The notes under the pieces: model-generated
Told to the model about the DNA's origin: nothing
Database searches by the model: none
The model's input: only the letters and a program-made list of their open reading frames with translations
Assembly: GCF_001757355.1 (NCBI RefSeq)
Contig: NZ_MINO01000005.1
Location: 62,001-126,000, forward strand
Source of the DNA: Sphingobium phenoxybenzoativorans
Lineage (GTDB): Bacteria > Pseudomonadota > Alphaproteobacteria > Sphingomonadales > Sphingomonadaceae
Reading direction: 5' to 3'
Length of the DNA: 64,000 nucleotides
Shown: positions 1 through 64,000 of the stretch, piece by piece
Layout of the letters: every line of letters begins with the position of its first letter
How positions within the stretch are numbered: the first letter of the stretch is position 1
Translations under genes and position numbers: made by a program

Positions 1-1356
<1,356 letters not shown>

Positions 1357-1424
1357 GCATAACCTCCAGATGCAAAACTGAGATGTGATAGGCCTGGCGT
1401 TCATTCGAATGTCAGGTGACGCGG

Positions 1425-1453
1425 AAATAGGAAAAGCCATTTTTTGCGTCAAG
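1425..1453 (-). promoter_or_regulatory. Probable RpoH (sigma-32) promoter of groES-groEL
   Basis: On the minus strand CTTGAC (1448-1453) and CCTATTT (1425-1431) are separated by 16 bases. This fits the alphaproteobacterial RpoH pattern (CTTG, about 18 bases, then CYTATNT). It sits about 70 bp upstream of the groES start. The same extended -35 sequence CCATCTTGA, with an upstream AAAAATTTT tract, also occurs in front of the hsp20 gene at 4114. Prediction from motif only. Confidence 0.6.
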
Positions 1454-1470
1454 ATGGCGAGCGAAAATTT

Positions 1471-1497
1471 TTGGCACTCGCAGGCATCGAGTGCCAA
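1471..1497. promoter_or_regulatory. CIRCE operator (HrcA binding site)
   Basis: Perfect inverted repeat TTGGCACTC-N9-GAGTGCCAA, one symmetrical change per arm from the CIRCE consensus TTAGCACTC-N9-GAGTGCTAA. HrcA repressor binds CIRCE upstream of groESL in many bacteria. Here it lies upstream of the probable RpoH -35 element rather than over the start site, so the transcript it controls may begin further upstream than the RpoH one. Confidence 0.9.
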
Positions 1498-1628
1498 GCG
1501 CCGGCTTATCGAGCTGTTACAGTGCGACTTTCCCTCTTGACGCGACTCGCGCGCGTTCCAAAATTTGCGGCGTGGGCGGCGCGCCCGCTCATGAGAAAGG
1601 AGCGACACCAAAGGAAGGAGGCAGAGCC

Positions 1629-1865
1629 ATGTCGCAGCCATTTTCCCGTTATCTTCATCCGTTCGACGTTGCGCATAACCCGAGCCTGGAGCCCGAAGTG
1701 AAGCGCGCCATTCTGGCATCCTGGGCGTCCGACCGTTCCGCGGTGCGCGATCATCCCGGCCTGCGCAAGCCGCCCGGCGCCAGGCGGGCGGTGCCGATCG
1801 ATGACATCATTGCCGCCATGCATGCGATCGACAGGCCCGCGGAAGGTCCCCGCGCTTCGCCATGA
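1629..1865 (+). CDS. Small conserved hypothetical protein of stress-gene clusters
   Basis: 78-residue soluble protein with no signal peptide or membrane segment. Start ATG 1629 is chosen because a GGAAGGAGG ribosome site precedes it. The pattern RYLHPFDV...[17 protein letters not shown]...[14 protein letters not shown] is one I associate with short uncharacterised proteins next to hsp20 genes in alpha- and betaproteobacteria. No biochemical role is known to me. Its stop overlaps the start of the downstream usg gene (ATGA), so the two are probably translated together; it is divergent from groES across the CIRCE region. Confidence 0.75.
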
Positions 1866-2131
1866 GCCGACGCGATGTCATCAGGCAGCTCGAGGGCCAT
1901 AGGCTGACGACGGCAGAAATTCATTACTACCGCCTGGATGCGCCCTCGCTGCTGCAGCTGTTCGTTTGGCAGGAGTACGATCTCGCGCCCGACTTTCCGG
2001 CGCTGTTCGCGTTTCTCGAGCATTGGCGGCGCGAGATCGAGGCCACGCTCCACTCGGTGCGCATTTCGCATGACGGGATGATCCGCCCTACCGAGTCGCG
2101 CGCGGTCGATGGCGTGATCGATATCCAGTGA
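1862..2131 (+). CDS. usg: Usg family protein
   Basis: 89-residue member of the small Usg family, named from a gene upstream of trpF in other bacteria and of unknown biochemical function. Recognisable core: LTTAEIHYYRLDAPSLLQLF, WQEYDLAPDFPALFAFLEHW and LHSVR. No membrane segments. It overlaps the previous gene by 4 bp and the next by 4 bp (GTGA), implying a three-gene translationally coupled unit. Here it sits among chaperone genes rather than tryptophan genes. Confidence 0.8.
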   Translation: MSRRDVIRQLEGHRLTTAEIHYYRLDAPSLLQLFVWQEYDLAPDFPALFAFLEHWRREIEATLHSVRISHDGMIRPTESRAVDGVIDIQ

Positions 2132-2542
2132 AGCGCTTGTCTCTCGAGCGGTGGCGCAAGCCGAAGCCGGACGACGTGCCGGTGCGCCTGCCCTTCAGCG
2201 ACACCATGGAGTTTGCGATGGCGCTCCTATCGATCTCACCTCGCGAACTGCGAGCGCTGGGCTGGACCTTTGCCCAGCGCAAACGATTGCTCGATCACAT
2301 GCTGGCTTGTGGCCGTAACGCCGAGGGCATCGAGCCGAACAAACTGGCCACCAAGCAGATCGAGCTGCGCTTGCCCAAAAAGGACCTTGTCCGCTTGCAG
2401 CATTTCGCGGTGCGTGGACTGCCCAAGGCCACGAGCGACGGCGGTCATCGACCGCGTGCTCACCGCCCTCGACGAGGCATGGCATCGACACGAGCGTCCC
2501 TCGCACGCTGCGAACTTTGACAAGCAATCTTCGCCTACCTGA
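2128..2542 (+). pseudogene. Unknown soluble protein, broken by an apparent +1 frameshift
   Basis: Starts at GTG 2128, overlapping the usg stop. The first frame reads about 100 residues (LSISPRELRALGWTFAQRKRLLDHML, KQIELRLPKKDLVRLQHFAVRGLPK), then turns Arg/His-rich with poor codon use. From about 2430 the next frame gives a natural continuation with typical GC3 codons, ATAVIDRVLTALDEAWHRH, ending at TGA 2542. I therefore read one ancestral gene of about 137 residues with one extra base near 2425-2435. A programmed shift or a read error are alternatives. I do not recognise the family. Confidence 0.55.
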
Positions 2543-2555
2543 AGTGCGCCCCAAG

Positions 2556-3038
2556 CTATGCAGACCTGCGCTCATCGTCCCCGTTGCCGGCTGGGCTAGC
2601 GCAAGGGAAATTGCCGCAGCACAGGGCATGCGGGCCGGTGGGCCAGCAGCAAAGCAGGGGATCCAAGGCATCGGGGAAAGCTGGACGGATTTGGCCTGGC
2701 GATGGCGCCGTCCGGCATTCGAAGATGAGACCCTGCCTCTGACAATATCGCTCGGCCGAGGCGCGATCGGGAAAGCGCAGCTCGATCGTCGCGAGGGGAT
2801 CGCCTCCGCCGGTCCAACCCATCAGCGGGTCGGCAACCGGGCCCCAGCGCGGCGCAAACCTGACCAGCCATCGATTTTGACGGCGTCGGCCGCCGTTTGT
2901 GGCCAGAACCAGCGGTTCGATTATCGCCTCGACGCCGTGCGGGAACGAGGTCGCACCCGCGAGGGCAACCGCCAGATTGTCGTTGGCCGAAGGCCCGGAC
3001 TCGAAAGTCCGGGCGCGGCCGTCAGCGGGCGCCGCCAT
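2556..3038 (-). CDS. NDUFS4-like ETC complex I subunit family protein
   Basis: 160 residues. The middle (about 55-105) matches the NDUFS4 / ETC complex I subunit family: RWLVRFAPRWGPVADPLMGWTGGGDPLATIELRFPD followed by SAERYCQRQG (quoted with a gap after the first 20 residues: RWLVRFAPRWGP, then DPLMGWTGGGDPL). In respiratory complex I this subunit is an accessory on the hydrophilic arm. Here the gene overlaps the 3' end of hsp20 by 17 bp, so it is probably co-translated with a heat-shock chaperone. The C-terminal ~50 residues are unusual, with several Cys including two CC pairs. Role in this context is inference: a stress-specific paralogue or a protein that borrowed the fold. Confidence 0.75.
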   Translation of the reverse strand: MAAPADGRARTFESGPSANDNLAVALAGATSFPHGVEAIIEPLVLATNGGRRRQNRWLVRFAPRWGPVADPLMGWTGGGDPLATIELRFPDRASAERYCQRQGLIFECRTAPSPGQIRPAFPDALDPLLCCWPTGPHALCCGNFPCASPAGNGDDERRSA

Positions 3039-3537
3039 TGACGGGAATTCGGCGGATGTTCTGCTCCGCCGCCTCTGTCCTCGGCAGCGTGACCGTCAGC
3101 ACGCCGTTTTTGAAGGTGGCTGCGACCTTATCGCGTTCGATGCCCCTCGGCAGGCCGATACGGCGCTCGAACCGGCCATAGCTGCGCTCCGAGTAGCCGC
3201 GATCCTTGTCCTCGACTTCGGACTTCTTTTCCCCGCGCAAGGTCAAGGCGCCGTCCTCGACGAAAATCTCCACGTCTTTCTCGTCGAGGCCCGGCAGTTC
3301 CGCCGTTACCCGAATCTCCTTGTCGGTCTCGCCAAGCTCGAGGTGCGGCCATTCCGACCTGCGGTCGAAGCCGGCAAAGGCGGGCATGCCGAAGTTGCGA
3401 AAGACATCGTCGAACAGACGGTTCACGTCGCGGTGAAGCGACTGCAGCGGTTGGGTTTCCCTTTCCCGTTCAGCGCTCACCGGAACGGGCAGCCGGTTTT
3501 CCTGCCGGCTCCAGGGAATGAGATCACGAATTGCCAT
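3022..3537 (-). CDS. Small heat-shock protein, Hsp20/alpha-crystallin family
   Basis: 171-residue ATP-independent holdase chaperone. The alpha-crystallin domain spans about residues 65-160: EIRVTAELPGLDEKDVEIFV, then GALTLRGEKKSE, the RSYGRFERRIGLP strand, and FKNGVLTVTLP, which is the family A-x-x-x-n-GVL signature. The N-terminus (LIPWSRQ, LQSLHRDVNRLFDDVFRNF) is typical of the class A Hsp20 group. Start ATG 3537 has an AAGGAG site 8 bases upstream; a CCTTT about 20 bases further upstream could pair with it. It lies 104 bp after the first hsp20 gene with no obvious terminator, so an operon is likely. Confidence 0.95.
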   Translation of the reverse strand: MAIRDLIPWSRQENRLPVPVSAERERETQPLQSLHRDVNRLFDDVFRNFGMPAFAGFDRRSEWPHLELGETDKEIRVTAELPGLDEKDVEIFVEDGALTLRGEKKSEVEDKDRGYSERSYGRFERRIGLPRGIERDKVAATFKNGVLTVTLPRTEAAEQNIRRIPVNGGAR

Positions 3538-3640
3538 GATGACATCTCCTTTTCTGGCTGGATGAAAGGCTGAACCTGCCGGCCGCCGCGTGCGGGGGGT
3601 GTGCAGGAGGCGGCGCCGGCAGGCCGATGGGCGCGGGGGA

Positions 3641-4114
3641 TCAGGCGGGCTCGGCCGCCTTGTCCTTCACATCGCCCAGTCGCTTGTTGCCTGAAGCGGC
3701 GCCGCCGATCTCGATGCGGCGCGGCTTCATCGCCTCGGGCACGACGCGCGTCAGTTCGATCGACAGGAGGCCGTGCTCGAAGTTCGCATTGCCGACCTCG
3801 ATGAAGTCGGCGAGCTGGAATCGCCGCTCGAAGGCCCGGGCCGCGATACCGCGATGCAGATATTCGCTCTTGTCGGCGTCGTCGGCACGCTTGCCGGTGA
3901 CCGAGAGCAGATTCTGGTGCGCGACGATCTCGATATCCTCGGGCTTAAAGCCGGCGACCGCGATGGTGACGCGGAAATTGTCGTCGTCGATCCGCTGGAT
4001 ATCGAAGGGTGGGTAGCCTTCTTCCTCGCGCGCACCCGCTTCGAGCAGGTTGAAAAGACGGTCGAAGCCTACCGTCGAACGGCGATAGGGCGTAAAGTCA
4101 AAGTTCGGTCTCAT
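3641..4114 (-). CDS. Small heat-shock protein, IbpA-like Hsp20
   Basis: 157 residues. Begins MRPNFDFTPYRRSTVGFDRLF, the usual start of alphaproteobacterial IbpA/HspD-type proteins; an open frame further upstream has no ribosome site, so I start at ATG 4114, which follows GGAGGATTTGGAG. Alpha-crystallin domain about 38-140: YPPFDIQRIDDDNFRVTIAV, GFKPEDIEI, LLSVTGKR, RAFERRFQLAD and the GLLSIEL strand. The charged tail after PRRIEIGG is longer than in E. coli IbpA. Leader and promoter features (4115-4271) suggest both RpoH and RNA-thermometer control. Confidence 0.95.
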   Translation of the reverse strand: MRPNFDFTPYRRSTVGFDRLFNLLEAGAREEEGYPPFDIQRIDDDNFRVTIAVAGFKPEDIEIVAHQNLLSVTGKRADDADKSEYLHRGIAARAFERRFQLADFIEVGNANFEHGLLSIELTRVVPEAMKPRRIEIGGAASGNKRLGDVKDKAAEPA

Positions 4115-4205
4115 CTCCAAATCCTCCAAATGAAGCAATTCGGGCATGAGATGCGCCGGTAACCAAGAGTCGGCGCCCTCGATGTCCAACCGGACCCGGT
4201 TTGGC
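4115..4205 (-). promoter_or_regulatory. ROSE-like RNA thermometer in hsp20 leader
   Basis: The predicted transcript leader of about 90 bases ends UUGCUUCAUUUGGAGGAUUUGGAG before AUG (first part UUGCUUCAU, second part UUGGAGGAU). ROSE elements of alphaproteobacterial small heat-shock genes carry a U(U/C)GCU segment that pairs with the AGGA of the ribosome site and opens on heating; here UUGCU (4134-4138 region) and GGAGGA (4122-4127) are spaced suitably for a small hairpin. Further upstream GC-rich pairs (CCGGT...ACCGG, around 4155-4200) could form the accessory hairpins. Folding has not been computed. Confidence 0.5.
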
Positions 4206-4222
4206 GTCCGGTACCCGTGAGC

Positions 4223-4271
4223 TAATTTTGGTCGCGCGGCTTTCAAGATGGTGGGGCCAAAAATTTTTGGC
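4223..4271 (-). promoter_or_regulatory. Probable RpoH promoter and A/T palindrome upstream of hsp20
   Basis: On the minus strand CCATCTTGAA contains a -35-like CTTGAA (4241-4246); ATTAGCT (about 4223-4229) lies at -10 distance with 5 of 7 matches to CYTATNT. Upstream is a perfect 16-bp palindrome GCCAAAAATTTTTGGC (4256-4271). The groES promoter has the same order: GCCAAAAATTTT, a few bases, then CCATCTTGA. The shared block suggests a common upstream element and common RpoH control. The palindrome also faces the divergent gene at 4376. Confidence 0.5.
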
Positions 4272-4375
4272 GGCGCGAGCAGATTTGCTCAGGCGGTGTG
4301 CTCAGCCGGGGAACCGATCGCCGGCAAGACCAATTTACCGGGAGTTTTCAATCCAAATGGAGGAAATGTGTTCTC

Positions 4376-4606
4376 ATGAGGTACCGACTGCTGCGCGATG
4401 ACGACCGCTCGGTGGCGACTATGAGCGAGGATCTCGAGGGCGAACTGGCCGCGACGACGTGGGCTCGCGCATGGCTCGAAGACCATGCCGATCACGATCG
4501 CTACCGGCTCGAGCCTACGGGCGGCACGCGGCCCATGCAGATGATCCGCACGGCCGCCGGGCAATGGTACGCTATTCCGATTGCTGCAGAAACGGAACGC
4601 GCCTGA
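4376..4606 (+). CDS. Small hypothetical protein divergent from hsp20
   Basis: 76 residues, acidic N-terminal half, no membrane segment: MRYRLLRDDDRSVATMSEDL, TWARAWLEDHADHDRYRLEP, ending WYAIPIAAETERA. Start ATG 4376 is used because GGAGGAA (4359-4365) precedes it. I do not recognise a named family. Divergent from the hsp20 operon and sharing its intergenic region with the 16-bp palindrome, so it may be co-regulated with heat-shock genes (inference). Confidence 0.6.
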   Translation: MRYRLLRDDDRSVATMSEDLEGELAATTWARAWLEDHADHDRYRLEPTGGTRPMQMIRTAAGQWYAIPIAAETERA

Positions 4607-4634
4607 GTTTGCCGAACGACGCGCGAACTTCGCG

Positions 4635-4835
4635 TCAGGACGCGGGACCGCCTTCTTCGTAGATCGGGCCGAGCGTTCGCCAGCGTCCGCTGCGCGAGCG
4701 CTCGATCGGCGTGCCGCACCTGTCGCACAGCGCCGAAAGGTCGCCGCCTCGCTTGCCCCGGCCGATCGAGATGATCGATGGCCGATGCCATCCCACGAGA
4801 CAGAACAGCAACCGCGCGTCGATCATCTCCGGCAT
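4635..4835 (-). CDS. Small hypothetical protein with one CxxC motif
   Basis: 66 residues: MPEMIDARLLFCLVGWHRPS, then a basic stretch and ALCDRCGTPIERSRSGRWR. The single CDRC pair followed by G-T-P resembles half a zinc ribbon, so it may bind metal as a dimer, but this is inference. It lies 8 bp downstream of the methyltransferase gene on the same strand and is probably co-transcribed with it. The ribosome site is weak. Family not recognised with confidence. Confidence 0.5.
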   Translation of the reverse strand: MPEMIDARLLFCLVGWHRPSIISIGRGKRGGDLSALCDRCGTPIERSRSGRWRTLGPIYEEGGPAS

Positions 4836-4842
4836 TGCTTCG

Positions 4843-5448
4843 TCATGCCGCGATCTCGCTTGCCGCCATTACCGATCCCTGCCGCTTTCTTGTCGCCCAA
4901 TAAAGATGGCAGGGCGGGATGTTCCACCATTCGTAGCTCGCGCGCAGGCTCGCGAAATGCCGCCCGAGCAGCGGCCGGATGGCGGTGCGCATCTGGTAGG
5001 CCGCCAGCATACCGCGCGGTGACATGGCCCGCACCGTCTCGCGCATGATCGTCTCAGCTTCGCTCGGCTCAAGCGTCGAGAAAGGCAAACCCGTCAGGAT
5101 GCAGTCGACCTCGCCCAGTCCATGCTCGGCAAGGTGGCGGTTGACGTCCCGCGCGTCTCCTTGAACGACGATGAGCCGGCGATCGTCGCAGCGCTGCCGT
5201 AGAGCCTCGACGAAGCTCTCGCCGGTCTCGATCGCCAGGAGAACGGCATCGCGCGGCATGCGCTCCAGCGTTTCGAAGGTGAAACGCCCCGTGCCCGGAC
5301 CATATTCGACCAGAATGCTGATGCGCTGCCAGTCGAGCGGGGCGAGCATACGGCGAACCATACGTGCGCTCGCCGGGACAGCCGAGCCGACCATGCCGGG
5401 ATGGCGGATGAACTCCGAGACGGCAACCCAAGCGGAATCCCGCGCCAT
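4843..5448 (-). CDS. Class I SAM-dependent methyltransferase, PmtA-like
   Basis: 201 residues. Motif I ILVEYGPGTGRFTFETL (about 45-61) binds S-adenosylmethionine; LLAIETGESFV is the acidic motif II; QGDARDV motif III; DCILTGLPFSTL motif IV. The GLPFS form of motif IV is seen in phospholipid N-methyltransferase (PmtA-type) and related KsgA-like enzymes. Substrate could be phosphatidylethanolamine or another amine; not decided by sequence. Start ATG 5448 has AAGGAGA upstream. It closes the stress cluster and is followed closely by the small CxxC protein. Confidence 0.75.
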   Translation of the reverse strand: MARDSAWVAVSEFIRHPGMVGSAVPASARMVRRMLAPLDWQRISILVEYGPGTGRFTFETLERMPRDAVLLAIETGESFVEALRQRCDDRRLIVVQGDARDVNRHLAEHGLGEVDCILTGLPFSTLEPSEAETIMRETVRAMSPRGMLAAYQMRTAIRPLLGRHFASLRASYEWWNIPPCHLYWATRKRQGSVMAASEIAA

Positions 5449-5528
5449 AGCTCTCTCCTTGCAGCCGTGATAACGATGCTCGCGGCCAGTGGTTCGCGGG
5501 GAGTGAAGCAGTACCTCGAACTGCGCCG

Positions 5529-5865
5529 GTGGCGATGATGGTCGTGCTCTTCCTGTTCGGCGGTTCGCTGGTCTATGGCCTCCTCTTGCCGCTCGGTTCG
5601 GCCGAATGGGCGGTGGCCATTGCCATCATCATAATTGAGCGACCGCCCGCCGGGCTGATCGGCATGATCGGTTTCAGGGCGGCGGCGCAAGAGAAGTTGA
5701 TGCTGACCTTTTTCGGCCTCCTGGTGTCGGATCTTTTTACTATATGGCCTATGGGGTCAACGACGGCCCGTTTGCCGGTTGCCACCGGCTGCGAACCCCT
5801 GGGGATGGTTGGCCCCTTGTCATCCTGCCGGCCAAACGATCGATGAATATCGGGTTCTGAAAAAA
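5529..5865 (+). pseudogene. Remnant of a CPA1-type cation:proton antiporter
   Basis: Frame 3 reads VLFLFGGSLVYGLLLPLG, then VAIAIIIIERPPAGLIGMIG and KLMLTFFGL, matching the late membrane helices of Na+/H+ antiporters of the NhaP type. At about 5721 the expected FFGIRGVGSFYY motif continues only after dropping one base: frame 2 gives GVGSFYYMAYGVNDGPF. Beyond that the similarity breaks again (…GMVGPL in frame 3). The N-terminal ~300 residues are absent. This is a truncated, multiply frameshifted pseudogene. Antiporters are typical cargo of transferable heat-resistance loci, which fits the neighbouring hsp20 genes. Confidence 0.7.
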
Positions 5866-6016
5866 GCTGCCCTCCGATCCATCGCTTGCGAACGGCAGCA
5901 AAGTCCCAACGCTTGCCATCCAAAGCTGACGCCCATAACATCGCCAACGTCAGCTTCTGTATATCGGGCTACCCAAACCGGACCGAGCACAAGGTCCCAG
6001 TCGCGGTCATCAGCCG
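5866..6016. other. Intergenic stretch, no feature seen
   Basis: Between the antiporter remnant and the small membrane ORF. Several frames are open on both strands but none has a ribosome site, natural codon use or a recognisable product. Probably more eroded sequence of the same pseudogene region. Confidence 0.4.
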
Positions 6017-6112
6017 CTACTTGGGCGATCGCCGAATTGCCCACACCAGCGAAGCCAACCCTGACAAGGTGGCGGCAAAGCCCATCAACAATGGGGCATC
6101 GATCATTACCAT
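6017..6112 (-). CDS. Possible 31-residue single-pass membrane protein
   Basis: Short open frame MVMIDAPLLMGFAATLSGLA followed by SLVWAIRRSPK and stop. One hydrophobic helix of about 20 residues (about 7-26) ends in a positively charged tail, the usual layout of very small bacterial inner-membrane proteins with cytoplasmic C-terminus. A GAGGAG ribosome site lies 7 bases upstream of ATG 6112. No family recognised. Too short for a confident call, but start site, hydrophobicity and charge all agree. Confidence 0.45.
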   Translation of the reverse strand: MVMIDAPLLMGFAATLSGLASLVWAIRRSPK

Positions 6113-6192
6113 AGCGCGACTCCTCTTCGCGCCCTTGTTCCCTGTTTGTTTGAACTAGGACAGCCCTTTTCCGGATATCCGGCCCCGGTTCG

Positions 6193-6417
6193 CTAGCTTA
6201 GCCTGTCTATCAACGCTTTCAGACTGGCGACCGGGATCAAAGTCACAGCGCCAAGCTTGATGACGTCAACCTGCCCTTCGGCGATGAGCTCATAGAGCTT
6301 ACTGCGCCCGATCCCGATGATGCGACAGGCATCGGGGATGCGGACCGTGATTGGTTCGAATGCGGCTGAGATAGGAGTTGCAACCGGCCCATCCTCCGGT
6401 TTTGCTCTGCGCATCAT
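6193..6417 (-). CDS. AlpA/excisionase-type helix-turn-helix DNA-binding protein
   Basis: 74 residues. The C-terminal half has the MerR-like HTH_17 fold found in AlpA regulators and excisionases: VRIPDACRIIGIGRSKLYEL, then IAEGQVDVIKLGAVTLIPV and SLKALIDRL. In P4-type elements such proteins activate or direct excision by the tyrosine integrase. The ATGATGA junction with the upstream RHH gene (overlap 6414-6417) shows translational coupling. The integrase at 11,750 belongs to the P4 type, so a functional link is likely though inferred. Confidence 0.8.
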   Translation of the reverse strand: MMRRAKPEDGPVATPISAAFEPITVRIPDACRIIGIGRSKLYELIAEGQVDVIKLGAVTLIPVASLKALIDRLS

Positions 6418-6833
6418 TGCAGACTCCTCAGCTTCTGCATTGTCGGATCGCTCGTCGGGGGAACATCCTGACCCGCGAACCGGTCAGCGATTTCATCGAT
6501 AAAGTCTGCGAACAGCTTCGATCCTGCCGCCACGTCTTCCTTCGCTGGCGGCATGGCAACGCCCCTGATCAGTTGGTGCTTGACCAGCCTCGCCATGACC
6601 TCCCAAGAGAGTCCCTGATTGCGACGAAGCCACTCGACATTGCGCTCGATGCGCACGAGCCGGATGCCGATCGCCTCGTCTGTTTTCGGCGCGCCGCGAC
6701 GGGTAAGCCAGGCATCAAGCGCTTCGACCAGTATTTCTGACCGGGCGCGGCCCGAACTCTTGGCCAGATGGGCGAGGCGCTTGCTCATGTCCTCGGGCAG
6801 GAAGAGCTGGTGCCGGGTCTTGAAGCTCTTCAT
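6414..6833 (-). CDS. Ribbon-helix-helix (CopG-like) protein of the mobile element
   Basis: About 139 residues. N-terminal RHH: MKSFKTRHQLFLPEDMSKRL then LAKSSGRARSEILVEALDAW. A longer helical region follows (IGIRLVRIERNVEWLRRNQG), probably for oligomerisation. Start ATG 6833 is preferred to GTG 6839 because AAGGG lies 8 bases before the ATG and only 2 before the GTG. RHH proteins beside relaxases commonly act as relaxosome accessory or as repressors (TraY/MobC-like role); here the relaxase gene is upstream on the same strand. Confidence 0.75.
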   Translation of the reverse strand: MKSFKTRHQLFLPEDMSKRLAHLAKSSGRARSEILVEALDAWLTRRGAPKTDEAIGIRLVRIERNVEWLRRNQGLSWEVMARLVKHQLIRGVAMPPAKEDVAAGSKLFADFIDEIADRFAGQDVPPTSDPTMQKLRSLQ

Positions 6834-7283
6834 AGCCACCGCCCTTCAACGGCTTTCGTCCAGACATTGGCAGGCTGGGCTATGCTTGGGTCTAATCTCA
6901 TCAATGCGCCTTCATGCATATGGCGACGGCGATGCAGGAACCATCCGAACGTCCATCTGCGACAATTATTTGCTGATCCGGCCGGCAAGGTAAGATGAAC
7001 AGATCGGCATAGCCCTACACAGACGTGCACTATTCGCCGCGCCATCCGCGAATGCCGATCTTCGCAGACGCTGCCGCTGATCGAGTCGCCTGCCGCATCG
7101 GCACAGCCGTCTTCACGCAGGAATGGCAGGCAGGTCTCGCAGGTCTTCATGGGGCCTTCGCCTCATCTCGGATATCGACGATGACGGATTGTCCGGCATC
7201 GGTGTCAATTATCCGCGATCCGCCAAAGCCCCGGAAGGGTGGTGATGGGCGGTGTTTGAGCGTCTTCGGCCGTCTTTAATGGC
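6834..7283. other. 450-bp gap between relaxase and RHH genes
   Basis: A minus-strand frame (7150-6830) begins MKTCETCLPFLREDGCADAA and runs into the RHH start, and a plus-strand frame (7025-7279) is also open, but neither has a good ribosome site, family match or even codon bias. GC is lower and more irregular than in neighbours. I see no confident gene; it may be an eroded cargo gene. Confidence 0.4.
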
Positions 7284-9368
7284 TCACATGCCGATACCGG
7301 GTCCGCTGCGCTCCCGGCCGATGGTCCAGCTCACCGAGTCGCTGCCGCGCATGATGCCGGACATGGTCTTGCCGATATGGCGTTCGATCTCGGGCCGCCA
7401 GGGTACCAGCGTGAACTCCCGGCTTTTCTCGATCAGCGCAAATTTGCCCGACGCCAGGGTGACCGTGCGCTTGTACGTCCCCTCGATCGTCTCGCCCGGC
7501 CTTGCCTCAGCAAAGGGTATGCCCAGTTCCTTGGATAGCTGGCCGGCGGTCGCGCGGACATCGCGGTCGCGCAAGGTTCGCAGCAGGTGATTGCGGTTGA
7601 ACAGGAGATCCCGTCCCTGCCGTTCAATGAGCTGCTCGTCGATCAGCCATTGCTGCCGCCGCACAACCGCGTTGCGCACCTCCGCGCCATACCCCTCGGG
7701 GGAGAGCGTCTGCCGGTCGGTTGAGGTCAGCTCCCTGTCCAGCCAGGTCACCGCCCGCACGTTGGTCTGCCTCTCGATCGGCGTATTGGACAGCATCTCG
7801 ATTTTGACTGGGCGCTCGCGCTGCTTCTGCCGCTCATAGGCAAGCACAGTATCGAGATAATCGGGCGCGATCCGCCATGTGCCATTGGGCTCGCGCTCCA
7901 GTTGACCCGTGGCCTTGCGGATCGCCTCCAGACGCCGGACATGGGTCTGCGCATAGGTCTCCATAGCGTTGGGATCATGGCGCAGATGGATGTCGACATT
8001 ATAGCGCCCGCCATTGGCGGCGGCGACCTCGACGATGGTCCGGTCGGCGGGGCGCAGCTGGACTTCCTTGGGATCAAGGCGCACCAGCCCGCCCATGGGG
8101 GTGGGCGTGTCCTCAAGACCGATATCGACATAATGGCTGCGGCCATCGATCCCATCGACAATCAGATAGCGGCGGTCATGATGATCGTCAGCCGCGCCCC
8201 GCTTCATGACCTTGCCGATGATGGAGCCACTCGACGGCGTATCGATGCCGTGAACGACATAGCGATCCTTGTCCGCACCGCGTGGACGGTCGATCGCTTG
8301 GTTGATACCCGCGTCCTGGTCCTTCGCCGCCAGCATCTCCTTGTGCATGGTGCGGATGATATCGCCGCGCCGGCCCATGTCGGAGAGGGTCTGCTCCATG
8401 TCGGTCGCTAGGGTCCAGGAGAGCGGACCAGCCTTCTCGGCAAGCTCCATCCGTTCAAGCACGCGCAGCCGCGCGACCAGCAGCTGGTGATAGCTGGCGT
8501 CGCCCGCCATCGGCCCCGCGATCTGGCGCAGGTCGATGACATGGTCCCTGGCCTGGTCCAGGACTGCACGATCGAGACGGGTCAGCCGTTCGGCGTCCAC
8601 CTCATGTTCGAGCTGCTGGCGCACCTCGAGCTCGCTTTGCGGACCAAGCGCCCGGGTCATGATTTCTGAGGCGCGATAGCGGATGCCATGGGCGATATAG
8701 TCACCGGCGATATTGAGGGTCTTGCCGTCTTCGGTGACGCCCCGGATCAGGATATGGCTATGGGGATGGCCGGTATCGAAATGGTCGACCGCTACCCAGT
8801 CGAGATTGGTGCCAAGATCCTGCTCCATTTTCGCCATGAGGTCGCGGGTGAAGCCGCGCAGGCTGCCGAACGCCGGACCATCCTCGGGCGCAACGATCAG
8901 GCGGAACTGATGCCGGTCCCCTGCCCCGCGCTCCGTGAACGCCTTGGCGTCCGCCTCGTCGGCAAAGGTCGTATAGAAGCGGCCCGGCTCGCCATCGCGG
9001 CTGACGCCGTCGCGCTCCAGATAGCGCATATGGATGGCGACCGCCCCAGCCTTGCCCGCGAGCTTCACGACCCGCGCCTTCACCGTCACCCGGCGGGGCC
9101 GCACCCGCATGCCGCTGCCCCGGTCGAACGACCAGCCCGAGCCGCGCGGAACCGCCGCTGCGATCTTCGCGCCGCGACCCCGCGCATTGAACCGGCCCGA
9201 GCGCGGCGCGGGAGATGAGGATGGCGATCCCAAGCGGCGCGGATTGCCGCCCCGCCGCGCCACCTGTTCGAGCAGCTTCGCGCGGAGCCTGGGTGTAGGC
9301 GACGCACCACCGCCATCCCGGCGGGCGCGGCCAAGGCGCGGCTTAAAGAGATCATCATCCTGTGCCAT
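7284..9368 (-). CDS. VirD2-like relaxase with DUF3363 domain
   Basis: About 694 residues. The N-terminal quarter is basic and low-complexity. The relaxase core (about 90-260) holds the histidine triad DHFDTGHPHSHILIRG that coordinates the metal for strand nicking; the catalytic Tyr is probably in the MRYLERDGV segment (about residue 115). The C-terminal half is DUF3363, typical of sphingomonad and rhizobial plasmid/ICE relaxases. It cuts oriT and pilots DNA in conjugation. Starts at 9371 (ATGATG) or 9395 (TTG/ATG context) are possible; I use MAQDDDLF at 9368 as most like the family. No coupling-protein or T4SS genes occur nearby. Confidence 0.88.
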   Translation of the reverse strand: MAQDDDLFKPRLGRARRDGGGASPTPRLRAKLLEQVARRGGNPRRLGSPSSSPAPRSGRFNARGRGAKIAAAVPRGSGWSFDRGSGMRVRPRRVTVKARVVKLAGKAGAVAIHMRYLERDGVSRDGEPGRFYTTFADEADAKAFTERGAGDRHQFRLIVAPEDGPAFGSLRGFTRDLMAKMEQDLGTNLDWVAVDHFDTGHPHSHILIRGVTEDGKTLNIAGDYIAHGIRYRASEIMTRALGPQSELEVRQQLEHEVDAERLTRLDRAVLDQARDHVIDLRQIAGPMAGDASYHQLLVARLRVLERMELAEKAGPLSWTLATDMEQTLSDMGRRGDIIRTMHKEMLAAKDQDAGINQAIDRPRGADKDRYVVHGIDTPSSGSIIGKVMKRGAADDHHDRRYLIVDGIDGRSHYVDIGLEDTPTPMGGLVRLDPKEVQLRPADRTIVEVAAANGGRYNVDIHLRHDPNAMETYAQTHVRRLEAIRKATGQLEREPNGTWRIAPDYLDTVLAYERQKQRERPVKIEMLSNTPIERQTNVRAVTWLDRELTSTDRQTLSPEGYGAEVRNAVVRRQQWLIDEQLIERQGRDLLFNRNHLLRTLRDRDVRATAGQLSKELGIPFAEARPGETIEGTYKRTVTLASGKFALIEKSREFTLVPWRPEIERHIGKTMSGIMRGSDSVSWTIGRERSGPGIGM

Positions 9369-9371
9369 CAT

Positions 9372-9380
9372 GCAGGATAT
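9372..9380 (-). other. Sequence matching MOBP nic consensus at relaxase start
   Basis: Minus-strand ATATCCTGC is identical to the nic core of RP4/Ti-type origins (YATCCTG|C). It lies directly in front of the relaxase initiation codons. A 9-base match occurs by chance occasionally, so this is a weak candidate next to the hairpin-linked site at 9559-9567. Confidence 0.25.
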
Positions 9381-9509
9381 GGCGAAGGACAGCATCCCGC
9401 CTCAAGTATCTCTCGGAAAAGGGGCGGGAAACCGCCATTTCCAGAGCCAATGGTGCCAAAGTATCTCCTGATCCGCTGCGCGGAGACAGGCCGTCTCCTC
9501 AAAAAAAGA

Positions 9510-9571
9510 TGTGCAGACAAAGCGTTAGCCCGCAAAATACGGTGAGCCGTTGCGGGCTTTATCTTGCACAT
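9510..9571. other. Nested inverted repeat, candidate oriT
   Basis: Inner arms AGCCCGCAA (9527-9535) and TTGCGGGCT (9550-9558) are perfect; outer arms ATGTGCA (9510-9516) and TGCACAT (9565-9571) are also perfect, giving a 62-bp nested palindrome 140 bp upstream of the relaxase gene. After the inner right arm comes TTATCTTGC (9559-9567), one mismatch from the MOBP nic consensus, with the expected nick 8 bases from the arm as in RP4. A plain transcription terminator is the alternative. Confidence 0.4.
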
Positions 9572-9666
9572 ACCCCCTTCTCCCCAGCCCCTTCTCCATC
9601 TTGCCTTTTGTTCCGTATTTGTTCTATCCTCCCTTCCTCACAGAATCAGGAGCAGGGACAAGGCAT

Positions 9667-10028
9667 ATGGGCGTGGAGATTGCAACGAGCGATGACCATA
9701 GACTGGGTCTGACAGGCGATGTCGAGACGGTGCTCGACCTCCCCGCCCGCGCGAAAACGGACGGTTTTCGCTGGCGATTTCCGATGGGAGTCTGATCCGT
9801 GGCGACTATGATACGCAGGCCAAAGCCTGGCGCTTTGGGGTGCTGGCGGAGGGGGCTGCGATCATCGCGATACGCTCGGATGGGACAGGTGACCGGCTCC
9901 ATATCGCCTGGCGGATCGACTGGATTACGCTTGCCTGCGGCAGCGATACGCTCTGCCCGATTGATGCCGATGCCGCGAGCGATACACGGCAGCTCGTGCT
10001 CGATATCGATGTAAGGAAGGCAGCCTAG
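9667..10028 (+). pseudogene. Unknown ~120-residue protein with a -1 frameshift
   Basis: Begins MGVEIATSDDHRLGLTGDVE at ATG 9667 and stops early after RWRFPMGV. Moving back one base at 9783 restores a long natural frame: DGSLIRGDYDTQAKAWRFGV, LHIAWRIDWITLACGSDTLC, ending at TAG 10028. Codon use is typical on both sides, so one base was probably lost from a single gene. Recognised only as the sort of small protein found beside relaxases in sphingomonad elements; function unknown. Its 3' end overlaps the convergent MNT-HEPN gene by 4 bp. Confidence 0.6.
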
Positions 10029-10936
10029 GCCGCCCTGGCGAGGCTCTCGATCCGCAGTTCACAGGCGGCACGGACCAGCGTCTGCAGCAGCGCAACACGG
10101 GCGGCGATCCAGTCCAGCTGCTCGGCGGTGATGCGGTAGGAGCGCGAATAGCGGGCCTTTACATAGGCGTCGCGCAGCAGCGCATAGCAGCGTTTTTCAA
10201 ACCGGTTCTCGCGCGGCCAGACCGCTTTGAGCGACGGTTCAAGCTCTTCGGCCATCTCGCGCAGGCGGTTGAGATTATGGGTCTTGGGGCTGTATAAGGT
10301 GCGGACCAGGAACAGGCAGTGGTAGAAGCGTTCTGTGGCTTGGTGGAGGAGAAATGCCGCCTCCTTCTGCATACCTTTCCCGCGCGCATCCTCAGCTAAG
10401 CTAAGGAAATTTCCAGCGCTTTCGAACCACTCTTCATAATAATCCCGCGTCTCTTGAAGTGCCTGTTCGGGCGACAGCGGCTGGGGCTCGGCAAAGGGAT
10501 GGCCGGGCTCCTCGAACAGCACAATGCCTTCACGCAGGATGTCCATGAAGAAGTAGCGGCCAAGGCGCAGCTTCTCGTTCACATCGTCGAGGCTGTGATA
10601 GATCGGGCCGGTCGGCGTGCGCAGGATGGTCCCCGCCGACAGGTCAGCGATGAACTGGTTCTCGATCTTCTCCCAGAACTCGGCGACGTCGGTGAGGTCG
10701 TCATGATTGACGACGACCAGCAGGTCATAGTCGGAATAATAGCGGCCGATTGGGTCTTCGACCCAGTCGCCGCGCGCATAGCTGCCGAACAGGATGATCT
10801 TCAACAGCCTGCCATTGCGGAAGCGCGGCTGGGTGCGCTGCGCCGTCGCTTTGGCAAAGCCGGCGCGCAAAGTCTCGACCACATAGGCGAGCTCGCGCCG
10901 CTTGCCTTCGGGCAGATGATCGAGGCTGGTCTTCAT
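10025..10936 (-). CDS. Fused nucleotidyltransferase-HEPN protein (MNT-HEPN in one chain)
   Basis: 303 residues. N-terminal polymerase-beta-like nucleotidyltransferase: IILFGSYARGDW (G-S-x-x-R-G-D) and YSDYDLLVVV supply the catalytic carboxylates. C-terminal HEPN-like helical domain (about 165-295) with HQATERFYHCLFLV and the KTHNL element common in MNT-linked HEPN proteins. Separate MNT/HEPN pairs are toxin-antitoxin systems in which the MNT adenylylates the HEPN RNase; a fusion may act as a self-regulated module or defence factor (inference). ATG 10936 is chosen over TTG 10945. It is cargo of the tRNA-Phe element. Confidence 0.85.
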   Translation of the reverse strand: MKTSLDHLPEGKRRELAYVVETLRAGFAKATAQRTQPRFRNGRLLKIILFGSYARGDWVEDPIGRYYSDYDLLVVVNHDDLTDVAEFWEKIENQFIADLSAGTILRTPTGPIYHSLDDVNEKLRLGRYFFMDILREGIVLFEEPGHPFAEPQPLSPEQALQETRDYYEEWFESAGNFLSLAEDARGKGMQKEAAFLLHQATERFYHCLFLVRTLYSPKTHNLNRLREMAEELEPSLKAVWPRENRFEKRCYALLRDAYVKARYSRSYRITAEQLDWIAARVALLQTLVRAACELRIESLARAA

Positions 10937-11014
10937 GGAAAACAATCCTAACCCGCTATGACGCGGCCGCCAACCGTGCCGCGCGATTTGCGTCGGAATT
11001 GGCGGCGATGGTGG

Positions 11015-11353
11015 TCACCACAGCCATAAGCGCCTCCATCGGCGGCGCGGGGCCGGAACGCTACCATAGCGCAACGCATGATCGAGAAGGCCGATGGCCT
11101 TGGCCATGTGGCGCTCGACCATGGTGATGGAAAGACCTGTGGCCTTGGCGATCTCGCGATACGACATAGCGTCCATCCGCGCGGCCAGGAAGATCTCCCG
11201 TGTCCGCACGGGCATCGCCTTCAATGTCGCCTCCAGCAGCGCAAGCGTTTGCGGATCGGGTGCTTGCTCACCTGCGCTATCCTGCCTCTGCGACCGCTCC
11301 AGCGCATGCCGCGCGCGCTGCCGCAGGTCCGGTTTGCCAATGTCATCCGTCAT
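11015..11353 (-). CDS. Sigma-70 region 4-like DNA-binding protein
   Basis: 112 residues. The region AMPVRTREIFLAARMDAMSY then REIAKATGLSITMVERHMAK is a sigma factor region 4 helix-turn-helix, as in ECF sigma factors, but region 2 (core RNA polymerase and -10 recognition) is absent. It could therefore be a stand-alone regulator rather than a working sigma factor. The Arg/Trp-rich tail is odd. ATG 11353 has GGAGTGAGGAC upstream. Located between the MNT-HEPN gene and the integrase, so probably part of the mobile element. Confidence 0.75.
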   Translation of the reverse strand: MTDDIGKPDLRQRARHALERSQRQDSAGEQAPDPQTLALLEATLKAMPVRTREIFLAARMDAMSYREIAKATGLSITMVERHMAKAIGLLDHALRYGSVPAPRRRWRRLWLW

Positions 11354-11749
11354 GTCCTCACTCCTTCCAACAGCCGCAACCGGCGCCGGAATGGCGGATG
11401 GGCGGCAGGAGCAGCACGCCAGGCCCGCCGGCAGAGCCGGGCTGCATCCGCAAGGACCGAAACGAAAGTGGAGGAGCCGGGCGAAGCCCGGCTTGCGGCC
11501 TGGCGCGGCGGGCCTAGAGGGCGGCGACGCCCATCCGCCAGAAAGGACGCCGCCAGGCCAAACGCCGCCGCGCGCCGCGCGGCGACCGCTGGACGGCGCG
11601 CAGTGCCGGCCCTCACGTTACGGATCGTCGCCCGGCAGGGACGAGACGCGCAACGCGCGGCCCGGTGGCGCGAAGCGGAGTAGAGCCGGGTCGCGCCAAG
11701 GTGCGGAACGCACGGAAACTAAGTCTTCAGATCAGCGCAATGCGGACCC
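11354..11749. other. Very GC-rich 400-bp gap, no gene seen
   Basis: Between the sigma-like gene and the integrase stop. Rich in GGCGCGG/CCGCGCC runs and short palindromes; all frames are open only because of the base composition and give Arg/Ala-rich nonsense. No ribosome site, promoter or recognisable fragment found. Confidence 0.5.
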
Positions 11750-12979
11750 TTACGCCTGGCGGAAATTTCCGCTCAGTATCTTCGCTCCGTCACGCAACTG
11801 GTCGAGATAATCCGACCAGGCCTGCATCATGCGGACGCGCTCATCCCAATGCTCGCCGCGCAGATACGCCCGACGCACATCATTATTTTCGACGTGGGCA
11901 AGCTGACGTTCAATGGCATCCGGGTGCCATTGCCCGCTTTCGTTGAGCAAAGTGCTCGCCATCGCGCGAAACCCATGGCCCGTCATCTCAGTCTTATCAT
12001 ATCCGATGCGGCGCAAAGCCGCATTGACCGTATTCTCGGAAATGCATCGGTCCGGCGTCCTTACGCTGGGAAAAAGATATTTTGATGTTCCGCTCATCGG
12101 CTTGAGACGTCGAACGAGCGAGATCACCTGTGATGACAGCGGCACCCTATGCGGGCGGCGCATCTTCATTTTTGCCGGGCCGATGGTCCAGACTGCTTCT
12201 TCGAGGTCAAACTCACTCCACTCAGCCATTCGCAGTTCGCCCGGTCTCACAAAGACATGCGGGGCCAGCCGGAGCGCAGCCTCGACAACGGGCTGACCTT
12301 CATACCCTTCAATTTCGCGGAGCAGCTGCCCGACCTTGACTGGTTCGACGATAGCCGCACGATGCGTTACCTTCGGCGTGATCAGCGCGCCCAGCAAATC
12401 CACCGATATGTCACGCTGGGCTCTACCGGTAGCGATGGCATAACGGAAAATGCTTCCACAGGTGCTGCGCAACCGCCTAGCGGTCTCGTAGCGCCCGCGC
12501 GCCTCAACAGTCCTCAAAACGGTCAGCAATTCCGCCGGCTTGATCTGACCGATTGGCCTAGTTCCCAATAACGGTTCTGCAAGGCCAAGCATCCACCGCA
12601 TTTTTTCGATCGTACCCGCTGCGCGACCTTCCGCTTCCAACTTAGCGACCCATTCATCCGCTACTGCCTTGAAGCTATCCCCTGCCGACAATGAACCGAC
12701 CCCCCGGGTGAGCTTCTTATAGCTGGAAGGGTTGATTCCCTGCGCAAGCAAATCCCGTGCCTTGGTCTGCGCAAGCCTGACCTCTTTAAGGCTCACTTCT
12801 GGATAAATACCCAGCGAAAGCGTTGCGCGCTTGTCGGCATGCTTATAGTCCATCCGCCAGTATCGCGACCCGTTGGGATGAACCAACAGATACAGGCCAT
12901 GGCCGTCGGCCATTTTATAAGCCTTTTCCTTGGCTTTCGCCGCCCGGACCGCTTTGTCTGTCAGCATTTTACGGTACAT
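11750..12979 (-). CDS. P4-type tyrosine integrase
   Basis: About 409 residues. N-terminal DUF4102 arm-binding domain (MLTDKAVRAAKAKEKAYKMA, YWRMDYKHADKRATLSLGIY), SAM-like core-binding domain around residues 110-200, and catalytic domain with the first Arg in HVFVRPGELRMAEW, H-G-F-R in MTGHGFRAMASTLLNESG, and the C-terminal HVENNDVRRAYLRGEHWDER block carrying the nucleophile Tyr. Integrases of this family target tRNA 3' ends; tRNA-Phe lies 150 bp upstream on the same strand. ATG 12979 used; ATG 12967 (MLTDKAV) is equally good by homology. Confidence 0.95.
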   Translation of the reverse strand: MYRKMLTDKAVRAAKAKEKAYKMADGHGLYLLVHPNGSRYWRMDYKHADKRATLSLGIYPEVSLKEVRLAQTKARDLLAQGINPSSYKKLTRGVGSLSAGDSFKAVADEWVAKLEAEGRAAGTIEKMRWMLGLAEPLLGTRPIGQIKPAELLTVLRTVEARGRYETARRLRSTCGSIFRYAIATGRAQRDISVDLLGALITPKVTHRAAIVEPVKVGQLLREIEGYEGQPVVEAALRLAPHVFVRPGELRMAEWSEFDLEEAVWTIGPAKMKMRRPHRVPLSSQVISLVRRLKPMSGTSKYLFPSVRTPDRCISENTVNAALRRIGYDKTEMTGHGFRAMASTLLNESGQWHPDAIERQLAHVENNDVRRAYLRGEHWDERVRMMQAWSDYLDQLRDGAKILSGNFRQA

Positions 12980-13000
12980 TTCCCAATCCGCTGGTCGATG

Positions 13001-13021
13001 TACCGTATTTATACCGTATTT
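13001..13021. promoter_or_regulatory. 11-bp direct repeats upstream of the integrase
   Basis: TACCGTATTT occurs at 13001-13010 and again at 13012-13021, one helical turn apart, and the inverted core ACGGTA lies at 12971-12976. Placement between integrase and tRNA-Phe suits integrase arm sites or binding sites for the AlpA-like protein. Confidence 0.35.
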
Positions 13022-13131
13022 TAGAATGGCAGGCAACAGACCAGCCCGGATGCCAGTGGATCAGACTTGGCCAAAAACCCCGGAAAACATGGACTTTTGT
13101 GGATGGTGATGGATGTCTGCGGAAGGGGTGA

Positions 13132-13153
13132 TGGTGCCCGGGGACGGAGTCGA
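13132..13153 (-). other. Probable attachment site at tRNA-Phe 3' end
   Basis: P4-type integrases usually recombine within the T-arm/3' end of a tRNA, leaving the tRNA intact on the int side. The tRNA is complete here and int is adjacent, so this is the likely att junction. I looked for a second copy of the 3' end between 1 and 13,100 and did not see one; it may be outside the window or degraded. Confidence 0.3.
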
Positions 13154-13207
13154 ACCGCCGACACTGCGATTTTCAGTCGCATGCTCTACCAACTGAGCTA
13201 CCCGGGC
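13132..13207 (-). tRNA. tRNA-Phe (anticodon GAA)
   Basis: 76 nt including encoded CCA. Acceptor stem GCCCGGG/CCCGGGC, D-arm with TAGCTCAGTTGGTAGAGC, anticodon loop CTGAAAA with GAA, and T-arm GGTTCGACTCC. The cloverleaf is complete. It is the boundary of the accessory region: the integrase gene sits just downstream of its 3' end. Confidence 0.97.
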
Positions 13208-13279
13208 GAGCGCGCCAGCGAAGCGTGGCGCGATTGGGAGCGCTGCCTATAGGCGCGGGCCGGGCCTGATGTCTACCCT

Positions 13280-13459
13280 TTAATCCTCGTCATTTTCATG
13301 ATCGCCCGACTCGTTTGCAACGGGCCGTCCGGGAACCCGATATCCCTCCCCCAGCCACTGGAGAAGGTCTCGATCCCGGCAGGCGGTCGAGCAGAAGGGG
13401 CGTTGTTCCTGCGTCTGCGGCTTGCCGCAAACGGGGCAGTCATGAGTCTTATTCGGCAT
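13280..13459 (-). CDS. yacG: DNA gyrase inhibitor / zinc-binding YacG
   Basis: 59 residues beginning MPNKTHDCPVCGKPQTQEQR and continuing PFCSTACRDRDLLQWLGEGY. The four cysteines CPVC...CSTAC bind zinc; the following DLLQWL helix is the family signature. YacG binds GyrB and blocks gyrase activity in E. coli. ATG 13459 is chosen by family length; it overlaps the 3' end of the RNase gene by 11 bp, so translation is coupled. Acidic tail ends HENDED. Confidence 0.9.
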   Translation of the reverse strand: MPNKTHDCPVCGKPQTQEQRPFCSTACRDRDLLQWLGEGYRVPGRPVANESGDHENDED

Positions 13460-14438
13460 AGCCAGCGGATATGGCGAGCGCAGCATCAGCGCGCAAGCCG
13501 ACATGGCCACCACGACGGCGCTCCAGCATGGCAATCCAGTCCGGCGCTTTGTGCAGCCGGTCAATCACGGCCGGCCCGGAAACCAGCGTCACCGGGCCAC
13601 CATTGCCATGCCGTTCTCCCCGGCGGATAAGCGCCAGGGCTGCGGTCAGCACCTTATCCTCCCGCACAATCTCCATAAGGTTTGGCCGTTCCCGTTTGCG
13701 GATGATCTGGATGAAACCGAAACCGTTTACGGCGGTCCGCTCGAACGGCAGCGGCAATATCTTGTCGATCTGCGCTGCTGCGATGGCGCGCTCATCCTTG
13801 TTGTTCATTGTCGGCAGATCGATGCCAATGGAACCTGCCAGCCCCATACGCCGGATCGCCTGGGCGGCCAGCTTCGCGCCCTTCGGCCCTAGCTGCGCCG
13901 GGGGCAGCGAGCCGTCAACGTCGATCAGGATCATGGCGGGCGTCAGGAAAATGCGGAGCGCCGCATCCTCCGCGCCAACATCGCCGGTCATGGCCTCCTC
14001 CAGCGTTTCGGACCAGCCATGCGCCTCCAGCCGATCCTCCTCATGCGCCGGACAGGGCGTGATCGGGATGCCGGTCGCGCGCAACCGCTGGAGCAGACTC
14101 GGTCCCGGCCGCGCCTTCGCCCCCGGCTGGGCAATGCGCCCCTTGGCCAGCTTGTCGCGCCCGTCCTCGCCAATGCGCTCGCGCAGAATATCGATGAGCA
14201 CGACCGTGCCCTCGGCGATCTTTGGCGGGATCGGCTCGATCAGCACCTCCTCGCCACTGTCGAGGCGGGCGATGCCGCGCTTGCGGGGAATGACGGTGCG
14301 AACCAGCCGCCCCTGCGCCACAGCCCCGGCCAGCACATGCCTGCCCTCACGCTCGACCAATGCCTCGACCAGCCGGCCCTTCTCGATCAGCGCAGCCCGG
14401 CTTTCGCCAATGCCTTCCTCGTACAGCCATTCAGCCAC
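13449..14438 (-). CDS. rng: Ribonuclease E/G family protein
   Basis: About 329 residues, shorter than E. coli RNase G (489). Contains the family blocks VLIDILRERIG, AMILIDVDGSLPP, RRMGLAGSIGIDLPTM and ERTAVNGFGFIQIIRKRERP, the last corresponding to the conserved catalytic C-terminal part; the metal-ligand Asp residues lie in IDVDG and GIDLP. No clear N-terminal S1 domain, so it is the compact form found in alphaproteobacteria. GTG 14438 is used because it overlaps the maf stop (GTGGCTGA); an upstream ATG at 14477 would extend into maf. Confidence 0.85.
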   Translation of the reverse strand: MAEWLYEEGIGESRAALIEKGRLVEALVEREGRHVLAGAVAQGRLVRTVIPRKRGIARLDSGEEVLIEPIPPKIAEGTVVLIDILRERIGEDGRDKLAKGRIAQPGAKARPGPSLLQRLRATGIPITPCPAHEEDRLEAHGWSETLEEAMTGDVGAEDAALRIFLTPAMILIDVDGSLPPAQLGPKGAKLAAQAIRRMGLAGSIGIDLPTMNNKDERAIAAAQIDKILPLPFERTAVNGFGFIQIIRKRERPNLMEIVREDKVLTAALALIRRGERHGNGGPVTLVSGPAVIDRLHKAPDWIAMLERRRGGHVGLRADAALAISAGYAE

Positions 14439-15003
14439 AGGGATATCCCACTGCAAGAAGCAAGGTCCGCACTTCATAGAGCGGCAGCCCCATGATCCCA
14501 GGATGACTGCCCTGGATCGTGCGAATCAGCCCGGCAGCGCGCCCCTGTATGGCGTATCCGCCCGCTTTCCCTTCCCACTCTCCGCTTGCGATATAGGCGT
14601 CGATCTCACCGGGATGCAGACGCTTGAACGTGACGATGCTCTCCGACAACCGATGACGCGCCTTTCCGTCCGGCGCGATCAGGGTGACGGCGCTCAGCAC
14701 ACGATGACGGCGGCCCGACAACAGTTCCAGACACATGCGCGCGTCGTGCCCGGTTTCCGTCTTGGGCAATATGCGTCGGCGAGCGGCAACAACGGTGTCG
14801 CCGGACAGGATCAGGGCACCGGGATGCCGCTCGGCCACGGCCACGCCCTTCTCGGCCGCAACACGCGCGGCGTAACGCGCAGGCAGCTCGTCTTTGCGCG
14901 GAGTTTCATCAATGTCAGCGGGATCAATGGCATCAGGAGTCACGCCGATCTGCTTCAGCAAATCGAGGCGGCGCGGCGATGCCGATGCAAGGATCAGGCG
15001 CAT
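14431..15003 (-). CDS. maf: Maf-like nucleoside triphosphate pyrophosphatase
   Basis: 190 residues. RLILASASPRRLDLLKQIGV is the family signature, with SGDTVV and KTETGHDARMCLELLSGRRH further on, and the GGYAIQG loop near 150. Maf proteins hydrolyse modified or canonical dTTP/UTP, cleaning the nucleotide pool and affecting division. ATG 15003 preferred over TTG 15012. It lies 16 bp downstream of infA and overlaps rng, in a compact infA-maf-rng-yacG unit on the minus strand. Confidence 0.93.
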   Translation of the reverse strand: MRLILASASPRRLDLLKQIGVTPDAIDPADIDETPRKDELPARYAARVAAEKGVAVAERHPGALILSGDTVVAARRRILPKTETGHDARMCLELLSGRRHRVLSAVTLIAPDGKARHRLSESIVTFKRLHPGEIDAYIASGEWEGKAGGYAIQGRAAGLIRTIQGSHPGIMGLPLYEVRTLLLAVGYPCG

Positions 15004-15018
15004 GTCGCCCAATTCCGG

Positions 15019-15237
15019 TTATTTGAAGCGGTAGGTAATCCGACCCTTGGTCAGATCATAAGGCGTCAGTTCGACAAGCACTTCGTCGCCCACCAGCACG
15101 CGGATGCGGTTCTTGCGCATCTTGCCAGCGGTGTGGCCGAGGATTTCGTGATCATTTTCCAACTTCACGCGGAACATGGCGTTGGGGAGAAGCTCCACAA
15201 CCGATCCGCGCATTTCAAGAAGTTCTTCTTTCGCCAT
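15019..15237 (-). CDS. infA: Translation initiation factor IF-1
   Basis: 72-residue OB-fold factor that occupies the ribosomal A site during initiation. Sequence [20 protein letters not shown] then [20 protein letters not shown] and [20 protein letters not shown] is almost invariant in alphaproteobacteria. ATG 15237 is used on family length; an upstream in-frame codon adds 12 residues without support. First gene of the infA-maf-rng-yacG unit. Confidence 0.97.
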
Positions 15238-15318
15238 ATATTCCGATAAGCCTGAGAAAATTCGCGCCGCCATAGCGCCAAAAGCCGCGAATGAAAAGCT
15301 GAACCGTGCCCATCGTCG

Positions 15319-16572
15319 TCAGGACAAGGCGGCGGACTTTTCTATCGCATCGAAGATGTGCGCCAGTTGATCGTCATCGATACAATAAGGCGGCATGACA
15401 TAGATGGTGTTCCCGAGCGGCCGCAGCAAGATACCACGGTCCAGAAAGAAGGCGCGGAGCTTTGGCGCGAGATCGGAAAGATAGCCGGCATCCCTGACCT
15501 TCATGTCGATCGCAGCTATCGCGCCGGCCTGACGCGGATTCTCGAATGCCAGGTGCGCGGCGAGTGTCGCCATATGCTCCGCAAGTCTGCGCGACAGCCG
15601 GTCGACGGACGCGAGCACATCCTCCTCCCGCCATATCGCAATATTGGCGGCCGCGGCGGCGCAGGCAATCGGGTTCGCGGTATAGCTGCTGGAATGGAAG
15701 AACTGCCGTGACCGATCGGTGGAATAATGCGCGTCAAAAATCGGCTTCGTCGCCAGCGTGACCGCCAGCGGGAGCGATCCGCCGGTTATCCCTTTGGACA
15801 GGCATAATATGTCCGGCGTCACGTCCGCCTGCTCGCACGCGAGGAATGTGCCTGTCCGCCCCCATCCCGTCATCACCTCGTCGGCGATGAACAGGACACC
15901 ATAGCGGGCGCAGATATCGGCCATCTCGCGCAGGATCGTAGCGTCATAGGTGAGCATGCCACCAGCACCCAGGATCAGCGGCTCCACAATGAAGGCAGCG
16001 GGCGGCTCACCGGCGGAACAGGCGGCCTCCAGCGCGAGCAACGTCTCTTTTTCGACACCAATCGCCGGAAAGGGAATTGTCGATACGTCGAAAAGCAATG
16101 GAGCATAGGCGCGATTATACACACCCCTCTCCCCTACTGACATCGCACCGATCGTGTCGCCATGATAGCCATGCTGCAGCACCAGGATGCGGTGCCGGGG
16201 TTTTCCGCTATTTTGCCAATATCCAAGCGCCATCTTCAGCGCGACTTCCACCGCGGTCGATCCACTGTCGGAAAAAAAGACATGGGCCAGCGGCTCCGGC
16301 GTCATCTCCACAAGGCCGCGCGCGACCTCCTCTGCCGTATCGTGGGTGTATCCGGCGAAAATCACCTGATCCAGCCGCGACGCCTGCTCCGCAATGGCCG
16401 CCGCGATGCGCGGATGGCAATGGCCATGCGTAGTCACCCACCAACTCGAAATGCCATCGATCAGCGTCCGGCCATCAGCCGTATGGAGGACCGCTCCCTC
16501 GCCGCGCACGATGTGAGGGATCGCTTCCTCCAGCCCATGCTGGGTGAAGGGATGCCAGACCGGCGAACTCAA
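15319..16572 (-). CDS. bioA: Adenosylmethionine-8-amino-7-oxononanoate aminotransferase BioA
   Basis: 417 residues, fold-type I PLP enzyme making 7,8-diaminopelargonic acid in biotin synthesis. WHPFTQH at the N-terminus, [35 protein letters not shown], the [15 protein letters not shown] cofactor region, [13 protein letters not shown] and LSKGITGG with the Schiff-base Lys all fit BioA rather than a general aminotransferase. Its start overlaps the bioD stop by 4 bp; gene order bioF-bioD-bioA on the minus strand. Confidence 0.97.
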
Positions 16573-17231
16573 GGCTCGCCCTCGATCATTGCATTGAGCA
16601 CCGCCTCGATTGCCGATATATCGACGCTCTCGCGCATCGCGCGCGCAAGGCCGCCGGGCGTCAGCGGGTCGATCACAGGCAGCCTGCCCAATGACCTGAC
16701 TTGGCCCAGCAACGGCACGATCCGCTCATTCTCGCCATGCGGCTCGCCGATGAAGATGACGCCGAGCATGGGCACGCCCCGCGCCTTGAGCGCCTCTATG
16801 CTCAACAGGCTATGGTTGATCGTGCCCAGTCCCGTGCGGGCGCAAAGGATAACCGGCGCCTGCCACTTGGCGAACAGGTCCGCCATGCTGAGGCTTTCGG
16901 ACAGCGGCACCAGTACGCCGCCCGCCCCCTCAACGACCAGCCGCTGCTTCCCCAGCGCCGGCAGCGCGAGATGCGCAGGATCGATGGTCACGCCATCCAT
17001 CCGGGCGGCAAGATGCGGCGAAGCGGGGACCGTCAGCCGATAAGCCTCCGGCAGAATATGATCGGGCGACAGACTGGAGAGGCGCGAAACGGTCTCGCTG
17101 TCTCCCTCCGGATCAACGCCCGCCTGCACCGGCTTCCAATAGTGCGCGCCGAGCGCACCTGCCAGACCCGCTGCAAAGACAGTCTTGCCGATGCCTGTAT
17201 CAGTGCCGGTCACGACAACCGCTTGAGTCAT
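16569..17231 (-). CDS. bioD: Dethiobiotin synthase BioD
   Basis: 220 residues. P-loop [20 protein letters not shown] at the N-terminus and [11 protein letters not shown] (about 103-113) are the diagnostic BioD motifs. Closes the ureido ring of biotin from diaminopelargonate using CO2 and ATP. Overlaps bioF stop by 4 bp and bioA start by 4 bp, so the three are translationally coupled. bioB is not in this window. Confidence 0.96.
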
Positions 17232-18355
17232 AGGATGATGCCTTGCAGGATTTCGCCGAGTTCGCGGATATCGCCCTTCCCCACATTCAGGGTCAGGGAG
17301 ATGCGCAATCGCGACGTCCCGGCGGGAACTGTCGGCGGACGAATGCCTCGCACGTCTAGGCCCGCCGCCTGCAGCGCCGCCGCAGCCGCCATGGTTCGCT
17401 TGTCGTCACCGGTCATGATCGGGATGATCTGGCTTCGCGACATGGACAGCCCCAGCCGCGCGCAGATCGCGTCATCCGCCTCCCCCCGCAATTCGGACAG
17501 CCGCGACCGCAGATCGTCTCCGTCGGCCACGCGATCCAACGCAGCGCTCGCCGCCACCGCCATCAGGGGCGATGGCGCGGTCGAGAAGATGAACGGCCTC
17601 GCACGATTGACCAAATAGTCGATCGCCAGCCGTGGACCGCAGATCAGCGCGCCCTCCGCACCCAGCGCCTTGCCACAGGTATGGAGCGAAACGACATTGG
17701 CCTGCCCGTCCAGATGCGCCGCGATACCTTTGCCCTTGTGCCCGAACACACCTGTTCCATGAGCCTCATCCAGCACCAGCATCGCGCTATGGCGGTCGGC
17801 TATCGCCGCCAGCGCATCGATCGGCGCGATATCGCCATCCATGCTGTAGAGCGTTTCCGCGGCGATCCAGACTATTCCCCTGCCCCCCTCCGCGCGCCAT
17901 CCGGCGATCAGATCATGGAAGGATTGCGGGTCATTATGCCGGGCAAAGAGAGTTGTTGCCTTCGACTGGCGCAGCCCGTCATGAACGCTGGCATGGATCA
18001 GCTCGTCGGCCACCACAAGATCGCCCCGCTGGGGCAGAGTGGAGAAAAGCGCAAGATTTGCGGCAAAGCCATTGGCCAGGAACAGCGCCGCTTCCGTCCC
18101 GAAAAATGCGGCCGCCTTTGCCTCCAGCGCCTCATGCTCCGGCGCATTGCCGCGTAACAGGCGCGACCCGCCGGAACCGACCGGCACGCCATTCCCGATC
18201 GCATCCGCCACCGCCTGCGCGACTGTCGGGTCGGACGCCAGGCCAAGATAGTCGTTGGATGCAAAGTCCCGGCCAGAGCGTGGAGAAAGCGTGCGCAAGC
18301 GGCCTTTCTCCTCAAGCAGGGTAAGTTGCCGGACTTGCGTTTCCCAGATCGCCAT
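17228..18355 (-). CDS. bioF: 8-amino-7-oxononanoate synthase BioF
   Basis: 375 residues, PLP-dependent alpha-oxoamine synthase joining pimeloyl thioester and alanine. [37 protein letters not shown] and the PLP-lysine motif [12 protein letters not shown] are present. C-terminal [20 protein letters not shown] is typical. First gene of the bio operon; only about 60 bp separates its start from the peptidase stop upstream on the same strand. Confidence 0.96.
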
Positions 18356-18413
18356 GCCGCCCCTTTAGGCGCTAGGGAAGGCAGTGCAAAGCGGCATCGA
18401 GCACGTCCAAGCA

Positions 18414-20369
18414 TCAGGCCGGATTATGCTCGGCCAGAAACGCCTCCAGCCTTTTCAGGAAGTCCAGCCTGTCGGCCTCCCGCGAAAAATGGTGATCGCC
18501 CAGGGGCTGCTCGACATAGATATAATCCTTGCCCGCCGCTTTCAGCTTTTCCGCCATTTCTCGCGATTGGCCCACCTGCACTCGCCGGTCCTTCTTGCCA
18601 TGCATCAACAGGATGGGCGTAGAGAAACTGGAGGCGAAATTTACGGGCGATACGGCGCGATAGTCGGGCGCCTGCGCCTTCAGCCAATCGCTGCGCGCGC
18701 CATGATACAGGAATCGGCTGTCGTAGCGCATCATCGCCGCCAGATCGGATACCCCGGCATAGGATATGGCGCAGCGGAATTTGCCGCCGTCGCGTTGCGC
18801 GGCGCGCATGGCCGCATAGCCGCCATATGACGCGCCGGCGATACACACGCGCTTGGGATCGGCGATTCCCTCCTTCACCGCCCAGTCCACCGCGTCATTA
18901 AGGTCGTCCTGCATGGCCAGACCCCATTGCCCCTCGCCCTTTTCGGCAAAACTCGATCCATAACCGGACGATCCGCGATAATTTGGCTGGAGCACCACAT
19001 AGCCACGATTGGCCAGGAACTGGACCCACCAGTCCCAACTCTCCTCATCCCGCGCAAATGGGCCGCCATGCGGCATGAGTATCAGGGGCAGGTTCTTTTC
19101 CGGGCGGCCTTCCGGCACGGTAAGCACGGCCGCGATCTCCAGTCCGTCCCGCGCCTTGTACCGCACGGTGCGGACAGGTGCGAGGCGCGCCAGACCTATC
19201 GTCTCATTCACCCTGGCGAGCAGGTTCATCGCGCCTGACGGACGATCAAAATAATAATAAGCGCCGGGGCGGTCAGGTCCCCCGACATGGACGAGCAGCT
19301 TGGACTGATCGCGCGACATGGATGTGATGGTGGCGCGACGAGTTCCGACCGCTTTGTCTATATCCGCCTGCACGGTGGCGAGATCAGAGTCGAACCAATG
19401 CACGCGCCGCCGCTCATCGGTATAGCGGACGCCGGCGAGCCCGGTCTGCGTGCGATCGGGGACGATCTCACCGATATCATAACCGGGAACCTCGAAAATC
19501 TTCTTGCCCAATTCCAGCGTGGTAAGATCGAACTCATATAGCGCTTCCGCGCCATCACTGTCGTCGCTGGCGATTGCCTTTCCCGCTTCGGGCAGAAAAA
19601 GTTGCGGAACGATCAGGGATTCATCTTTCCGCCGGTTCGCCCGCGCGACTGTCTTGAAAGCCGTCTTTGCGTCCGGTCGATAGAGCATCGTCGACGTGCG
19701 TTGGGCGTCATTATATCCGATCCCCATGCGGACGGTGCCCGACGCGTCGGCATACCAGGACCTGACATTACTGTGAGACGCGACGACAGTGCGCAGCCTC
19801 CCGGTCGAGATGTCCACTTCGTCCACCTTCGGCCAGAATCCGACATTGTCGCCATAAATTGAGGTTTGATAGGACAGGAGTATGCGCGGTGTGCCGTCCC
19901 GCGCTATCCATATCGCGTCATCGCCATTCTGTGCGGCAGTGCGGGAGGCCAGCATATTGACCTTCGCGGTCTGAACGCTCAGCCCGACTGCCCGTGTGAT
20001 ATACCAGGGCATTCCTTCCATGGGCTGCTCCGCGCCAAGGCCCAGGAGCAACCAGTCGTCATTGACCCATGTCCACCAGTTGAGGTCATTGTCGCCAAGA
20101 GACATGACGCGCGATCTGTCATTCCTGCCATGAATATCCATGATGACGAAGCGCTGTTCCGCGTTGATGGCGACGCGGGCGGCGATCTTGTCTCCGGCAG
20201 GGGAAAGCTGGAGATTGTCCATGAAGGGAAGCTCAGCGAAAGCTTCGACCGGCCACCGCTTGACCGCGGAACCCGCCGGGTCCTTGACGGCATCCTGCGC
20301 TTCCGCGGGATAGGCCGCAGCCAGCAACGCCGCTCCGGCCAAGCCCGCACATTTTGTGAAAAACCGCAC
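18414..20369 (-). CDS. Secreted prolyl oligopeptidase-family (S9) peptidase
   Basis: 651 residues. Signal peptide RFFTKCAGLAGAALLAAAYP then AEAQ. A beta-propeller-like N-terminal part is followed by the alpha/beta-hydrolase domain: LILMPHGGPFARDEESWDWW, nucleophile in IAGASYGGYAAMRAA, acid in MHGKKDRRV, and His in GDHHFSREADR. Sphingomonads carry many such dipeptidyl/acylaminoacyl peptidases for peptide scavenging. I start at GTG 20369 after GGGGGGACAG; the upstream ATG at 20435 would translate through the terminator hairpin of hppA and is rejected. Confidence 0.88.
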   Translation of the reverse strand: MRFFTKCAGLAGAALLAAAYPAEAQDAVKDPAGSAVKRWPVEAFAELPFMDNLQLSPAGDKIAARVAINAEQRFVIMDIHGRNDRSRVMSLGDNDLNWWTWVNDDWLLLGLGAEQPMEGMPWYITRAVGLSVQTAKVNMLASRTAAQNGDDAIWIARDGTPRILLSYQTSIYGDNVGFWPKVDEVDISTGRLRTVVASHSNVRSWYADASGTVRMGIGYNDAQRTSTMLYRPDAKTAFKTVARANRRKDESLIVPQLFLPEAGKAIASDDSDGAEALYEFDLTTLELGKKIFEVPGYDIGEIVPDRTQTGLAGVRYTDERRRVHWFDSDLATVQADIDKAVGTRRATITSMSRDQSKLLVHVGGPDRPGAYYYFDRPSGAMNLLARVNETIGLARLAPVRTVRYKARDGLEIAAVLTVPEGRPEKNLPLILMPHGGPFARDEESWDWWVQFLANRGYVVLQPNYRGSSGYGSSFAEKGEGQWGLAMQDDLNDAVDWAVKEGIADPKRVCIAGASYGGYAAMRAAQRDGGKFRCAISYAGVSDLAAMMRYDSRFLYHGARSDWLKAQAPDYRAVSPVNFASSFSTPILLMHGKKDRRVQVGQSREMAEKLKAAGKDYIYVEQPLGDHHFSREADRLDFLKRLEAFLAEHNPA

Positions 20370-20381
20370 CCTGTCCCCCCA

Positions 20382-20420
20382 GAATAAAAGGCTCCCTCGC
20401 TGCCGGATAGCGAAAGAGCC
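20382..20420 (-). terminator. Rho-independent terminator of hppA
   Basis: On the minus strand arms GGCTC and GAGCC (20416-20420 and 20390-20394), with an inner TCGCT/AGCGA pairing, form a long hairpin followed by TTTTATTCT. It lies 66 bp after the hppA stop. The hairpin is also roughly symmetrical in the other direction, but there is no plus-strand gene to end. Confidence 0.8.
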
Positions 20421-20486
20421 TTCTATTTTCTTCAATGCATATTCGGGAGACTGATCCAGATTGGCCGGATCAGAATCAGATCGCGA

Positions 20487-22610
20487 TCACGCCCCGTGCG
20501 CCAGCGCCGCCAGAAGAAGCAGCGCGACGATATTGGTGATCTTGATCATCGGGTTGACCGCGGGACCCGCCGTATCCTTGTACGGATCACCCACGGTGTC
20601 GCCGGTCACGGCCGCCTTGTGCGCGTCCGACCCCTTGCCGCCGTGATTGCCGTCCTCGATATATTTTTTGGCATTGTCCCATGCGCCGCCGCCGCTGGTC
20701 ATGGAAATGGCGACGAACAGGCCGGAGACGATGACGCCCAGCAGCAACGCGCCGAGCGCCGCGAAGCCATTGGCGATCCCGGCGACCTTGGCGATCGCGA
20801 AATAGACGATGATCGGGGCCAGCACTGGCAGCAGGCTTGGGATGATCATCTCCTTGATCGCCGCCTTCGTCACCAGATCGACGGTACGGGCATAGTCAGG
20901 CTTCGACGTGCCGGCCATGATGCCGGTGTTGGTGGCGAACTGCTCACGCACATCCTTCACCACGTCGCCCGCCGCGCGGCCAACCGCCGTCATGCCCATC
21001 GCGCCGAACAGATAGGGGAGAAGCGCGCCGAGCAGCAGACCGACGATGACATACGGATTGGAGAGGCTGAAATCGACCGGCTCGGTCAGGCCGAGCGCGG
21101 CGTTGTAGAATTTCAGATCCTCGGTGTAGGCGCCGAACAGAACCAGCGCGGCCAAGCCCGCCGATCCAATGGCATAGCCCTTCGTCACAGCCTTGGTCGT
21201 GTTGCCCACGGCGTCGAGCGCATCGGTCTTGACGCGCACGCTGTCCTCCATGCCCGACATTTCGGCAATGCCGCCAGCGTTGTCGGTCACCGGTCCATAG
21301 GCGTCGAGCGCCACGACCATTCCCGCCAGCGCCAGCATCGCGGTTGCGCCGAAAGCGATGCCGATCAGGCCCGCAAGCTGATAGGCGATGACGATGCCAA
21401 CCACGATGACGAGCGTCGGCAGCGCCGTCGATTCCAGGCTGATCGCCAGACCCTGAATGACATTGGTGCCGTGGCCGGTTTCCGAAGCCTTCGCAATGGA
21501 CCGGACCGGGCGATAATTGGTGCCGGTATAATATTCGGTGATGACGACCAGCAGTCCGGTGACGCCAAGACCGACCATCATCGACCAGAACAGCGCCATG
21601 CCGGTGTAACCGCCATTACCGTCCAGATCAGCGCCGAACACGATATTCATGCCGCCCAGCACATAATTGGTAACAACATAGATGGCAGGGATCGACAGCA
21701 GCGCTGTCGTCCAGAAGCCCTTATAGAGCGCGCCCATGATCGACTGGCTGGAGCCGAGCCGCACCAGATAGGTGCCGATGATCGAGGTGATGATGCACAC
21801 GCCGCCAACCAGCAGCGGCAGGGACATCAGCTTCATCAGTTCCGCATTGTCGATTCCGGTGACGAGCAGCGCCGTCAGCACCATCGTCGCGCCGACCGTG
21901 ACGACATAGGTCTCGAAAAGATCGGCGGCCATGCCTGCGCAGTCGCCGACATTATCGCCGACATTGTCCGCGATGACCGCCGGGTTGCGGGGGTCATCCT
22001 CCGGGATGCCGGCCTCGACCTTGCCGACCAGGTCAGCGCCCACGTCAGCGGCCTTGGTGAAGATGCCGCCGCCCAGACGGGCGAAGATGGAGATGAGCGA
22101 AGCGCCGAAGGCCAGCGCCACAAGGCTGTCGATGACCGCGCGATCATCCGGCGCGTGTCCGGCGGGGCCGGTCAGATACCAGAAGAAAACCGAGATCGCG
22201 AGCAGCGCAAGACCCGCCACCAGCATCCCCGTGATCGCGCCCGCCCGGAAAGCGACGGTGAGGCCACTCTGCAGGGAACCGCGCGCAGCCTCCGCCGTGC
22301 GGACATTGGCGCGCACCGAGATATTCATGCCCGCAAATCCGGCCGCGCCGGACAGGACAGCGCCGATCAGGAAGCCGACCGCGGAAGTCACACCCAGGAA
22401 GATCAGCACCAATATCGCAACGACGATGCCGACCATCGCAATGGTGCGGTATTGCCGCGCTAGGTAAGCCTTTGCGCCTTCTTGGATCGCGGCGGCGATC
22501 GCCTGCATCTTCTCATTGCCCGGCGATGCGCCGAGCACCTGCTGACTTGTCACTATGCCGTAGAGTACGGCGAGTACGCCGCACGCCATGGCGATATATA
22601 CTATTGTCAT
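20487..22610 (-). CDS. hppA: Membrane-bound proton-translocating pyrophosphatase (K+-independent)
   Basis: 707 residues with about 16 membrane helices. Couples PPi hydrolysis to H+ pumping at the inner membrane. The substrate-binding region [20 protein letters not shown] and the carboxylate cluster [20 protein letters not shown] are intact. In [20 protein letters not shown] the Lys after GNTT marks the K+-independent subclass (K+-dependent enzymes have Ala). This argues for a H+ pump that does not need potassium. Monocistronic by the terminator downstream; ribosome site GGAACC context is weak. Confidence 0.96.
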
Positions 22611-22839
22611 TGTGGTTCCTCTCCCCCGTTGTTGTCTAGGTCATGGCCACTCCGCAGGGAAAACCGGGCAGCATGATAGCGCAAAGGGGAGGCGCGGCCG
22701 GAAGGGTCCATTCCGGTCGCTCTGGCAGTCCGGGCATTGGGCGGCGCAGGGTCATGGCCGGCCTCCTCATCCGAAGCTGAACAAATCGAAAGGTTAGAGT
22801 ATCGGCGGGACGCGCCGCGTCAAGCCGCTTAACGGCCGA

Positions 22840-23760
22840 TCATGTCCCGTGTTCGTACCCCAGCGCAGGCGGCAGCGGCACAGATGCGCCGTCCAGAAAC
22901 AATGTCAGCCCCTCCCCAGCCTCGAAACGTCCGGCCCGGATCGCGGCAACCGGTGGATCGACCCCATCGGGCAGAGCGAACAGAAGCTCATAATCATCCC
23001 CTGCGGTGGCGGCCGCCAGCAATGCGCCGATACCACCGCCTGCAAGTCCGGCGAGTTCCGTCGATATGGGGATATGTTCAATGACAGCCGCCAGGCCGCT
23101 GGCTTTAGCCATCCGGGCGGTATCGATCAGAAGGCCGTCGGAAATATCCATCATCGCATGGACGGCGGAGACGAGGGTCCCGCCCTCCCGGATCCGCGGC
23201 CGAGGGCGACGATAGGATTCGATCAGCGCGGCCGGCGCATCGCGGCCGTCCTGCAGCACTGTCAATCCCGCGCCCGCATCGCCGACAGGACCGGTGACGT
23301 AGAGAATATCGCCCGCCTGCGCCCCGGAGCGGGCCGGAATGACTTCGGAAGTCGCCTCCCCGATCGCCGTGAGGCTGAAACTGCGCGGCGCACCCGGGGG
23401 CATCGCTACCGTGTCGCCGCCGACCAGCGGCATGCCATAGCGGTCAAGAGCCTTTCGCAAGCCGGACAGGAACGCCGCGTCCCACGCCGCATCACCCGAC
23501 AACGCATAGTTCATCAGGCAGGCGACCGGCTTCGCGCCCTTGGCGGCCAGATCGGACAGGTTCACCGCCGCGAGCTTCCACCCGATGGTTTCGGGCGGAT
23601 CGCCGGGCAAAAAATGGACCGATTCGACCAATGTGTCGCTGGTGACGATCAGGCGCGCCCCGCCCACATCCAGCACCGCAACATCATCCATCAGCCCCCG
23701 CGCAGCGGGATCGGCGGCTCCGGCCCGGAGCAGCGAAAGGAAGGCGGATTCGCCGGTCAA
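22840..23760 (-). CDS. thiL: Thiamine-monophosphate kinase ThiL
   Basis: 306 residues. Makes thiamine pyrophosphate from thiamine phosphate and ATP. MDDVAVLDVGG (metal-binding Asp pair), TSDTLVESVHFLPGDPPETI, NLSDLAAKGAKPVACLMNYA, VGGDTVAMPPG, MMDISDGLLIDTARMAKASG and AGDDYELLFALP follow the family order. Start is TTG 23760, immediately after the nusB stop (TGA then TTG), so it is read by coupling. The nusB-thiL pair is a common arrangement. Confidence 0.95.
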   Translation of the reverse strand: MTGESAFLSLLRAGAADPAARGLMDDVAVLDVGGARLIVTSDTLVESVHFLPGDPPETIGWKLAAVNLSDLAAKGAKPVACLMNYALSGDAAWDAAFLSGLRKALDRYGMPLVGGDTVAMPPGAPRSFSLTAIGEATSEVIPARSGAQAGDILYVTGPVGDAGAGLTVLQDGRDAPAALIESYRRPRPRIREGGTLVSAVHAMMDISDGLLIDTARMAKASGLAAVIEHIPISTELAGLAGGGIGALLAAATAGDDYELLFALPDGVDPPVAAIRAGRFEAGEGLTLFLDGASVPLPPALGYEHGT

Positions 23761-24207
23761 TCAGGCGCGGACCGTTTTCGCCACCGCGTCGAGCAGGCCG
23801 TTGACGAAACCCGATTCGCGTTTGTCGTAGAAAGCGTGGGCGACATCGACATATTCGCTGATGACCGACCCGGTGGGCACATCGATCCGCGCCAGCAACT
23901 CATAGGTGCCGGCGCGCAATATCTGCCGCATCGGCTTGTCCAGCCGCTCCAGCGTCCATCCCTTGCCCAGCTTGCTTGCGATCAGCGCGTCGATTTCCTC
24001 CGCCCGCGCATCGACCCCCGAAACCACATCGTCGAAGAAGGATGCCTCCGCAGGGGCGTAGGTCACATCCTCAATTGTCGCGCCCAGCCGGTGCTGATGA
24101 AATTCATGCAGCAGGATCGGGAGCGGCGTCCCTTCCATTTCCTTTTGATACAGCGCCTGCACGGCGGCCAGACGCGCGGCGGAGCGGGATTTCGAGCGTT
24201 CGTTCAT
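23761..24207 (-). CDS. nusB: Transcription antitermination factor NusB
   Basis: 148 residues, all-helical RNA-binding factor that with NusE (S10) binds boxA of rRNA operons. RSAARLAAVQALYQKEMEGT at the N-terminus and LRAGTYELLARIDVPTGSVI then EYVDVAHAFYDKRESGFVNG at the C-terminus are diagnostic. Directly followed by thiL. The region upstream to 24,299 is the shared intergenic space with the divergent FAH-family gene. Confidence 0.96.
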   Translation of the reverse strand: MNERSKSRSAARLAAVQALYQKEMEGTPLPILLHEFHQHRLGATIEDVTYAPAEASFFDDVVSGVDARAEEIDALIASKLGKGWTLERLDKPMRQILRAGTYELLARIDVPTGSVISEYVDVAHAFYDKRESGFVNGLLDAVAKTVRA

Positions 24208-24299
24208 GGGTTCCCCCTACTCCGTCCGGTTCGGCCTTGTCGAGAACTGAAGGGGATGCGATGGCATGACGCATACGCCGAAAGATTGAGGTTCTGCGC

Positions 24300-24971
24300 A
24301 TGGAATTGCCGAAAGTCGCGGCCCCCGCGATAGCCATAGCCGGGTCGAGCGAGATGTTTCCCGTGCGGCGCATCTTCTGCGTTGGGCGCAACTATGCCGA
24401 GCATGCCCGTGAAATGGGCAGCGATCCGGAGCGGGAGCCTCCCTTCTTCTTCACCAAACCGGGCGACGCCGTGACGCCGGGCGGCCTGCTGCCCTACCCT
24501 TCCATGACAAGGGACCTGCATCATGAGGTCGAGCTGGTCGTGGCGCTGGGCAAAGGCGGCGGCGATATCGACCCTGCCGATGCCAATGCCCTGATATTCG
24601 GTCATGCTGTCGGGATCGACCTCACCCGGCGCGACCTTCAGGCGGAGGCCAAGAAGGGCGGCCGTCCATGGGACATGGCCAAGGGCTTCGACCAGTCTGC
24701 GCCGATGGGTCCGCTCAAAGCCGGCGCGCCACCGGCGGACGCCGCAATCGCCCTTACCATTGATGGCGCGTTGCGGCAGTCGGGGCGTATCGCCGACATG
24801 ATCTGGAGCGTGCCGGAGATTATCGCCATCCTGTCGACCTATGTCAGACTGGCTCCCGGCGACCTGATCTTCACGGGCACGCCGGCCGGCGTTGGACCGA
24901 TCTTGCCGGGCGAAACCGTGATGGGCATGATCGATGGGGTGGAGCCGGTCGAAATCCGGTACGGAGCGTGA
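24300..24971 (+). CDS. Fumarylacetoacetate hydrolase family protein
   Basis: 223 residues. FCVGRNYAEHAREMGSD, FFFTKPGDAV, LHHEVELVVALGKGG (E-x-E metal ligands), GIDLTRRDLQ (Asp ligand), GRPWDMAKGFD and LIFTGTPAGVGPILPGETV define the FAH fold used by acylpyruvases, oxaloacetate decarboxylases and 2-hydroxyhepta-diene-dioate isomerases. The size and KGFD motif are like acylpyruvase/oxaloacetate tautomerase-type members. Exact substrate not decidable. GAGG precedes ATG 24300. Confidence 0.9.
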   Translation: MELPKVAAPAIAIAGSSEMFPVRRIFCVGRNYAEHAREMGSDPEREPPFFFTKPGDAVTPGGLLPYPSMTRDLHHEVELVVALGKGGGDIDPADANALIFGHAVGIDLTRRDLQAEAKKGGRPWDMAKGFDQSAPMGPLKAGAPPADAAIALTIDGALRQSGRIADMIWSVPEIIAILSTYVRLAPGDLIFTGTPAGVGPILPGETVMGMIDGVEPVEIRYGA

Positions 24972-25072
24972 GGCCAAAAACCCCCTGCTGACGGCGCTTT
25001 CGCGGCCCTCGCGCATGATCCGGGGGAGCGAAGTTGCGGAAGTTGCGGGTTGTGCGCGGATTTGGCCGGAAA
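24972..25072. other. Spacer before tandem array
   Basis: Immediately after the FAH-family stop. Contains two GAAGTTGCGG copies (around 25030-25048). No gene seen. Confidence 0.3.
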
Positions 25073-25270
25073 GTCGCATGTAGGTCGCACAAAAGTCGCA
25101 TGTAGGTCTCATGTGCGTCTCACCTGCGTCGCATGTACGTCTCACATGCGTCTCACTTGCGTCGCACGTGCGTCTCACTTGAGTCTCACCCACGTCGCAC
25201 TTGGGTCGCACGTGCGTCTCATCCACGTCGCATGTACGTCTCACTTGCGTCTCATTTACGTCGCAGTCGG
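25073..25270. repeat. 18-copy, 11-bp tandem array (GTCKCA-N5)
   Basis: Eighteen consecutive units of exactly 11 bp with no insertion or deletion. The first six bases GTCGCA or GTCTCA are kept in every unit, and the last five vary (TGTAC, CTTGC, CGTGC, CCCAC and so on). Position 4 follows mostly a T-T-G rhythm, giving a 33-bp higher order. All six frames are open; on the minus strand the array reads an 11-residue repeat of the CDVxETxVRRT type. No ribosome site or natural gene was found across it. Function unknown; not CRISPR (spacers far too short). Confidence 0.9.
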
Positions 25271-25569
25271 GACGCCTCGGAAGCATCGGCGGGATCATCG
25301 CTACGGCGTGATGCGCGGCGGGGGCAGAATGCTGTTCCATGTGCGGAAGTAGAGCATGGACGCCCGGATGTAGGACAGGCATTTGGCGGAATGGCTGCAA
25401 CTCGTCAGGCGGGCTGAATTAAGCAGCCGGTCTGGAAGCGACCACTTCCAGTCGTCCAAACCGGATATTTGCCGACCCAAAAGCCGCCATGCATGCAGCC
25501 TTGTCTAACATCATCTGAATTTAACTAATGTGATCACATGGTGACGCTTCCGCACAATAGAGAGCGTGT
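25271..25569. other. 300-bp gap between array and membrane protein gene
   Basis: GC falls from left to right. No coding frame with a ribosome site. TGATCACATGGTGA (about 25530-25545) is a small palindrome-like sequence in front of the next gene and could be an operator, but nothing stronger can be said. Confidence 0.3.
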
Positions 25570-26073
25570 ATGATACTGAGATATCGCCCCGCCCGCATGG
25601 TTTTGGCTGCGGGAATCACTGCAGCCGCTGCTGTAGCTTGTGGCTGGTTCGGATTGCATGTTCCGGTGCCGCATCACGGGGGACGTTATTCGCTTATATA
25701 TGGTTTGTTGGGCCATAATGGCGTGACGGCTTTTTTCTTAATCGTTACAGCCATTCTTATCTACTTAGCGTTCAAGCTCGTTCTTCCAATTGCTTCGGGC
25801 TATGTGGTTGCCGAGAGCGACGACGTTGGCGTTCGACTGCGCACTGCCGGACATCCCATAGCGCTGAAGTGGAACGAAATTCATTCGATCGAGCGGAAAG
25901 AGATCGGCACAAAGCACAAGGTTCCAATTGTGGTGCTGCACCACGAGCCAAAAAAGGCGGGGATCCTCGGCAGCAGGCGCACTAGCACCCTAGTTCCGGA
26001 ACTTCTGACGGTCGATGAAGACGTTTTTGAGAATTGGCTAGGGCAGGTCCAGGCTCGAATTCGGCAATCGTAG
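25570..26073 (+). CDS. Unknown two-helix inner-membrane protein
   Basis: 167 residues. Helix 1 about 10-32 (MVLAAGITAAAAVACGWFGL), helix 2 about 52-78 (NGVTAFFLIVTAILIYLAFK), then a soluble basic/beta-type C-terminal domain of about 90 residues (VAESDDVGVRLRTAGHPIAL, KWNEIHSIERKEIG) reminiscent of PH-like domains of small membrane proteins. Codon use is noticeably less GC-rich than the neighbours and the gene lies between the tandem array and a palindromic repeat, so recent acquisition is plausible. No family recognised. Confidence 0.65.
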   Translation: MILRYRPARMVLAAGITAAAAVACGWFGLHVPVPHHGGRYSLIYGLLGHNGVTAFFLIVTAILIYLAFKLVLPIASGYVVAESDDVGVRLRTAGHPIALKWNEIHSIERKEIGTKHKVPIVVLHHEPKKAGILGSRRTSTLVPELLTVDEDVFENWLGQVQARIRQS

Positions 26074-26152
26074 CGGAGTGGCAGTTTATCCTATCGAACG
26101 ACCGATTTTCATCGTTCGCAACCAATTGCAGCGGTTCCCCTAACCACCCCTT

Positions 26153-26249
26153 CGTCATCCCGGACTTGATCCGGGATCTATTGGCTCCATGCTGGCGTGA
26201 CGGCACAAGCGCCAGCGCTCATGGATCCCGGATCAAGTCCGGGATGACG
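26153..26249. repeat. Palindromic repeat, family A (CGTCATCCCGG type)
   Basis: Perfect 26-bp inverted arms (26153-26178 and 26224-26249), each itself a small palindrome around GGAnTTGATCCGG, separated by 45 bases. Related copies occur at 46,370 and 60,231 in this window. Dispersed intergenic elements of this kind are common in sphingomonads. Possible bidirectional terminator. Confidence 0.85.
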
Positions 26250-26325
26250 AAATAGGGATATGTCCGCTTCCCGCCCATTCCAGTCGTCGCGGCCCCGTCA
26301 ACAGGGGACAGTGACAGGGACGCCC

Positions 26326-27615
26326 CTATTTCAGACGCAGCGCCACCGATGCGGCATGGGCGGGCAGGCCCTCCGCTTTGGCGAGCGCCACCGCGGCCGG
26401 GCCGATCGCGTCAATCGCACGCTGATCGAGCGCAAGGAAGCTGGTGCGCTTCATGAAGTCCAGCACCGAAAGCCCGGAGGAGAAACGGGCGCGGCGACCG
26501 GTCGGCAGGACATGGTTGGGACCCGCGACATAATCGCCCACCGCTTCCGGGGTCATGCGTCCGAGGAACACCGACCCCGCATGACGGACCAGCGCGAACA
26601 GCGCATCGGGATCGTCCACGGCGAGCTCCAGATGTTCCGGCGCAAGGCGGTCGACAAACGGCATTGCGGAAACCAAATCCTCGACAAGGATGATTGCGCC
26701 ATTGGCGTTCCAGCTCGCCGTCGCCGTTTCCCTCGTCGTAAGCTTAGGAAGCTTCTGCTCGACCGCCGCCGCCACGGCGTCGGCAAAGGCCGCGTCGTCA
26801 GTGAACAGGATCGACTGGCTGGTCGGGTCATGCTCGGACTGGCTGAGCAGGTCGGCGGCGGTCCAGTCGGGATCATTCCTCCCATCCGCCACCACCACGA
26901 TTTCCGAAGGCCCGGCGACCATGTCGATGCCCACCACGCCGTAAAGCTGGCGCTTCGCCTCCGCGACCCAGGCGTTGCCGGGACCCACGATCACATCGAC
27001 GGGACGGATTTTTTCCGTGCCATAGGCCAGAGCCGCCACCGCCTGCGCGCCGCCGACCCGCCATACTTCGCCAATCCCGGCAATCTCCGCCGCCGCCAGG
27101 ACAAGCGGATTCATCTCGCCGCCGGGCGTAGGCGTCACCATCGCGATGCGCTCGACACCCGCGACCTTGGCCGGGATGACGTTCATCAGCAGCGACGAGG
27201 GATAGGCCGCGCGGCCGCCCGGCACATACAGGCCAGCCGCATCCACCGCGCTCCAGCGCGCCCCAAGGCGGACCCCGGCGCTGTCCGTTCCGTCGCTGTC
27301 CTGCGGCCGCTGTTTTTCATGATAGGCGGCGATGCGCGCGGCCGCGAGTTCCAGCGCGTCGCGCAATTCCGTCGAAAGGCCATCGAGCGCGGCGCGGCGC
27401 TCGGCGGCGGTCACGCTCCAGCCGCTCGCTTCCAGATCGTGCCGGTCAAACCGCTGCGTATAGTCCGCCAGCGCCGCGTCGCCCTCGGCGCGAACGCGCT
27501 TCAGGATCGCGGTCACATCCCGCGACACATCCTCGTCCGCCTCACGCCGGGCATCGACCAGCGCGGAGAAGGCGGCGGCGAAACCGGCATCCCGGCTGTC
27601 CAGCCTAAGCGGCAT
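26326..27615 (-). CDS. hisD: Histidinol dehydrogenase HisD
   Basis: 429 residues. Two NAD+-dependent oxidations of histidinol to histidine, the last steps of the pathway. [64 protein letters not shown] and [15 protein letters not shown] (zinc and substrate residues) are all intact, as are APEHLEL and [10 protein letters not shown] near the C-terminus. Overlaps hisG by 11 bp in a hisG-hisD operon. Confidence 0.97.
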
Positions 27616-28267
27616 CCTTGACCCCCACGGCCCGCCGGAACGCCTCGACCAGCGGCGTCAGTTCGCCCGACCGCATCTTGAACGCCGCCCGGTTGACGAT
27701 CAGCCGGGCGGACACGTCCATGATGACGCTGGTCTCGACCAGGCCATTAGCCTTCAGCGTCGCGCCCGACGACACAAGATCGACGATCCGGCGGGACAGG
27801 CCGAGCGAAGGCGCAAGCTCCATCGCGCCGTTCAGCTTCACGCATTCCGCCTGCACGCCCATCGCCTCGAAATGCTTGCGGGTGAGGCCGGGATATTTGG
27901 TGGCGACGCGCACATGGCTCATCGTCGCCTGATCCTCAGCCGCCAGCCCCTCCGGCTCCGCGACCGACAGGCGGCAATGGCCGATGTTCAGGTCAACCGG
28001 CGCATAAAGCTCCGAATAGTCGAACTCATCGACGACATCCGATCCGACAATGCCAAGCTGCGCCGCGCCGTGCGCGACGAAGGTCGCGACGTCGAAGGCG
28101 CGGACGCGGATGATCGAAACATCGGGCTGGTTTGTGGCGAAGCGAAGCGCCCGGCTCTTGCTGTTATGGAAGTCCGCCTCCGGCTCTATGCCGACGCGGG
28201 CGAGCAGGGGCAGCGCTTCCTCCAGGATGCGTCCCTTGGGAATGGCGATGATGAGCGGGCGGGCCAT
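27605..28267 (-). CDS. hisG: ATP phosphoribosyltransferase HisG, short form
   Basis: 220 residues, catalyses the first histidine step. [45 protein letters not shown] and [20 protein letters not shown] (PRPP loop) are typical. At 220 residues it lacks the C-terminal ACT-like regulatory domain of long HisG, so it needs HisZ as regulatory partner; a hisZ gene is present at 57,347-58,483. Confidence 0.96.
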
Positions 28268-28331
28268 AATCCGCGCGCTTTACGCGGGGTAAGGGCAAAG
28301 GGCAATGATTGCTGTCGGGGATGTTTTCCGG

Positions 28332-28745
28332 TCAGCCCGGCCTGCCCGCCTCCGCCGGCCGGTCCTGCATCAGCCATGCCTCCGCGGCATCGGGCATCAG
28401 GAACATTTCGAACTCGGCGCTCTTCACGACCCGGCGCATCTGCATCTTCGCCAGGTTTGAATGCACGACGATCGCTATCCTGTCCCCCTCAGTATAAACC
28501 GCGCCCGCGCGGTCCGCGAGGTGAGACACCAGCTCAGGCGATTGCGCGACCGCGCCGCGCAGATCGACCAGCGCCATGACCCGCGCGCCGGCCGTACGCG
28601 CAGACCGCACGGAATTGCCGAGTTTCTCAAAATGCCGGTCGATGTCCGCCATCGTCCAGAAGCCGTTGCCGGTTACATGGACAATGCCCGTCGCAATGTC
28701 CCTGCGGACCGAAAATGGCCCGGAATCCTGTCCCTCGCCCACCAT
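28332..28745 (-). CDS. Small hypothetical protein with STAS/SpoIIAA-like fold features
   Basis: 137 residues, no signal or membrane segment. Pattern FSVRRDIATGIVHVTGNGFW, VMALVDLRGAVAQSPELVSH and YTEGDRIAIVVHSNLAKMQM then FLMPDAAEAWLMQDRPA resembles the STAS-like domain of the DUF3478/SpoIIAA family. I start at ATG 28745 because GGGAG lies 5 bases upstream; ATGs at 28775 and 28799 lack one. Downstream of hisG is the nearest same-strand gene, 65 bp away, but a joint transcript is uncertain. Confidence 0.6.
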   Translation of the reverse strand: MVGEGQDSGPFSVRRDIATGIVHVTGNGFWTMADIDRHFEKLGNSVRSARTAGARVMALVDLRGAVAQSPELVSHLADRAGAVYTEGDRIAIVVHSNLAKMQMRRVVKSAEFEMFLMPDAAEAWLMQDRPAEAGRPG

Positions 28746-29010
28746 GAAACTCCCGACAATTTCCGCCACGCCCATGGGCTTTCTCGCCCGGCCGCACATC
28801 GCATCCGGAGGTTAATGATCAGTGGAACGGGGCCTTGCTGGAAGCAACCCGATCGACCAAAATATTAATCTGGAGCAAGTTATCCCTCTGTATCGGGATC
28901 ATATTTTCGCCGGATTGCGCGCCGCGCCATGCATCAATCCCGCCCCTTGGTGAAGGCGATGGTTTTCCCTAATGGTGGCACTGGTCCCCCTAAACAGGAA
29001 TGAGCAAAGC

Positions 29011-29610
29011 GTGGCGCGGTTGATCCTGTTTAACAAGCCTTATGGCATGCTCTCACAATTCACCGATCGCGGGACCATGGGTTCGGACCGGCCGACCCTT
29101 TCGAGCGCCATCGACCTGCCCGGCATATATCCGGCCGGGCGGCTCGACATGGACAGCGAGGGCCTGCTGCTGCTGACCGGCGATGGCCGGCTTCAGGCGC
29201 AGATCGCCGATCCGAAATTCAAAATGCCCAAATCCTATCTGGTGCAGGTGGAGGGGGAGATTGGCGAGGACAGCCTGGCCGCTCTGCGCCGCGGCGTGCA
29301 GTTGAAGGATGGCCCGACCCGCCCGGCCGAGGCCGAACGCATCGACGATCCCGCATTATGGCCCCGCGATCCGCCGGTGCGATACCGCAAGAGCGTGCCC
29401 GACTGCTGGATCAGGCTGACGATCCGGGAGGGACGCAACCGGCAGGTGCGCCGCATGACGGCGGCGGTGGGCCATCCGACCTTGCGGCTGGTGCGGTGGA
29501 GCATCGGCGAATGGACGGTCGACGGCTTGCAGCCCGGCGCATGGCGGGAAGCGGCCGCCGGACCAGCCGCCCTCAATCCCCGGTTTCGAAAGCCACGCTA
29601 CCCTGATTGA
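29011..29610 (+). CDS. rluE: Pseudouridine synthase RluE-like (RsuA family)
   Basis: 199 residues. LILFNKPYGMLSQFTD start, catalytic Asp in YPAGRLDMDSEGLLLLTGDG (GRLDxxSEGLLLLT signature), PKSYLVQVEGE and IREGRNRQVRRMTAAVGHPT complete the RsuA/RluE fold. No N-terminal S4 domain, which favours RluE (23S rRNA helix 89 pseudouridine). Start is probably GTG 29011 after AGGA; an ATG at 28972 adds 13 residues without ribosome site. Its 3' end overlaps the convergent roxA gene by 38 bp. Confidence 0.88.
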   Translation: MARLILFNKPYGMLSQFTDRGTMGSDRPTLSSAIDLPGIYPAGRLDMDSEGLLLLTGDGRLQAQIADPKFKMPKSYLVQVEGEIGEDSLAALRRGVQLKDGPTRPAEAERIDDPALWPRDPPVRYRKSVPDCWIRLTIREGRNRQVRRMTAAVGHPTLRLVRWSIGEWTVDGLQPGAWREAAAGPAALNPRFRKPRYPD

Positions 29611-30724
29611 ACAGGGCGACGATCAATTCCATTGCTGCAGCCGACCGCCCAAGCGCCTGATCCATCTCGATCCGTCCCCCCGCGCACAGCCGTTCCGCCA
29701 GCGCGGCGGCTTCACCGGCCAATTCGAAACATTGCCCGTCGACGAACAGCAACAGCGAGTCCGCGTCCTGCCGGATGAAAGAGAAGCGGCTGGCCGGATT
29801 GCGGGTCAGCGGAACGGCATCGGCGATGAAGGCCCGCACATCCCTGCCGGTGACCGGCTGTTCGGGCCTGAAATCCACCTCAGGATATTTGGGGGCGCTG
29901 TTATGCTGCCCGAACCAGCGGGCAAAGGCGGCCCGGTCGCCCATGGTCTCCATGACCATCGCGTGCAGCTTCGCAATCGCTGGCGCGGAAATTTCCCCCG
30001 GATTGTCCTGCGGCGCAGGCTCCGGGTCCTCATATCGGTCGTCGTCCTGCAAACGGCCGAGCAAGTCGCCGCACCAATTCTCGATCAGGTCGCTGCGGGA
30101 CGGCGCGCGAAAACCGATCGAATAGGTCATGCAATCATCGCCGATCGCCACGCCATTATGCGCCATCCGGGGCGGGATGTAGAGGATATCGCCAGGCTCA
30201 AGCACCCATTCCTCCATCACATCAAAATCGGCGAGCAGGCGCAGGTCGTCATGCGGCAGCAATGGCGTGGCGGCATCGCACATCGCACCGACCTGCCAGC
30301 GCCGCCTGCCAAGACCCTGGATCAGAAACACGTCATACTGGTCGAAATGCGGACCTACGCCGCCCCCGTCGGTGGCGTAGCTCACCATCACATCGTCGAT
30401 GCGCCAGTCGGGAATGAAGCGAAATGGCGCGATGAGCGCGGCGACGCCCGGCGCGTAGATGTCCACTGCCTGCACCAGCAGCGTCCAGGGATTCCTGCCC
30501 AGCTTGCCGAAACGCGATTCCGGGATAGGGCCATGTTCAACCTTCCACCCGCCGCGGGCCTGCACGATCAACCGGGATTCGACATCCTCCTCACAGGAAA
30601 GACCGGCAAGCTCATCAGGCTCGACCGGATTCGTCCATGACCGCCAGGGGTTGCGAATCAGCAACGGCTTCTTTTGCCAATAGTCGGCCAGGAACCGCCC
30701 GGCGTCGAAATGCGCGAATTGCAT
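29573..30724 (-). CDS. roxA: JmjC/cupin ribosomal protein hydroxylase (RoxA/YcfD type)
   Basis: 383 residues. YWQKKPLLIRNPW at the N-terminus, DVMVSYATDGGGVGPHFDQY (H-x-D iron ligands), FLIQGLGRRRWQVG, and the distal His in YIPPRMAHNGVAIGDDCMTY mark a 2-oxoglutarate/Fe(II) oxygenase of the YcfD group, which hydroxylates Arg of ribosomal protein L16. The C-terminal winged-helix-like part (about 240-383) is also typical. Convergent with rluE. Confidence 0.9.
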   Translation of the reverse strand: MQFAHFDAGRFLADYWQKKPLLIRNPWRSWTNPVEPDELAGLSCEEDVESRLIVQARGGWKVEHGPIPESRFGKLGRNPWTLLVQAVDIYAPGVAALIAPFRFIPDWRIDDVMVSYATDGGGVGPHFDQYDVFLIQGLGRRRWQVGAMCDAATPLLPHDDLRLLADFDVMEEWVLEPGDILYIPPRMAHNGVAIGDDCMTYSIGFRAPSRSDLIENWCGDLLGRLQDDDRYEDPEPAPQDNPGEISAPAIAKLHAMVMETMGDRAAFARWFGQHNSAPKYPEVDFRPEQPVTGRDVRAFIADAVPLTRNPASRFSFIRQDADSLLLFVDGQCFELAGEAAALAERLCAGGRIEMDQALGRSAAAMELIVALFNQGSVAFETGD

Positions 30725-30732
30725 GGGAATGT

Positions 30733-31653
30733 TCAGGGATAGCTGACAGTCTTGGGCCGCCCCTGCGGTATCGGGATAAATTCCTGATCATCGCCGGGGA
30801 TCAGCGGGAAACGCATCGCCTCCCAATCCTCACGCGCCTGCATCAGCCGGTCCTTCGTCGATGACACGAAGTTCCACCACACATGGCGCGGCGTCGTGAA
30901 AGCTTCTCCCCCGCACAGGATCACCCGGCCGCCATCCACGCTGTGCAATGTGGCGCGGGTGCCGGGACGCAGGACATAGAGCGTCTGCGGCAGAAGGGCG
31001 ACGCCATCCAGCCCCGCATCGCCACCGGAGACATAAAGCGCCCGTTCCTCCGCCTCCGCATCGATGGGGATCGACCCGCCCGGACGCAGCATGATGTCCG
31101 CATAGATGGTGTTGGCGTAGGTCGTGACCGGCGCAGCCGCTCCCCACAGGCTGCCCATGATCACGCGGGCGCTGGCCCCCCGGTCGTTGAGGACAGGTAG
31201 CCTGTCCTCCGATACATGCTCGAACGCCGGGTCCATTTCCTCATTGCGGTCGGGCAGCGCGAGCCATGTCTGGATCGCCGAGAGCTTGGAAGCCCGGTCG
31301 CGCTCCTCCTGCGGCGATCGTTCGGAATGGACGATGCCTTTCCCGGCCGTCATCAGGTTGACCGCGCCCGGCTCAATCAATTGTTCCGATCCAAGGGAGT
31401 CGCGGTGGAGGAAAGCGCCCTCATACATATAGGTCACGGTGGCTAGGTTGATGTGCGGATGCGGGCGCACATCTATCCCCTCCCCCGGACCGAATTTGGC
31501 GGGTCCCGCCTGGTCGAAGAAGATGAAAGGGCCAACCATCGTCCGCTCCTTCACCGGCAGGCTGCGATAAACGCGGAAGTCGCCCAGATTGTGGCTGGTC
31601 GGCGTAATGGTCTGGATGATCAGGTCGCCTTGCGGCCCGCCAATTTCGGTCAT
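30733..31653 (-). CDS. Pirin family protein
   Basis: 306 residues, bicupin. VGPFIFFDQAGPAKFGPGEG, DVRPHPHINLATVTYMYEGA (metal ligands H-x-H and later E/H), LIEPGAVNLMTAGKGIVHSE and ERSPQ follow the pirin signature. Some pirins are quercetin dioxygenases; others are regulators or stress factors. Translationally coupled to the upstream GST gene (4-bp overlap). Confidence 0.9.
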   Translation of the reverse strand: MTEIGGPQGDLIIQTITPTSHNLGDFRVYRSLPVKERTMVGPFIFFDQAGPAKFGPGEGIDVRPHPHINLATVTYMYEGAFLHRDSLGSEQLIEPGAVNLMTAGKGIVHSERSPQEERDRASKLSAIQTWLALPDRNEEMDPAFEHVSEDRLPVLNDRGASARVIMGSLWGAAAPVTTYANTIYADIMLRPGGSIPIDAEAEERALYVSGGDAGLDGVALLPQTLYVLRPGTRATLHSVDGGRVILCGGEAFTTPRHVWWNFVSSTKDRLMQAREDWEAMRFPLIPGDDQEFIPIPQGRPKTVSYP

Positions 31654-32378
31654 GCAGCGTCAAGCTCCGGATAGTGACGGAAGATGCCGTCATTGTTGAA
31701 TGCGATTCGCCGGTTGCTGCGGAAATAGTCCTTCAGTTCCGGCATGGCGGCCACCAGATCGCACAGTTTCATCAACCGGGGATAGTCGCCCTCTATGCTC
31801 TTTATCCGTTTCGGAAACGCGTAGCGCAGGCCGGAAACGAGCTGAAACAGGGACAGGTCGGCATAGCTCCAGCGGCTGCCGGTCAGCCAGTCCCCCGCCG
31901 CCGCCTTCAACGCCTTTTCAAACCAGGCGAAATATCCCGGTATCCGTTCCTTGCGAAATTGCTCCGCGGCACGCGCGGCCTCCGCCTTCTGATCCTCATA
32001 ATAGAGCATGGCGGCCACCGGATGATGCACATTATGCGCCTCCGCCACGACATCCATGATGGTCAGTTGCACCTGGTTCAGCCAGTAGCGCGTCTTCATC
32101 GTCGTAGGGCCGCAATCATGCCGTTCCGACAGGAACATCAGGATATTTGCGGTCTGGGAAACCGTCTGACCATCAATGCCGATATAGGGTGGAGCGTAAG
32201 CCGGGCCTTCCACATGCCCGGCCATGTCCTTCATCATTGCTTCGGCCCCATCTTCCCGCGCGCGGTCCCTATAGGGAATGCCACACGCCTCCAGAGTCAG
32301 CCGGACGAACTCGCCGCGGCCGGGGATACTGGGCCAGTACCAGAAGTCATAGGCGCCCGAGTCAGACGAATCCGCCAT
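31650..32378 (-). CDS. Glutathione S-transferase family protein
   Basis: 242 residues. Thioredoxin-fold N-terminal domain: YDFWYWPSIPGRGEFVRLTL, YAPPYIGIDGQTVSQTANIL (cis-Pro and S-x-x glutathione site). C-terminal helical domain with WSYADLSLFQLVSGLRYAFP. The YFWYWP...GRGEFVR start resembles sigma/alpha-type GSTs. Start ATG 32378 with GGAG 8 bases upstream; a longer frame is unsupported. Coupled to pirin, suggesting joint redox or detoxification role (inference). Confidence 0.88.
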   Translation of the reverse strand: MADSSDSGAYDFWYWPSIPGRGEFVRLTLEACGIPYRDRAREDGAEAMMKDMAGHVEGPAYAPPYIGIDGQTVSQTANILMFLSERHDCGPTTMKTRYWLNQVQLTIMDVVAEAHNVHHPVAAMLYYEDQKAEAARAAEQFRKERIPGYFAWFEKALKAAAGDWLTGSRWSYADLSLFQLVSGLRYAFPKRIKSIEGDYPRLMKLCDLVAAMPELKDYFRSNRRIAFNNDGIFRHYPELDAA

Positions 32379-32439
32379 GCTCGCTTCTCCATTTCTCGCG
32401 CCCTCCTCCGCCAAGGGAAAGAGGATAAGGCCCGGATCG

Positions 32440-32727
32440 TCAAGCCTCCTGCGGCGCGCGCGCCTTGATCGCCAGCGCATGAACCTTGTCGCGCAGCAGG
32501 TCGGACAGGGCGGCGTTCACCATCCGCTGCCGGGCCACACGGCTCTGTCCGGTGAAGGCGTCCGCCACCACCTCCACGGTGAAATGACTCTCGCCCGATC
32601 CGTCATGGCCGGCATGCCCGCGATGCATTTCGCTATCATCGATCACCGCCAGCCGGGCGGGATTCAGGGCGGCGCGCAGACGCGCTTCAATTTCAGTGGC
32701 CACGGGGCCTTTCGATTCCTGGGTCAT
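32440..32727 (-). CDS. bolA: BolA family protein
   Basis: 95 residues. IEARLRAALNPARLAVIDDS, H-x-G-H-x-G region and ESHFTVEVVADAFTGQSRVA then RQRMVNAALSDLL are the BolA fold, with the metal-ligand His in HALAIKA. BolA proteins work with monothiol glutaredoxins in Fe-S handling and stress. Divergent from the J-domain gene, a neighbourhood conserved in alphaproteobacteria (established pattern as far as I know). Confidence 0.93.
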   Translation of the reverse strand: MTQESKGPVATEIEARLRAALNPARLAVIDDSEMHRGHAGHDGSGESHFTVEVVADAFTGQSRVARQRMVNAALSDLLRDKVHALAIKARAPQEA

Positions 32728-32771
32728 GGGCCTTATATAAGCGAACCGGCTTAGTTTGCATCAGGACGATT

Positions 32772-33392
32772 TTGGCTACCGATCCCTTCTCGACGAAACG
32801 GCATAACCGCTTTCATGGCCGCGTGGAACGCCAGGGCAGTCCTTGCGCGGTGCCCGGCTGCGAGGAAGCAGGCGAATTCCGCGCGCCGCCGGAGGGCGGG
32901 CATGGCACGGGGTCGGACGGTCCGCGCTGGCGCTGGCTGTGCCTGGATCATGTTCGCGAGTTCAACCAGAAATATAATTTCTTCAACGGCATGAGCGCCG
33001 AACAAATCGCCGACGCGCAGCGCCCCTATGCCGGATGGGAACGGGAAACCCGCGCCTTTTCCAGCAATGCGGCCAGCCCGCCGCCCCGCTGGGCGGACTT
33101 TTCCGATCCGCTGGACGCCATCGGAGCGAAGTTCCGGGACCGCATGAAGCGGGCCGAACAGGCCAATCGCCAACGAGCCGATGGCAAGTTCGTATCGCCC
33201 GATGACCGCAAGGCGATGGACCTGATGGGCCTTGACCTTGACGCAGACCGCAAGGCTCTGCGCGCGCGCTATACGGAGCTGGTCCGCCGCTTCCACCCCG
33301 ACCATAATGGCGGCGACCGCAGCCATGAGCAGGCGCTGCAGGATGTCATCGCGGCCTATGGTCAGTTGAGGAAAGCGCCCGCTTTCGCATAG
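32772..33392 (+). CDS. J-domain protein (DnaJ-class)
   Basis: 206 residues. Unlike DnaJ, the J domain is C-terminal (about 150-206): MDLMGLDLDADRKALRARYT then RRFHPDHNGGDRS with the essential HPD. The N-terminal part contains a small CxxxxC / CLDH element (CAVPGCEEAGEFRAP and WLCLDHVREFNQKYNFF) that may bind zinc. Start is TTG 32774-coded at 32772 with AGGA upstream. Probably recruits an Hsp70, possibly the YegD-like one 85 bp downstream (inference). Confidence 0.9.
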   Translation: MATDPFSTKRHNRFHGRVERQGSPCAVPGCEEAGEFRAPPEGGHGTGSDGPRWRWLCLDHVREFNQKYNFFNGMSAEQIADAQRPYAGWERETRAFSSNAASPPPRWADFSDPLDAIGAKFRDRMKRAEQANRQRADGKFVSPDDRKAMDLMGLDLDADRKALRARYTELVRRFHPDHNGGDRSHEQALQDVIAAYGQLRKAPAFA

Positions 33393-33477
33393 CAGCCTTA
33401 TCCCGGCGGCGCCCTTGTGATGGCGATGCTTCACTGCCATAGGCCCCGGCCCTTCCACAGATTCCCGGAGACTTTCC

Positions 33478-34770
33478 ATGCAGACCGGCGCACGCGCTCT
33501 GGGCCTAGATTTCGGCACGACCAACAGCGTCGCGGCTCTGGGCGAAGGCGGCCGTTCCGATCTGGTGGAATTTGCCGGCGAACAGGCGACCGGTCCGGTG
33601 TTCCGTTCCGCCTTGTGCTTCTGGCACGACGATGGGGTCAAGGGCGGGATGGCGCATGAGGCCGGGCCATGGGCGATCGCGGAATATCTGGAATATCCGC
33701 AGGACAGCCGGTTCATCCAGTCATTCAAATCGGTGGCGGCCAGCCCGATCTTCGAACATGCGACCGTGTTCGAGAAACGCTATGCGTTCGAGGAACTCGG
33801 CCGCATGTTCCTCGAACGCATGGCCGAACATGGCGGCGGCGCGCTGAGCGCCCTGCCCAGCCGGATAATCGTCGGACGTCCGGTCACATATGCAGGGTCG
33901 CGGCCCGACGAGGCGCTCGCCCGGCGACGGTATGACGCGATGTTCGCCGCATGGGGAACGGACATCCATTATGTCTACGAGCCATTGGGAGCGGCGTTCA
34001 GCTATGCCTCGCGCATTACCGAACCGGCCACCATCCTGGTTGCGGACTTTGGCGGCGGCACCAGCGATTTTTCCGTCGTGAAGGTGGACGCGCCCGGATC
34101 GGAACGGCGCTGCATTCCACTGGGTTCGGCAGGCGTCGGAATTGCCGGAGACCGTTTCGACTATCGTATCGTCGACAATCTGGTGCTTCCGATGCTTGGC
34201 AAGGGCGGCAGTTACCGGTCATTCGGCAAAAGCCTGGAAATCCCGCGCAGCTATTTCGCGGACTTCGCCGACTGGTCGCGCCTGGCCCTGATGCGTAACC
34301 GCAAGACCATGGCCGAGCTGGAGCGGCTTCAGAAAAGCGCGGCCGATCCGGACGCCATCGGCCGCATGATCGCCCTGATCGAACAGGAGCTTGGCTATCC
34401 GCTTTACGATGCTGTCGGACAGCTCAAGCGCGCGCTGTCGAGCGCGGACAGCGCGCATTTCCACTTCGACGGGGGCGGCCTGGGCATCGAGGCCGAGGTA
34501 ACCCGTTCCGACTTTGAGCGCTGGATCGCCGAAGATATCGCCCGAATCGAGACAAGCGTCGATCAGGCGCTGAGAAATGCGGGCGTGACGCCGCAGGACA
34601 TCGATCGCGTGTTCCTGACCGGCGGATCGTCCCTCATTCCCGCAATCCGGGCGATTTTCGACCGGCGTTTCGGCGCCGGGCAGATTGCGACAGGAGGAGA
34701 GCTTACCTCCATCGCGCATGGGCTGGCGCTCATCGGGCTGGAAGATCATCTGGCCGAATGGACAGCTTGA
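33478..34770 (+). CDS. Hsp70-like chaperone, YegD type
   Basis: 430 residues. Actin/Hsp70 ATPase motifs: ALGLDFGTTNSVAAL (phosphate 1), ILVADFGGGTSDFSVVKV (phosphate 2) and RVFLTGGSSLIPAIRAIF (adenosine). The chain ends after the nucleotide-binding domain, with no substrate-binding domain, as in E. coli YegD. Function of YegD proteins is poorly known. Sits between the J-domain protein and cobS on the same strand. Confidence 0.92.
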   Translation: MQTGARALGLDFGTTNSVAALGEGGRSDLVEFAGEQATGPVFRSALCFWHDDGVKGGMAHEAGPWAIAEYLEYPQDSRFIQSFKSVAASPIFEHATVFEKRYAFEELGRMFLERMAEHGGGALSALPSRIIVGRPVTYAGSRPDEALARRRYDAMFAAWGTDIHYVYEPLGAAFSYASRITEPATILVADFGGGTSDFSVVKVDAPGSERRCIPLGSAGVGIAGDRFDYRIVDNLVLPMLGKGGSYRSFGKSLEIPRSYFADFADWSRLALMRNRKTMAELERLQKSAADPDAIGRMIALIEQELGYPLYDAVGQLKRALSSADSAHFHFDGGGLGIEAEVTRSDFERWIAEDIARIETSVDQALRNAGVTPQDIDRVFLTGGSSLIPAIRAIFDRRFGAGQIATGGELTSIAHGLALIGLEDHLAEWTA

Positions 34771-34857
34771 TCCTGTTTTTGCCTTATCTCAATCTATCGA
34801 CATCGCCTTCCCCAATCGGTTAGGGGCTTTGGGGGACTCGCAGGAAGATTTGCACAT

Positions 34858-35865
34858 ATGACCGACATCCCCAACACCCAGCCAGACACGCGCAGCGAGA
34901 CGCTGCTGGACTCGCCCGACCGGGAGGTTGACGCGCGCGAGACGTTCGGCGTCGATGTCGACATGAAGATTCCGGCCTTCTCGGAGGCCGACGAGCGCGT
35001 GCCCGACCTTGACCCCGCCTATGTGTTCGACCCGGACACCACGCTGGCGATCCTGGCGGGCTTCTCCCACAATCGCCGCGTCATGGTGCAGGGTTATCAC
35101 GGCACCGGCAAGTCGACCCATATCGAACAGGTCGCCGCCCGCCTCAACTGGCCATGCATCCGCATCAATCTGGACGCGCATATCAGCCGTATCGACCTGG
35201 TCGGGCGCGACGCCATTGTCCTGAAGGACGGACAGCAGGTCACTGAGTTCCGGGAGGGCCTGCTCCCCTGGGCGCTGCAGCGGCCGGTCGCGCTGGTGTT
35301 CGACGAATATGACGCCGGCCGCCCGGACGTGATGTTCGTCATCCAGCGCGTGCTGGAAACGGACGGCAAGATGACCTTGCTCGACCAGAACCGGGTCATC
35401 CGACCGAACCCCTGGTTCCGCCTGTTCGCGACGTCCAACACGGTGGGTCTGGGCGACACGACCGGCCTCTACCACGGCACGCAGCAGATCAATCAGGGCC
35501 AGATGGACCGGTGGAACCTGGTCGTCACCCTCAACTATCTGCCCGCCGCCACGGAAGCGCAGATCGTCCTCGCCAAGTCGGGCGAGTACGACCATGAGGG
35601 CGGCCGCAAGGAAGTGGAGAATATGATCAAGGTGGCGGAACTGACCCGCCAGGGCTTCATCAACGGCGACATCTCGACCGTCATGAGCCCGCGCACGGTG
35701 ATCAGTTGGGCGCAGAACGCCTTGATCTTCAAGAATGTCGGCTTCGCCTTCCGCCTGTCCTTCCTCAACAAATGCGATGAGGCGGAGCGCGCGCTGGTCG
35801 CCGAATATTACCAGCGCGTGTTCGGAAAGGATCTGCCGGAAAGCGTTGTGGGCAAGGCCGGGTGA
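34858..35865 (+). CDS. cobS: CobS-type AAA+ ATPase (cobaltochelatase small subunit family)
   Basis: 335 residues. Walker [21 protein letters not shown], Walker [21 protein letters not shown], sensor-1 [18 protein letters not shown], arginine-rich region [14 protein letters not shown]. In B12-making bacteria CobS-CobT with CobN insert cobalt; no other cobalamin gene is in this window, so the CobST pair may be a MoxR-like ATPase/VWA machine with another client. Stop overlaps the phosphatase start (GTGA). Confidence 0.93.
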
Positions 35866-36641
35866 CCGTTCAGGCTGAACATTCCCCTCGTCTCATTCCG
35901 TTGCAGGCAAGTTTCAACCTGCGCGATTTCGGCGGTTATCCGACGGGCGATGGCCGGGTCGTGAAGCGCCGCATGCTCTATCGTTCAGGCACGATGACCT
36001 TGCTGACCGAAGCGGATGAGGATCATCTGCGGGCGTTGGGCATCCGCAGCATATGCGATTTCCGCCGCTCAAATGAGCGCAAGGCGGAACCGACGCGCTG
36101 GCATGAGCCGGCCGGCATCGCCTATTGGAGCCGGGACTATATCGAAAGCAGCGGCGTCCTTTCGGAAATCCTGAAGGATGAGGCGGCGACGCCGGAAAAA
36201 ATGCGCCAGGCGATGACCCATCTGTATCGCGAAATCCCGGCCGATCATGCCCCGTCCTACAGCGCGATGTTCGCCCAGCTCGCGCGTGGCGACGCCCCCC
36301 TGCTGATCAACTGCGCGGCGGGCAAGGACCGCACCGGCGTTGGCGCTGCCCTGATCCTGACGATGCTCGGCGTTCCGCGTCCGCTGATCGATGAGGATTA
36401 TCTCCTCACCAACGACCATGCCGACTGGCCCATGCTGTTCGGCCGGCGCAACACCAAGGTCGCCCGCGTCGCCCAGAGCGCGCCGGAGCTGATCGCGCCA
36501 TTGCTGGCCGCAGACACCGCCTATCTGGACGCATTTTTCGACGAGCTGGACGCCAGCCATGGCGGCGTGGACGGCTATCTGGCGTCGATCGGCGTGGATG
36601 CGGACGCAAAGCGGACGATCCGCGCATTGCTGCTCGACTGA
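35862..36641 (+). CDS. Tyrosine/serine protein phosphatase, Y_phosphatase3 family
   Basis: 259 residues. [20 protein letters not shown] and LYRSG at the N-terminus and the P-loop [20 protein letters not shown] (C-x5-R with K-D) define the family; SxCDFR is seen as [10 protein letters not shown]. Such enzymes dephosphorylate phosphotyrosine or phosphoinositides. GTG 35862 overlaps the cobS stop and the TGA overlaps the cobT ATG, so it is embedded in a cobS-ptp-cobT translational unit, which suggests it acts with them (inference). Confidence 0.92.
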
Positions 36642-38467
36642 TGGCCGAACGCTCCCACCTCGACGCTTTCAAGGATGTGCTGTCCGGCGCGGCGCGGTCG
36701 ATGGCGCGCGATGCGGAAGTCGAGGTCGGCTTCACCGCCGATGCCCCGCACATGTCGGGCAAGCAGATCAAGGTGCCGACGCCGGGCCGCAACCTGCCCC
36801 GCGATCAGGTGGCGATCGCACGCGGCTTTGCCGACGCCAATACGCTCAAGCTGCGCCATCATAATCCGAAGATTCATGGATCGGCCCTCCCGGCCGAGGC
36901 CGTGGCGCGCGCCGTCTACGATGCTGTCGAGCAAGCCCGCGTCGAGGCCATTGGATCGCGCCAGATGGAGGGCGTGCGGGAGAATTTGAACCACGCGCTG
37001 GAAATGCGGTTGAAGTCCGATCCCATCATCCGCGCGCGGAACAGGGATGAAGTGCCGCTGAGCACCGCCATAGCGCTCAAGGTCCGGGAAAGGCTGACGG
37101 GACAGCCCGCGCCTGAAGCCGCGCGGGACGGCATGGATATGGTCGACCAGTGGATAGAGGATAAGGCGGGGCCGGATCTCGACGCGCTTGGCCTGGCGCT
37201 GGACGACCAGCGCGCTTTCCAGAAGCTGGCGACCGCGATGCTGGAGCATCTGGAACTGGTCGACGCCGACTCTCCGCCTGAACCGACGGACGAGCAGGGC
37301 GAGGAAGACGGCGAGGACCAGGAGCAGCAGCAGGACGAGGGCGACCAGGGCGAGGAGCAGACCGGGGACAGCGACGCCCAGACGGAAGCGCGCGCCGAAC
37401 AGCAAAGCGGCGAAAGCGAGGACGGCGACAGCGAATATAGCGAGGAGTTTGACGCGGACAGCGACGCCGGCGCCGACGATATGGGTGAGGAGGGCATGAT
37501 GCCCGTCCGGCCCAACCGGCCGATGTCGGACCTGCCGCCGGGCTTCGATTACACCGCCTTCACCACCAAGCATGACGAAATCGTATTCGCAACCGACCTG
37601 TGCGACGACGATGAACTGACCCGCCTGCGCGGTTTCCTCGATCAGCAGCTTGTCAGCCTGCAGGGCGCGGTGACAAAGCTCGCCAACCGGCTGCAGCGCC
37701 GCCTGATGGCGCAGCAGTCGCGCAGTTGGGATTTCGACCAGGAGGAGGGCATGCTGGACGCCGCCCGCCTCGCCCGCATCATCATCGATCCCACCCGGTC
37801 GCTCTCCTACAAGATTGAGCGCGACACCGAGTTTCGCGACACTGTGGTCACGCTGCTGATCGACAATAGCGGCTCGATGCGCGGCCGGCCGATCAGCATC
37901 GCCGCGATCAGCGCCGACATCATGGCCCGCACGCTGGAGCGGTGCGGCGTCAAGACGGAGATTCTCGGCTTCACCACCCGCGCCTGGAAGGGCGGGCAGA
38001 GTCGCGAGGACTGGCTGGGGGCGGGACGGCCTCCCCTGCCCGGCCGCCTCAACGACCTGCGCCATATCGTCTACAAAAAGGCCGATGAACCCTGGCGGCG
38101 CGCGCGCAAGAATCTGGGCCTGATGATGCGCGAGGGGCTGCTGAAGGAGAATATTGACGGCGAAGCGCTGCTCTGGGCGCATAACCGCCTGATCGGACGG
38201 ACCGAGGAGCGCCGCATCCTGATGGTCATCTCGGACGGCGCGCCAGTGGACGACAGCACCCTCTCGGTCAACAGCGGCACCTATCTGGAGCGGCATTTGC
38301 GGCAGGTGATCGAATGGATCGAGAACCGATCGCCGGTGCAGCTCGTCGCCATCGGCATCGGCCATGACGTGACCCGCTATTACAAGCGGGCCGTGACGAT
38401 CATGGACGCCGAACAGCTTGGCGGCACGATGGTTGAACAGCTCGCGGGACTGTTCGACGAGGATTGA
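36641..38467 (+). CDS. cobT: CobT-type VWA protein (cobaltochelatase large subunit family)
   Basis: 608 residues. N-terminal helical part to about 215, a long acidic low-complexity linker (about 215-285, Glu/Asp/Gln/Ser rich), and a C-terminal von Willebrand A domain with [25 protein letters not shown], then VISDGAP. Family CobT forms a two-ring chaperone with CobS. Starts inside the phosphatase stop (TGATG). The acidic linker is longer than the globular neighbours would need and may bind basic clients or metal (inference). Confidence 0.93.
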
Positions 38468-38500
38468 CCTTCCGAATTTACGGGAGGAGGCATTTTTCTT

Positions 38501-38839
38501 TTACGAGCGACCCAATATCCGGCGCTCCAGCAACGCCTGCATATTCCGCCGCGCATCGGCAATAAGGGATATCATCACCTGCGATCCGATTACCCTGTAG
38601 ATCAATCGATACGGAGGAAGGGAGATTTCCCGAAAGTCCTGGATTCCCAAAGCCTCCAATTCTGGCGGGACATGTCCCCGCAATGGGAAGCTTTCCAAAT
38701 GCATTATCTTTTCCAACAGCGCATCGAGCAGTCCGTCCGCCTCGTCAGAGGATCGAGTAGCGGCGACGTAGGTGTGAAGCGCCTCCAGATCATCCTCTGC
38801 TCCCTGCGTCAGGAAAACCTCGAACATCTTGTTCGTCAT
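38501..38839 (-). CDS. RelE/ParE-family toxin
   Basis: 112 residues. MFEVFLTQGAEDDLEALHTY, LRGHVPPELEALGIQDFREI and PYRLIYRVIGSQVMISLIAD then ARRNMQALLERRI have the ParE/RelE fold. ParE members poison gyrase, RelE members cut mRNA on the ribosome; sequence does not separate these safely, though the overall pattern is nearer to ParE. Second gene of an antitoxin-toxin pair; ATG overlaps the antitoxin stop by one base. Confidence 0.9.
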   Translation of the reverse strand: MTNKMFEVFLTQGAEDDLEALHTYVAATRSSDEADGLLDALLEKIMHLESFPLRGHVPPELEALGIQDFREISLPPYRLIYRVIGSQVMISLIADARRNMQALLERRILGRS

Positions 38840-39108
38840 CAGCGCGATTTGGTTTTCAACCGCGCGATGACCTCTCGGGCTGGCCTGATGCGCCTGGCCT
38901 CGGCATCCTGATTGCCCAGCGCAAGCAGTTTCAGCAGCGCCAAAGTTTCCTGCCCCTGCTCATAAGACGCGACGTCCTGCAGCACGGCTTTTGCTTCGCC
39001 ATTCTGGGTGATGACCATAGGTTCACGACTCTCCGCCAAATCGAGCAGAATTTCGGCGGCGTTCGCTTTCAAATAGCTGATGGGCTTGACCTGAGCGGAA
39101 TAACGCAT
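38839..39108 (-). CDS. Phd/YefM-family antitoxin
   Basis: 89 residues. MRYSAQVKPISYLKANAAEI then REPMVITQNGEAKAVLQDVA is the Phd/YefM DNA-binding fold; the C-terminal part binds the toxin. Starts at ATG 39108 with GAGAG upstream; a longer frame to 39150 has no support. The short AT-rich stretch up to 39,180, with TATATAAAG and CAAATATAGTCCAATT-like sequence, is the probable autoregulated promoter. The module lies between cobT and cysS and may be an inserted cassette. Confidence 0.9.
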   Translation of the reverse strand: MRYSAQVKPISYLKANAAEILLDLAESREPMVITQNGEAKAVLQDVASYEQGQETLALLKLLALGNQDAEARRIRPAREVIARLKTKSR

Positions 39109-39204
39109 GAACACTCTCACAAGTCTATATAAAGACCAAATATAGTCCAATTATCCGTATAGGGCAATCTTGACCTTCTCCGGCAACCGCACCATGCACC
39201 CGGC

Positions 39205-40725
39205 ATGACCGACACCGCCCCCCTGCGCCTGTTCAACAGCCTGACGCGCTCCGTGGAGACCTTCGTGCCGATCACGGCCGGCGAAGCGCGCGTCTATAGC
39301 TGCGGGCCTACCGTCTATAATTATGCCCATCTCGGCAATCTGCGCGCCTATGTGTTTACCGACGCGTTGCGGCGGACGCTGCTGTGGAAGGGCTATGCCG
39401 TCACCCATATCATCAACATCACGGATGTCGGCCATCTGACCAGCGACGCCGACGCCGGGGACGACAAGATGGAGGCCGCCGCCCGCGCACAGGCCAAGAG
39501 CATCTGGGACATCGCGGCCCATTATACCGACGCCTTCAAGAGCAATATCGCCGCGCTCAACATCATAGAGCCAAGCGAATGGACGGTCGCGACCGACTAT
39601 GTGCCGCAGATGATCGAGTTCGCAAAGACCATCGCCGACCGGCATTGCTACGAGATTGACAGCGGCCTCTATTTCGATGTGTCGACCGTTCCCGATTACG
39701 GCCGCCTAGCCCGGACGAAGGACGATGAAGGCGAGGGCCGGATCGACCCGGTCGCCGGCAAGCGCAACCCGCAGGACTTCGCCATCTGGCGCAAGTCCGC
39801 GCCCGGCGAGAACCGGCAGATGGAATGGGACTCGCCCTGGGGCAAGGGCGCGCCGGGCTGGCATCTGGAATGCTCGGTGATGAGCCATGCGAAGCTCGGC
39901 CATCCGTTTGACATCCATACCGGCGGCATCGACCATCGCGAAATTCATCACCCCAACGAGATTGCCCAGAACCAGGCGTTCTGCGGATGCTCGGACGCGG
40001 CTTCGGGAGTCGGGGCAGGCTTCACCGGCGCGCGCTGGTGGATGCATAACAACTTCCTCGTCGATCGCTCCGGCAAGATGTCGAAGTCGAAGGGCGGCTT
40101 CACCACGCTATTCTCGCTGATCGATGCGGGCGTGCATCCTTTGGCCTATCGCCTGCTGTGCCTGTCGGCGCATTATCGCAGCGAGTTGGAGTTTAGCAGC
40201 GGCACGCTGGGTGCCGCATTAACGCGATTGAAGCGGATGAAGAAAGCGATTGCGGTCAAACGCTGGCAAGAGTTCCAAGAAACTGGACAGGCCTTAGATA
40301 ACTTTGCGGACATTCGTCCTATTTCAATTGAAAAGCGCGAGGATGCCGACATCACTGGCGTGTTGGCGTTGTTCGATGCAGCGATCAGAGATGACCTTAA
40401 TACACCAAAATGCCTGCCGTTAGTCGAAGAGGTGCTTACCGATCCGACTATCGACAACAGGTTGCGATGGCATCTCATTGCTACCATGGACGAAGTGCTC
40501 GGACTTGATCTCCTTAAAATGGATCGCGCGGACCTGCGCATCCCGCCCAAAGATGCCGCCATCACCGAAGTCGAAATCGAGGCAGAACTCGACCGCCGCC
40601 AGGCTGCGCGCGCGGCGAAGGATTTCGCGGCGTCGGATGCGATCCGTAACGCCCTCATCGCCAAAGGCGTAGATGTGATGGACGGCGATCCGCTGCGCTG
40701 GGAATGGAACATCCGGCTGGATTAA
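39205..40725 (+). CDS. cysS: Cysteinyl-tRNA synthetase
   Basis: 506 residues, class I synthetase. YSCGPTVYNYAHLGNLRAYV holds the zinc Cys and the HLGN form of HIGH; GAPGWHLECSVMSHAKLG, HPFDIHTGGIDHREIHHPNE and DRSGKMSKSKGGFTTLFSLI (KMSKS) are complete. The HLGN and the 12-residue CSDAASGVGAGFTG insertion before RWWMHNNF are less usual. Bases about 40,220-40,510 (anticodon-side helical region) have clearly different codons (TTA, CTT, AGA, CAA, ATT) from the rest of the gene, suggesting local recombination. Confidence 0.96.
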   Translation: MTDTAPLRLFNSLTRSVETFVPITAGEARVYSCGPTVYNYAHLGNLRAYVFTDALRRTLLWKGYAVTHIINITDVGHLTSDADAGDDKMEAAARAQAKSIWDIAAHYTDAFKSNIAALNIIEPSEWTVATDYVPQMIEFAKTIADRHCYEIDSGLYFDVSTVPDYGRLARTKDDEGEGRIDPVAGKRNPQDFAIWRKSAPGENRQMEWDSPWGKGAPGWHLECSVMSHAKLGHPFDIHTGGIDHREIHHPNEIAQNQAFCGCSDAASGVGAGFTGARWWMHNNFLVDRSGKMSKSKGGFTTLFSLIDAGVHPLAYRLLCLSAHYRSELEFSSGTLGAALTRLKRMKKAIAVKRWQEFQETGQALDNFADIRPISIEKREDADITGVLALFDAAIRDDLNTPKCLPLVEEVLTDPTIDNRLRWHLIATMDEVLGLDLLKMDRADLRIPPKDAAITEVEIEAELDRRQAARAAKDFAASDAIRNALIAKGVDVMDGDPLRWEWNIRLD

Positions 40726-40747
40726 CCGCGCGGAAGGAGCAGGCGGC

Positions 40748-41404
40748 ATGACGCGCTATGACCGACGCACACAGGCCCTCGCCGTCTGCCTGTCCGCCCT
40801 GGCCGGTTATGTCGATGCTGTCGGATATATGGCGCTGGGCGGTTTCTTCGTCTCTTTCATGAGCGGGAATACCACGCGGCTGGGCGTCGGCATCGCCGGG
40901 CATGGCCGGGATGTGGCCATGGCCGGGGGTTTGATCGGCACATTCCTTCTGGGAGTCATTATTGCGTCTTTGGCCGGGGCGGCGGCCGGCGCGGCGCGCA
41001 AACAGGCGGTGCTTGGCCTGATGACCCTGCTGATCACCCTTGCGGCCGCATGCGGCGCGTCCGGTCACGCCCTTGTCGCCGCCTTTATCACCGCGCTGGC
41101 GATGGGGACGGAAAACGCCGTGTTCGAACGCGACGGAGAGGTCACGATCGGATTGACCTATATGACCGGGACATTGGTGAAGACCGGTCAGCAGATCGCG
41201 TCGGCATTGCGCGGAGGCGACCGGCGGAAATGGCTGCCCTTCGCAATGCTATGGGCGGCGCTCGCAATGGGCGCGATCACTGGCGCGTTCGCCTGGAACG
41301 CCTTCGCCATCAACGCGCTCTGGTTCGCGGCGGCGGCCGCCATGCTGCTTACGATGGCGGCAAGGCTGCTGGAGTTGAACCGGGCAACGGGCCGATCAGA
41401 GTAA
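40748..41404 (+). CDS. DUF1275 (YoaK) family membrane protein
   Basis: 218 residues with about 6 hydrophobic helices. SALAGYVDAVGYMALGGFFV, SFMSGNTTRLGVGIAG and MGTENAVF then VTIGLTYMTGTLVKTGQQIA are the DUF1275 signature. Inner-membrane protein, possibly transport; role unknown. Lies 22 bp after cysS on the same strand and may be co-transcribed. Confidence 0.9.
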   Translation: MTRYDRRTQALAVCLSALAGYVDAVGYMALGGFFVSFMSGNTTRLGVGIAGHGRDVAMAGGLIGTFLLGVIIASLAGAAAGAARKQAVLGLMTLLITLAAACGASGHALVAAFITALAMGTENAVFERDGEVTIGLTYMTGTLVKTGQQIASALRGGDRRKWLPFAMLWAALAMGAITGAFAWNAFAINALWFAAAAAMLLTMAARLLELNRATGRSE

Positions 41405-41547
41405 TCCAGGCAATCCATTTTCGCGAAGGCGGGCTTTAGGGTAAGGAGGTAAAGCTCCTGACGGAGTGGACTTGCCTTATGTGTCGGCCACGCGCATAGG
41501 GCGTCCCTTAATTTTTGCCCATCCGTGTAACAGAAGGAGATAGTGCC

Positions 41548-42918
41548 GTGGCGGCGAAATGGACGCCCCAGAGCTGGAGAACCCATGAAGGGCGGCAGAT
41601 GCCGACCTATCGTGACGCACAGGCGCTTGCCGCCGCAGAGGCGCAGCTTGGCACTTTTCCCCCGCTGGTATTTGCAGGCGAGGCCCGCGCGCTGAAGGCC
41701 GATCTGGCGCGCGCCGTCAATGGCGAGGCGTTCCTGCTGCAGGGCGGCGATTGCGCCGAGTCCTTCGCCGAGTTCCATCCGAACAACATCCGCGACACCT
41801 TCCGCGTGCTGCTGCAGATGGCGGTCGTCCTGACCTTCGCCAGCAAGCTGCCCATCGTGAAGGTCGGCCGCATGGCGGGCCAGTTCGCCAAGCCGCGCTC
41901 CGCCGACACGGAAACCATCGATGGCGTGGAGCTGCCCAGCTATCGCGGCGACAATATCAACGACATCGCCTTCACGGCCGAAAGCCGGGAGCCGGACCCG
42001 CAGCGCATGGTGCGCGCCTATAACCAGTCGGCGGCGACGCTGAACCTGCTGCGCGCTTTCTCGACCGGCGGCTATGCCAGCCTCGACCGGGTGCATGGCT
42101 GGATGCTGGATTTCATGGGCCGCAGCCCGCTGGCCGCGAAGTTCGACGCCGTCGCCGACCGGATCGGCGAGTCGCTTGCCTTCATGCGCGCCTGCGGCCT
42201 GTCGCCCGAAACCGTGCCCCAGCTTGGCGGCACCAGCTTCTACACCAGCCATGAGGCGCTGCTGCTCCCCTATGAGCAGGCGCTGACGCGGCAGGACAGC
42301 ATCACCGGCGACTGGTACGACACCAGCGCGCATATGTTGTGGATTGGCGACCGCACCCGGTTCGAAGGGTCTGCGCATGTCGAATATCTGCGCGGCATCG
42401 GCAATCCCATCGGCCTGAAATGCGGGCCGAGCCTGGAGCCGGACGCGCTGTTGCGGATGCTCGATACGCTGAACCCGGCGCGGGAGCCGGGCCGCATCAC
42501 GCTGATCACTCGCTACGGCCATGACAAGATCGAGGCGGGCTTGCCCAAGCTGGTCCGCGCCGTCCTGCGCGAAGGGCAGCCGGTGGTGTGGTCGTGCGAC
42601 CCGATGCACGGCAATGTCATCAAGGCCGCCAATGGCTATAAGACCCGGCCGTTCGACCGCATCCTGGCCGAAGTGCGCGGCTTCTTCGCCGTGCATCGCG
42701 CGGAAGGCAGCTTCGGTGGCGGCATCCATTGCGAGATGACCGGCCAGAACGTCACGGAGTGCACCGGCGGTGCGATCGCCATCACCGACGAGGGCCTGGC
42801 CGACCGCTATCACACCCATTGCGACCCGCGCCTCAACGCTGCGCAGAGCCTGGAGCTTGCCTTCCTGCTGGCCGAGATGCTGAACGAGGAACTGAAGGAG
42901 CGGCGGGCGGCGGCGTGA
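41548..42918 (+). CDS. aroG: Class II 3-deoxy-7-phosphoheptulonate (DAHP) synthase
   Basis: 456 residues. First shikimate-pathway enzyme, plant/Mycobacterium-like class [22 protein letters not shown] at the N-terminus, [28 protein letters not shown] (PEP site), [57 protein letters not shown] and [17 protein letters not shown] are all present. GTG 41548 is chosen because AAGGAG lies 8 bases upstream. Ends at a terminator at 42,948. Confidence 0.95.
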
Positions 42919-42947
42919 CATTTGCGGCGAAGTGCGCGCATGATTGA

Positions 42948-42976
42948 GGCTGCCGGAGTGATCCGGCGGCCCTTTT
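42948..42976 (+). terminator. Rho-independent terminator after DAHP synthase
   Basis: Stem GCCGGA/TCCGGC with loop GTGA, extended by GGC/GCC outside one bulge, followed by CTTTT. Lies 30 bp beyond the stop. Confidence 0.75.
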
Positions 42977-42992
42977 CCCAACCACCTTACTG

Positions 42993-43078
42993 CCGTTCGG
43001 GCTGAGCTTGTCGAAGCCCTGCCCTTCCTTTCATCGTCGTGAAGAAGGACAGCCCTTCGACAAGCTCAGGGCGAACGG
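42993..43078. repeat. Palindromic repeat, family B (CCGTTCGGGCTGAGC type)
   Basis: Arms of about 27 bp (42993-43019 and 43051-43078) with imperfect complementarity, containing TTGTCGAAG / CTTCGACAA. Sits between the convergent DAHP synthase and scfR genes. A second complete copy is at 58,522 and a half copy at 50,916. Confidence 0.8.
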
Positions 43079-43096
43079 ATGGTTTACGCAGCGCGG

Positions 43097-44545
43097 CTAA
43101 ACATCCGCGAAGGTGAACGGCGCGCTCGAACCCACATAGTCGTCGGGCAATATCTGGCGGCCGATCGGCGGGGCCGAGCGGGCGGCGCAATTGGCGCGAT
43201 GGCACAGGCGGCAGGTGACGCCGATCGGCGTCGCGGCGACGGAGGCGGCGTCGGGCTGGTCGCGGGTATAGACCAGCTTCCCCGCATGTTCGGCGGAACA
43301 GCCGAGCGCAATGGCGCGCTCCACCCGCTGCGCCCCGAACGCGCCGCCGCCCGCGGTCACCGTGCGCGCGATGGAAAAGAAGCGCTGCCCGTCCGGCAGT
43401 TCCAGCCATTGGGTTACGATCTGGCGCGGCGTGCGAAACGCCTGATGCACCGACCATAGCGGACAGGCGCCGCCATGCCGGGCGAAGGGAAACCCCGCCC
43501 CGTCCAGCCGCTTCGACACGTTCCCGGCGGGATCGATCCGGATGAAGAAGAAGGGCACCCGCTCCTGCCCCGGCTTCTGCAGGGTCGTCAGGCGGTGGGC
43601 CGTCTGTTCGAAGCTGGTGCCGAACTGCCGGGCCAGCGCCTCCACATCATAGCGCCGCTGTTCGACGGCGCGGGCGAAGGCGGAATAGGGCATCAGCAAG
43701 GCGGCGGCGCTGTAACTCGCCAGCGCCTTGCGCGTCAGCCGCTCCCCCGCCTCGGTGGCGAAACTGCCTTCCTTCAGCACCGTGTCGATTTCCCGCCGCA
43801 GTTCCAGATAGGAAAGCTGGAGCGCGAGCTGGAACATCTGACTGGCGGCATCGAGCGAATCGTCGATCAGCAATTCGTCGCGATGCCGGTCCAGCCGCCG
43901 CATGGACCCCATCATCACGTCGGAGGGCAGCCGCCGGACGCGCAGATTGTAGCGCGCCTTCAGATGCCCGATGATCCCCTCCTGCCCCGTCGCCCCTTGC
44001 ACTCCGAAGGTCTGGGCCAGCCGTTCCGCCGAATCGTCGAGCAAAGGGAAGCTGTTGCGGCGCGCGGCCAGGAAGCGCCGCGCCTCCGCCACGGGATCGC
44101 CGACCGGATCGGACGCATCGGCATCATATGCGCCATCCGCCGCCCGCGCCTCTACGCCATGATCGGCCAGCGCCAACTGCTCCTCGCGATAGGCGGTGTA
44201 GAGCCGCAACAGCGCCTCCGTGACGCCGGGATAGCTGGTCGCGACGTCAGTGGCGTCAAGCGGCGGCAGGTCGATGTCGGCGAACATCGGGTCTTTCAGC
44301 ACGGATTGCAGCCGGGCGGTAAATTCCGCCCCGCCATCCCCGGCCAGCTCCGTCATGTCCATCTTGTAGGTGCGGGCAAGGCGCAGGAGCATATCGGCGG
44401 TCAGCGGCCGCTGGTTGCGCTCCAGCAGGGCGACATAGGAGGAGGATATCTCCAGGTCGGCCGCCATATGCGCCTGTGTAAGGCCAAGGTCCCGGCGCAG
44501 ACGCTTGAGGCGCGGCCCCATATAGACTGGACGTTCGTTAGCCAT
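43097..44545 (-). CDS. XRE-family regulator of the ScfR/RamB type
   Basis: 482 residues. N-terminal helix-turn-helix LKRLRRDLGLTQAHMAADLE then ISSSYVALLERNQRPLTADM; middle region with the ImmA/IrrE-like fold (SYLELRREID...LTRKALASYSAAALLMPYSA); C-terminal Cys-rich domain with GVTCRLCHRANCAAR that probably binds a ligand or metal. Short-chain fatty acid regulators of this group control glyoxylate-cycle or methylcitrate genes. Divergent from aceA, its likely target. ATG 44545 used; GTG 44554 also possible. Confidence 0.88.
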   Translation of the reverse strand: MANERPVYMGPRLKRLRRDLGLTQAHMAADLEISSSYVALLERNQRPLTADMLLRLARTYKMDMTELAGDGGAEFTARLQSVLKDPMFADIDLPPLDATDVATSYPGVTEALLRLYTAYREEQLALADHGVEARAADGAYDADASDPVGDPVAEARRFLAARRNSFPLLDDSAERLAQTFGVQGATGQEGIIGHLKARYNLRVRRLPSDVMMGSMRRLDRHRDELLIDDSLDAASQMFQLALQLSYLELRREIDTVLKEGSFATEAGERLTRKALASYSAAALLMPYSAFARAVEQRRYDVEALARQFGTSFEQTAHRLTTLQKPGQERVPFFFIRIDPAGNVSKRLDGAGFPFARHGGACPLWSVHQAFRTPRQIVTQWLELPDGQRFFSIARTVTAGGGAFGAQRVERAIALGCSAEHAGKLVYTRDQPDAASVAATPIGVTCRLCHRANCAARSAPPIGRQILPDDYVGSSAPFTFADV

Positions 44546-44599
44546 AATTCCCACGAATCCTGCGGTTTGTATCTTCCTTACAACATTACAATGAAAATC

Positions 44600-44615
44600 T
44601 GTAAAGTTTTACAGA
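44600..44615. promoter_or_regulatory. 16-bp palindrome between regulator and aceA
   Basis: CTGTAAA-GT-TTTACAG, perfect seven-base arms. Just to its left TTACAACATTACAATG is similar AT-rich sequence with TTACA steps. It lies 55 bp from the regulator start and 96 bp from the aceA start, well placed for ScfR-type auto- and cross-regulation. Confidence 0.6.
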
Positions 44616-44710
44616 TGGACCTCGCCGCCTCTCACGCCCCTGCTGCGATGCAATGTAACCGGGCGCCACTGTTTCCGAACCCGAAGTTTTCGAACCACGA
44701 GGAAGACGCG

Positions 44711-46306
44711 ATGTCCTATCAAGATCATATCAGCCAGATCACTGGCCTCATTCAGAGCCAGGGCGGCACCTGGGACGGCATCAGCGCCGAGTCCGTCGCC
44801 CGCATGCGCCTGCAGAACCGTTTCCAGAGCGGTCTGGACATTGCGCGCTATACCGCCGCGATCATGCGCAAGGACATGGCCGCCTATGACGCCGATCCTG
44901 CGCAATACACCCAGTCGTTGGGTTGCTGGCACGGCTTCATCGGCCAGCAGAAGATGATTTCCATCAAGAAGCACTTCCAGTCGACCGACCGCCGCTATTT
45001 GTATCTGTCCGGCTGGATGGTCGCCGCGCTGCGTTCCGACTTCGGCCCGCTGCCCGACCAGTCGATGCACGAAAAGACCAGCGTTCCCGCGCTGATCGAG
45101 GAACTCTACACCTTCCTGCGCCAGGCCGACGCCCGCGAACTGGGCCTGATGTTCCGCGATCTGGACAAGGCGCGCGAGACCGGCAACGAGGTTGAGGCGC
45201 AGCGCCTGCTGCACGCCATCGACAATTATGAAACCCATGTCGTTCCCATCATCGCGGACATCGACGCGGGCTTCGGCAATGCCGAGGCGACCTACCTGCT
45301 CGCCAAGAAGATGATCGAGGCCGGCGCATGCGCCCTGCAGATCGAGAACCAGGTGTCCGACGAGAAGCAGTGCGGCCACCAGGACGGCAAGGTCACGGTG
45401 CCGCACGAGGACTTCCTCGCCAAGGTCCGCGCCTGCCGCTACGCCTTCCTTGAGCTGGGCGTTGAGGACGGCATCATCGTCACCCGCACCGACTCGCTGG
45501 GCGCCGGCCTCACCAAGCAGATCGCCGTTTCCAAGGAGCCGGGCGATATTGGCGACCTTTACAACAGCTTCCTCGATTGCGAGGAAATCGATCCGGCGAC
45601 GGCGCGCAACGGCGACGTCATCCTGAACCGCGACGGCAAGCTGCTGCGTCCCAAGCGCCTGCCTTCGAACCTGTTCGAGTTCCGCAAGGGCACTGGCGAG
45701 GACCGCTGCGTCCTCGACTGCATCACGTCGCTGCAGAACGGTGCCGACCTGCTGTGGATCGAAACCGAGAAGCCGCATATCGAGCAGATCGCCGGCATGG
45801 TCGACCGCATCCGTGAAGTCATCCCGAACGCGAAGCTGGTCTACAACAACTCGCCGTCGTTCAACTGGACGCTGAACTTCCGCCAGCAGGTGTTCGATGC
45901 GTGGACAGCCGAGGGCAAGGACGTTTCGGCCTATGACCGCACGAAGCTGATGAGCGTCGATTATGACGGCACGGCGCTCGCCGACGAGGCGGACGAGAAG
46001 ATCCGCACCTTCCAGAAGGATGCGGCGGCGCGTGCAGGCATCTTCCACCACCTCATCACCCTGCCGACCTACCACACGGCCGCGCTCAGCACCGACAACC
46101 TCGCCAAGGAATATTTCGGCGATGCGGGCATGCTGGGTTACGTCAAGGGCGTGCAGCGCAAGGAAATCCGCGAGGGCATCGCCTGCGTCAAGCACCAGAA
46201 CATGTCTGGTTCCGACATCGGCGACGACCACAAGGAATATTTCGCTGGCGAAGCAGCCCTGAAGGCCGGCGGCATCCACAACACGATGAACCAGTTCGCT
46301 GCATAA
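44711..46306 (+). CDS. aceA: Isocitrate lyase AceA, 531-residue form
   Basis: Splits isocitrate to glyoxylate and succinate for growth on acetate and fatty acids. 531 residues, the longer subtype seen in Pseudomonas aeruginosa. Catalytic loop EKQCGHQDGKVTVPHEDFL has KQCGH where the short form has KKCGH; IIADIDAGFGNAEATYLLAK and VYNNSPSFNWTLNFRQQVFD are typical. ATG 44711 preceded by GAGGAAG; a much longer open frame upstream runs antisense to the regulator and is not real. Malate synthase is not in this window. Confidence 0.96.
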   Translation: MSYQDHISQITGLIQSQGGTWDGISAESVARMRLQNRFQSGLDIARYTAAIMRKDMAAYDADPAQYTQSLGCWHGFIGQQKMISIKKHFQSTDRRYLYLSGWMVAALRSDFGPLPDQSMHEKTSVPALIEELYTFLRQADARELGLMFRDLDKARETGNEVEAQRLLHAIDNYETHVVPIIADIDAGFGNAEATYLLAKKMIEAGACALQIENQVSDEKQCGHQDGKVTVPHEDFLAKVRACRYAFLELGVEDGIIVTRTDSLGAGLTKQIAVSKEPGDIGDLYNSFLDCEEIDPATARNGDVILNRDGKLLRPKRLPSNLFEFRKGTGEDRCVLDCITSLQNGADLLWIETEKPHIEQIAGMVDRIREVIPNAKLVYNNSPSFNWTLNFRQQVFDAWTAEGKDVSAYDRTKLMSVDYDGTALADEADEKIRTFQKDAAARAGIFHHLITLPTYHTAALSTDNLAKEYFGDAGMLGYVKGVQRKEIREGIACVKHQNMSGSDIGDDHKEYFAGEAALKAGGIHNTMNQFAA

Positions 46307-46333
46307 GCCTTTACTGAATATCGGAAGATATTG

Positions 46334-46369
46334 GGGCGGCGGGGATTATAGATCCCCGCCGCCCTTTTT
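46334..46369 (+). terminator. Rho-independent terminator of aceA
   Basis: Perfect 13-bp stem GGGCGGCGGGGAT / ATCCCCGCCGCCC with a 5-base loop, followed by TTTTT. It lies 28 bp after the stop and directly abuts the family A palindromic repeat at 46,370. Confidence 0.93.
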
Positions 46370-46465
46370 CGTCATCCCGGACCTGATCCGGGATCCATTG
46401 GCTCTCTATAGCGCGAACGGGCTGAGGCTTGCGCTCATGGATCGCGGATCAGGTCCGCGATGACG
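46370..46465. repeat. Palindromic repeat, family A
   Basis: Arms 46370-46395 and 46440-46465, 26 bp each; 24 of 26 positions complementary, with GATCCGGGATC in the left arm and compensating changes in the right. Same architecture as the copy at 26,153. Confidence 0.85.
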
Positions 46466-46597
46466 GGTGTTGGGACGAGTGTTGGGAGGTTACCAGTCCG
46501 TTCCGGGGTCTCCCGCTTTTTGCAACAAACTTGAAGCGCGGGCATTTCTTCGCCACATGCAGGCCAGAAACATATCCGGACACTGAACAGGGCAAGA

Positions 46598-47545
46598 ATG
46601 GCCGATCCCTACAGCATATTGGGCGTTGCCCGCGGCGCGAGCGAAGGCGACATCAAAAAGGCGTACCGCACGCTCGCCAAAACGCATCACCCGGACCGGA
46701 ACAAGGACAATCCCAAGGCGGCCGACAAGTTCGCCGAGATTACCCGCGCCTATGACCTTCTGACTGACAAGGACAAGCGCGCACGCTTCGACCGGGGGGA
46801 GATTGACGGCGACGGCAACCCGACCAATCCATTCGGCGGCGGCGGGTTTGGCGGTGGCGGCTTCGGCGGCCGCGGCGGCCAACAAGGCGGCGGCTTCGAA
46901 TTCAACAGCGAGGGCGCGGACTTCGGCGATATCTTTGAGGGGATATTCGGCGGCGGACGGCGCGCGGCCGGTGGCGGCGGCGGATTTGGCGGCTTTGGCC
47001 GGGGCGGACGCGCAGGCCCGCCCCCCAAGGGCGCAAACACCGCCTATCGCCTTGCCGTCAGCTTCGTCGATGCGGCAACGCTGGCGCCGCAGCGCATCAC
47101 CCTGCAGGATGGCAAGACCATCGACCTGAAACTGCCCGCAGGCGCGGAAACCGGCACGCAGATGCGCCTGTCCGGCAAGGGTCAGCCGGGCGCGGGCGGC
47201 GCAGGCGATGCGATCGTCACGATAGAGGTCAAGCCCCACCCCTTCTACACCCGCGACGGCGACAATGTGCGGCTGGACCTGCCCATCACCATCAACGAAG
47301 CCGTGAAGGGCGCGAAGGTCCGCGTCCCGACGGTCGATGGCCCGGTGATGCTGGGCGTTCCCGCCGGGTCGTCATCCGGCAAGACCCTGCGCCTCAAGGG
47401 GCGCGGCTTTACGGGCAAGAACGGCCAGCGCGGCGACCAGCTCGTCACCCTGATCGTCGATGTGCCCGCCGCTGATGATGCCCTGGCGAGTTTCCTGGAG
47501 GGGTGGACGGACACCCGGCCCGTGCGCGGAAATCTGGGCGTCTAG
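46598..47545 (+). CDS. cbpA: CbpA-like J-domain co-chaperone
   Basis: 315 residues. N-terminal J domain (MADPYSILGVARGASEGDIK; THHPDRNKDN with HPD), Gly/Phe-rich linker of about 80 residues with FGGGG repeats, no zinc-finger Cys, then two C-terminal beta-sandwich domains (IDLKLPAGAETGTQMRLSGK, VRVPTVDGPVMLGVPAGSSS). Lack of the zinc domain makes it CbpA rather than DnaJ. Partner Hsp70 is DnaK (not in the window). Confidence 0.92.
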   Translation: MADPYSILGVARGASEGDIKKAYRTLAKTHHPDRNKDNPKAADKFAEITRAYDLLTDKDKRARFDRGEIDGDGNPTNPFGGGGFGGGGFGGRGGQQGGGFEFNSEGADFGDIFEGIFGGGRRAAGGGGGFGGFGRGGRAGPPPKGANTAYRLAVSFVDAATLAPQRITLQDGKTIDLKLPAGAETGTQMRLSGKGQPGAGGAGDAIVTIEVKPHPFYTRDGDNVRLDLPITINEAVKGAKVRVPTVDGPVMLGVPAGSSSGKTLRLKGRGFTGKNGQRGDQLVTLIVDVPAADDALASFLEGWTDTRPVRGNLGV

Positions 47546-47560
47546 GATCATCCCAGGGGC

Positions 47561-48522
47561 ATGAGGGACATATCACCCCAATCGCCCGAAGCGCGCAGGC
47601 TATATCGCCGCGATGGGCGGGAACGCGCGAAATACAGCCCCTACCGCCTCCGCCACGGGGCCTATGCCATCGAAGTGGTCAAGCGCGTGGCGGTTGGCGT
47701 CTATACGGACGGCTTCATTCATGCCGGGAACCTCGCCTATCTCTCGCTGGTGGCGCTGTTCCCCTTCTTCATCGTGGCCGCCGCCATCGCCAGCATCTTC
47801 GGCCGGACGCAGGACGGCATACAGGCGGTCAACGCCTTCCTGTTCACCGTGCCGCCCAGCGTCGCCGACGTGCTGCGCGCGCCGATAGAGGATGTGCTGT
47901 CCGCCCGCTCGTCCAGCGGCCTTCTCTGGCTTGGCGGCCTGGTCGGCCTGTGGACGACCGGTAGCCTGATAGAAACCATCCGCGACATATTACGCCGCGC
48001 CTATGGCACAAAGAGCGGCCGCGCCTTCTGGCAATATCGCCTCGGATCGATCGGCATCATCGTGGTCAGCGTGCTGGCGGCGATGTTCGCCTTCTCCCTT
48101 CAGGTGATGATCACCGCGGCCGACGAATTTCTCCATCGCCTGCTGCCCTTCGCCGATGACGCGATCAACATAGTGGCGGCGACAAAGCTGGCGCCGATGG
48201 CGATCCTGGCCGTCGCGCTTTACTTTCTATTCGCCGCGCTCACGCCCAGCGCCTATCGCGATCCGCGCTTCCCCAAATGGCCCGGCGCGGTGCTGACGAC
48301 GGCATGGTGGTATGGCACATTGCTGCTGCTTCCGGTCGCTCTGGGGCAGCTTGGCGGCTATGCCCTGACCTATGGCAGCCTGGCCGGTGTTATGATCGTG
48401 CTTATTTTTTTCTTTCTCGTCGGGCTTGGCGTGGTAATTGGCGCCGAACTCAATGCGTCGCTGGCCGAGTTTCCTGAGGAGGAACATGATGCCGCGGCAG
48501 GAATACAGGAGGTTAAGCCCGA

Positions 48523-48526
<4 letters not shown>
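47561..48526 (+). CDS. YihY/BrkB-family inner membrane protein
   Basis: 321 residues with about 6 membrane helices. FIHAGNLAYLSLVALFPFFI, LWLGGLVGLWTTGSLIETIR and ALTPSAYRDPRFPKWPGAVL then ALTYGSLAGVMIVLIFFFLV fit the family formerly called RNase BN. Role unclear; several members are proposed lipid or solute transport proteins. Overlaps fabI by 4 bp (ATGA). Confidence 0.9.
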
Positions 48527-49344
<818 letters not shown>

Positions 49345-49349
49345 GAAAA

Positions 49350-49408
49350 CCCCCTCTCCCTGCAGGGGAGAGGGAGGGACCCGCCGCAAAGCGGTGGGAG
49401 GGTGAGGG
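49350..49408 (+). repeat. 59-bp palindromic repeat, family C, left copy
   Basis: Two hairpins: CCCCTCTCCC..GGGGAGAGGG and the CCGCCGCAAAGCGG part, ending in GGGAGGGTGAGGG. The same element occurs inverted at 49,768-49,826. Its GGGTGAGGG end acts as ribosome site for the DUF559 gene. Confidence 0.85.
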
Positions 49409-49411
49409 CAT

Positions 49412-49831
49412 ATGAGGCGGCCAGATCCGGACCGCCCAGATTCACTGATCCGTGTCCGCAATATGCGCCATGAGGCGACTGAACCCGAAAAGCATTTATG
49501 GTCAAAGCTTCGCAACCGGCAGGTCGGCGGACTAAAATTTCCCCGTCAGGCGTGGATCGGACCTTTCATTGCCGATTTCTTCTGCACCGAGGCAGGACTA
49601 GTGGTCGAGGTTGACGGCGATACTCACGCTGGTACGGAAGCGCAGGATCAAGGGCGATCCGCTTGGATGGCTGGCGAAGGGTATCATGTTCTGCGCTTTT
49701 CCAATGCGGACGTGATGGGAAATATCGAAGGGGTGGTTCAATCAATCTTGGCTGACATATATTCCCGCCCCTCACCCTCCCAAGCCTCCGGCTTGGGTCC
49801 CTCCCTCTCCCCCAAGGGGAGAGGGGTATGA
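49412..49831 (+). CDS. DUF559 family endonuclease-like protein, flanked by inverted repeats
   Basis: 139 residues. [52 protein letters not shown] and [16 protein letters not shown] show the DUF559/Vsr-like PD-(D/E)xK nuclease fold: D in ADFFC, E-x-D in VEVDG. The last 25 residues ([20 protein letters not shown]) are encoded by the right repeat copy. ATG 49412; the TGA overlaps the aroC ATG. Biological role of this family is unknown; proposed cases range from repair to mobile-element functions. Confidence 0.85.
49768..49826 (-). repeat. 59-bp palindromic repeat, family C, right (inverted) copy
   Basis: Reverse complement aligns with the left copy along its full length (CCCCTCTCCC, GGGAGAGGGAGGGACCC, TGGGAGGGTGAGGGG) with differences only in the second hairpin loop region. 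It ends GGGGAGAGGGG one base before the aroC ATG and so provides its Shine-Dalgarno. Confidence 0.85.
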
Positions 49832-50898
49832 GCTTCAACAGCTTCGGCCGTGTATTCCGTTTCTCGACCTGGGGGGAGAGCCATGGCCCCGCTATCGGCG
49901 CGGTCGTGGACGGGTGCCCGCCGGGGCTGGCGATCAGCGAGGCTGATATCCAGCCTTTCCTGGACAAGCGTCGGCCTGGCACGTCCAAATTCACTACGCA
50001 GCGGCAGGAACCGGATCAGGTCCGCATCCTGTCCGGCGTGTTCGAGGGCAAGACGACCGGTACGCCGATCAGCCTGATGATCGAGAATGTCGACCAGCGG
50101 TCGAAGGATTATTCCGACGTCGCCAAGGCGTACCGCCCCGGCCATGCCGACTATGCCTATGACGCCAAATATGGCTTTCGCGACTATCGCGGCGGCGGGC
50201 GGTCGAGCGCGCGGGAAACCGCGAGCCGGGTCGCAGCGGGCGCGGTAGCGCGGCTGGTGATCCCGGATGTCGATATCTTCGCCTATGTCAGCGAGATTGG
50301 CGGCGATGCGATAGACTATGCCCGGTTCGACGCCGCACAGATTGACGAAAACCCCTTCTTCTGCCCGGACCCCGTTGCTGCGAAGCGCTGGGAAACGCTG
50401 GTCGATGGCGCGCGCAAGGACGGATCGTCATTGGGCGCTGTCGTCGAATGCGTCGCCAGCGGCGTGCCCGCCGGCTGGGGGGCACCGCTCTACGCCAAGC
50501 TCGACAGCGAGCTTGCGGCGGCGATGATGAGCATCAACGCCGTGAAGGGCGTGGAGATCGGCGATGGATTCGCCGCCGCCCGCCTGCGCGGCGAACAGAA
50601 TGCGGACCCGATGCGTCCCGGCCCAGACGGCCTTCCCCTGTTCGGCGCGAACCATGCGGGCGGCATTGCGGGCGGCATCTCCACCGGTCAGCCGATCAAG
50701 GTCCGCATCGCCTTCAAGCCGACAAGCTCCATCCTGATCCCCGTCGACACCATTACCCGCGAGGGCGAGGCGGCGGACATCATCACCAAAGGACGGCACG
50801 ACCCCTGCGTCGGCATTCGCGGCGTTCCGGTGGTGGAGGCGATGATGGCCCTTGTGCTGGCCGACCAGATGATGCTGCACCGCGCCCAGTGCGGGTGA
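49828..50898 (+). CDS. aroC: Chorismate synthase AroC
   Basis: 356 residues, FMN-dependent last step to chorismate. [83 protein letters not shown] and GGISTGQPI are complete family motifs. Its ribosome site and start overlap the DUF559 gene stop and lie in the family C repeat. Confidence 0.97.
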
Positions 50899-50915
50899 TT
50901 ATATCCAGAAAGCAA

Positions 50916-50946
50916 CCGTTCGGGCTGAGCTTGCCGAAGCCCTGCC
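50916..50946 (+). repeat. Half copy of palindromic repeat family B
   Basis: CCGTTCGGGCTGAGCTTG then CCGAAGCCCTGCC match one arm of the repeat at 42,993; no partner arm follows. Lies just after aroC. Confidence 0.65.
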
Positions 50947-51126
50947 TTTCCGCGAAGAAGGACGACAAGGGGTCCTCCATACTCCCCATCCCGAACGCAA
51001 AATCCGCCCTCGCCTCTCCTCCCACTGGCGGCATGCGTTGCGCCATACGTCTTAGCTTGATAGGCTCGACCAAAGCCTAGACGAACCGGGTCCATCGCAG
51101 CCCGACCATGTAAATCCGGGGACCCA

Positions 51127-52458
51127 ATGGCCAAACGCCTTACTTCCTTCATTCTTATCGGCATGCTTCTGGGCGTTATCACCGGTTATGTCGCACATGC
51201 CTGGATAGGCCCCAACAAGGAACTGGCGGAGGAGGTCGCTGGCTATTTCCACCTGCTGGCCGACATCTTCCTGCATCTGATCAAGATGATCATCGCGCCG
51301 CTGGTGTTCTCCACGCTGGTCGCCGGCATCGCGCATATGGGCGACAGCGCGGCGCTGGGGCGGATCGGCGGGCGGGCGATCGCCTGGTTCATCATCGCCA
51401 GCCTGATCTCGCTTTCCATCGGCCTTGTCTCGGTCAATCTGTTCTCGCCTGGCGAAGGGTTGAACCTGGTAAGGAGCGGCGCGGAATCGGGCGTCAATAC
51501 GGAGGCGCTGAACCTGCGCGACTTCGTGCTGCACGTATTCCCGACATCCATGATCGGCGCGATGGCGGACAATTCCATCCTTCAGATCGTGGTATTCTCC
51601 CTGTTCGTCGGCGTCGCTCTGACCGCCATTGGCGAAAAGGGCAAGCCGATCGTCACCGTGGTCGAATCGCTGGTCGAGCTGATGCTGCAGGTGACGGGTT
51701 ATGTCATGCGCATGGCCCCGGTCGCCGTATTCGGCGCGATCGCATCGTCAATCACTACGCAGGGCCTTGGCGTGCTGGTGACGTTCGGGCAGCTTATCGG
51801 CGAATTTTACCTGTCGCTCTCGGTGCTGTGGGCGGTGCTGGCGTTCGTCGGCTTCCTGTTCCTGGGCAAGCGCATGTTCACGCTGGCCCGGTACATCCGG
51901 GAGCCTGCGCTGATCGCCTTCTCGACCGCATCGTCGGAGGCCGCCTATCCCAAGATGCTGGAGCAGCTCGACAAGTTCGGCGTGCCGCGCCGTATCTACA
52001 GCTTCGTGCTGCCGCTGGGCTACAGTTTCAATCTGGACGGGTCGATGATGTACGCGTCCTTCGCGACGGTGTTCATCGCGCAGGCCTATAATATCGACCT
52101 GCCCATCGCGACGCAGATCACCATTCTCCTGGTCCTCATGGTCACCAGCAAGGGCATCGCCGCCGTGCCCCGCGCCTCGCTGGTCGTCGTCGCGGCGACG
52201 CTCGGACAGTTCAACCTGCCGGTGGAGGGTGTCGCCTTCATCCTCGCGGTCGATCATTTCATGGACATGGGCCGCACCGCGACCAATGTGATCGGCAACG
52301 CCATCGCCACATCCGTCATCACCAAATGGGAAGGCATGCTGGAGGTCGAGGAACCGGAATATGAGGAACGGCCCCACGCCCCATCCCGCACGGCCTCGCA
52401 CGGACGGGCAGGTCTGGATCTGGCCGAGGATATGGTCAGCGGCAGCCGCAAGAGGTGA
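51127..52458 (+). CDS. Dicarboxylate/amino acid:cation symporter (DAACS family)
   Basis: 443 residues with about 8 membrane helices plus re-entrant loops. FLHLIKMIIAPLVFSTLVAG, FSTASSEAAYPKMLEQLDKF (Ser-rich substrate loop), VLPLGYSFNLDGSMMYASFA, LVVVAATLGQFNLP and DHFMDMGRTATNVIGNAIAT are the GltP/DctA signatures. Couples uptake of C4-dicarboxylates or glutamate to H+ or Na+. Substrate unclear. Stop overlaps next gene (GTGA). Confidence 0.93.
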   Translation: MAKRLTSFILIGMLLGVITGYVAHAWIGPNKELAEEVAGYFHLLADIFLHLIKMIIAPLVFSTLVAGIAHMGDSAALGRIGGRAIAWFIIASLISLSIGLVSVNLFSPGEGLNLVRSGAESGVNTEALNLRDFVLHVFPTSMIGAMADNSILQIVVFSLFVGVALTAIGEKGKPIVTVVESLVELMLQVTGYVMRMAPVAVFGAIASSITTQGLGVLVTFGQLIGEFYLSLSVLWAVLAFVGFLFLGKRMFTLARYIREPALIAFSTASSEAAYPKMLEQLDKFGVPRRIYSFVLPLGYSFNLDGSMMYASFATVFIAQAYNIDLPIATQITILLVLMVTSKGIAAVPRASLVVVAATLGQFNLPVEGVAFILAVDHFMDMGRTATNVIGNAIATSVITKWEGMLEVEEPEYEERPHAPSRTASHGRAGLDLAEDMVSGSRKR

Positions 52459-53066
52459 CCGGGGCGCTGCCCCGGCTGGCGGCGGCGGGCGTCGCCGTCA
52501 TCGCCTGGGCGGGACTTGGCATACAGTTCGCCGCGACCTTCGGACAGAATGGCTCGGCCGCGCAGACCCTCTGGATATTGCTGCGTTTCTTCACGGTGAC
52601 GACCAACCTGCTGGTCGCCATCCTGTTCACCGCCCTGGTTGTGGGACGGGCCGTTTCCCCCCGCATGATCACCGGGGTCATGCTGGCGATCATGCTGGTC
52701 GGCATCGTCTATATGCTGTTGCTGCGCGGCCTGCTGGACCTCAGCGGCGGCGCGCTCCTGGCCGATATGCTGCTGCACAAGGTGACGCCGGTGCTGGTGC
52801 CGCTCTGGTGGCTGGCTTTCGCCGCCAAGGGCGCATCACAGCGCACCGACCCGCTGCTATGGGCGATCTATCCCGCCCTCTATCTGCCCTATGCATTGGC
52901 GCGCGGCCTGTCTGGCGACGGCTATGCCTATCCCTTCATCAACGTCGTGAAACTGGGCTGGACGCAGGTCGCCATCAACTGCGCAGCGATTGCCGCCGGT
53001 TTCATTCTGGCCGGTTATGCCGTGCTGTGGGTGGATCGGGCGATGGCGCGAACATCCGTCCGCTGA
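52455..53066 (+). CDS. Pr6Pr family membrane protein
   Basis: 203 residues, about 6 helices. LRFFTVTTNLLVAILFTALV, LADMLLHKVTPVLVPLWWLA and WAIYPALYLPYALARGLSGD then YAYPFINVVKLGW are the Pr6Pr signature. Function unknown. GTG 52455 overlaps the transporter stop. The stop TGA (53064-53066) abuts the convergent reductase stop directly (TGATCA). Confidence 0.88.
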   Translation: MTGALPRLAAAGVAVIAWAGLGIQFAATFGQNGSAAQTLWILLRFFTVTTNLLVAILFTALVVGRAVSPRMITGVMLAIMLVGIVYMLLLRGLLDLSGGALLADMLLHKVTPVLVPLWWLAFAAKGASQRTDPLLWAIYPALYLPYALARGLSGDGYAYPFINVVKLGWTQVAINCAAIAAGFILAGYAVLWVDRAMARTSVR

Positions 53067-53639
53067 TCAGCCCCGGCCGCCTTTCGCCGCCATCGCCCAC
53101 CAGACCAACTCATCTGCAAACTTCGGAAAGCCGCGCTCCAGCGCCGCGCCGCCCTCACCCATAGGCTGCGCCTTGTCATCGAGCGTCTGGCCGATCTGCC
53201 CCACGGTCAGCGTGTTGGGGATGACCGCCATGCCCATGCCGGACAGGGTGACGTGCCACGCTGCGTTGCTGTGCGTCCCCGCCAGACGTCCTGCGGAATA
53301 GCTGGCGATGGCGGCGGGCCGCCGGGCGAACTCGGCCAGATAATGATCGACCAGATTTTTAAGGCCCGGCTGCACCCCGCGATTATATTCGCCCGCGACA
53401 AAGACGAAGGCGTCCGCCGTGCGCAGCTTTTCCGCCAGCGCGGCCATCGCCTGCGGCGCTTCCCCCGCCGCATAGTCGCTGTACCGCTTGTCGAGCATGG
53501 GCAGGCCGACCGCCTTCGCATCGATCAGCTCCGCCATATGCCCAGCCCCGTTGAAACCCGCCACCAGATAGTCGGCCAGGCGGATGCCCATCCGGCCTTC
53601 GCGGTAGGAGCCGTAAAGAATGAGGATCGAAAGGGCCAT
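53067..53639 (-). CDS. NADPH-dependent FMN reductase family protein
   Basis: 190 residues, flavodoxin-like fold. SILILYGSYREGRMGIRLAD (phosphate loop), DAFVFVAGEYNRGVQPGLKN (YNxGxxPxLKN), AAIASYSAGRLAGTHSNAAW match chromate/azo/FMN reductases of this family. Likely quinone or FMN reductase in redox defence. ATG 53639. Confidence 0.9.
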   Translation of the reverse strand: MALSILILYGSYREGRMGIRLADYLVAGFNGAGHMAELIDAKAVGLPMLDKRYSDYAAGEAPQAMAALAEKLRTADAFVFVAGEYNRGVQPGLKNLVDHYLAEFARRPAAIASYSAGRLAGTHSNAAWHVTLSGMGMAVIPNTLTVGQIGQTLDDKAQPMGEGGAALERGFPKFADELVWWAMAAKGGRG

Positions 53640-53811
53640 CGGTTCGTCTCTCCATCATGGGGGCGGACAAGACATGCCGCATGCGGAAAAGGCGATCAAC
53701 CAAGCATCTGTGCAATGGACGCCGCCGCCGAAGCATGATTAGTGTGAGGTCCCGTGACGACTGAGGATAGCCGGGGCCGGATCGTTTTCGATTAAGAAGA
53801 AAGGACGGCCA

Positions 53812-54495
53812 GTGCGCGGATATCTATTTGGGGTCGCAGCCTGCGCGGCGCTCGCCCCCTGCCCAGCCATGGCGGATACGCCCCGTGAAATCCTGACCGT
53901 TGCGGCGTTCCAGACAGCCGACAAGGCAACCGCACTGACCCTGATAAACCGCGCGATCGCCACCGCCGACGCCATATTGGCGAAGGCCCCCGGCGACCGG
54001 GAGGCGACGCTGCAAAAGGGGATAGGCATCGGCTATCGCGCCAAGCTGACGAAAAGCCGCACTGACGCCCAGACATCCCTGAAGATTTTCGAGGCGTTGG
54101 CGGCAAAGGACCCGCGCGATGCGGAGGCGCAGATGGTGGTCGCGGGCTGGCACCTGGACGCCATAGACCAGCTTGGCGGCTTCATCGCCCGCACGGTGCT
54201 TGGCGCGCGCAGGGCGATGGGAGATGCCGCGCTGGACCGGGCGGTGGCCCTTGGCCGGAACCGCGCCTTCTTCCCCGGCCTCGCCGCGATGATGACGATC
54301 CGGCAGGACAGCGACGATGTGGATGGCGCCCGCAAACTGGCGGAAGCGGCAATCGCGGCCCCGGCCGTCACGCCGCTCGATCAGCTTATGAAACGCAACG
54401 CCGCAGCCATCCTCCCCTCCCTTCGCGCCAATAAGGGCAAGGCGGCGGCGGACCTGTCCCGGACATTGTTGCCGTTCGGGCGTTTGAAGGGATGA
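53812..54495 (+). CDS. Secreted hypothetical protein with TPR-like helices
   Basis: 227 residues, start GTG 53812. Signal peptide RGYLFGVAACAALAPCPAMA then DTPRE. The mature part is alpha-helical with Ala-rich repeats (LTLINRAIATADAILAKAPG, AQTSLKIFEALAAKDPRDAE) resembling degenerate TPR units. Probably periplasmic. No named family recognised. Confidence 0.7.
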   Translation: MRGYLFGVAACAALAPCPAMADTPREILTVAAFQTADKATALTLINRAIATADAILAKAPGDREATLQKGIGIGYRAKLTKSRTDAQTSLKIFEALAAKDPRDAEAQMVVAGWHLDAIDQLGGFIARTVLGARRAMGDAALDRAVALGRNRAFFPGLAAMMTIRQDSDDVDGARKLAEAAIAAPAVTPLDQLMKRNAAAILPSLRANKGKAAADLSRTLLPFGRLKG

Positions 54496-54505
54496 GCGGC
54501 CCGGC

Positions 54506-54865
54506 CTAGTCCGCCTGCTTCCTCAGGATTTTCTCCATCGCCTTCCCCTTGGCGAGTTCGTCGATCAGCTTGTCCAGATAGCGAATCTCCCGCATTACCG
54601 GGTCCTCGACATCCTCAACACGCACACCGCAAACCAGGCCGGTTATCAGCGACCGCGCGGGATTTGGACGGGGGGCGTGCGCAAAGAAATCCTCAAAACT
54701 CACCTTGCCGGCCAACGCCTGGTCCAGCGTCTCCTGGCTGTGCCCGGTCAGCCAGCAGATGACAGCATCAACTTCCGCCTTTGTCCGTCCCTTCTTCTCC
54801 GCCTTGGCGACATAGTGCGGATAGACGCTGGCGACGCTGACCGAATAGATACGATGCTTCGTCAT
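54506..54865 (-). CDS. DUF2200 family protein
   Basis: 119 residues. [60 protein letters not shown] and [20 protein letters not shown] are a compact, well conserved soluble family of unknown function. ATG 54865; purA stop is 30 bp upstream on the same strand. Confidence 0.88.
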
Positions 54866-54894
54866 ACGTCCTCCTCAAGCGTTGAGGCGTAAAC

Positions 54895-56184
54895 TTAATC
54901 CGCGAAGGGATCGCGCACCAGAATCGTGTCGTCACGCTGGGGAGAGGTCGACACCAGCGTCACCGGGCAGCCGATCAGCTCCTCGATCCGGCGGATATAT
55001 TTGATCGCCTGTGCGGGAAGATCAGCCCAGCTCCGCGCGCCAGCCGTCGTATCCTGCCAACCCTCGATGGTTTCATAGACCGCCTCGGCCTTCGCCTGAT
55101 CCTGGCTGTGGGCGGGCAGATAATCATAATGCCGGTCACCGATCCGGTATCCGGTGCAGATTTTCAGCTCGTCAAAGCCGTCCAGCACGTCGAGCTTGGT
55201 CAGCGCGATGCCGGTTACGCCGGATACCGCAACCGACTGGCGCACCAGCACGGCGTCGAACCAGCCGCAACGGCGCTTGCGGCCCGTGACGGTGCCGAAT
55301 TCATGCCCGCGCGTGCCCAGCCGCTCACCGACCTCATTCTCCTGCTCGCTTGGGAACGGGCCGGAGCCGACGCGCGTGGTGTAAGCCTTCACAATCCCAA
55401 GCACGAAGCCGACCGCAGAGGGGCCAAGGCCCGATCCGCCCGCCGCCGTCCCGGCAATGGTGTTGGACGAAGTGACGAAGGGATAGGTACCGTGATCGAC
55501 ATCGAGCAGCACCCCCTGCGCGCCCTCGAACAAGATGCGGTCGCCGCGCTTCTTGGCTTCGTTAAGGGTCAGCCAGACGGGTCTCGCGAACGGCAGGATG
55601 AAGTCGGCGATAGCGCGCAGTTCGGCCATCAGCGCGTCGCGATCGATCGGCGGCTCGTTGAAGCCCGCGCGCAAGGCGTCATGATGCGCCGTCAGCCGGT
55701 CAATCTGCGGGCCGAGATCGTCGAGATGGGCAAGGTCGCACACGCGAATGGCACGGCGACCGACCTTGTCCTCATAGGCCGGGCCGATGCCGCGGCGGGT
55801 CGTGCCGATCTTGCCAGCGCCGCTCGCATCCTCGCGCAGACCGTCAAGGTCGCGGTGGAACGGCAGGATCAGCGGGCAGGTCTCGGCGATCTGCAGATTT
55901 TCCGGCGTGATGGTGACGCCCTGCCCCGCGAGCTTGGCGACCTCCTCCTTGAAGTGCCAGGGATCGAGGACAACGCCATTGCCGATCACCGACAGCGTGC
56001 CGCGCACGATGCCGGAGGGAAGCAGGGACAGCTTGTAGACATTTTCGCCCACGACCAGCGTGTGCCCGGCATTATGCCCGCCCTGAAAGCGCACGACGAC
56101 ATCGGCGCGCTCCGCCAGCCAATCGACGATCTTGCCTTTGCCCTCATCGCCCCACTGGGCGCCGATCACGGTCACATTTGCCAT
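54895..56184 (-). CDS. purA: Adenylosuccinate synthetase PurA
   Basis: 429 residues. Converts IMP and Asp to adenylosuccinate with [89 protein letters not shown] and [16 protein letters not shown] are complete. ATG 56184. Confidence 0.97.
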
Positions 56185-56433
56185 GGATATACGACTCCGC
56201 CCTGCCAGAGCGAACCCAGGCCGCCCTTCGACAGGACTCGGCGGCCGGGCATGAATCGGTTGGGCATACGCCCTGCGGGGCGGCGGTTAGCCCCCCGCGC
56301 CGGAGGCGTCAAGCGCTCCATGATGGATGCGGCGCGGGATGGGGCGTTACACTTTATGACAAATGTGGACCTTTACCCGCCCCTCCCTGCAAGGCGATAT
56401 CTGGCGCATCGATAGGCTGCGGGAATTGCAACG

Positions 56434-57360
56434 ATGCGCAGATTGATCCTTGCCGGTCTGGCTGTCTGGTTCGTCGCGACAATGCTGATGCCGATGCACA
56501 GCCACATCGCGACTGCCGGGCCGTTGCGCGACCGGCTGATGCAGCGGCGGCAGGCCGATCCACCGCCACCCGCGCAGGAAATGGCCTATGGCGCCGATCC
56601 TTTGCAAAAGCTGGATTTCTGGAGAGCGGCGCAACCCGGTCCGCCCCCGCCCCTGGTGATTTTCGTGCATGGCGGCGGATGGAAACGCGGCGACAAGGAT
56701 AACGCCACCGGTGGGACGAAGGTGACGCATTTCCTCGGTCTGGGCTATGCCTTCGCCTCAATCGATTACCGGCTGGTTCCCGCAAATACCGTCGAACAGC
56801 AGGCCCAGGACGTCGCCAACGCCACCGCCTGGCTGATCGCGCGGGCGGGCGAGCTTGGCTTCGATCCGCGCCGCGTCGCCATCATGGGGCATAGCGCGGG
56901 CGCGCATCTGGCCGCTCTGGTCGGCACGGACATGCGCTATCTGACGAAGGCCGGTCTTGGCCCCGATGCGATCCGGGGCGTGATTCCGCTGGACGGGGCG
57001 GCCTATGACGTGCCCCGCCAGATCGCCGAGGGCGGCCGCTTCATGCGTGACACCTACCTGCAGGCTTTCGGGGACGATCCCATACGGCAGAAGGCGCTAT
57101 CGCCGACATATCAGGCCGCAAAGCCCAATGCCCCGCGCTTCCTGATTCTCCATGTCCAACGGGAGGATGGCGCGGCGCAGTCGGAGGCGCTGGCGGCGGC
57201 ATTGCGGAAGGCGGGAACGCCCGTCGAAGTGAAGGGCTTTGAGGGTACAGGACTACGCGGCCATATGCAGATCAACCGCTCTTTGGGCGACCCGAACTAT
57301 GCCGCAACGCCTGTGGTGGACGCCTGGCTGGCCGAAGCGTTCGCTCTCAATAGGCGCTGA
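56434..57360 (+). CDS. Secreted/membrane-anchored alpha/beta-hydrolase (BD-FAE/HSL-like esterase)
   Basis: 308 residues. Signal-anchor RRLILAGLAVWFVATMLMPM. Oxyanion motif LVIFVHGGGWKRGD (HGGG), nucleophile in AIMGHSAGAHLAALVG, Asp in the GDDPIRQKALSP region, His in GTGLRGHMQINRSLGD. Carboxylesterase of unknown substrate. Its 3' end overlaps the convergent hisZ by 14 bp. Confidence 0.85.
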   Translation: MRRLILAGLAVWFVATMLMPMHSHIATAGPLRDRLMQRRQADPPPPAQEMAYGADPLQKLDFWRAAQPGPPPPLVIFVHGGGWKRGDKDNATGGTKVTHFLGLGYAFASIDYRLVPANTVEQQAQDVANATAWLIARAGELGFDPRRVAIMGHSAGAHLAALVGTDMRYLTKAGLGPDAIRGVIPLDGAAYDVPRQIAEGGRFMRDTYLQAFGDDPIRQKALSPTYQAAKPNAPRFLILHVQREDGAAQSEALAAALRKAGTPVEVKGFEGTGLRGHMQINRSLGDPNYAATPVVDAWLAEAFALNRR

Positions 57361-58483
57361 GCGCCCCACCTTCGAGCCAGTGCGTGCAGCCAAGCGCCGC
57401 GCCATCCTCGCCTTCGGACAAGGCGGCAATCGTCTGCCAACCTTCCGCCCGTAGCTTCGCCGCCTGCTCCCCATCATGGCCGATGGGCAGGAACACCCGC
57501 CGCGCCTCCACCCGGCCGAACCCGGCGTCGATCAGCGGGTCGGGATAGAGGGAGAAGCCCATTGCAGGCTCCTCGCTGCCATCGGGCCGGACAATGGCGT
57601 AGCTGCCGCCACGGCCGATCTCTCCGACAAACCCCTCGGCGAAAATCGAGAAGCCGAACCAGAGCTGATATTCGAAGCCGTGCCGCTCCGTGGGGTCGAG
57701 CGTCAGGGTGATGTCCCAGCCGATGGGCTTGGCAATGGCGCGCAGGCCCGCAATACGGCTGGCGAGCGCGCCGCCGATGTCGAGCGCCTCCAGCTTCTCC
57801 ATCGCGGCGTGGAACGGCCCCGCCGCCTCGATCAGCGGCAGATAGGCGGCAGGCCCCTCGCCCAGCGCAACAAGCGCCCCCGCATCCTTCGCGTCCAGTT
57901 CGGCCCGCACGCTCTCAATCTCGTCCTCGCTCAGCGGCAACGGACCGGCGGCCAGCGTATCGATCAGATCCGGCAGAGTGAAGTCGATGGTGATGCCAGT
58001 AACCCCGGCGGCCTGCAGCGCCTCGATCGCGACATTGACGATTTCTACGGCGGCAGCGACGCTGTCCGTGCCGATCAGTTCCGCACCGACCTGCAACCGC
58101 TCCCGCTCCGGCCGTAACTGGTTGGCGCGCAGGCGAACGACGGGGCCGGAATAGGACAGGCGCAGGGGCCGCTGCGCCCCGGCAAGGCGGGTGGTGGCGA
58201 TGCGGCCGACCTGCGCCGTCATGTCCGGCCGGATGGCGAGAGTCCGCTGCGACACCGGATCTACGACGCGCAGCAAGTCCTGCGCCCGCGCCGACTTCAA
58301 CCGGCCAATCAATGTTTCCTCGAATTCCGCGAGCGGCGGCATCACCCGGTCATAGCCATGGGCCGCCAGGGTATCGAGAACCTTGCGCGCCAACCGCGCG
58401 GACGCCTCCGCTTGCGGCGGCAGGCGGTCGGAAAGGCCCTCAGGCAACAAGCCCTGGGCGCCACGGGGCGGAGCGGCAGTCAT
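57347..58483 (-). CDS. hisZ: ATP phosphoribosyltransferase regulatory subunit HisZ
   Basis: 378 residues, class II HisRS-like paralogue without aminoacylation. LLPEGLSDRLPPQAEASARL, VMPPLAEFEETL, RVVDPVSQRTLAIRPDMTAQ, and LRLSYSGPVVRLRANQLRPE (motif 2-like) are HisZ features; KxHR-type tRNA anticodon domain is missing. Needed with short HisG (27,605) for histidine feedback control. Start ATG 58483 with AAGG 8 bases upstream; adding 12 residues to 58519 is not supported. Confidence 0.92.
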   Translation of the reverse strand: MTAAPPRGAQGLLPEGLSDRLPPQAEASARLARKVLDTLAAHGYDRVMPPLAEFEETLIGRLKSARAQDLLRVVDPVSQRTLAIRPDMTAQVGRIATTRLAGAQRPLRLSYSGPVVRLRANQLRPERERLQVGAELIGTDSVAAAVEIVNVAIEALQAAGVTGITIDFTLPDLIDTLAAGPLPLSEDEIESVRAELDAKDAGALVALGEGPAAYLPLIEAAGPFHAAMEKLEALDIGGALASRIAGLRAIAKPIGWDITLTLDPTERHGFEYQLWFGFSIFAEGFVGEIGRGGSYAIVRPDGSEEPAMGFSLYPDPLIDAGFGRVEARRVFLPIGHDGEQAAKLRAEGWQTIAALSEGEDGAALGCTHWLEGGALSAY

Positions 58484-58521
58484 GGATGGGCCTTTAGCGG
58501 ATTTGGCGCGCTTATCCACCC

Positions 58522-58604
58522 TCCGTTCGTCCTGAGCCTGTCGAAGGACTGCCCTTATCCTGGAAAAGATCAGGACAAGGCTTCGACAAGCTCAGCCCGA
58601 ACGG
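58522..58604. repeat. Palindromic repeat, family B
   Basis: Arms 58522-58546 and 58581-58604 (CCGTTCGTCCTGAGCCTG.. and ..CAAGCTCAGCCCGAACGG) with a few mismatches. In the gap between hisZ and serA. Confidence 0.8.
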
Positions 58605-58623
58605 AATTTGGGTATGAAGTGAC

Positions 58624-60204
58624 TTAGGCGAAACGCAGCAGCTTCACCGTGTTCACGCCAGCCAGGTTGCAGATTTCCCAGCGCAGCGGCTCGGTGACGG
58701 TGCCATCGACGGACAGAAGCAGAACCGCCTCCCCGCCCTGGTTGCGGCGGCCGAGATGGAAGGTGCCGATATTCACTTCCGCAGCGCCCAAGGTAGAGCC
58801 GAGGCGGCCGATGAAGCCCGGCGCATCCTTGTTGACGATATAGAGCATCGTCCCGGCAAGGTCCGCCTCCACCTTGATGCCGAACAGTTCGACAAGGCGC
58901 GGCTGCGCATGGCCAAACAGGGTGCCCGCGACCGACCGCTCACCGCTGTCCGTGGTGACGGTGACGCGGACCAGCGTCTGATAATCGCCCTCGCGGTCAT
59001 GACGCACCTCGCGCACGTCCAGACCGCGCTCCTTGGCCAGGAACGGCGCGTTGACCATGTTCACCGTGTCCGAATAGACGCGCATCAGGCCGGCGAGCAC
59101 GGCGGCGGTGATCGGCTTGGGATTGAGTTCGGCGGCGTGGCCCTCAACCTCAACCGCAACGCCCTTGATGCCGTCGCCCTCAAGTTGACCGATCAGGCTG
59201 CCCAGCTTTTCGGCCAGCGCCATATAGGGCTTCAGCTTCGGCGCTTCCTCGGCCGACAGGCTGGGCACGTTGAGGGCGTTGGTGACGCCGCCGTCCAGCA
59301 GATAGTCGGAGAGCTGCTCTGCAACCTGGATCGCGACATTGACCTGCGCCTCGTCGGTCGATGCGCCCAGATGCGGCGTCGATACGAAGTTGGGCGTGCC
59401 GAACAGCGGACTTTCCTTCGCCGGTTCGGTCACGAACACGTCGAGCGCCGCGCCGCCGATATGGCCGCTGTCCAGCCCTTCCTTCAGCGCAGCCTCGTCG
59501 ATCAGGCCGCCGCGCGCGCAGTTGACGATCCGCACGCCCTTCTTGGTCTTGGCGAGGTTTTCTTTCGACAGGATATTGCGCGTCTGGTCGGTCAGCGGCG
59601 TGTGCAGCGTGATGAAGTCCGCCTTCGCCAGCAGCTCGTCCAGCGTCGCCTTCTCCACGCCCATATCGATGGCGCGCTCCGGCGTCAGGAACGGGTCGTA
59701 AGCGACGACCTTCATGCGCAGGCCGAGCGCGCGGTCGGCGACGATCGAACCGATATTGCCTGCGCCGATCAGGCCCAGCACCTTGCCAGTGACCTCAACG
59801 CCCATGAAGCGGTTCTTCTCCCACTTGCCGGCCTGGGTGGAGGCGTCGGCTTCGGGAAGCTGGCGGGCGAGCGCGAACATCAGGGCGATGGCGTGCTCGG
59901 CGGTGGTGATCGAGTTGCCGAACGGGGTGTTCATCACCACCACGCCCTTCGACGAAGCGTAGGGGATATCGACATTGTCGACGCCGATACCGGCGCGGCC
60001 GATAACCTTAAGGTTCGTGGCGGCGTCGAGGATTTCCTTCGTCACCTTGGTCGAGGAACGGATGGCGAGACCGTCATAATCGCCGATGATCGCCTTCAAT
60101 TCTTCGGGCGTCTTGCCGGTGATCTCGTCGACCTGCACGCCGCGATCACGGAAGATCTGGGCGGCCTTCGGGTCCATTTTGTCGCTGATTAATACTTTGG
60201 GCAT
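58624..60204 (-). CDS. serA: D-3-phosphoglycerate dehydrogenase SerA (long form)
   Basis: 526 residues. First committed step of serine synthesis. N-terminal KVLISDKMDPKAAQIFRDRG, Rossmann domain with VLGLIGAGNIGSIVADRALG, catalytic VNCARGGLIDEAALKEGLDS and HLGASTDEAQVNVA; then the ASB domain (about 315-450) and a C-terminal ACT domain (NKDAPGFIGRLGSTLGAAEV) for serine regulation. ATG 60204; the longer frame reads through the palindromic repeat and is rejected. Downstream of serC. Confidence 0.96.
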   Translation of the reverse strand: MPKVLISDKMDPKAAQIFRDRGVQVDEITGKTPEELKAIIGDYDGLAIRSSTKVTKEILDAATNLKVIGRAGIGVDNVDIPYASSKGVVVMNTPFGNSITTAEHAIALMFALARQLPEADASTQAGKWEKNRFMGVEVTGKVLGLIGAGNIGSIVADRALGLRMKVVAYDPFLTPERAIDMGVEKATLDELLAKADFITLHTPLTDQTRNILSKENLAKTKKGVRIVNCARGGLIDEAALKEGLDSGHIGGAALDVFVTEPAKESPLFGTPNFVSTPHLGASTDEAQVNVAIQVAEQLSDYLLDGGVTNALNVPSLSAEEAPKLKPYMALAEKLGSLIGQLEGDGIKGVAVEVEGHAAELNPKPITAAVLAGLMRVYSDTVNMVNAPFLAKERGLDVREVRHDREGDYQTLVRVTVTTDSGERSVAGTLFGHAQPRLVELFGIKVEADLAGTMLYIVNKDAPGFIGRLGSTLGAAEVNIGTFHLGRRNQGGEAVLLLSVDGTVTEPLRWEICNLAGVNTVKLLRFA

Positions 60205-60230
60205 TTGGGTTATCCTTAGATCTGAAATCT

Positions 60231-60319
60231 CGTCATCCCGGCGAAAGCCGGGACACATGTGCGTCCTGGCAATGCCTGAGCGCGGGGAGAGATGGGTTCC
60301 GGCTTTCGCCGGAATGACG
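60231..60319. repeat. Palindromic repeat, family A variant
   Basis: Arms 60231-60253 (CGTCATCCCGGCGAAAGCCGG) and 60298-60319 (CCGGCTTTCGCCGGAATGACG) in the serC-serA gap. Each arm is itself a palindrome around GGCnnnAGCC, so each may fold alone or together. Confidence 0.8.
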
Positions 60320-60335
60320 ATTAATGGAGGAGAGC

Positions 60336-61496
60336 TTAGGCCGCCTTGGCGGTGGCGTAGGCCCAGTCGAGCCACGGTCCCAGCGCTTCAATATCCGCCG
60401 TGTCGACCGTCGCGCCGCACCAGATGCGCAGGCCCGCCGGGGCGTCGCGATAGCCCGCGACGTCATAGGCAGCGCCTTCCTTCTCCAGCAGCCCGGCAAA
60501 GGTCTTGATGAACGCCTCGTCCGCGCCCTCTACCGTCAGGCAGACGCTCGTCTTGGAGCGCGAGTCCGCATCGGTCGCGAGATGGCCAAGCCAGTCCCGC
60601 TCCGCCACGATCTTGTCCAGCGCGGCCGCATTGGCGTCGGACCGCTTGATCAGACCTGCCGATCCGCCAACCGACTTGCCCCATTCCAGCGCGAAGATCG
60701 CGTCCTCCACCGCCAGCATCGACGGGGTGTTGATGGTCTCGCCCTTGAACACGCCCTCGGCAAGCTTGCCCTTGGAAACGAGACGGAACACCTTGGGCAA
60801 CGGCCATGCGGGCGTGTAGGTCTCCAGCCGCTCGACGGCGCGGGGGCCAAGGATCAGCACGCCGTGCGCGCCCTCGCCGCCCAGCACCTTTTGCCAGGAG
60901 AAGGTGGCGACGTCGATTTTCGCCCAGTCGATGTCATAGGCGAATACGGCGCTGGTCGCGTCGGCGAAGGACAGCCCTTCGCGGTCCGCCGGGATGAAGT
61001 CCGCATTCGGCACGCGCACGCCCGAAGTCGTGCCGTTCCAGGTGAACAGGACGTCGTTCGACCAGTCGATCTGCGACAGGTCGGGAAGCTGGCCATAATC
61101 CGCCCTGACGATGGTCGGGTTCAGGTTGAGTTGCTTGGCGGCGTCCGTCACCCAGCCCTCGCCGAAGCTTTCCCAGGCGACGGCGGTGACGGGCTTCGCG
61201 CCCAGCATCGTCCACATCGCCATTTCGAAAGCGCCCGTGTCGGAACCCGGCACGATGCCGATACGGTGCGTCTCCGGCAGGCGCAGCAGCTCGCGCATCA
61301 GGTCGATGCAATAGGCGAGGCGCGTCTTGCCGATCTTGGCGCGATGCGAGCGGCCGAGCGATTCGGTGGCCAGCTTGGCGGCGCTCCAGCCCGGAGGCTT
61401 GGCGCAGGGACCCGAGGAGAAATAGGGGCGAGCCGGCTTGGTTGCGGGCTTGGCGGCGGGCGCAATAGTGGCGCCAGCTTCGGTAACGTCAGTCAT
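60336..61496 (-). CDS. serC: Phosphoserine aminotransferase SerC
   Basis: 386 residues, PLP enzyme. RPYFSSGPCAKPPGWSAAKL, GIVPGSDTGAFEMAMWTMLG, FTWNGTTSGVRVPNAD and ATFSWQKVLGGEGAHGVLIL (PLP Lys) are as in the alphaproteobacterial SerC branch. ATG 61496 after a leader with serC-motif-like RNA; next gene serA on the same strand. Confidence 0.95.
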   Translation of the reverse strand: MTDVTEAGATIAPAAKPATKPARPYFSSGPCAKPPGWSAAKLATESLGRSHRAKIGKTRLAYCIDLMRELLRLPETHRIGIVPGSDTGAFEMAMWTMLGAKPVTAVAWESFGEGWVTDAAKQLNLNPTIVRADYGQLPDLSQIDWSNDVLFTWNGTTSGVRVPNADFIPADREGLSFADATSAVFAYDIDWAKIDVATFSWQKVLGGEGAHGVLILGPRAVERLETYTPAWPLPKVFRLVSKGKLAEGVFKGETINTPSMLAVEDAIFALEWGKSVGGSAGLIKRSDANAAALDKIVAERDWLGHLATDADSRSKTSVCLTVEGADEAFIKTFAGLLEKEGAAYDVAGYRDAPAGLRIWCGATVDTADIEALGPWLDWAYATAKAA

Positions 61497-61500
61497 GTAA

Positions 61501-61552
61501 TGCGTCTCCTTGCAGAGAGCACGCGCGGCGTTGGGACCGCGTGGCCCGCCGG
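61501..61552 (-). ncRNA. serC-motif-like leader RNA
   Basis: Directly before serC the minus strand holds GGGCC-ACGC-GGTCC (61534-61547), a perfect 5-bp stem with 4-base loop, followed by a second hairpin around CTCT-GCAA-GGAG whose 3' arm contains the GGAG ribosome site. This two-hairpin layout matches what I know of the alphaproteobacterial serC motif, a conserved cis-regulatory RNA of unknown ligand upstream of serC. Covariance not tested. Confidence 0.55.
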
Positions 61553-61624
61553 CGCTCCTAAAGAGTTCCGGTTAATAGTCAACCACCAAGGAGGAGGAGA
61601 CGAAGGTCGAAGCTGGAGACTGGC

Positions 61625-62359
61625 CTAACGTCTCAGGCGAGGGGCCAGCATGCCGACCCGTCCGCGATACGCCACATATTTTTCGCCGAACAATGCCGTC
61701 AGATCTCGCTCCTCATGACGGATCGCGATCAGAATATAGATGGTCATCCCGACCGCCAGCAGCAAATGTCCCACCGTCATCCTGGGCGTCGCCCAAAAGG
61801 CGAGGATGAAGCCGCTATAGAGCGGATGACGGACAAGCCGATAGAAGAATGGCGTGCGGAATACCGGCTCTGTCGCGCCATGACCCAGCATATTGCTCCA
61901 CACCTGTTTCAGCCCGAACAGTTCGAAATGGCTGATGAGGAATGTGCTGAGCAACACGATCAGCCAACCCAGTGCGAAGATGGCGAGCAGCAACATCGCC
62001 AGCGGCCCGCTCCCCGCATCCCACAAAACTGCGGGGATCGGATGCCAAACATGGCAGAGCAGCATGAGAACGATGCTGGCGGACAGCACATAGACGCTGC
62101 GTTCGACCGGTTCGGGCACGACGCGCGTCCAGGCGCGCTTGAATGCGGGCCGCGCCATCACGCTATGCTGCACACCGAACAGGGCGATGAGGAAAATGTC
62201 GATCGCAGCGGCCTGCCACACCGGCAGGATTGGCCGGCCTTGGTCGACAGTAAATGGCACCAGCGGAAAATTGCCAACAAAAGCAATAAAATACAGAAAG
62301 GCGGCGAAGAATATCAGATAGGATATTATGCCGAACACAAGATAAGCGAAGCGGTTCAT
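61625..62359 (-). CDS. MddA/NnrU-like membrane methyltransferase
   Basis: 244 residues, about 6 helices. Core: FGVQHSVMARPAFKRAWTRV, PEPVERSVYVLSASIVLMLL, HFELFGLKQVW and FRTPFFYRLVRHPLYSGFIL with LRHPxxxG-like C-terminal motif typical of isoprenylcysteine methyltransferase-fold proteins. Proteins of this pattern include methanethiol S-methyltransferase MddA. ATG 62359 with GGGGGAG 8 bases upstream; a long N-terminal extension without support is rejected. Confidence 0.82.
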   Translation of the reverse strand: MNRFAYLVFGIISYLIFFAAFLYFIAFVGNFPLVPFTVDQGRPILPVWQAAAIDIFLIALFGVQHSVMARPAFKRAWTRVVPEPVERSVYVLSASIVLMLLCHVWHPIPAVLWDAGSGPLAMLLLAIFALGWLIVLLSTFLISHFELFGLKQVWSNMLGHGATEPVFRTPFFYRLVRHPLYSGFILAFWATPRMTVGHLLLAVGMTIYILIAIRHEERDLTALFGEKYVAYRGRVGMLAPRLRR

Positions 62360-62533
62360 TGCTCGACTCCCCCTGTTTATCTGTCCCTTTACACCCGATG
62401 AAGAGGGACTCCAAAGGCCCTTTTCGGCGCATGGGGCGTGAGCGGAGCACAAGCCGTTCAAATCAGCGCGAAATTGCATATTCCGGCAGCTTAATTGTGG
62501 CGCGCTAACCATGATATGCTATAGCCCGGCGCC

Positions 62534-63214
62534 ATGCGGGCCAGCCGGGTTATCCAGATCGTTTCCGCCAAGCGCCGTTCAATCGCTGCGCTGGCGATCC
62601 TTTCCCTTCTCGCGGGATGCTCCGTGGGTCCAAAGTCTGGGCGGCGACCCGGCACAACGCCCCATGTTTCAGCGGCGCAGGCGGAGGAAACGCGGCAATG
62701 CATGGGCAGGCTGGCGTCCACCGGCATCATGTTCGAACGGCTGCCCGACAAAAGCTATGGTGGCGGGTGCAGTGCGATCGGCGCGGTGAAGCTGACGGAT
62801 ATCGGCGTTCCCACCAGCAATCTCGGCGCGATGACATGCGGCCTCGCCGCCAATTTTTCCGCCTGGGCGCGTTATGGCGTGACGCCCGCCGCGCGGCTCA
62901 TCCTGGGCAGCGAACTGGTGAAGGTGGAAACCTTCGGCACCTATAACTGCCGCCCCATTGCGGGCAGTTCGAAGCTCAGCGAACATGCCAGCAGCAATGC
63001 GGTCGATGTCGCTGCATTCACTCTCGCCGACGGTCGCCGCATTGACATTCGTGCCGGCTGGAACAGCAATGACGAACGGGTGCGGGAGTTTCTGCGCGTG
63101 GTCCGGACAAGCGCCTGCAAGCGGTTCCGCACAGTGCTCAGCCCGGATTACAACGCCGCACATCACGACCATCTGCATTTCGATATGGGCGGGAAAGGCG
63201 GCTATTGCCGCTGA
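62534..63214 (+). CDS. Extensin-like lipoprotein (D,D-peptidase-like C-terminal domain)
   Basis: 226 residues. Lipobox ALAILSLLAGCSVG with the modified Cys about residue 29. C-terminal extensin-like domain: SKLSEHASSNAVDVAAFTLA and HHDHLHFDMGGKGGYC carry the S-x-H/H-x-D...H-x-H metal pattern of LAS-type peptidases. Likely outer-membrane-anchored cell-wall enzyme. ATG 62534. Confidence 0.88.
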   Translation: MRASRVIQIVSAKRRSIAALAILSLLAGCSVGPKSGRRPGTTPHVSAAQAEETRQCMGRLASTGIMFERLPDKSYGGGCSAIGAVKLTDIGVPTSNLGAMTCGLAANFSAWARYGVTPAARLILGSELVKVETFGTYNCRPIAGSSKLSEHASSNAVDVAAFTLADGRRIDIRAGWNSNDERVREFLRVVRTSACKRFRTVLSPDYNAAHHDHLHFDMGGKGGYCR

Positions 63215-63280
63215 CGGGTCGGGCGCGGCTATTATGGCTCACACCTTGGCAGGCGCCGCCCGGATCGCTACCTGCGCCTC

Positions 63281-64000
63281 ATGACAAAAAAAGAAATAGA
63301 GGAACGCAAGTTCCGCCCCGCGCGGCAGGAAGCGCGTGACGCCCAGAAGGCGATAGAAACCCCGCAGACCAGCAGCGCCGCATACCGGCTGGCGTTCCAG
63401 GACACGGAATTTCTCCTGCGGGAGGACCTGCGCCCGGTGCGGTTTCAACTGGAGCTGTTGAAGCCCGAACTCTTGCTTGATGAAGCGAAAATCGAGTCCA
63501 CTTTCGTTTTTTACGGGTCGGCGCGCATCCCTGAGCCGGAGGCGGCGCAGGCTCGCATCGATGCGGCGACCGATGACCGGCAGCGGCTGATCGCCGAGAA
63601 TCTGGCGAAGAAGGCGCGTTACTATGACGAAGCGCGCAAGCTTGCGCGGATCGCGGCGGATTATCCGCCCAATGAGGCCGGATGCCGTCATTTCGTCGTC
63701 TGTTCAGGCGGCGGCCCCTCGATCATGGAAGCGGCCAATCGCGGCGCGGACGACGCCGGCGCTCAGTCGATCGGCATGAATATCGTTCTGCCCCACGAGC
63801 AGGCGCCCAACTCCTATGTCACCCCGGAATTGAGCTTCCAGTTCCATTATTTCGCGCTGCGCAAGATGCATTTCCTGCTGCGCGCGCGGGCGCTGGCGGT
63901 TTTCCCCGGCGGCTTTGGCACCTTCGACGAGTTTTTCGAACTGCTGACTCTGGTGCAGACCGGCAAGATGAAGCCGATCCCGATCCTTCTGTTCGGCCGG
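63281..64000 (+). CDS. LOG family protein (nucleotide monophosphate phosphoribohydrolase-like), cut by window edge
   Basis: First 240 residues visible. Family fold: TFVFYGSARIPEPEAAQARI, FVVCSGGGPSIMEAANRGAD and LAVFPGGFGTFDEFFELLTL, where PGGxGTxxE is the active-site motif of LOG/cytokinin-activating and related phosphoribohydrolases. The long helical N-terminus (about 1-65) marks the larger bacterial subgroup, in which the role is not clear. ATG 63281; the C-terminus lies outside the window. Confidence 0.88.
   Translation, partial: MTKKEIEERKFRPARQEARDAQKAIETPQTSSAAYRLAFQDTEFLLREDLRPVRFQLELLKPELLLDEAKIESTFVFYGSARIPEPEAAQARIDAATDDRQRLIAENLAKKARYYDEARKLARIAADYPPNEAGCRHFVVCSGGGPSIMEAANRGADDAGAQSIGMNIVLPHEQAPNSYVTPELSFQFHYFALRKMHFLLRARALAVFPGGFGTFDEFFELLTLVQTGKMKPIPILLFGR

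Follow-up and report, generated by a model that had tools for sequence, protein, structure and literature searches.

A phased 11-bp repeat array within a dispersed intergenic element of Sphingobium: a candidate row of protein sites at gene ends

Introduction

Several described systems share parts of the architecture of the repeat locus reported here. The BOX elements of streptococci (boxA-boxB-boxC) are likewise intergenic and have conserved ends enclosing an inner module of variable copy number, whereas the present unit is 11 bp long and combines a conserved core with a variable spacer, and sequence, taxon and element differ. BIME and REP sequences are similarly dispersed behind genes and partly palindromic; in contrast, the repeats here are direct 11-bp repeats and no intact RAYT was found. 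Plasmid iterons, too, repeat a protein site directly and in phase, but the arrays of this study occupy many loci and had no match in a plasmid collection.

The operators of phage late regulators (Ltr/Alt/RinA/ArpU; phrog_36 and phrog_248) share with this locus the core or its complement, the 11-bp step and the variable spacers, and they lie, like the chromosomal arrays, just after a stop codon. They differ in having about four sites, against 3 to 23 exact cores per array at 16 loci here, and the chromosomal arrays showed no recognised in-register -10-like box and no regulator among the neighbours tested. In PMC13123087, Ltr activators are described as generally binding four imperfect repeats, and Alt of TP901-1 as binding four repeats from -76 to -32, which by our arithmetic come to about 11 bp each; the repeats of phage phi13 are 18 bp there, not 11. 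The matches listed by literature searches included no description of this array and none of the phage core as letters, PMC13123087 being the one relevant source among them.

This study followed up an initial annotation of one such array in a 64,000-nucleotide stretch of Sphingobium phenoxybenzoativorans DNA (hereafter the window). The explanation that fared best, to which a probability of roughly 0.4 is given, is that of a candidate row of protein sites at gene ends, carried inside an interspersed element as a module that can be absent.

Results and Discussion

Unit structure of the array

The window array consists, as initially described, of 18 eleven-mers placed back to back with no indels, all starting GTCGCA or GTCTCA. 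Three units in succession were found at 114 places in the 5.04-Mb genome and at none for the reversed pattern, so the array is far beyond chance expectation. The last five bases of the unit had been called free; over the 229 in-phase units of the 16 arrays in this genome they are instead biased, reading T/C, N, T, G/A, C/G/A, and 92 different pentamers occurred among 281 units counted. Core and spacer positions are unequally conserved: between the first and last core of each array, 208 of the 229 units carry the exact core, while the ninth position is T in 83% and every other spacer position holds any one base in at most 58%, counts that favour the core somewhat because array limits were set by exact cores. 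Of the junctions, 1 of 209 was off phase here and 2 of 64 in G364, the relative.

The T-T-G rhythm reported at position 4 is real (lag-3 association, z 5.8 over 19 arrays) but interrupted, reading GGGTTGTTGTTGGTGTTG. A 33-bp amplification unit had been proposed from it; the Tandem Repeats Finder scores for the window array were highest at period 33 (195, against 126 for period 22 and 123 for period 11). Placement of the constant half on one face of the DNA holds only approximately, since 11 bp on a helix of 10.5 bp per turn drifts by about 17 degrees per unit.

Anatomy and genomic position of the element

The initial observation is incomplete in that the array belongs to a dispersed element with a conserved head and tail (Table 1). 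The element is intergenic and about 350 bp long, with the order head, array, tail, the array forming an inner module. A DNA-level search within this genome located array-bearing copies at 16 places, dispersed over its contigs, plus 11 array-less copies (L048-L058). The head search gave one extra place with three mismatches, and the reversed control gave 2. The tail motif TAGGA[CA]AG lies downstream in 14 of the 15 parsed array copies (all but L045), at L037 not until about 650 bp further on, and 2 of the 11 array-less copies had no tail motif within the stretch searched.

Table 1. Features of the element at the window locus and of its surroundings (window coordinates).
Feature	Position	Strand	Remark
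Upstream gene	24300..24971	+	presumably fumarylacetoacetate-hydrolase-like (sequence read by eye); element begins 58 bp past its stop codon
Head GAAGTTGCGGAAGTTGCGGG	25030..25049	+	22 exact and 5 one-mismatch copies genome-wide
Spacer, head to array	25050..25072	+	other copies with an array have a similar spacer
Array, 18 x 11 bp, core GTC[G/T]CA	25073..25270	+	
Tail: imperfect inverted repeat ATGCTGTTCC..GGAAGTAGAGCAT	25329..25357	+	similar in several copies
Tail end GTAGGACAGG	25370..25379	+	common to array-less copies too
AT-richer orphan ORF	25570..26073	+	codon model start 25723; outside element

The zone around the array had been described as free of genes. The codon model indeed calls no gene from 24971 to 25723; the orphan ORF could begin at 25570. 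Its region is AT-richer (GC 0.52-0.55), as stated initially for a neighbouring low-GC gene. The 167-aa product of this ORF seems, on inspection by eye, to have two membrane stretches, and no Pfam match was obtained.

Gene calls are approximate, since they come from a simple codon model that had seven ORFs of the window as its training set. Position was tested for 26 of the 27 copies (L045 was left out), and the element lies head-first behind a codirectional gene in 20 of the 26 (binomial p 0.005). The codirectional left gene is at most 60 bp away in 15 copies, whereas all 6 divergent ones are at least 86 bp away. To the right, the neighbouring gene runs on the opposite strand at 18 of the 26 copies, and 13 of the 26 lie between convergent genes. 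Nine left-hand genes at other array loci were identified: codirectional ones for prephenate dehydratase, pyruvate kinase, PilZ, a xylose-isomerase-like barrel, AnmK, acylphosphatase and chorismate mutase, and divergent ones for LolA and a beta-helix protein. No shared theme was seen among these nine.

Coding and RNA-level explanations

An 11-residue repeat protein had been suggested for the minus strand, and long open frames do cross the window array on both strands. No frame was open across copies, however: counted from the array end, none is open in more than 6 of 17 arrays, and in 11 of the 17 the stretch from the head to the end of the array has a stop in each plus-strand frame. A repetitive protein-coding gene is contradicted by this failure to keep a frame, and its probability is regarded as negligible.

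A role of the transcribed array as a 3'-UTR element (a Rho loading site, an RNA-protein sponge or a structure protecting the 3' end) is rather unlikely in our estimate, although the gene-end position and fixed orientation would suit it, as would the capacity of the tail and the array-less head to form hairpins and the lack of a long T-run directly after the head hairpin in the array-less copies inspected by eye. Window-array RNA is also more stably folded than its dinucleotide shuffles, whichever strand is taken (z -4.3 sense, -3.4 other strand). Permuted unit orders fold about equally well, with only 5 of 17 arrays on the minus strand and 2 of 17 on the plus strand beating 95% of their own permutations; the folding therefore stems from the near-palindromic make-up of the unit and not from unit order, and a long mirrored RNA hairpin was rejected. 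For Rho loading in particular, a pyrimidine-C pair recurs exactly each 11 nt and the C/G ratio, which spans 0.83-1.90 over 22 arrays (the limits of L043 being misparsed), exceeds 1 in 16 of them, but the excess is small (1.0-1.4 in 15 of the 22) and the folding is unlike an open rut site. A pure rut site was accordingly rejected as too structured (sense z -4.3) and with too small an excess of C; a literature search listed nothing on Rho site spacing. The chromosomal arrays have one orientation relative to the head and are hence uninformative on DNA versus RNA, whereas the viral arrays described below lie either way round to the regulator gene, which fits DNA.

Rfam gave no matches at gathering cut-offs for 16 element-bearing loci and five sub-threshold matches for the window. 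The initial remark that no known family matches is thus borne out for Rfam at these cut-offs, but an operator of such a type exists in phages.

Distribution and relation to G364

The search of sphingomonad genomes that had been proposed for GTCKCANNNNN-type arrays was run and found them to be rare: strict arrays occurred in 1 of 298 family genomes and GTC[GTC]CA arrays in 2 of 94 genus genomes, namely this genome and G364. Contigs of the MAG 'Sphingobium sp. nzgw534' carry the G364 loci in identical form. Four units in succession were present in 1 of 396 order genomes and 2 of 398 phylum genomes, the second of the latter being a repeat of identical units; G364 lay outside the family and order samples. 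Other sphingomonad assemblies yielded ten heads, all array-less; of the 28 stretches found in this search, 7 come from unrelated taxa and are probably chance matches. The element was seen in one bacterial lineage.

Nine of the 11 copies in G364 have an orthologous copy here, so their positions are old, and recent transposition was rejected on this ground. A non-autonomous mobile element of the MITE or REP/RAYT type would account for the 27 head copies with common ends, for the GTAG in the tail and for the left flank, which often reads TCCWAC and is imperfectly complementary to GTAGGA. It is nevertheless judged very unlikely: besides the shared positions, a Y1 transposase (PF01797) was seen at one broken locus only, in two pieces with an internal stop, and mobilisation by an intact RAYT was therefore discarded. 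At the window locus no clean empty site was found in G364, where the counterpart of window gene 28972-29610 comes immediately after the upstream gene and window positions 24972-28971 are absent at that place, which indicates a larger rearrangement.

Orthologous arrays do not align unit by unit, except for L040/L119, whose units pair almost one to one, and part of L041/L110. At the orthologues L036/L127, one species has an array and the other an array-less interior. Array-start signature A is carried by 9 of 15 arrays in this genome and 0 of 8 in G364, and signature B by 2 of 15 and 7 of 8, respectively. Array starts are homogenised within each genome, and interiors have been exchanged or homogenised; we infer gene conversion as the process, which may act through the common head and tail. 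Over 60 scripted unit pairs, differences fell on 21 of 300 core positions, 17 of 60 at position 4 and 86 of 300 spacer positions; the alignments, weak in four of five cases, were scored on spacers and position 4, which lowers the difference counts of these.

These comparisons bear on the possibility that the element is a near-neutral interspersed repeat of BIME or BOX type, grown by 33-bp slippage, spread by gene conversion and tolerated behind genes. The period-33 signal, the genome-specific start signatures, the array and array-less interiors of L036/L127 and the neighbouring genes without a theme are all in keeping with it. Even decay would be expected from such a repeat, yet the exact core is retained in the great majority of units while spacers vary, the phase is maintained, and the core matches a recurring phage site. 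The near-neutral explanation is therefore held to be unlikely.

The same core in viral contigs

IMG/VR was scanned for four units of GTC[GTC]CA at period 11, and 80 of 100 stretches were examined, in which 27 of 49 distinct arrays had variable spacers. Distinct variable-spacer arrays at other periods numbered 12 of 24 at period 10, 2 of 7 at period 13 and 0 of 5 at period 8, a weak control with only two spacer bases left; at period 12 there were at least 8, among 55 from the 80 matches listed. The reversed core at period 11 gave 0 of 14. Open frames of at least 143 aa contain all 8 period-12 arrays of the matches listed and 13 of the 27 period-11 arrays; some of the viral arrays may therefore be coding. 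The viral contigs with the core range in GC from 0.28 to 0.68. Among 50,697 phage records, the element itself had no match.

Two control cores at period 11 gave variable arrays in 4 of 11 cases (GTCACA) and 6 of 25 (TCABGC), so the phage site class is wider than GTC[GTC]CA. Five of the six variable TCABGC arrays read GTCACGC throughout, and TCABGC was discarded as an independent control, having proved not to be independent. The phased GTCACGC arrays with variable spacers (L516, L518, L522, L524 and L526) perhaps represent a sister operator class.

Many other scan matches are repeats of near-identical units from one AT-rich virus group and have no bearing on the argument. Contigs of about 4-18 kb with near-identical units of GTCGCA plus a G-rich pentamer include L198, L202, L205, L206, L220, L221, L224, L225, L227, L232, L234, L238 and others; L198 carries near-identical 11-bp units on both strands, about 100 bp apart. 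Viral locus L211, which has 22 bp in common with the array start, was set aside: the frame around its array is open over a long distance, and none of the neighbours tested gave a match. Integrase arm sites were also rejected, as an integrase motif search near 80 viral arrays found 2.

The nearest ORFs (20 in total) were compared with phage regulators at 19 viral array loci, which were chosen for variable spacers or adjacency and not at random, with L210 and L213 being near relatives. A match to phrog_36 or phrog_248 at E of at most 1e-4 was obtained at 10 loci and a weak one at an 11th, with none at the remaining 8 of the 19. L265 and L270, subjected to the Pfam test alone, showed no such regulator. 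Relatives of the matched ORFs are annotated as RinA transcriptional activator or as RNA polymerase sigma factor.

Past the array, the best -10-like box lies at 21-22 bp in 9 of 15 phage loci and at 32-33 bp in another 3, spacings that would fit the register of the 11-bp step. At L207, L215, L226, L236, L242 and L261 the box begins 21 bp beyond the array, as though the final unit stood in for the -35 element. The box reaches at least 5/6 in 11 of the 15 loci, while only 1 of the 15 beats its own shuffles at 0.05; the set includes L207, L219, L248 and L256, where a regulator match is absent or which are outside the tested set. The viral-array pattern agrees with published late activators that bind four imperfect repeats (PMC13123087), the repeat length of phi13 aside.

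Tests on the chromosomal arrays and candidate function

None of the nine left-hand genes tested at other array loci encodes a regulator of this kind. No specific cognate regulator was found elsewhere in the genome, since phrog_36 had matches in all 9 genomes examined with it and phrog_248 in all 6, whether or not they carry arrays, and a dedicated one was therefore rejected. The genome-wide matches here are generic sigma-region-4 only, the best phrog_248 match being, from its sequence read by eye, presumably an ordinary ECF sigma factor. On the tail side none of the 16 arrays has a -10-like box of at least 5/6 beside it, and on the head side one does (L046), by a consensus that may not be the host's. 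The array thus has the site of a phage late operator and neither its regulator nor its promoter, and it was not filed as one; its length also speaks against such an operator, as the phage arrays searched have about four sites.

Among the interpretations offered initially, cooperative protein binding fares best, since viral contigs repeat the core and the period, often next to activator genes, and show a preference for 10-11 bp; overall, that interpretation is partly supported. That the array is a row of sequence-specific protein sites on DNA is considered fairly probable. The core GTC[GTC]CA would offer one site per 11 bp with loosely constrained spacers, to be read by a putative helix-turn-helix protein that resembles the phage activators and probably binds long site rows behind genes. 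A bound row may block or insulate transcription leaving the gene, often toward a convergent gene, rather than act as an activator site, as no promoter was recognised beside the arrays. Such a roadblock or insulator role is the preferred function, held with low confidence and in itself doubtful.

It is also conceivable, if highly improbable, that about 225 exact sites of the phage-activator type behind genes act as a decoy that soaks up the activator of an infecting phage and stops its late genes. The phage would need about four sites, and arrays behind genes would disturb no promoter; if true, the decoy would be a gene-less antiviral defence. In the order, the other genomes sampled lack any such array that could mark a prophage operator, and the viral scan names no hosts.

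As for the site row itself, the results connect the minisatellite of this chromosome with a defined type of site, GTC[GTC]CA at a phasing of 10-11 bp, that recurs in viral contigs, often next to late-activator genes. If protein-bound, the arrays would provide long natural site rows at gene ends for studies of block, insulation or decoy, and the orthologous pairs with and without an array at one locus are natural experiments.

Two further repeats were observed in the window. An inverted repeat at 26153-26249, CGTCATCCCGGACTTGATCCGGGATC .. GATCCCGGATCAAGTCCGGGATGACG, forms a REP-like palindrome, a similar half of which lies behind L035, and a GC-rich tandem repeat of 15 bp in 3 copies occupies positions 46832-46876.
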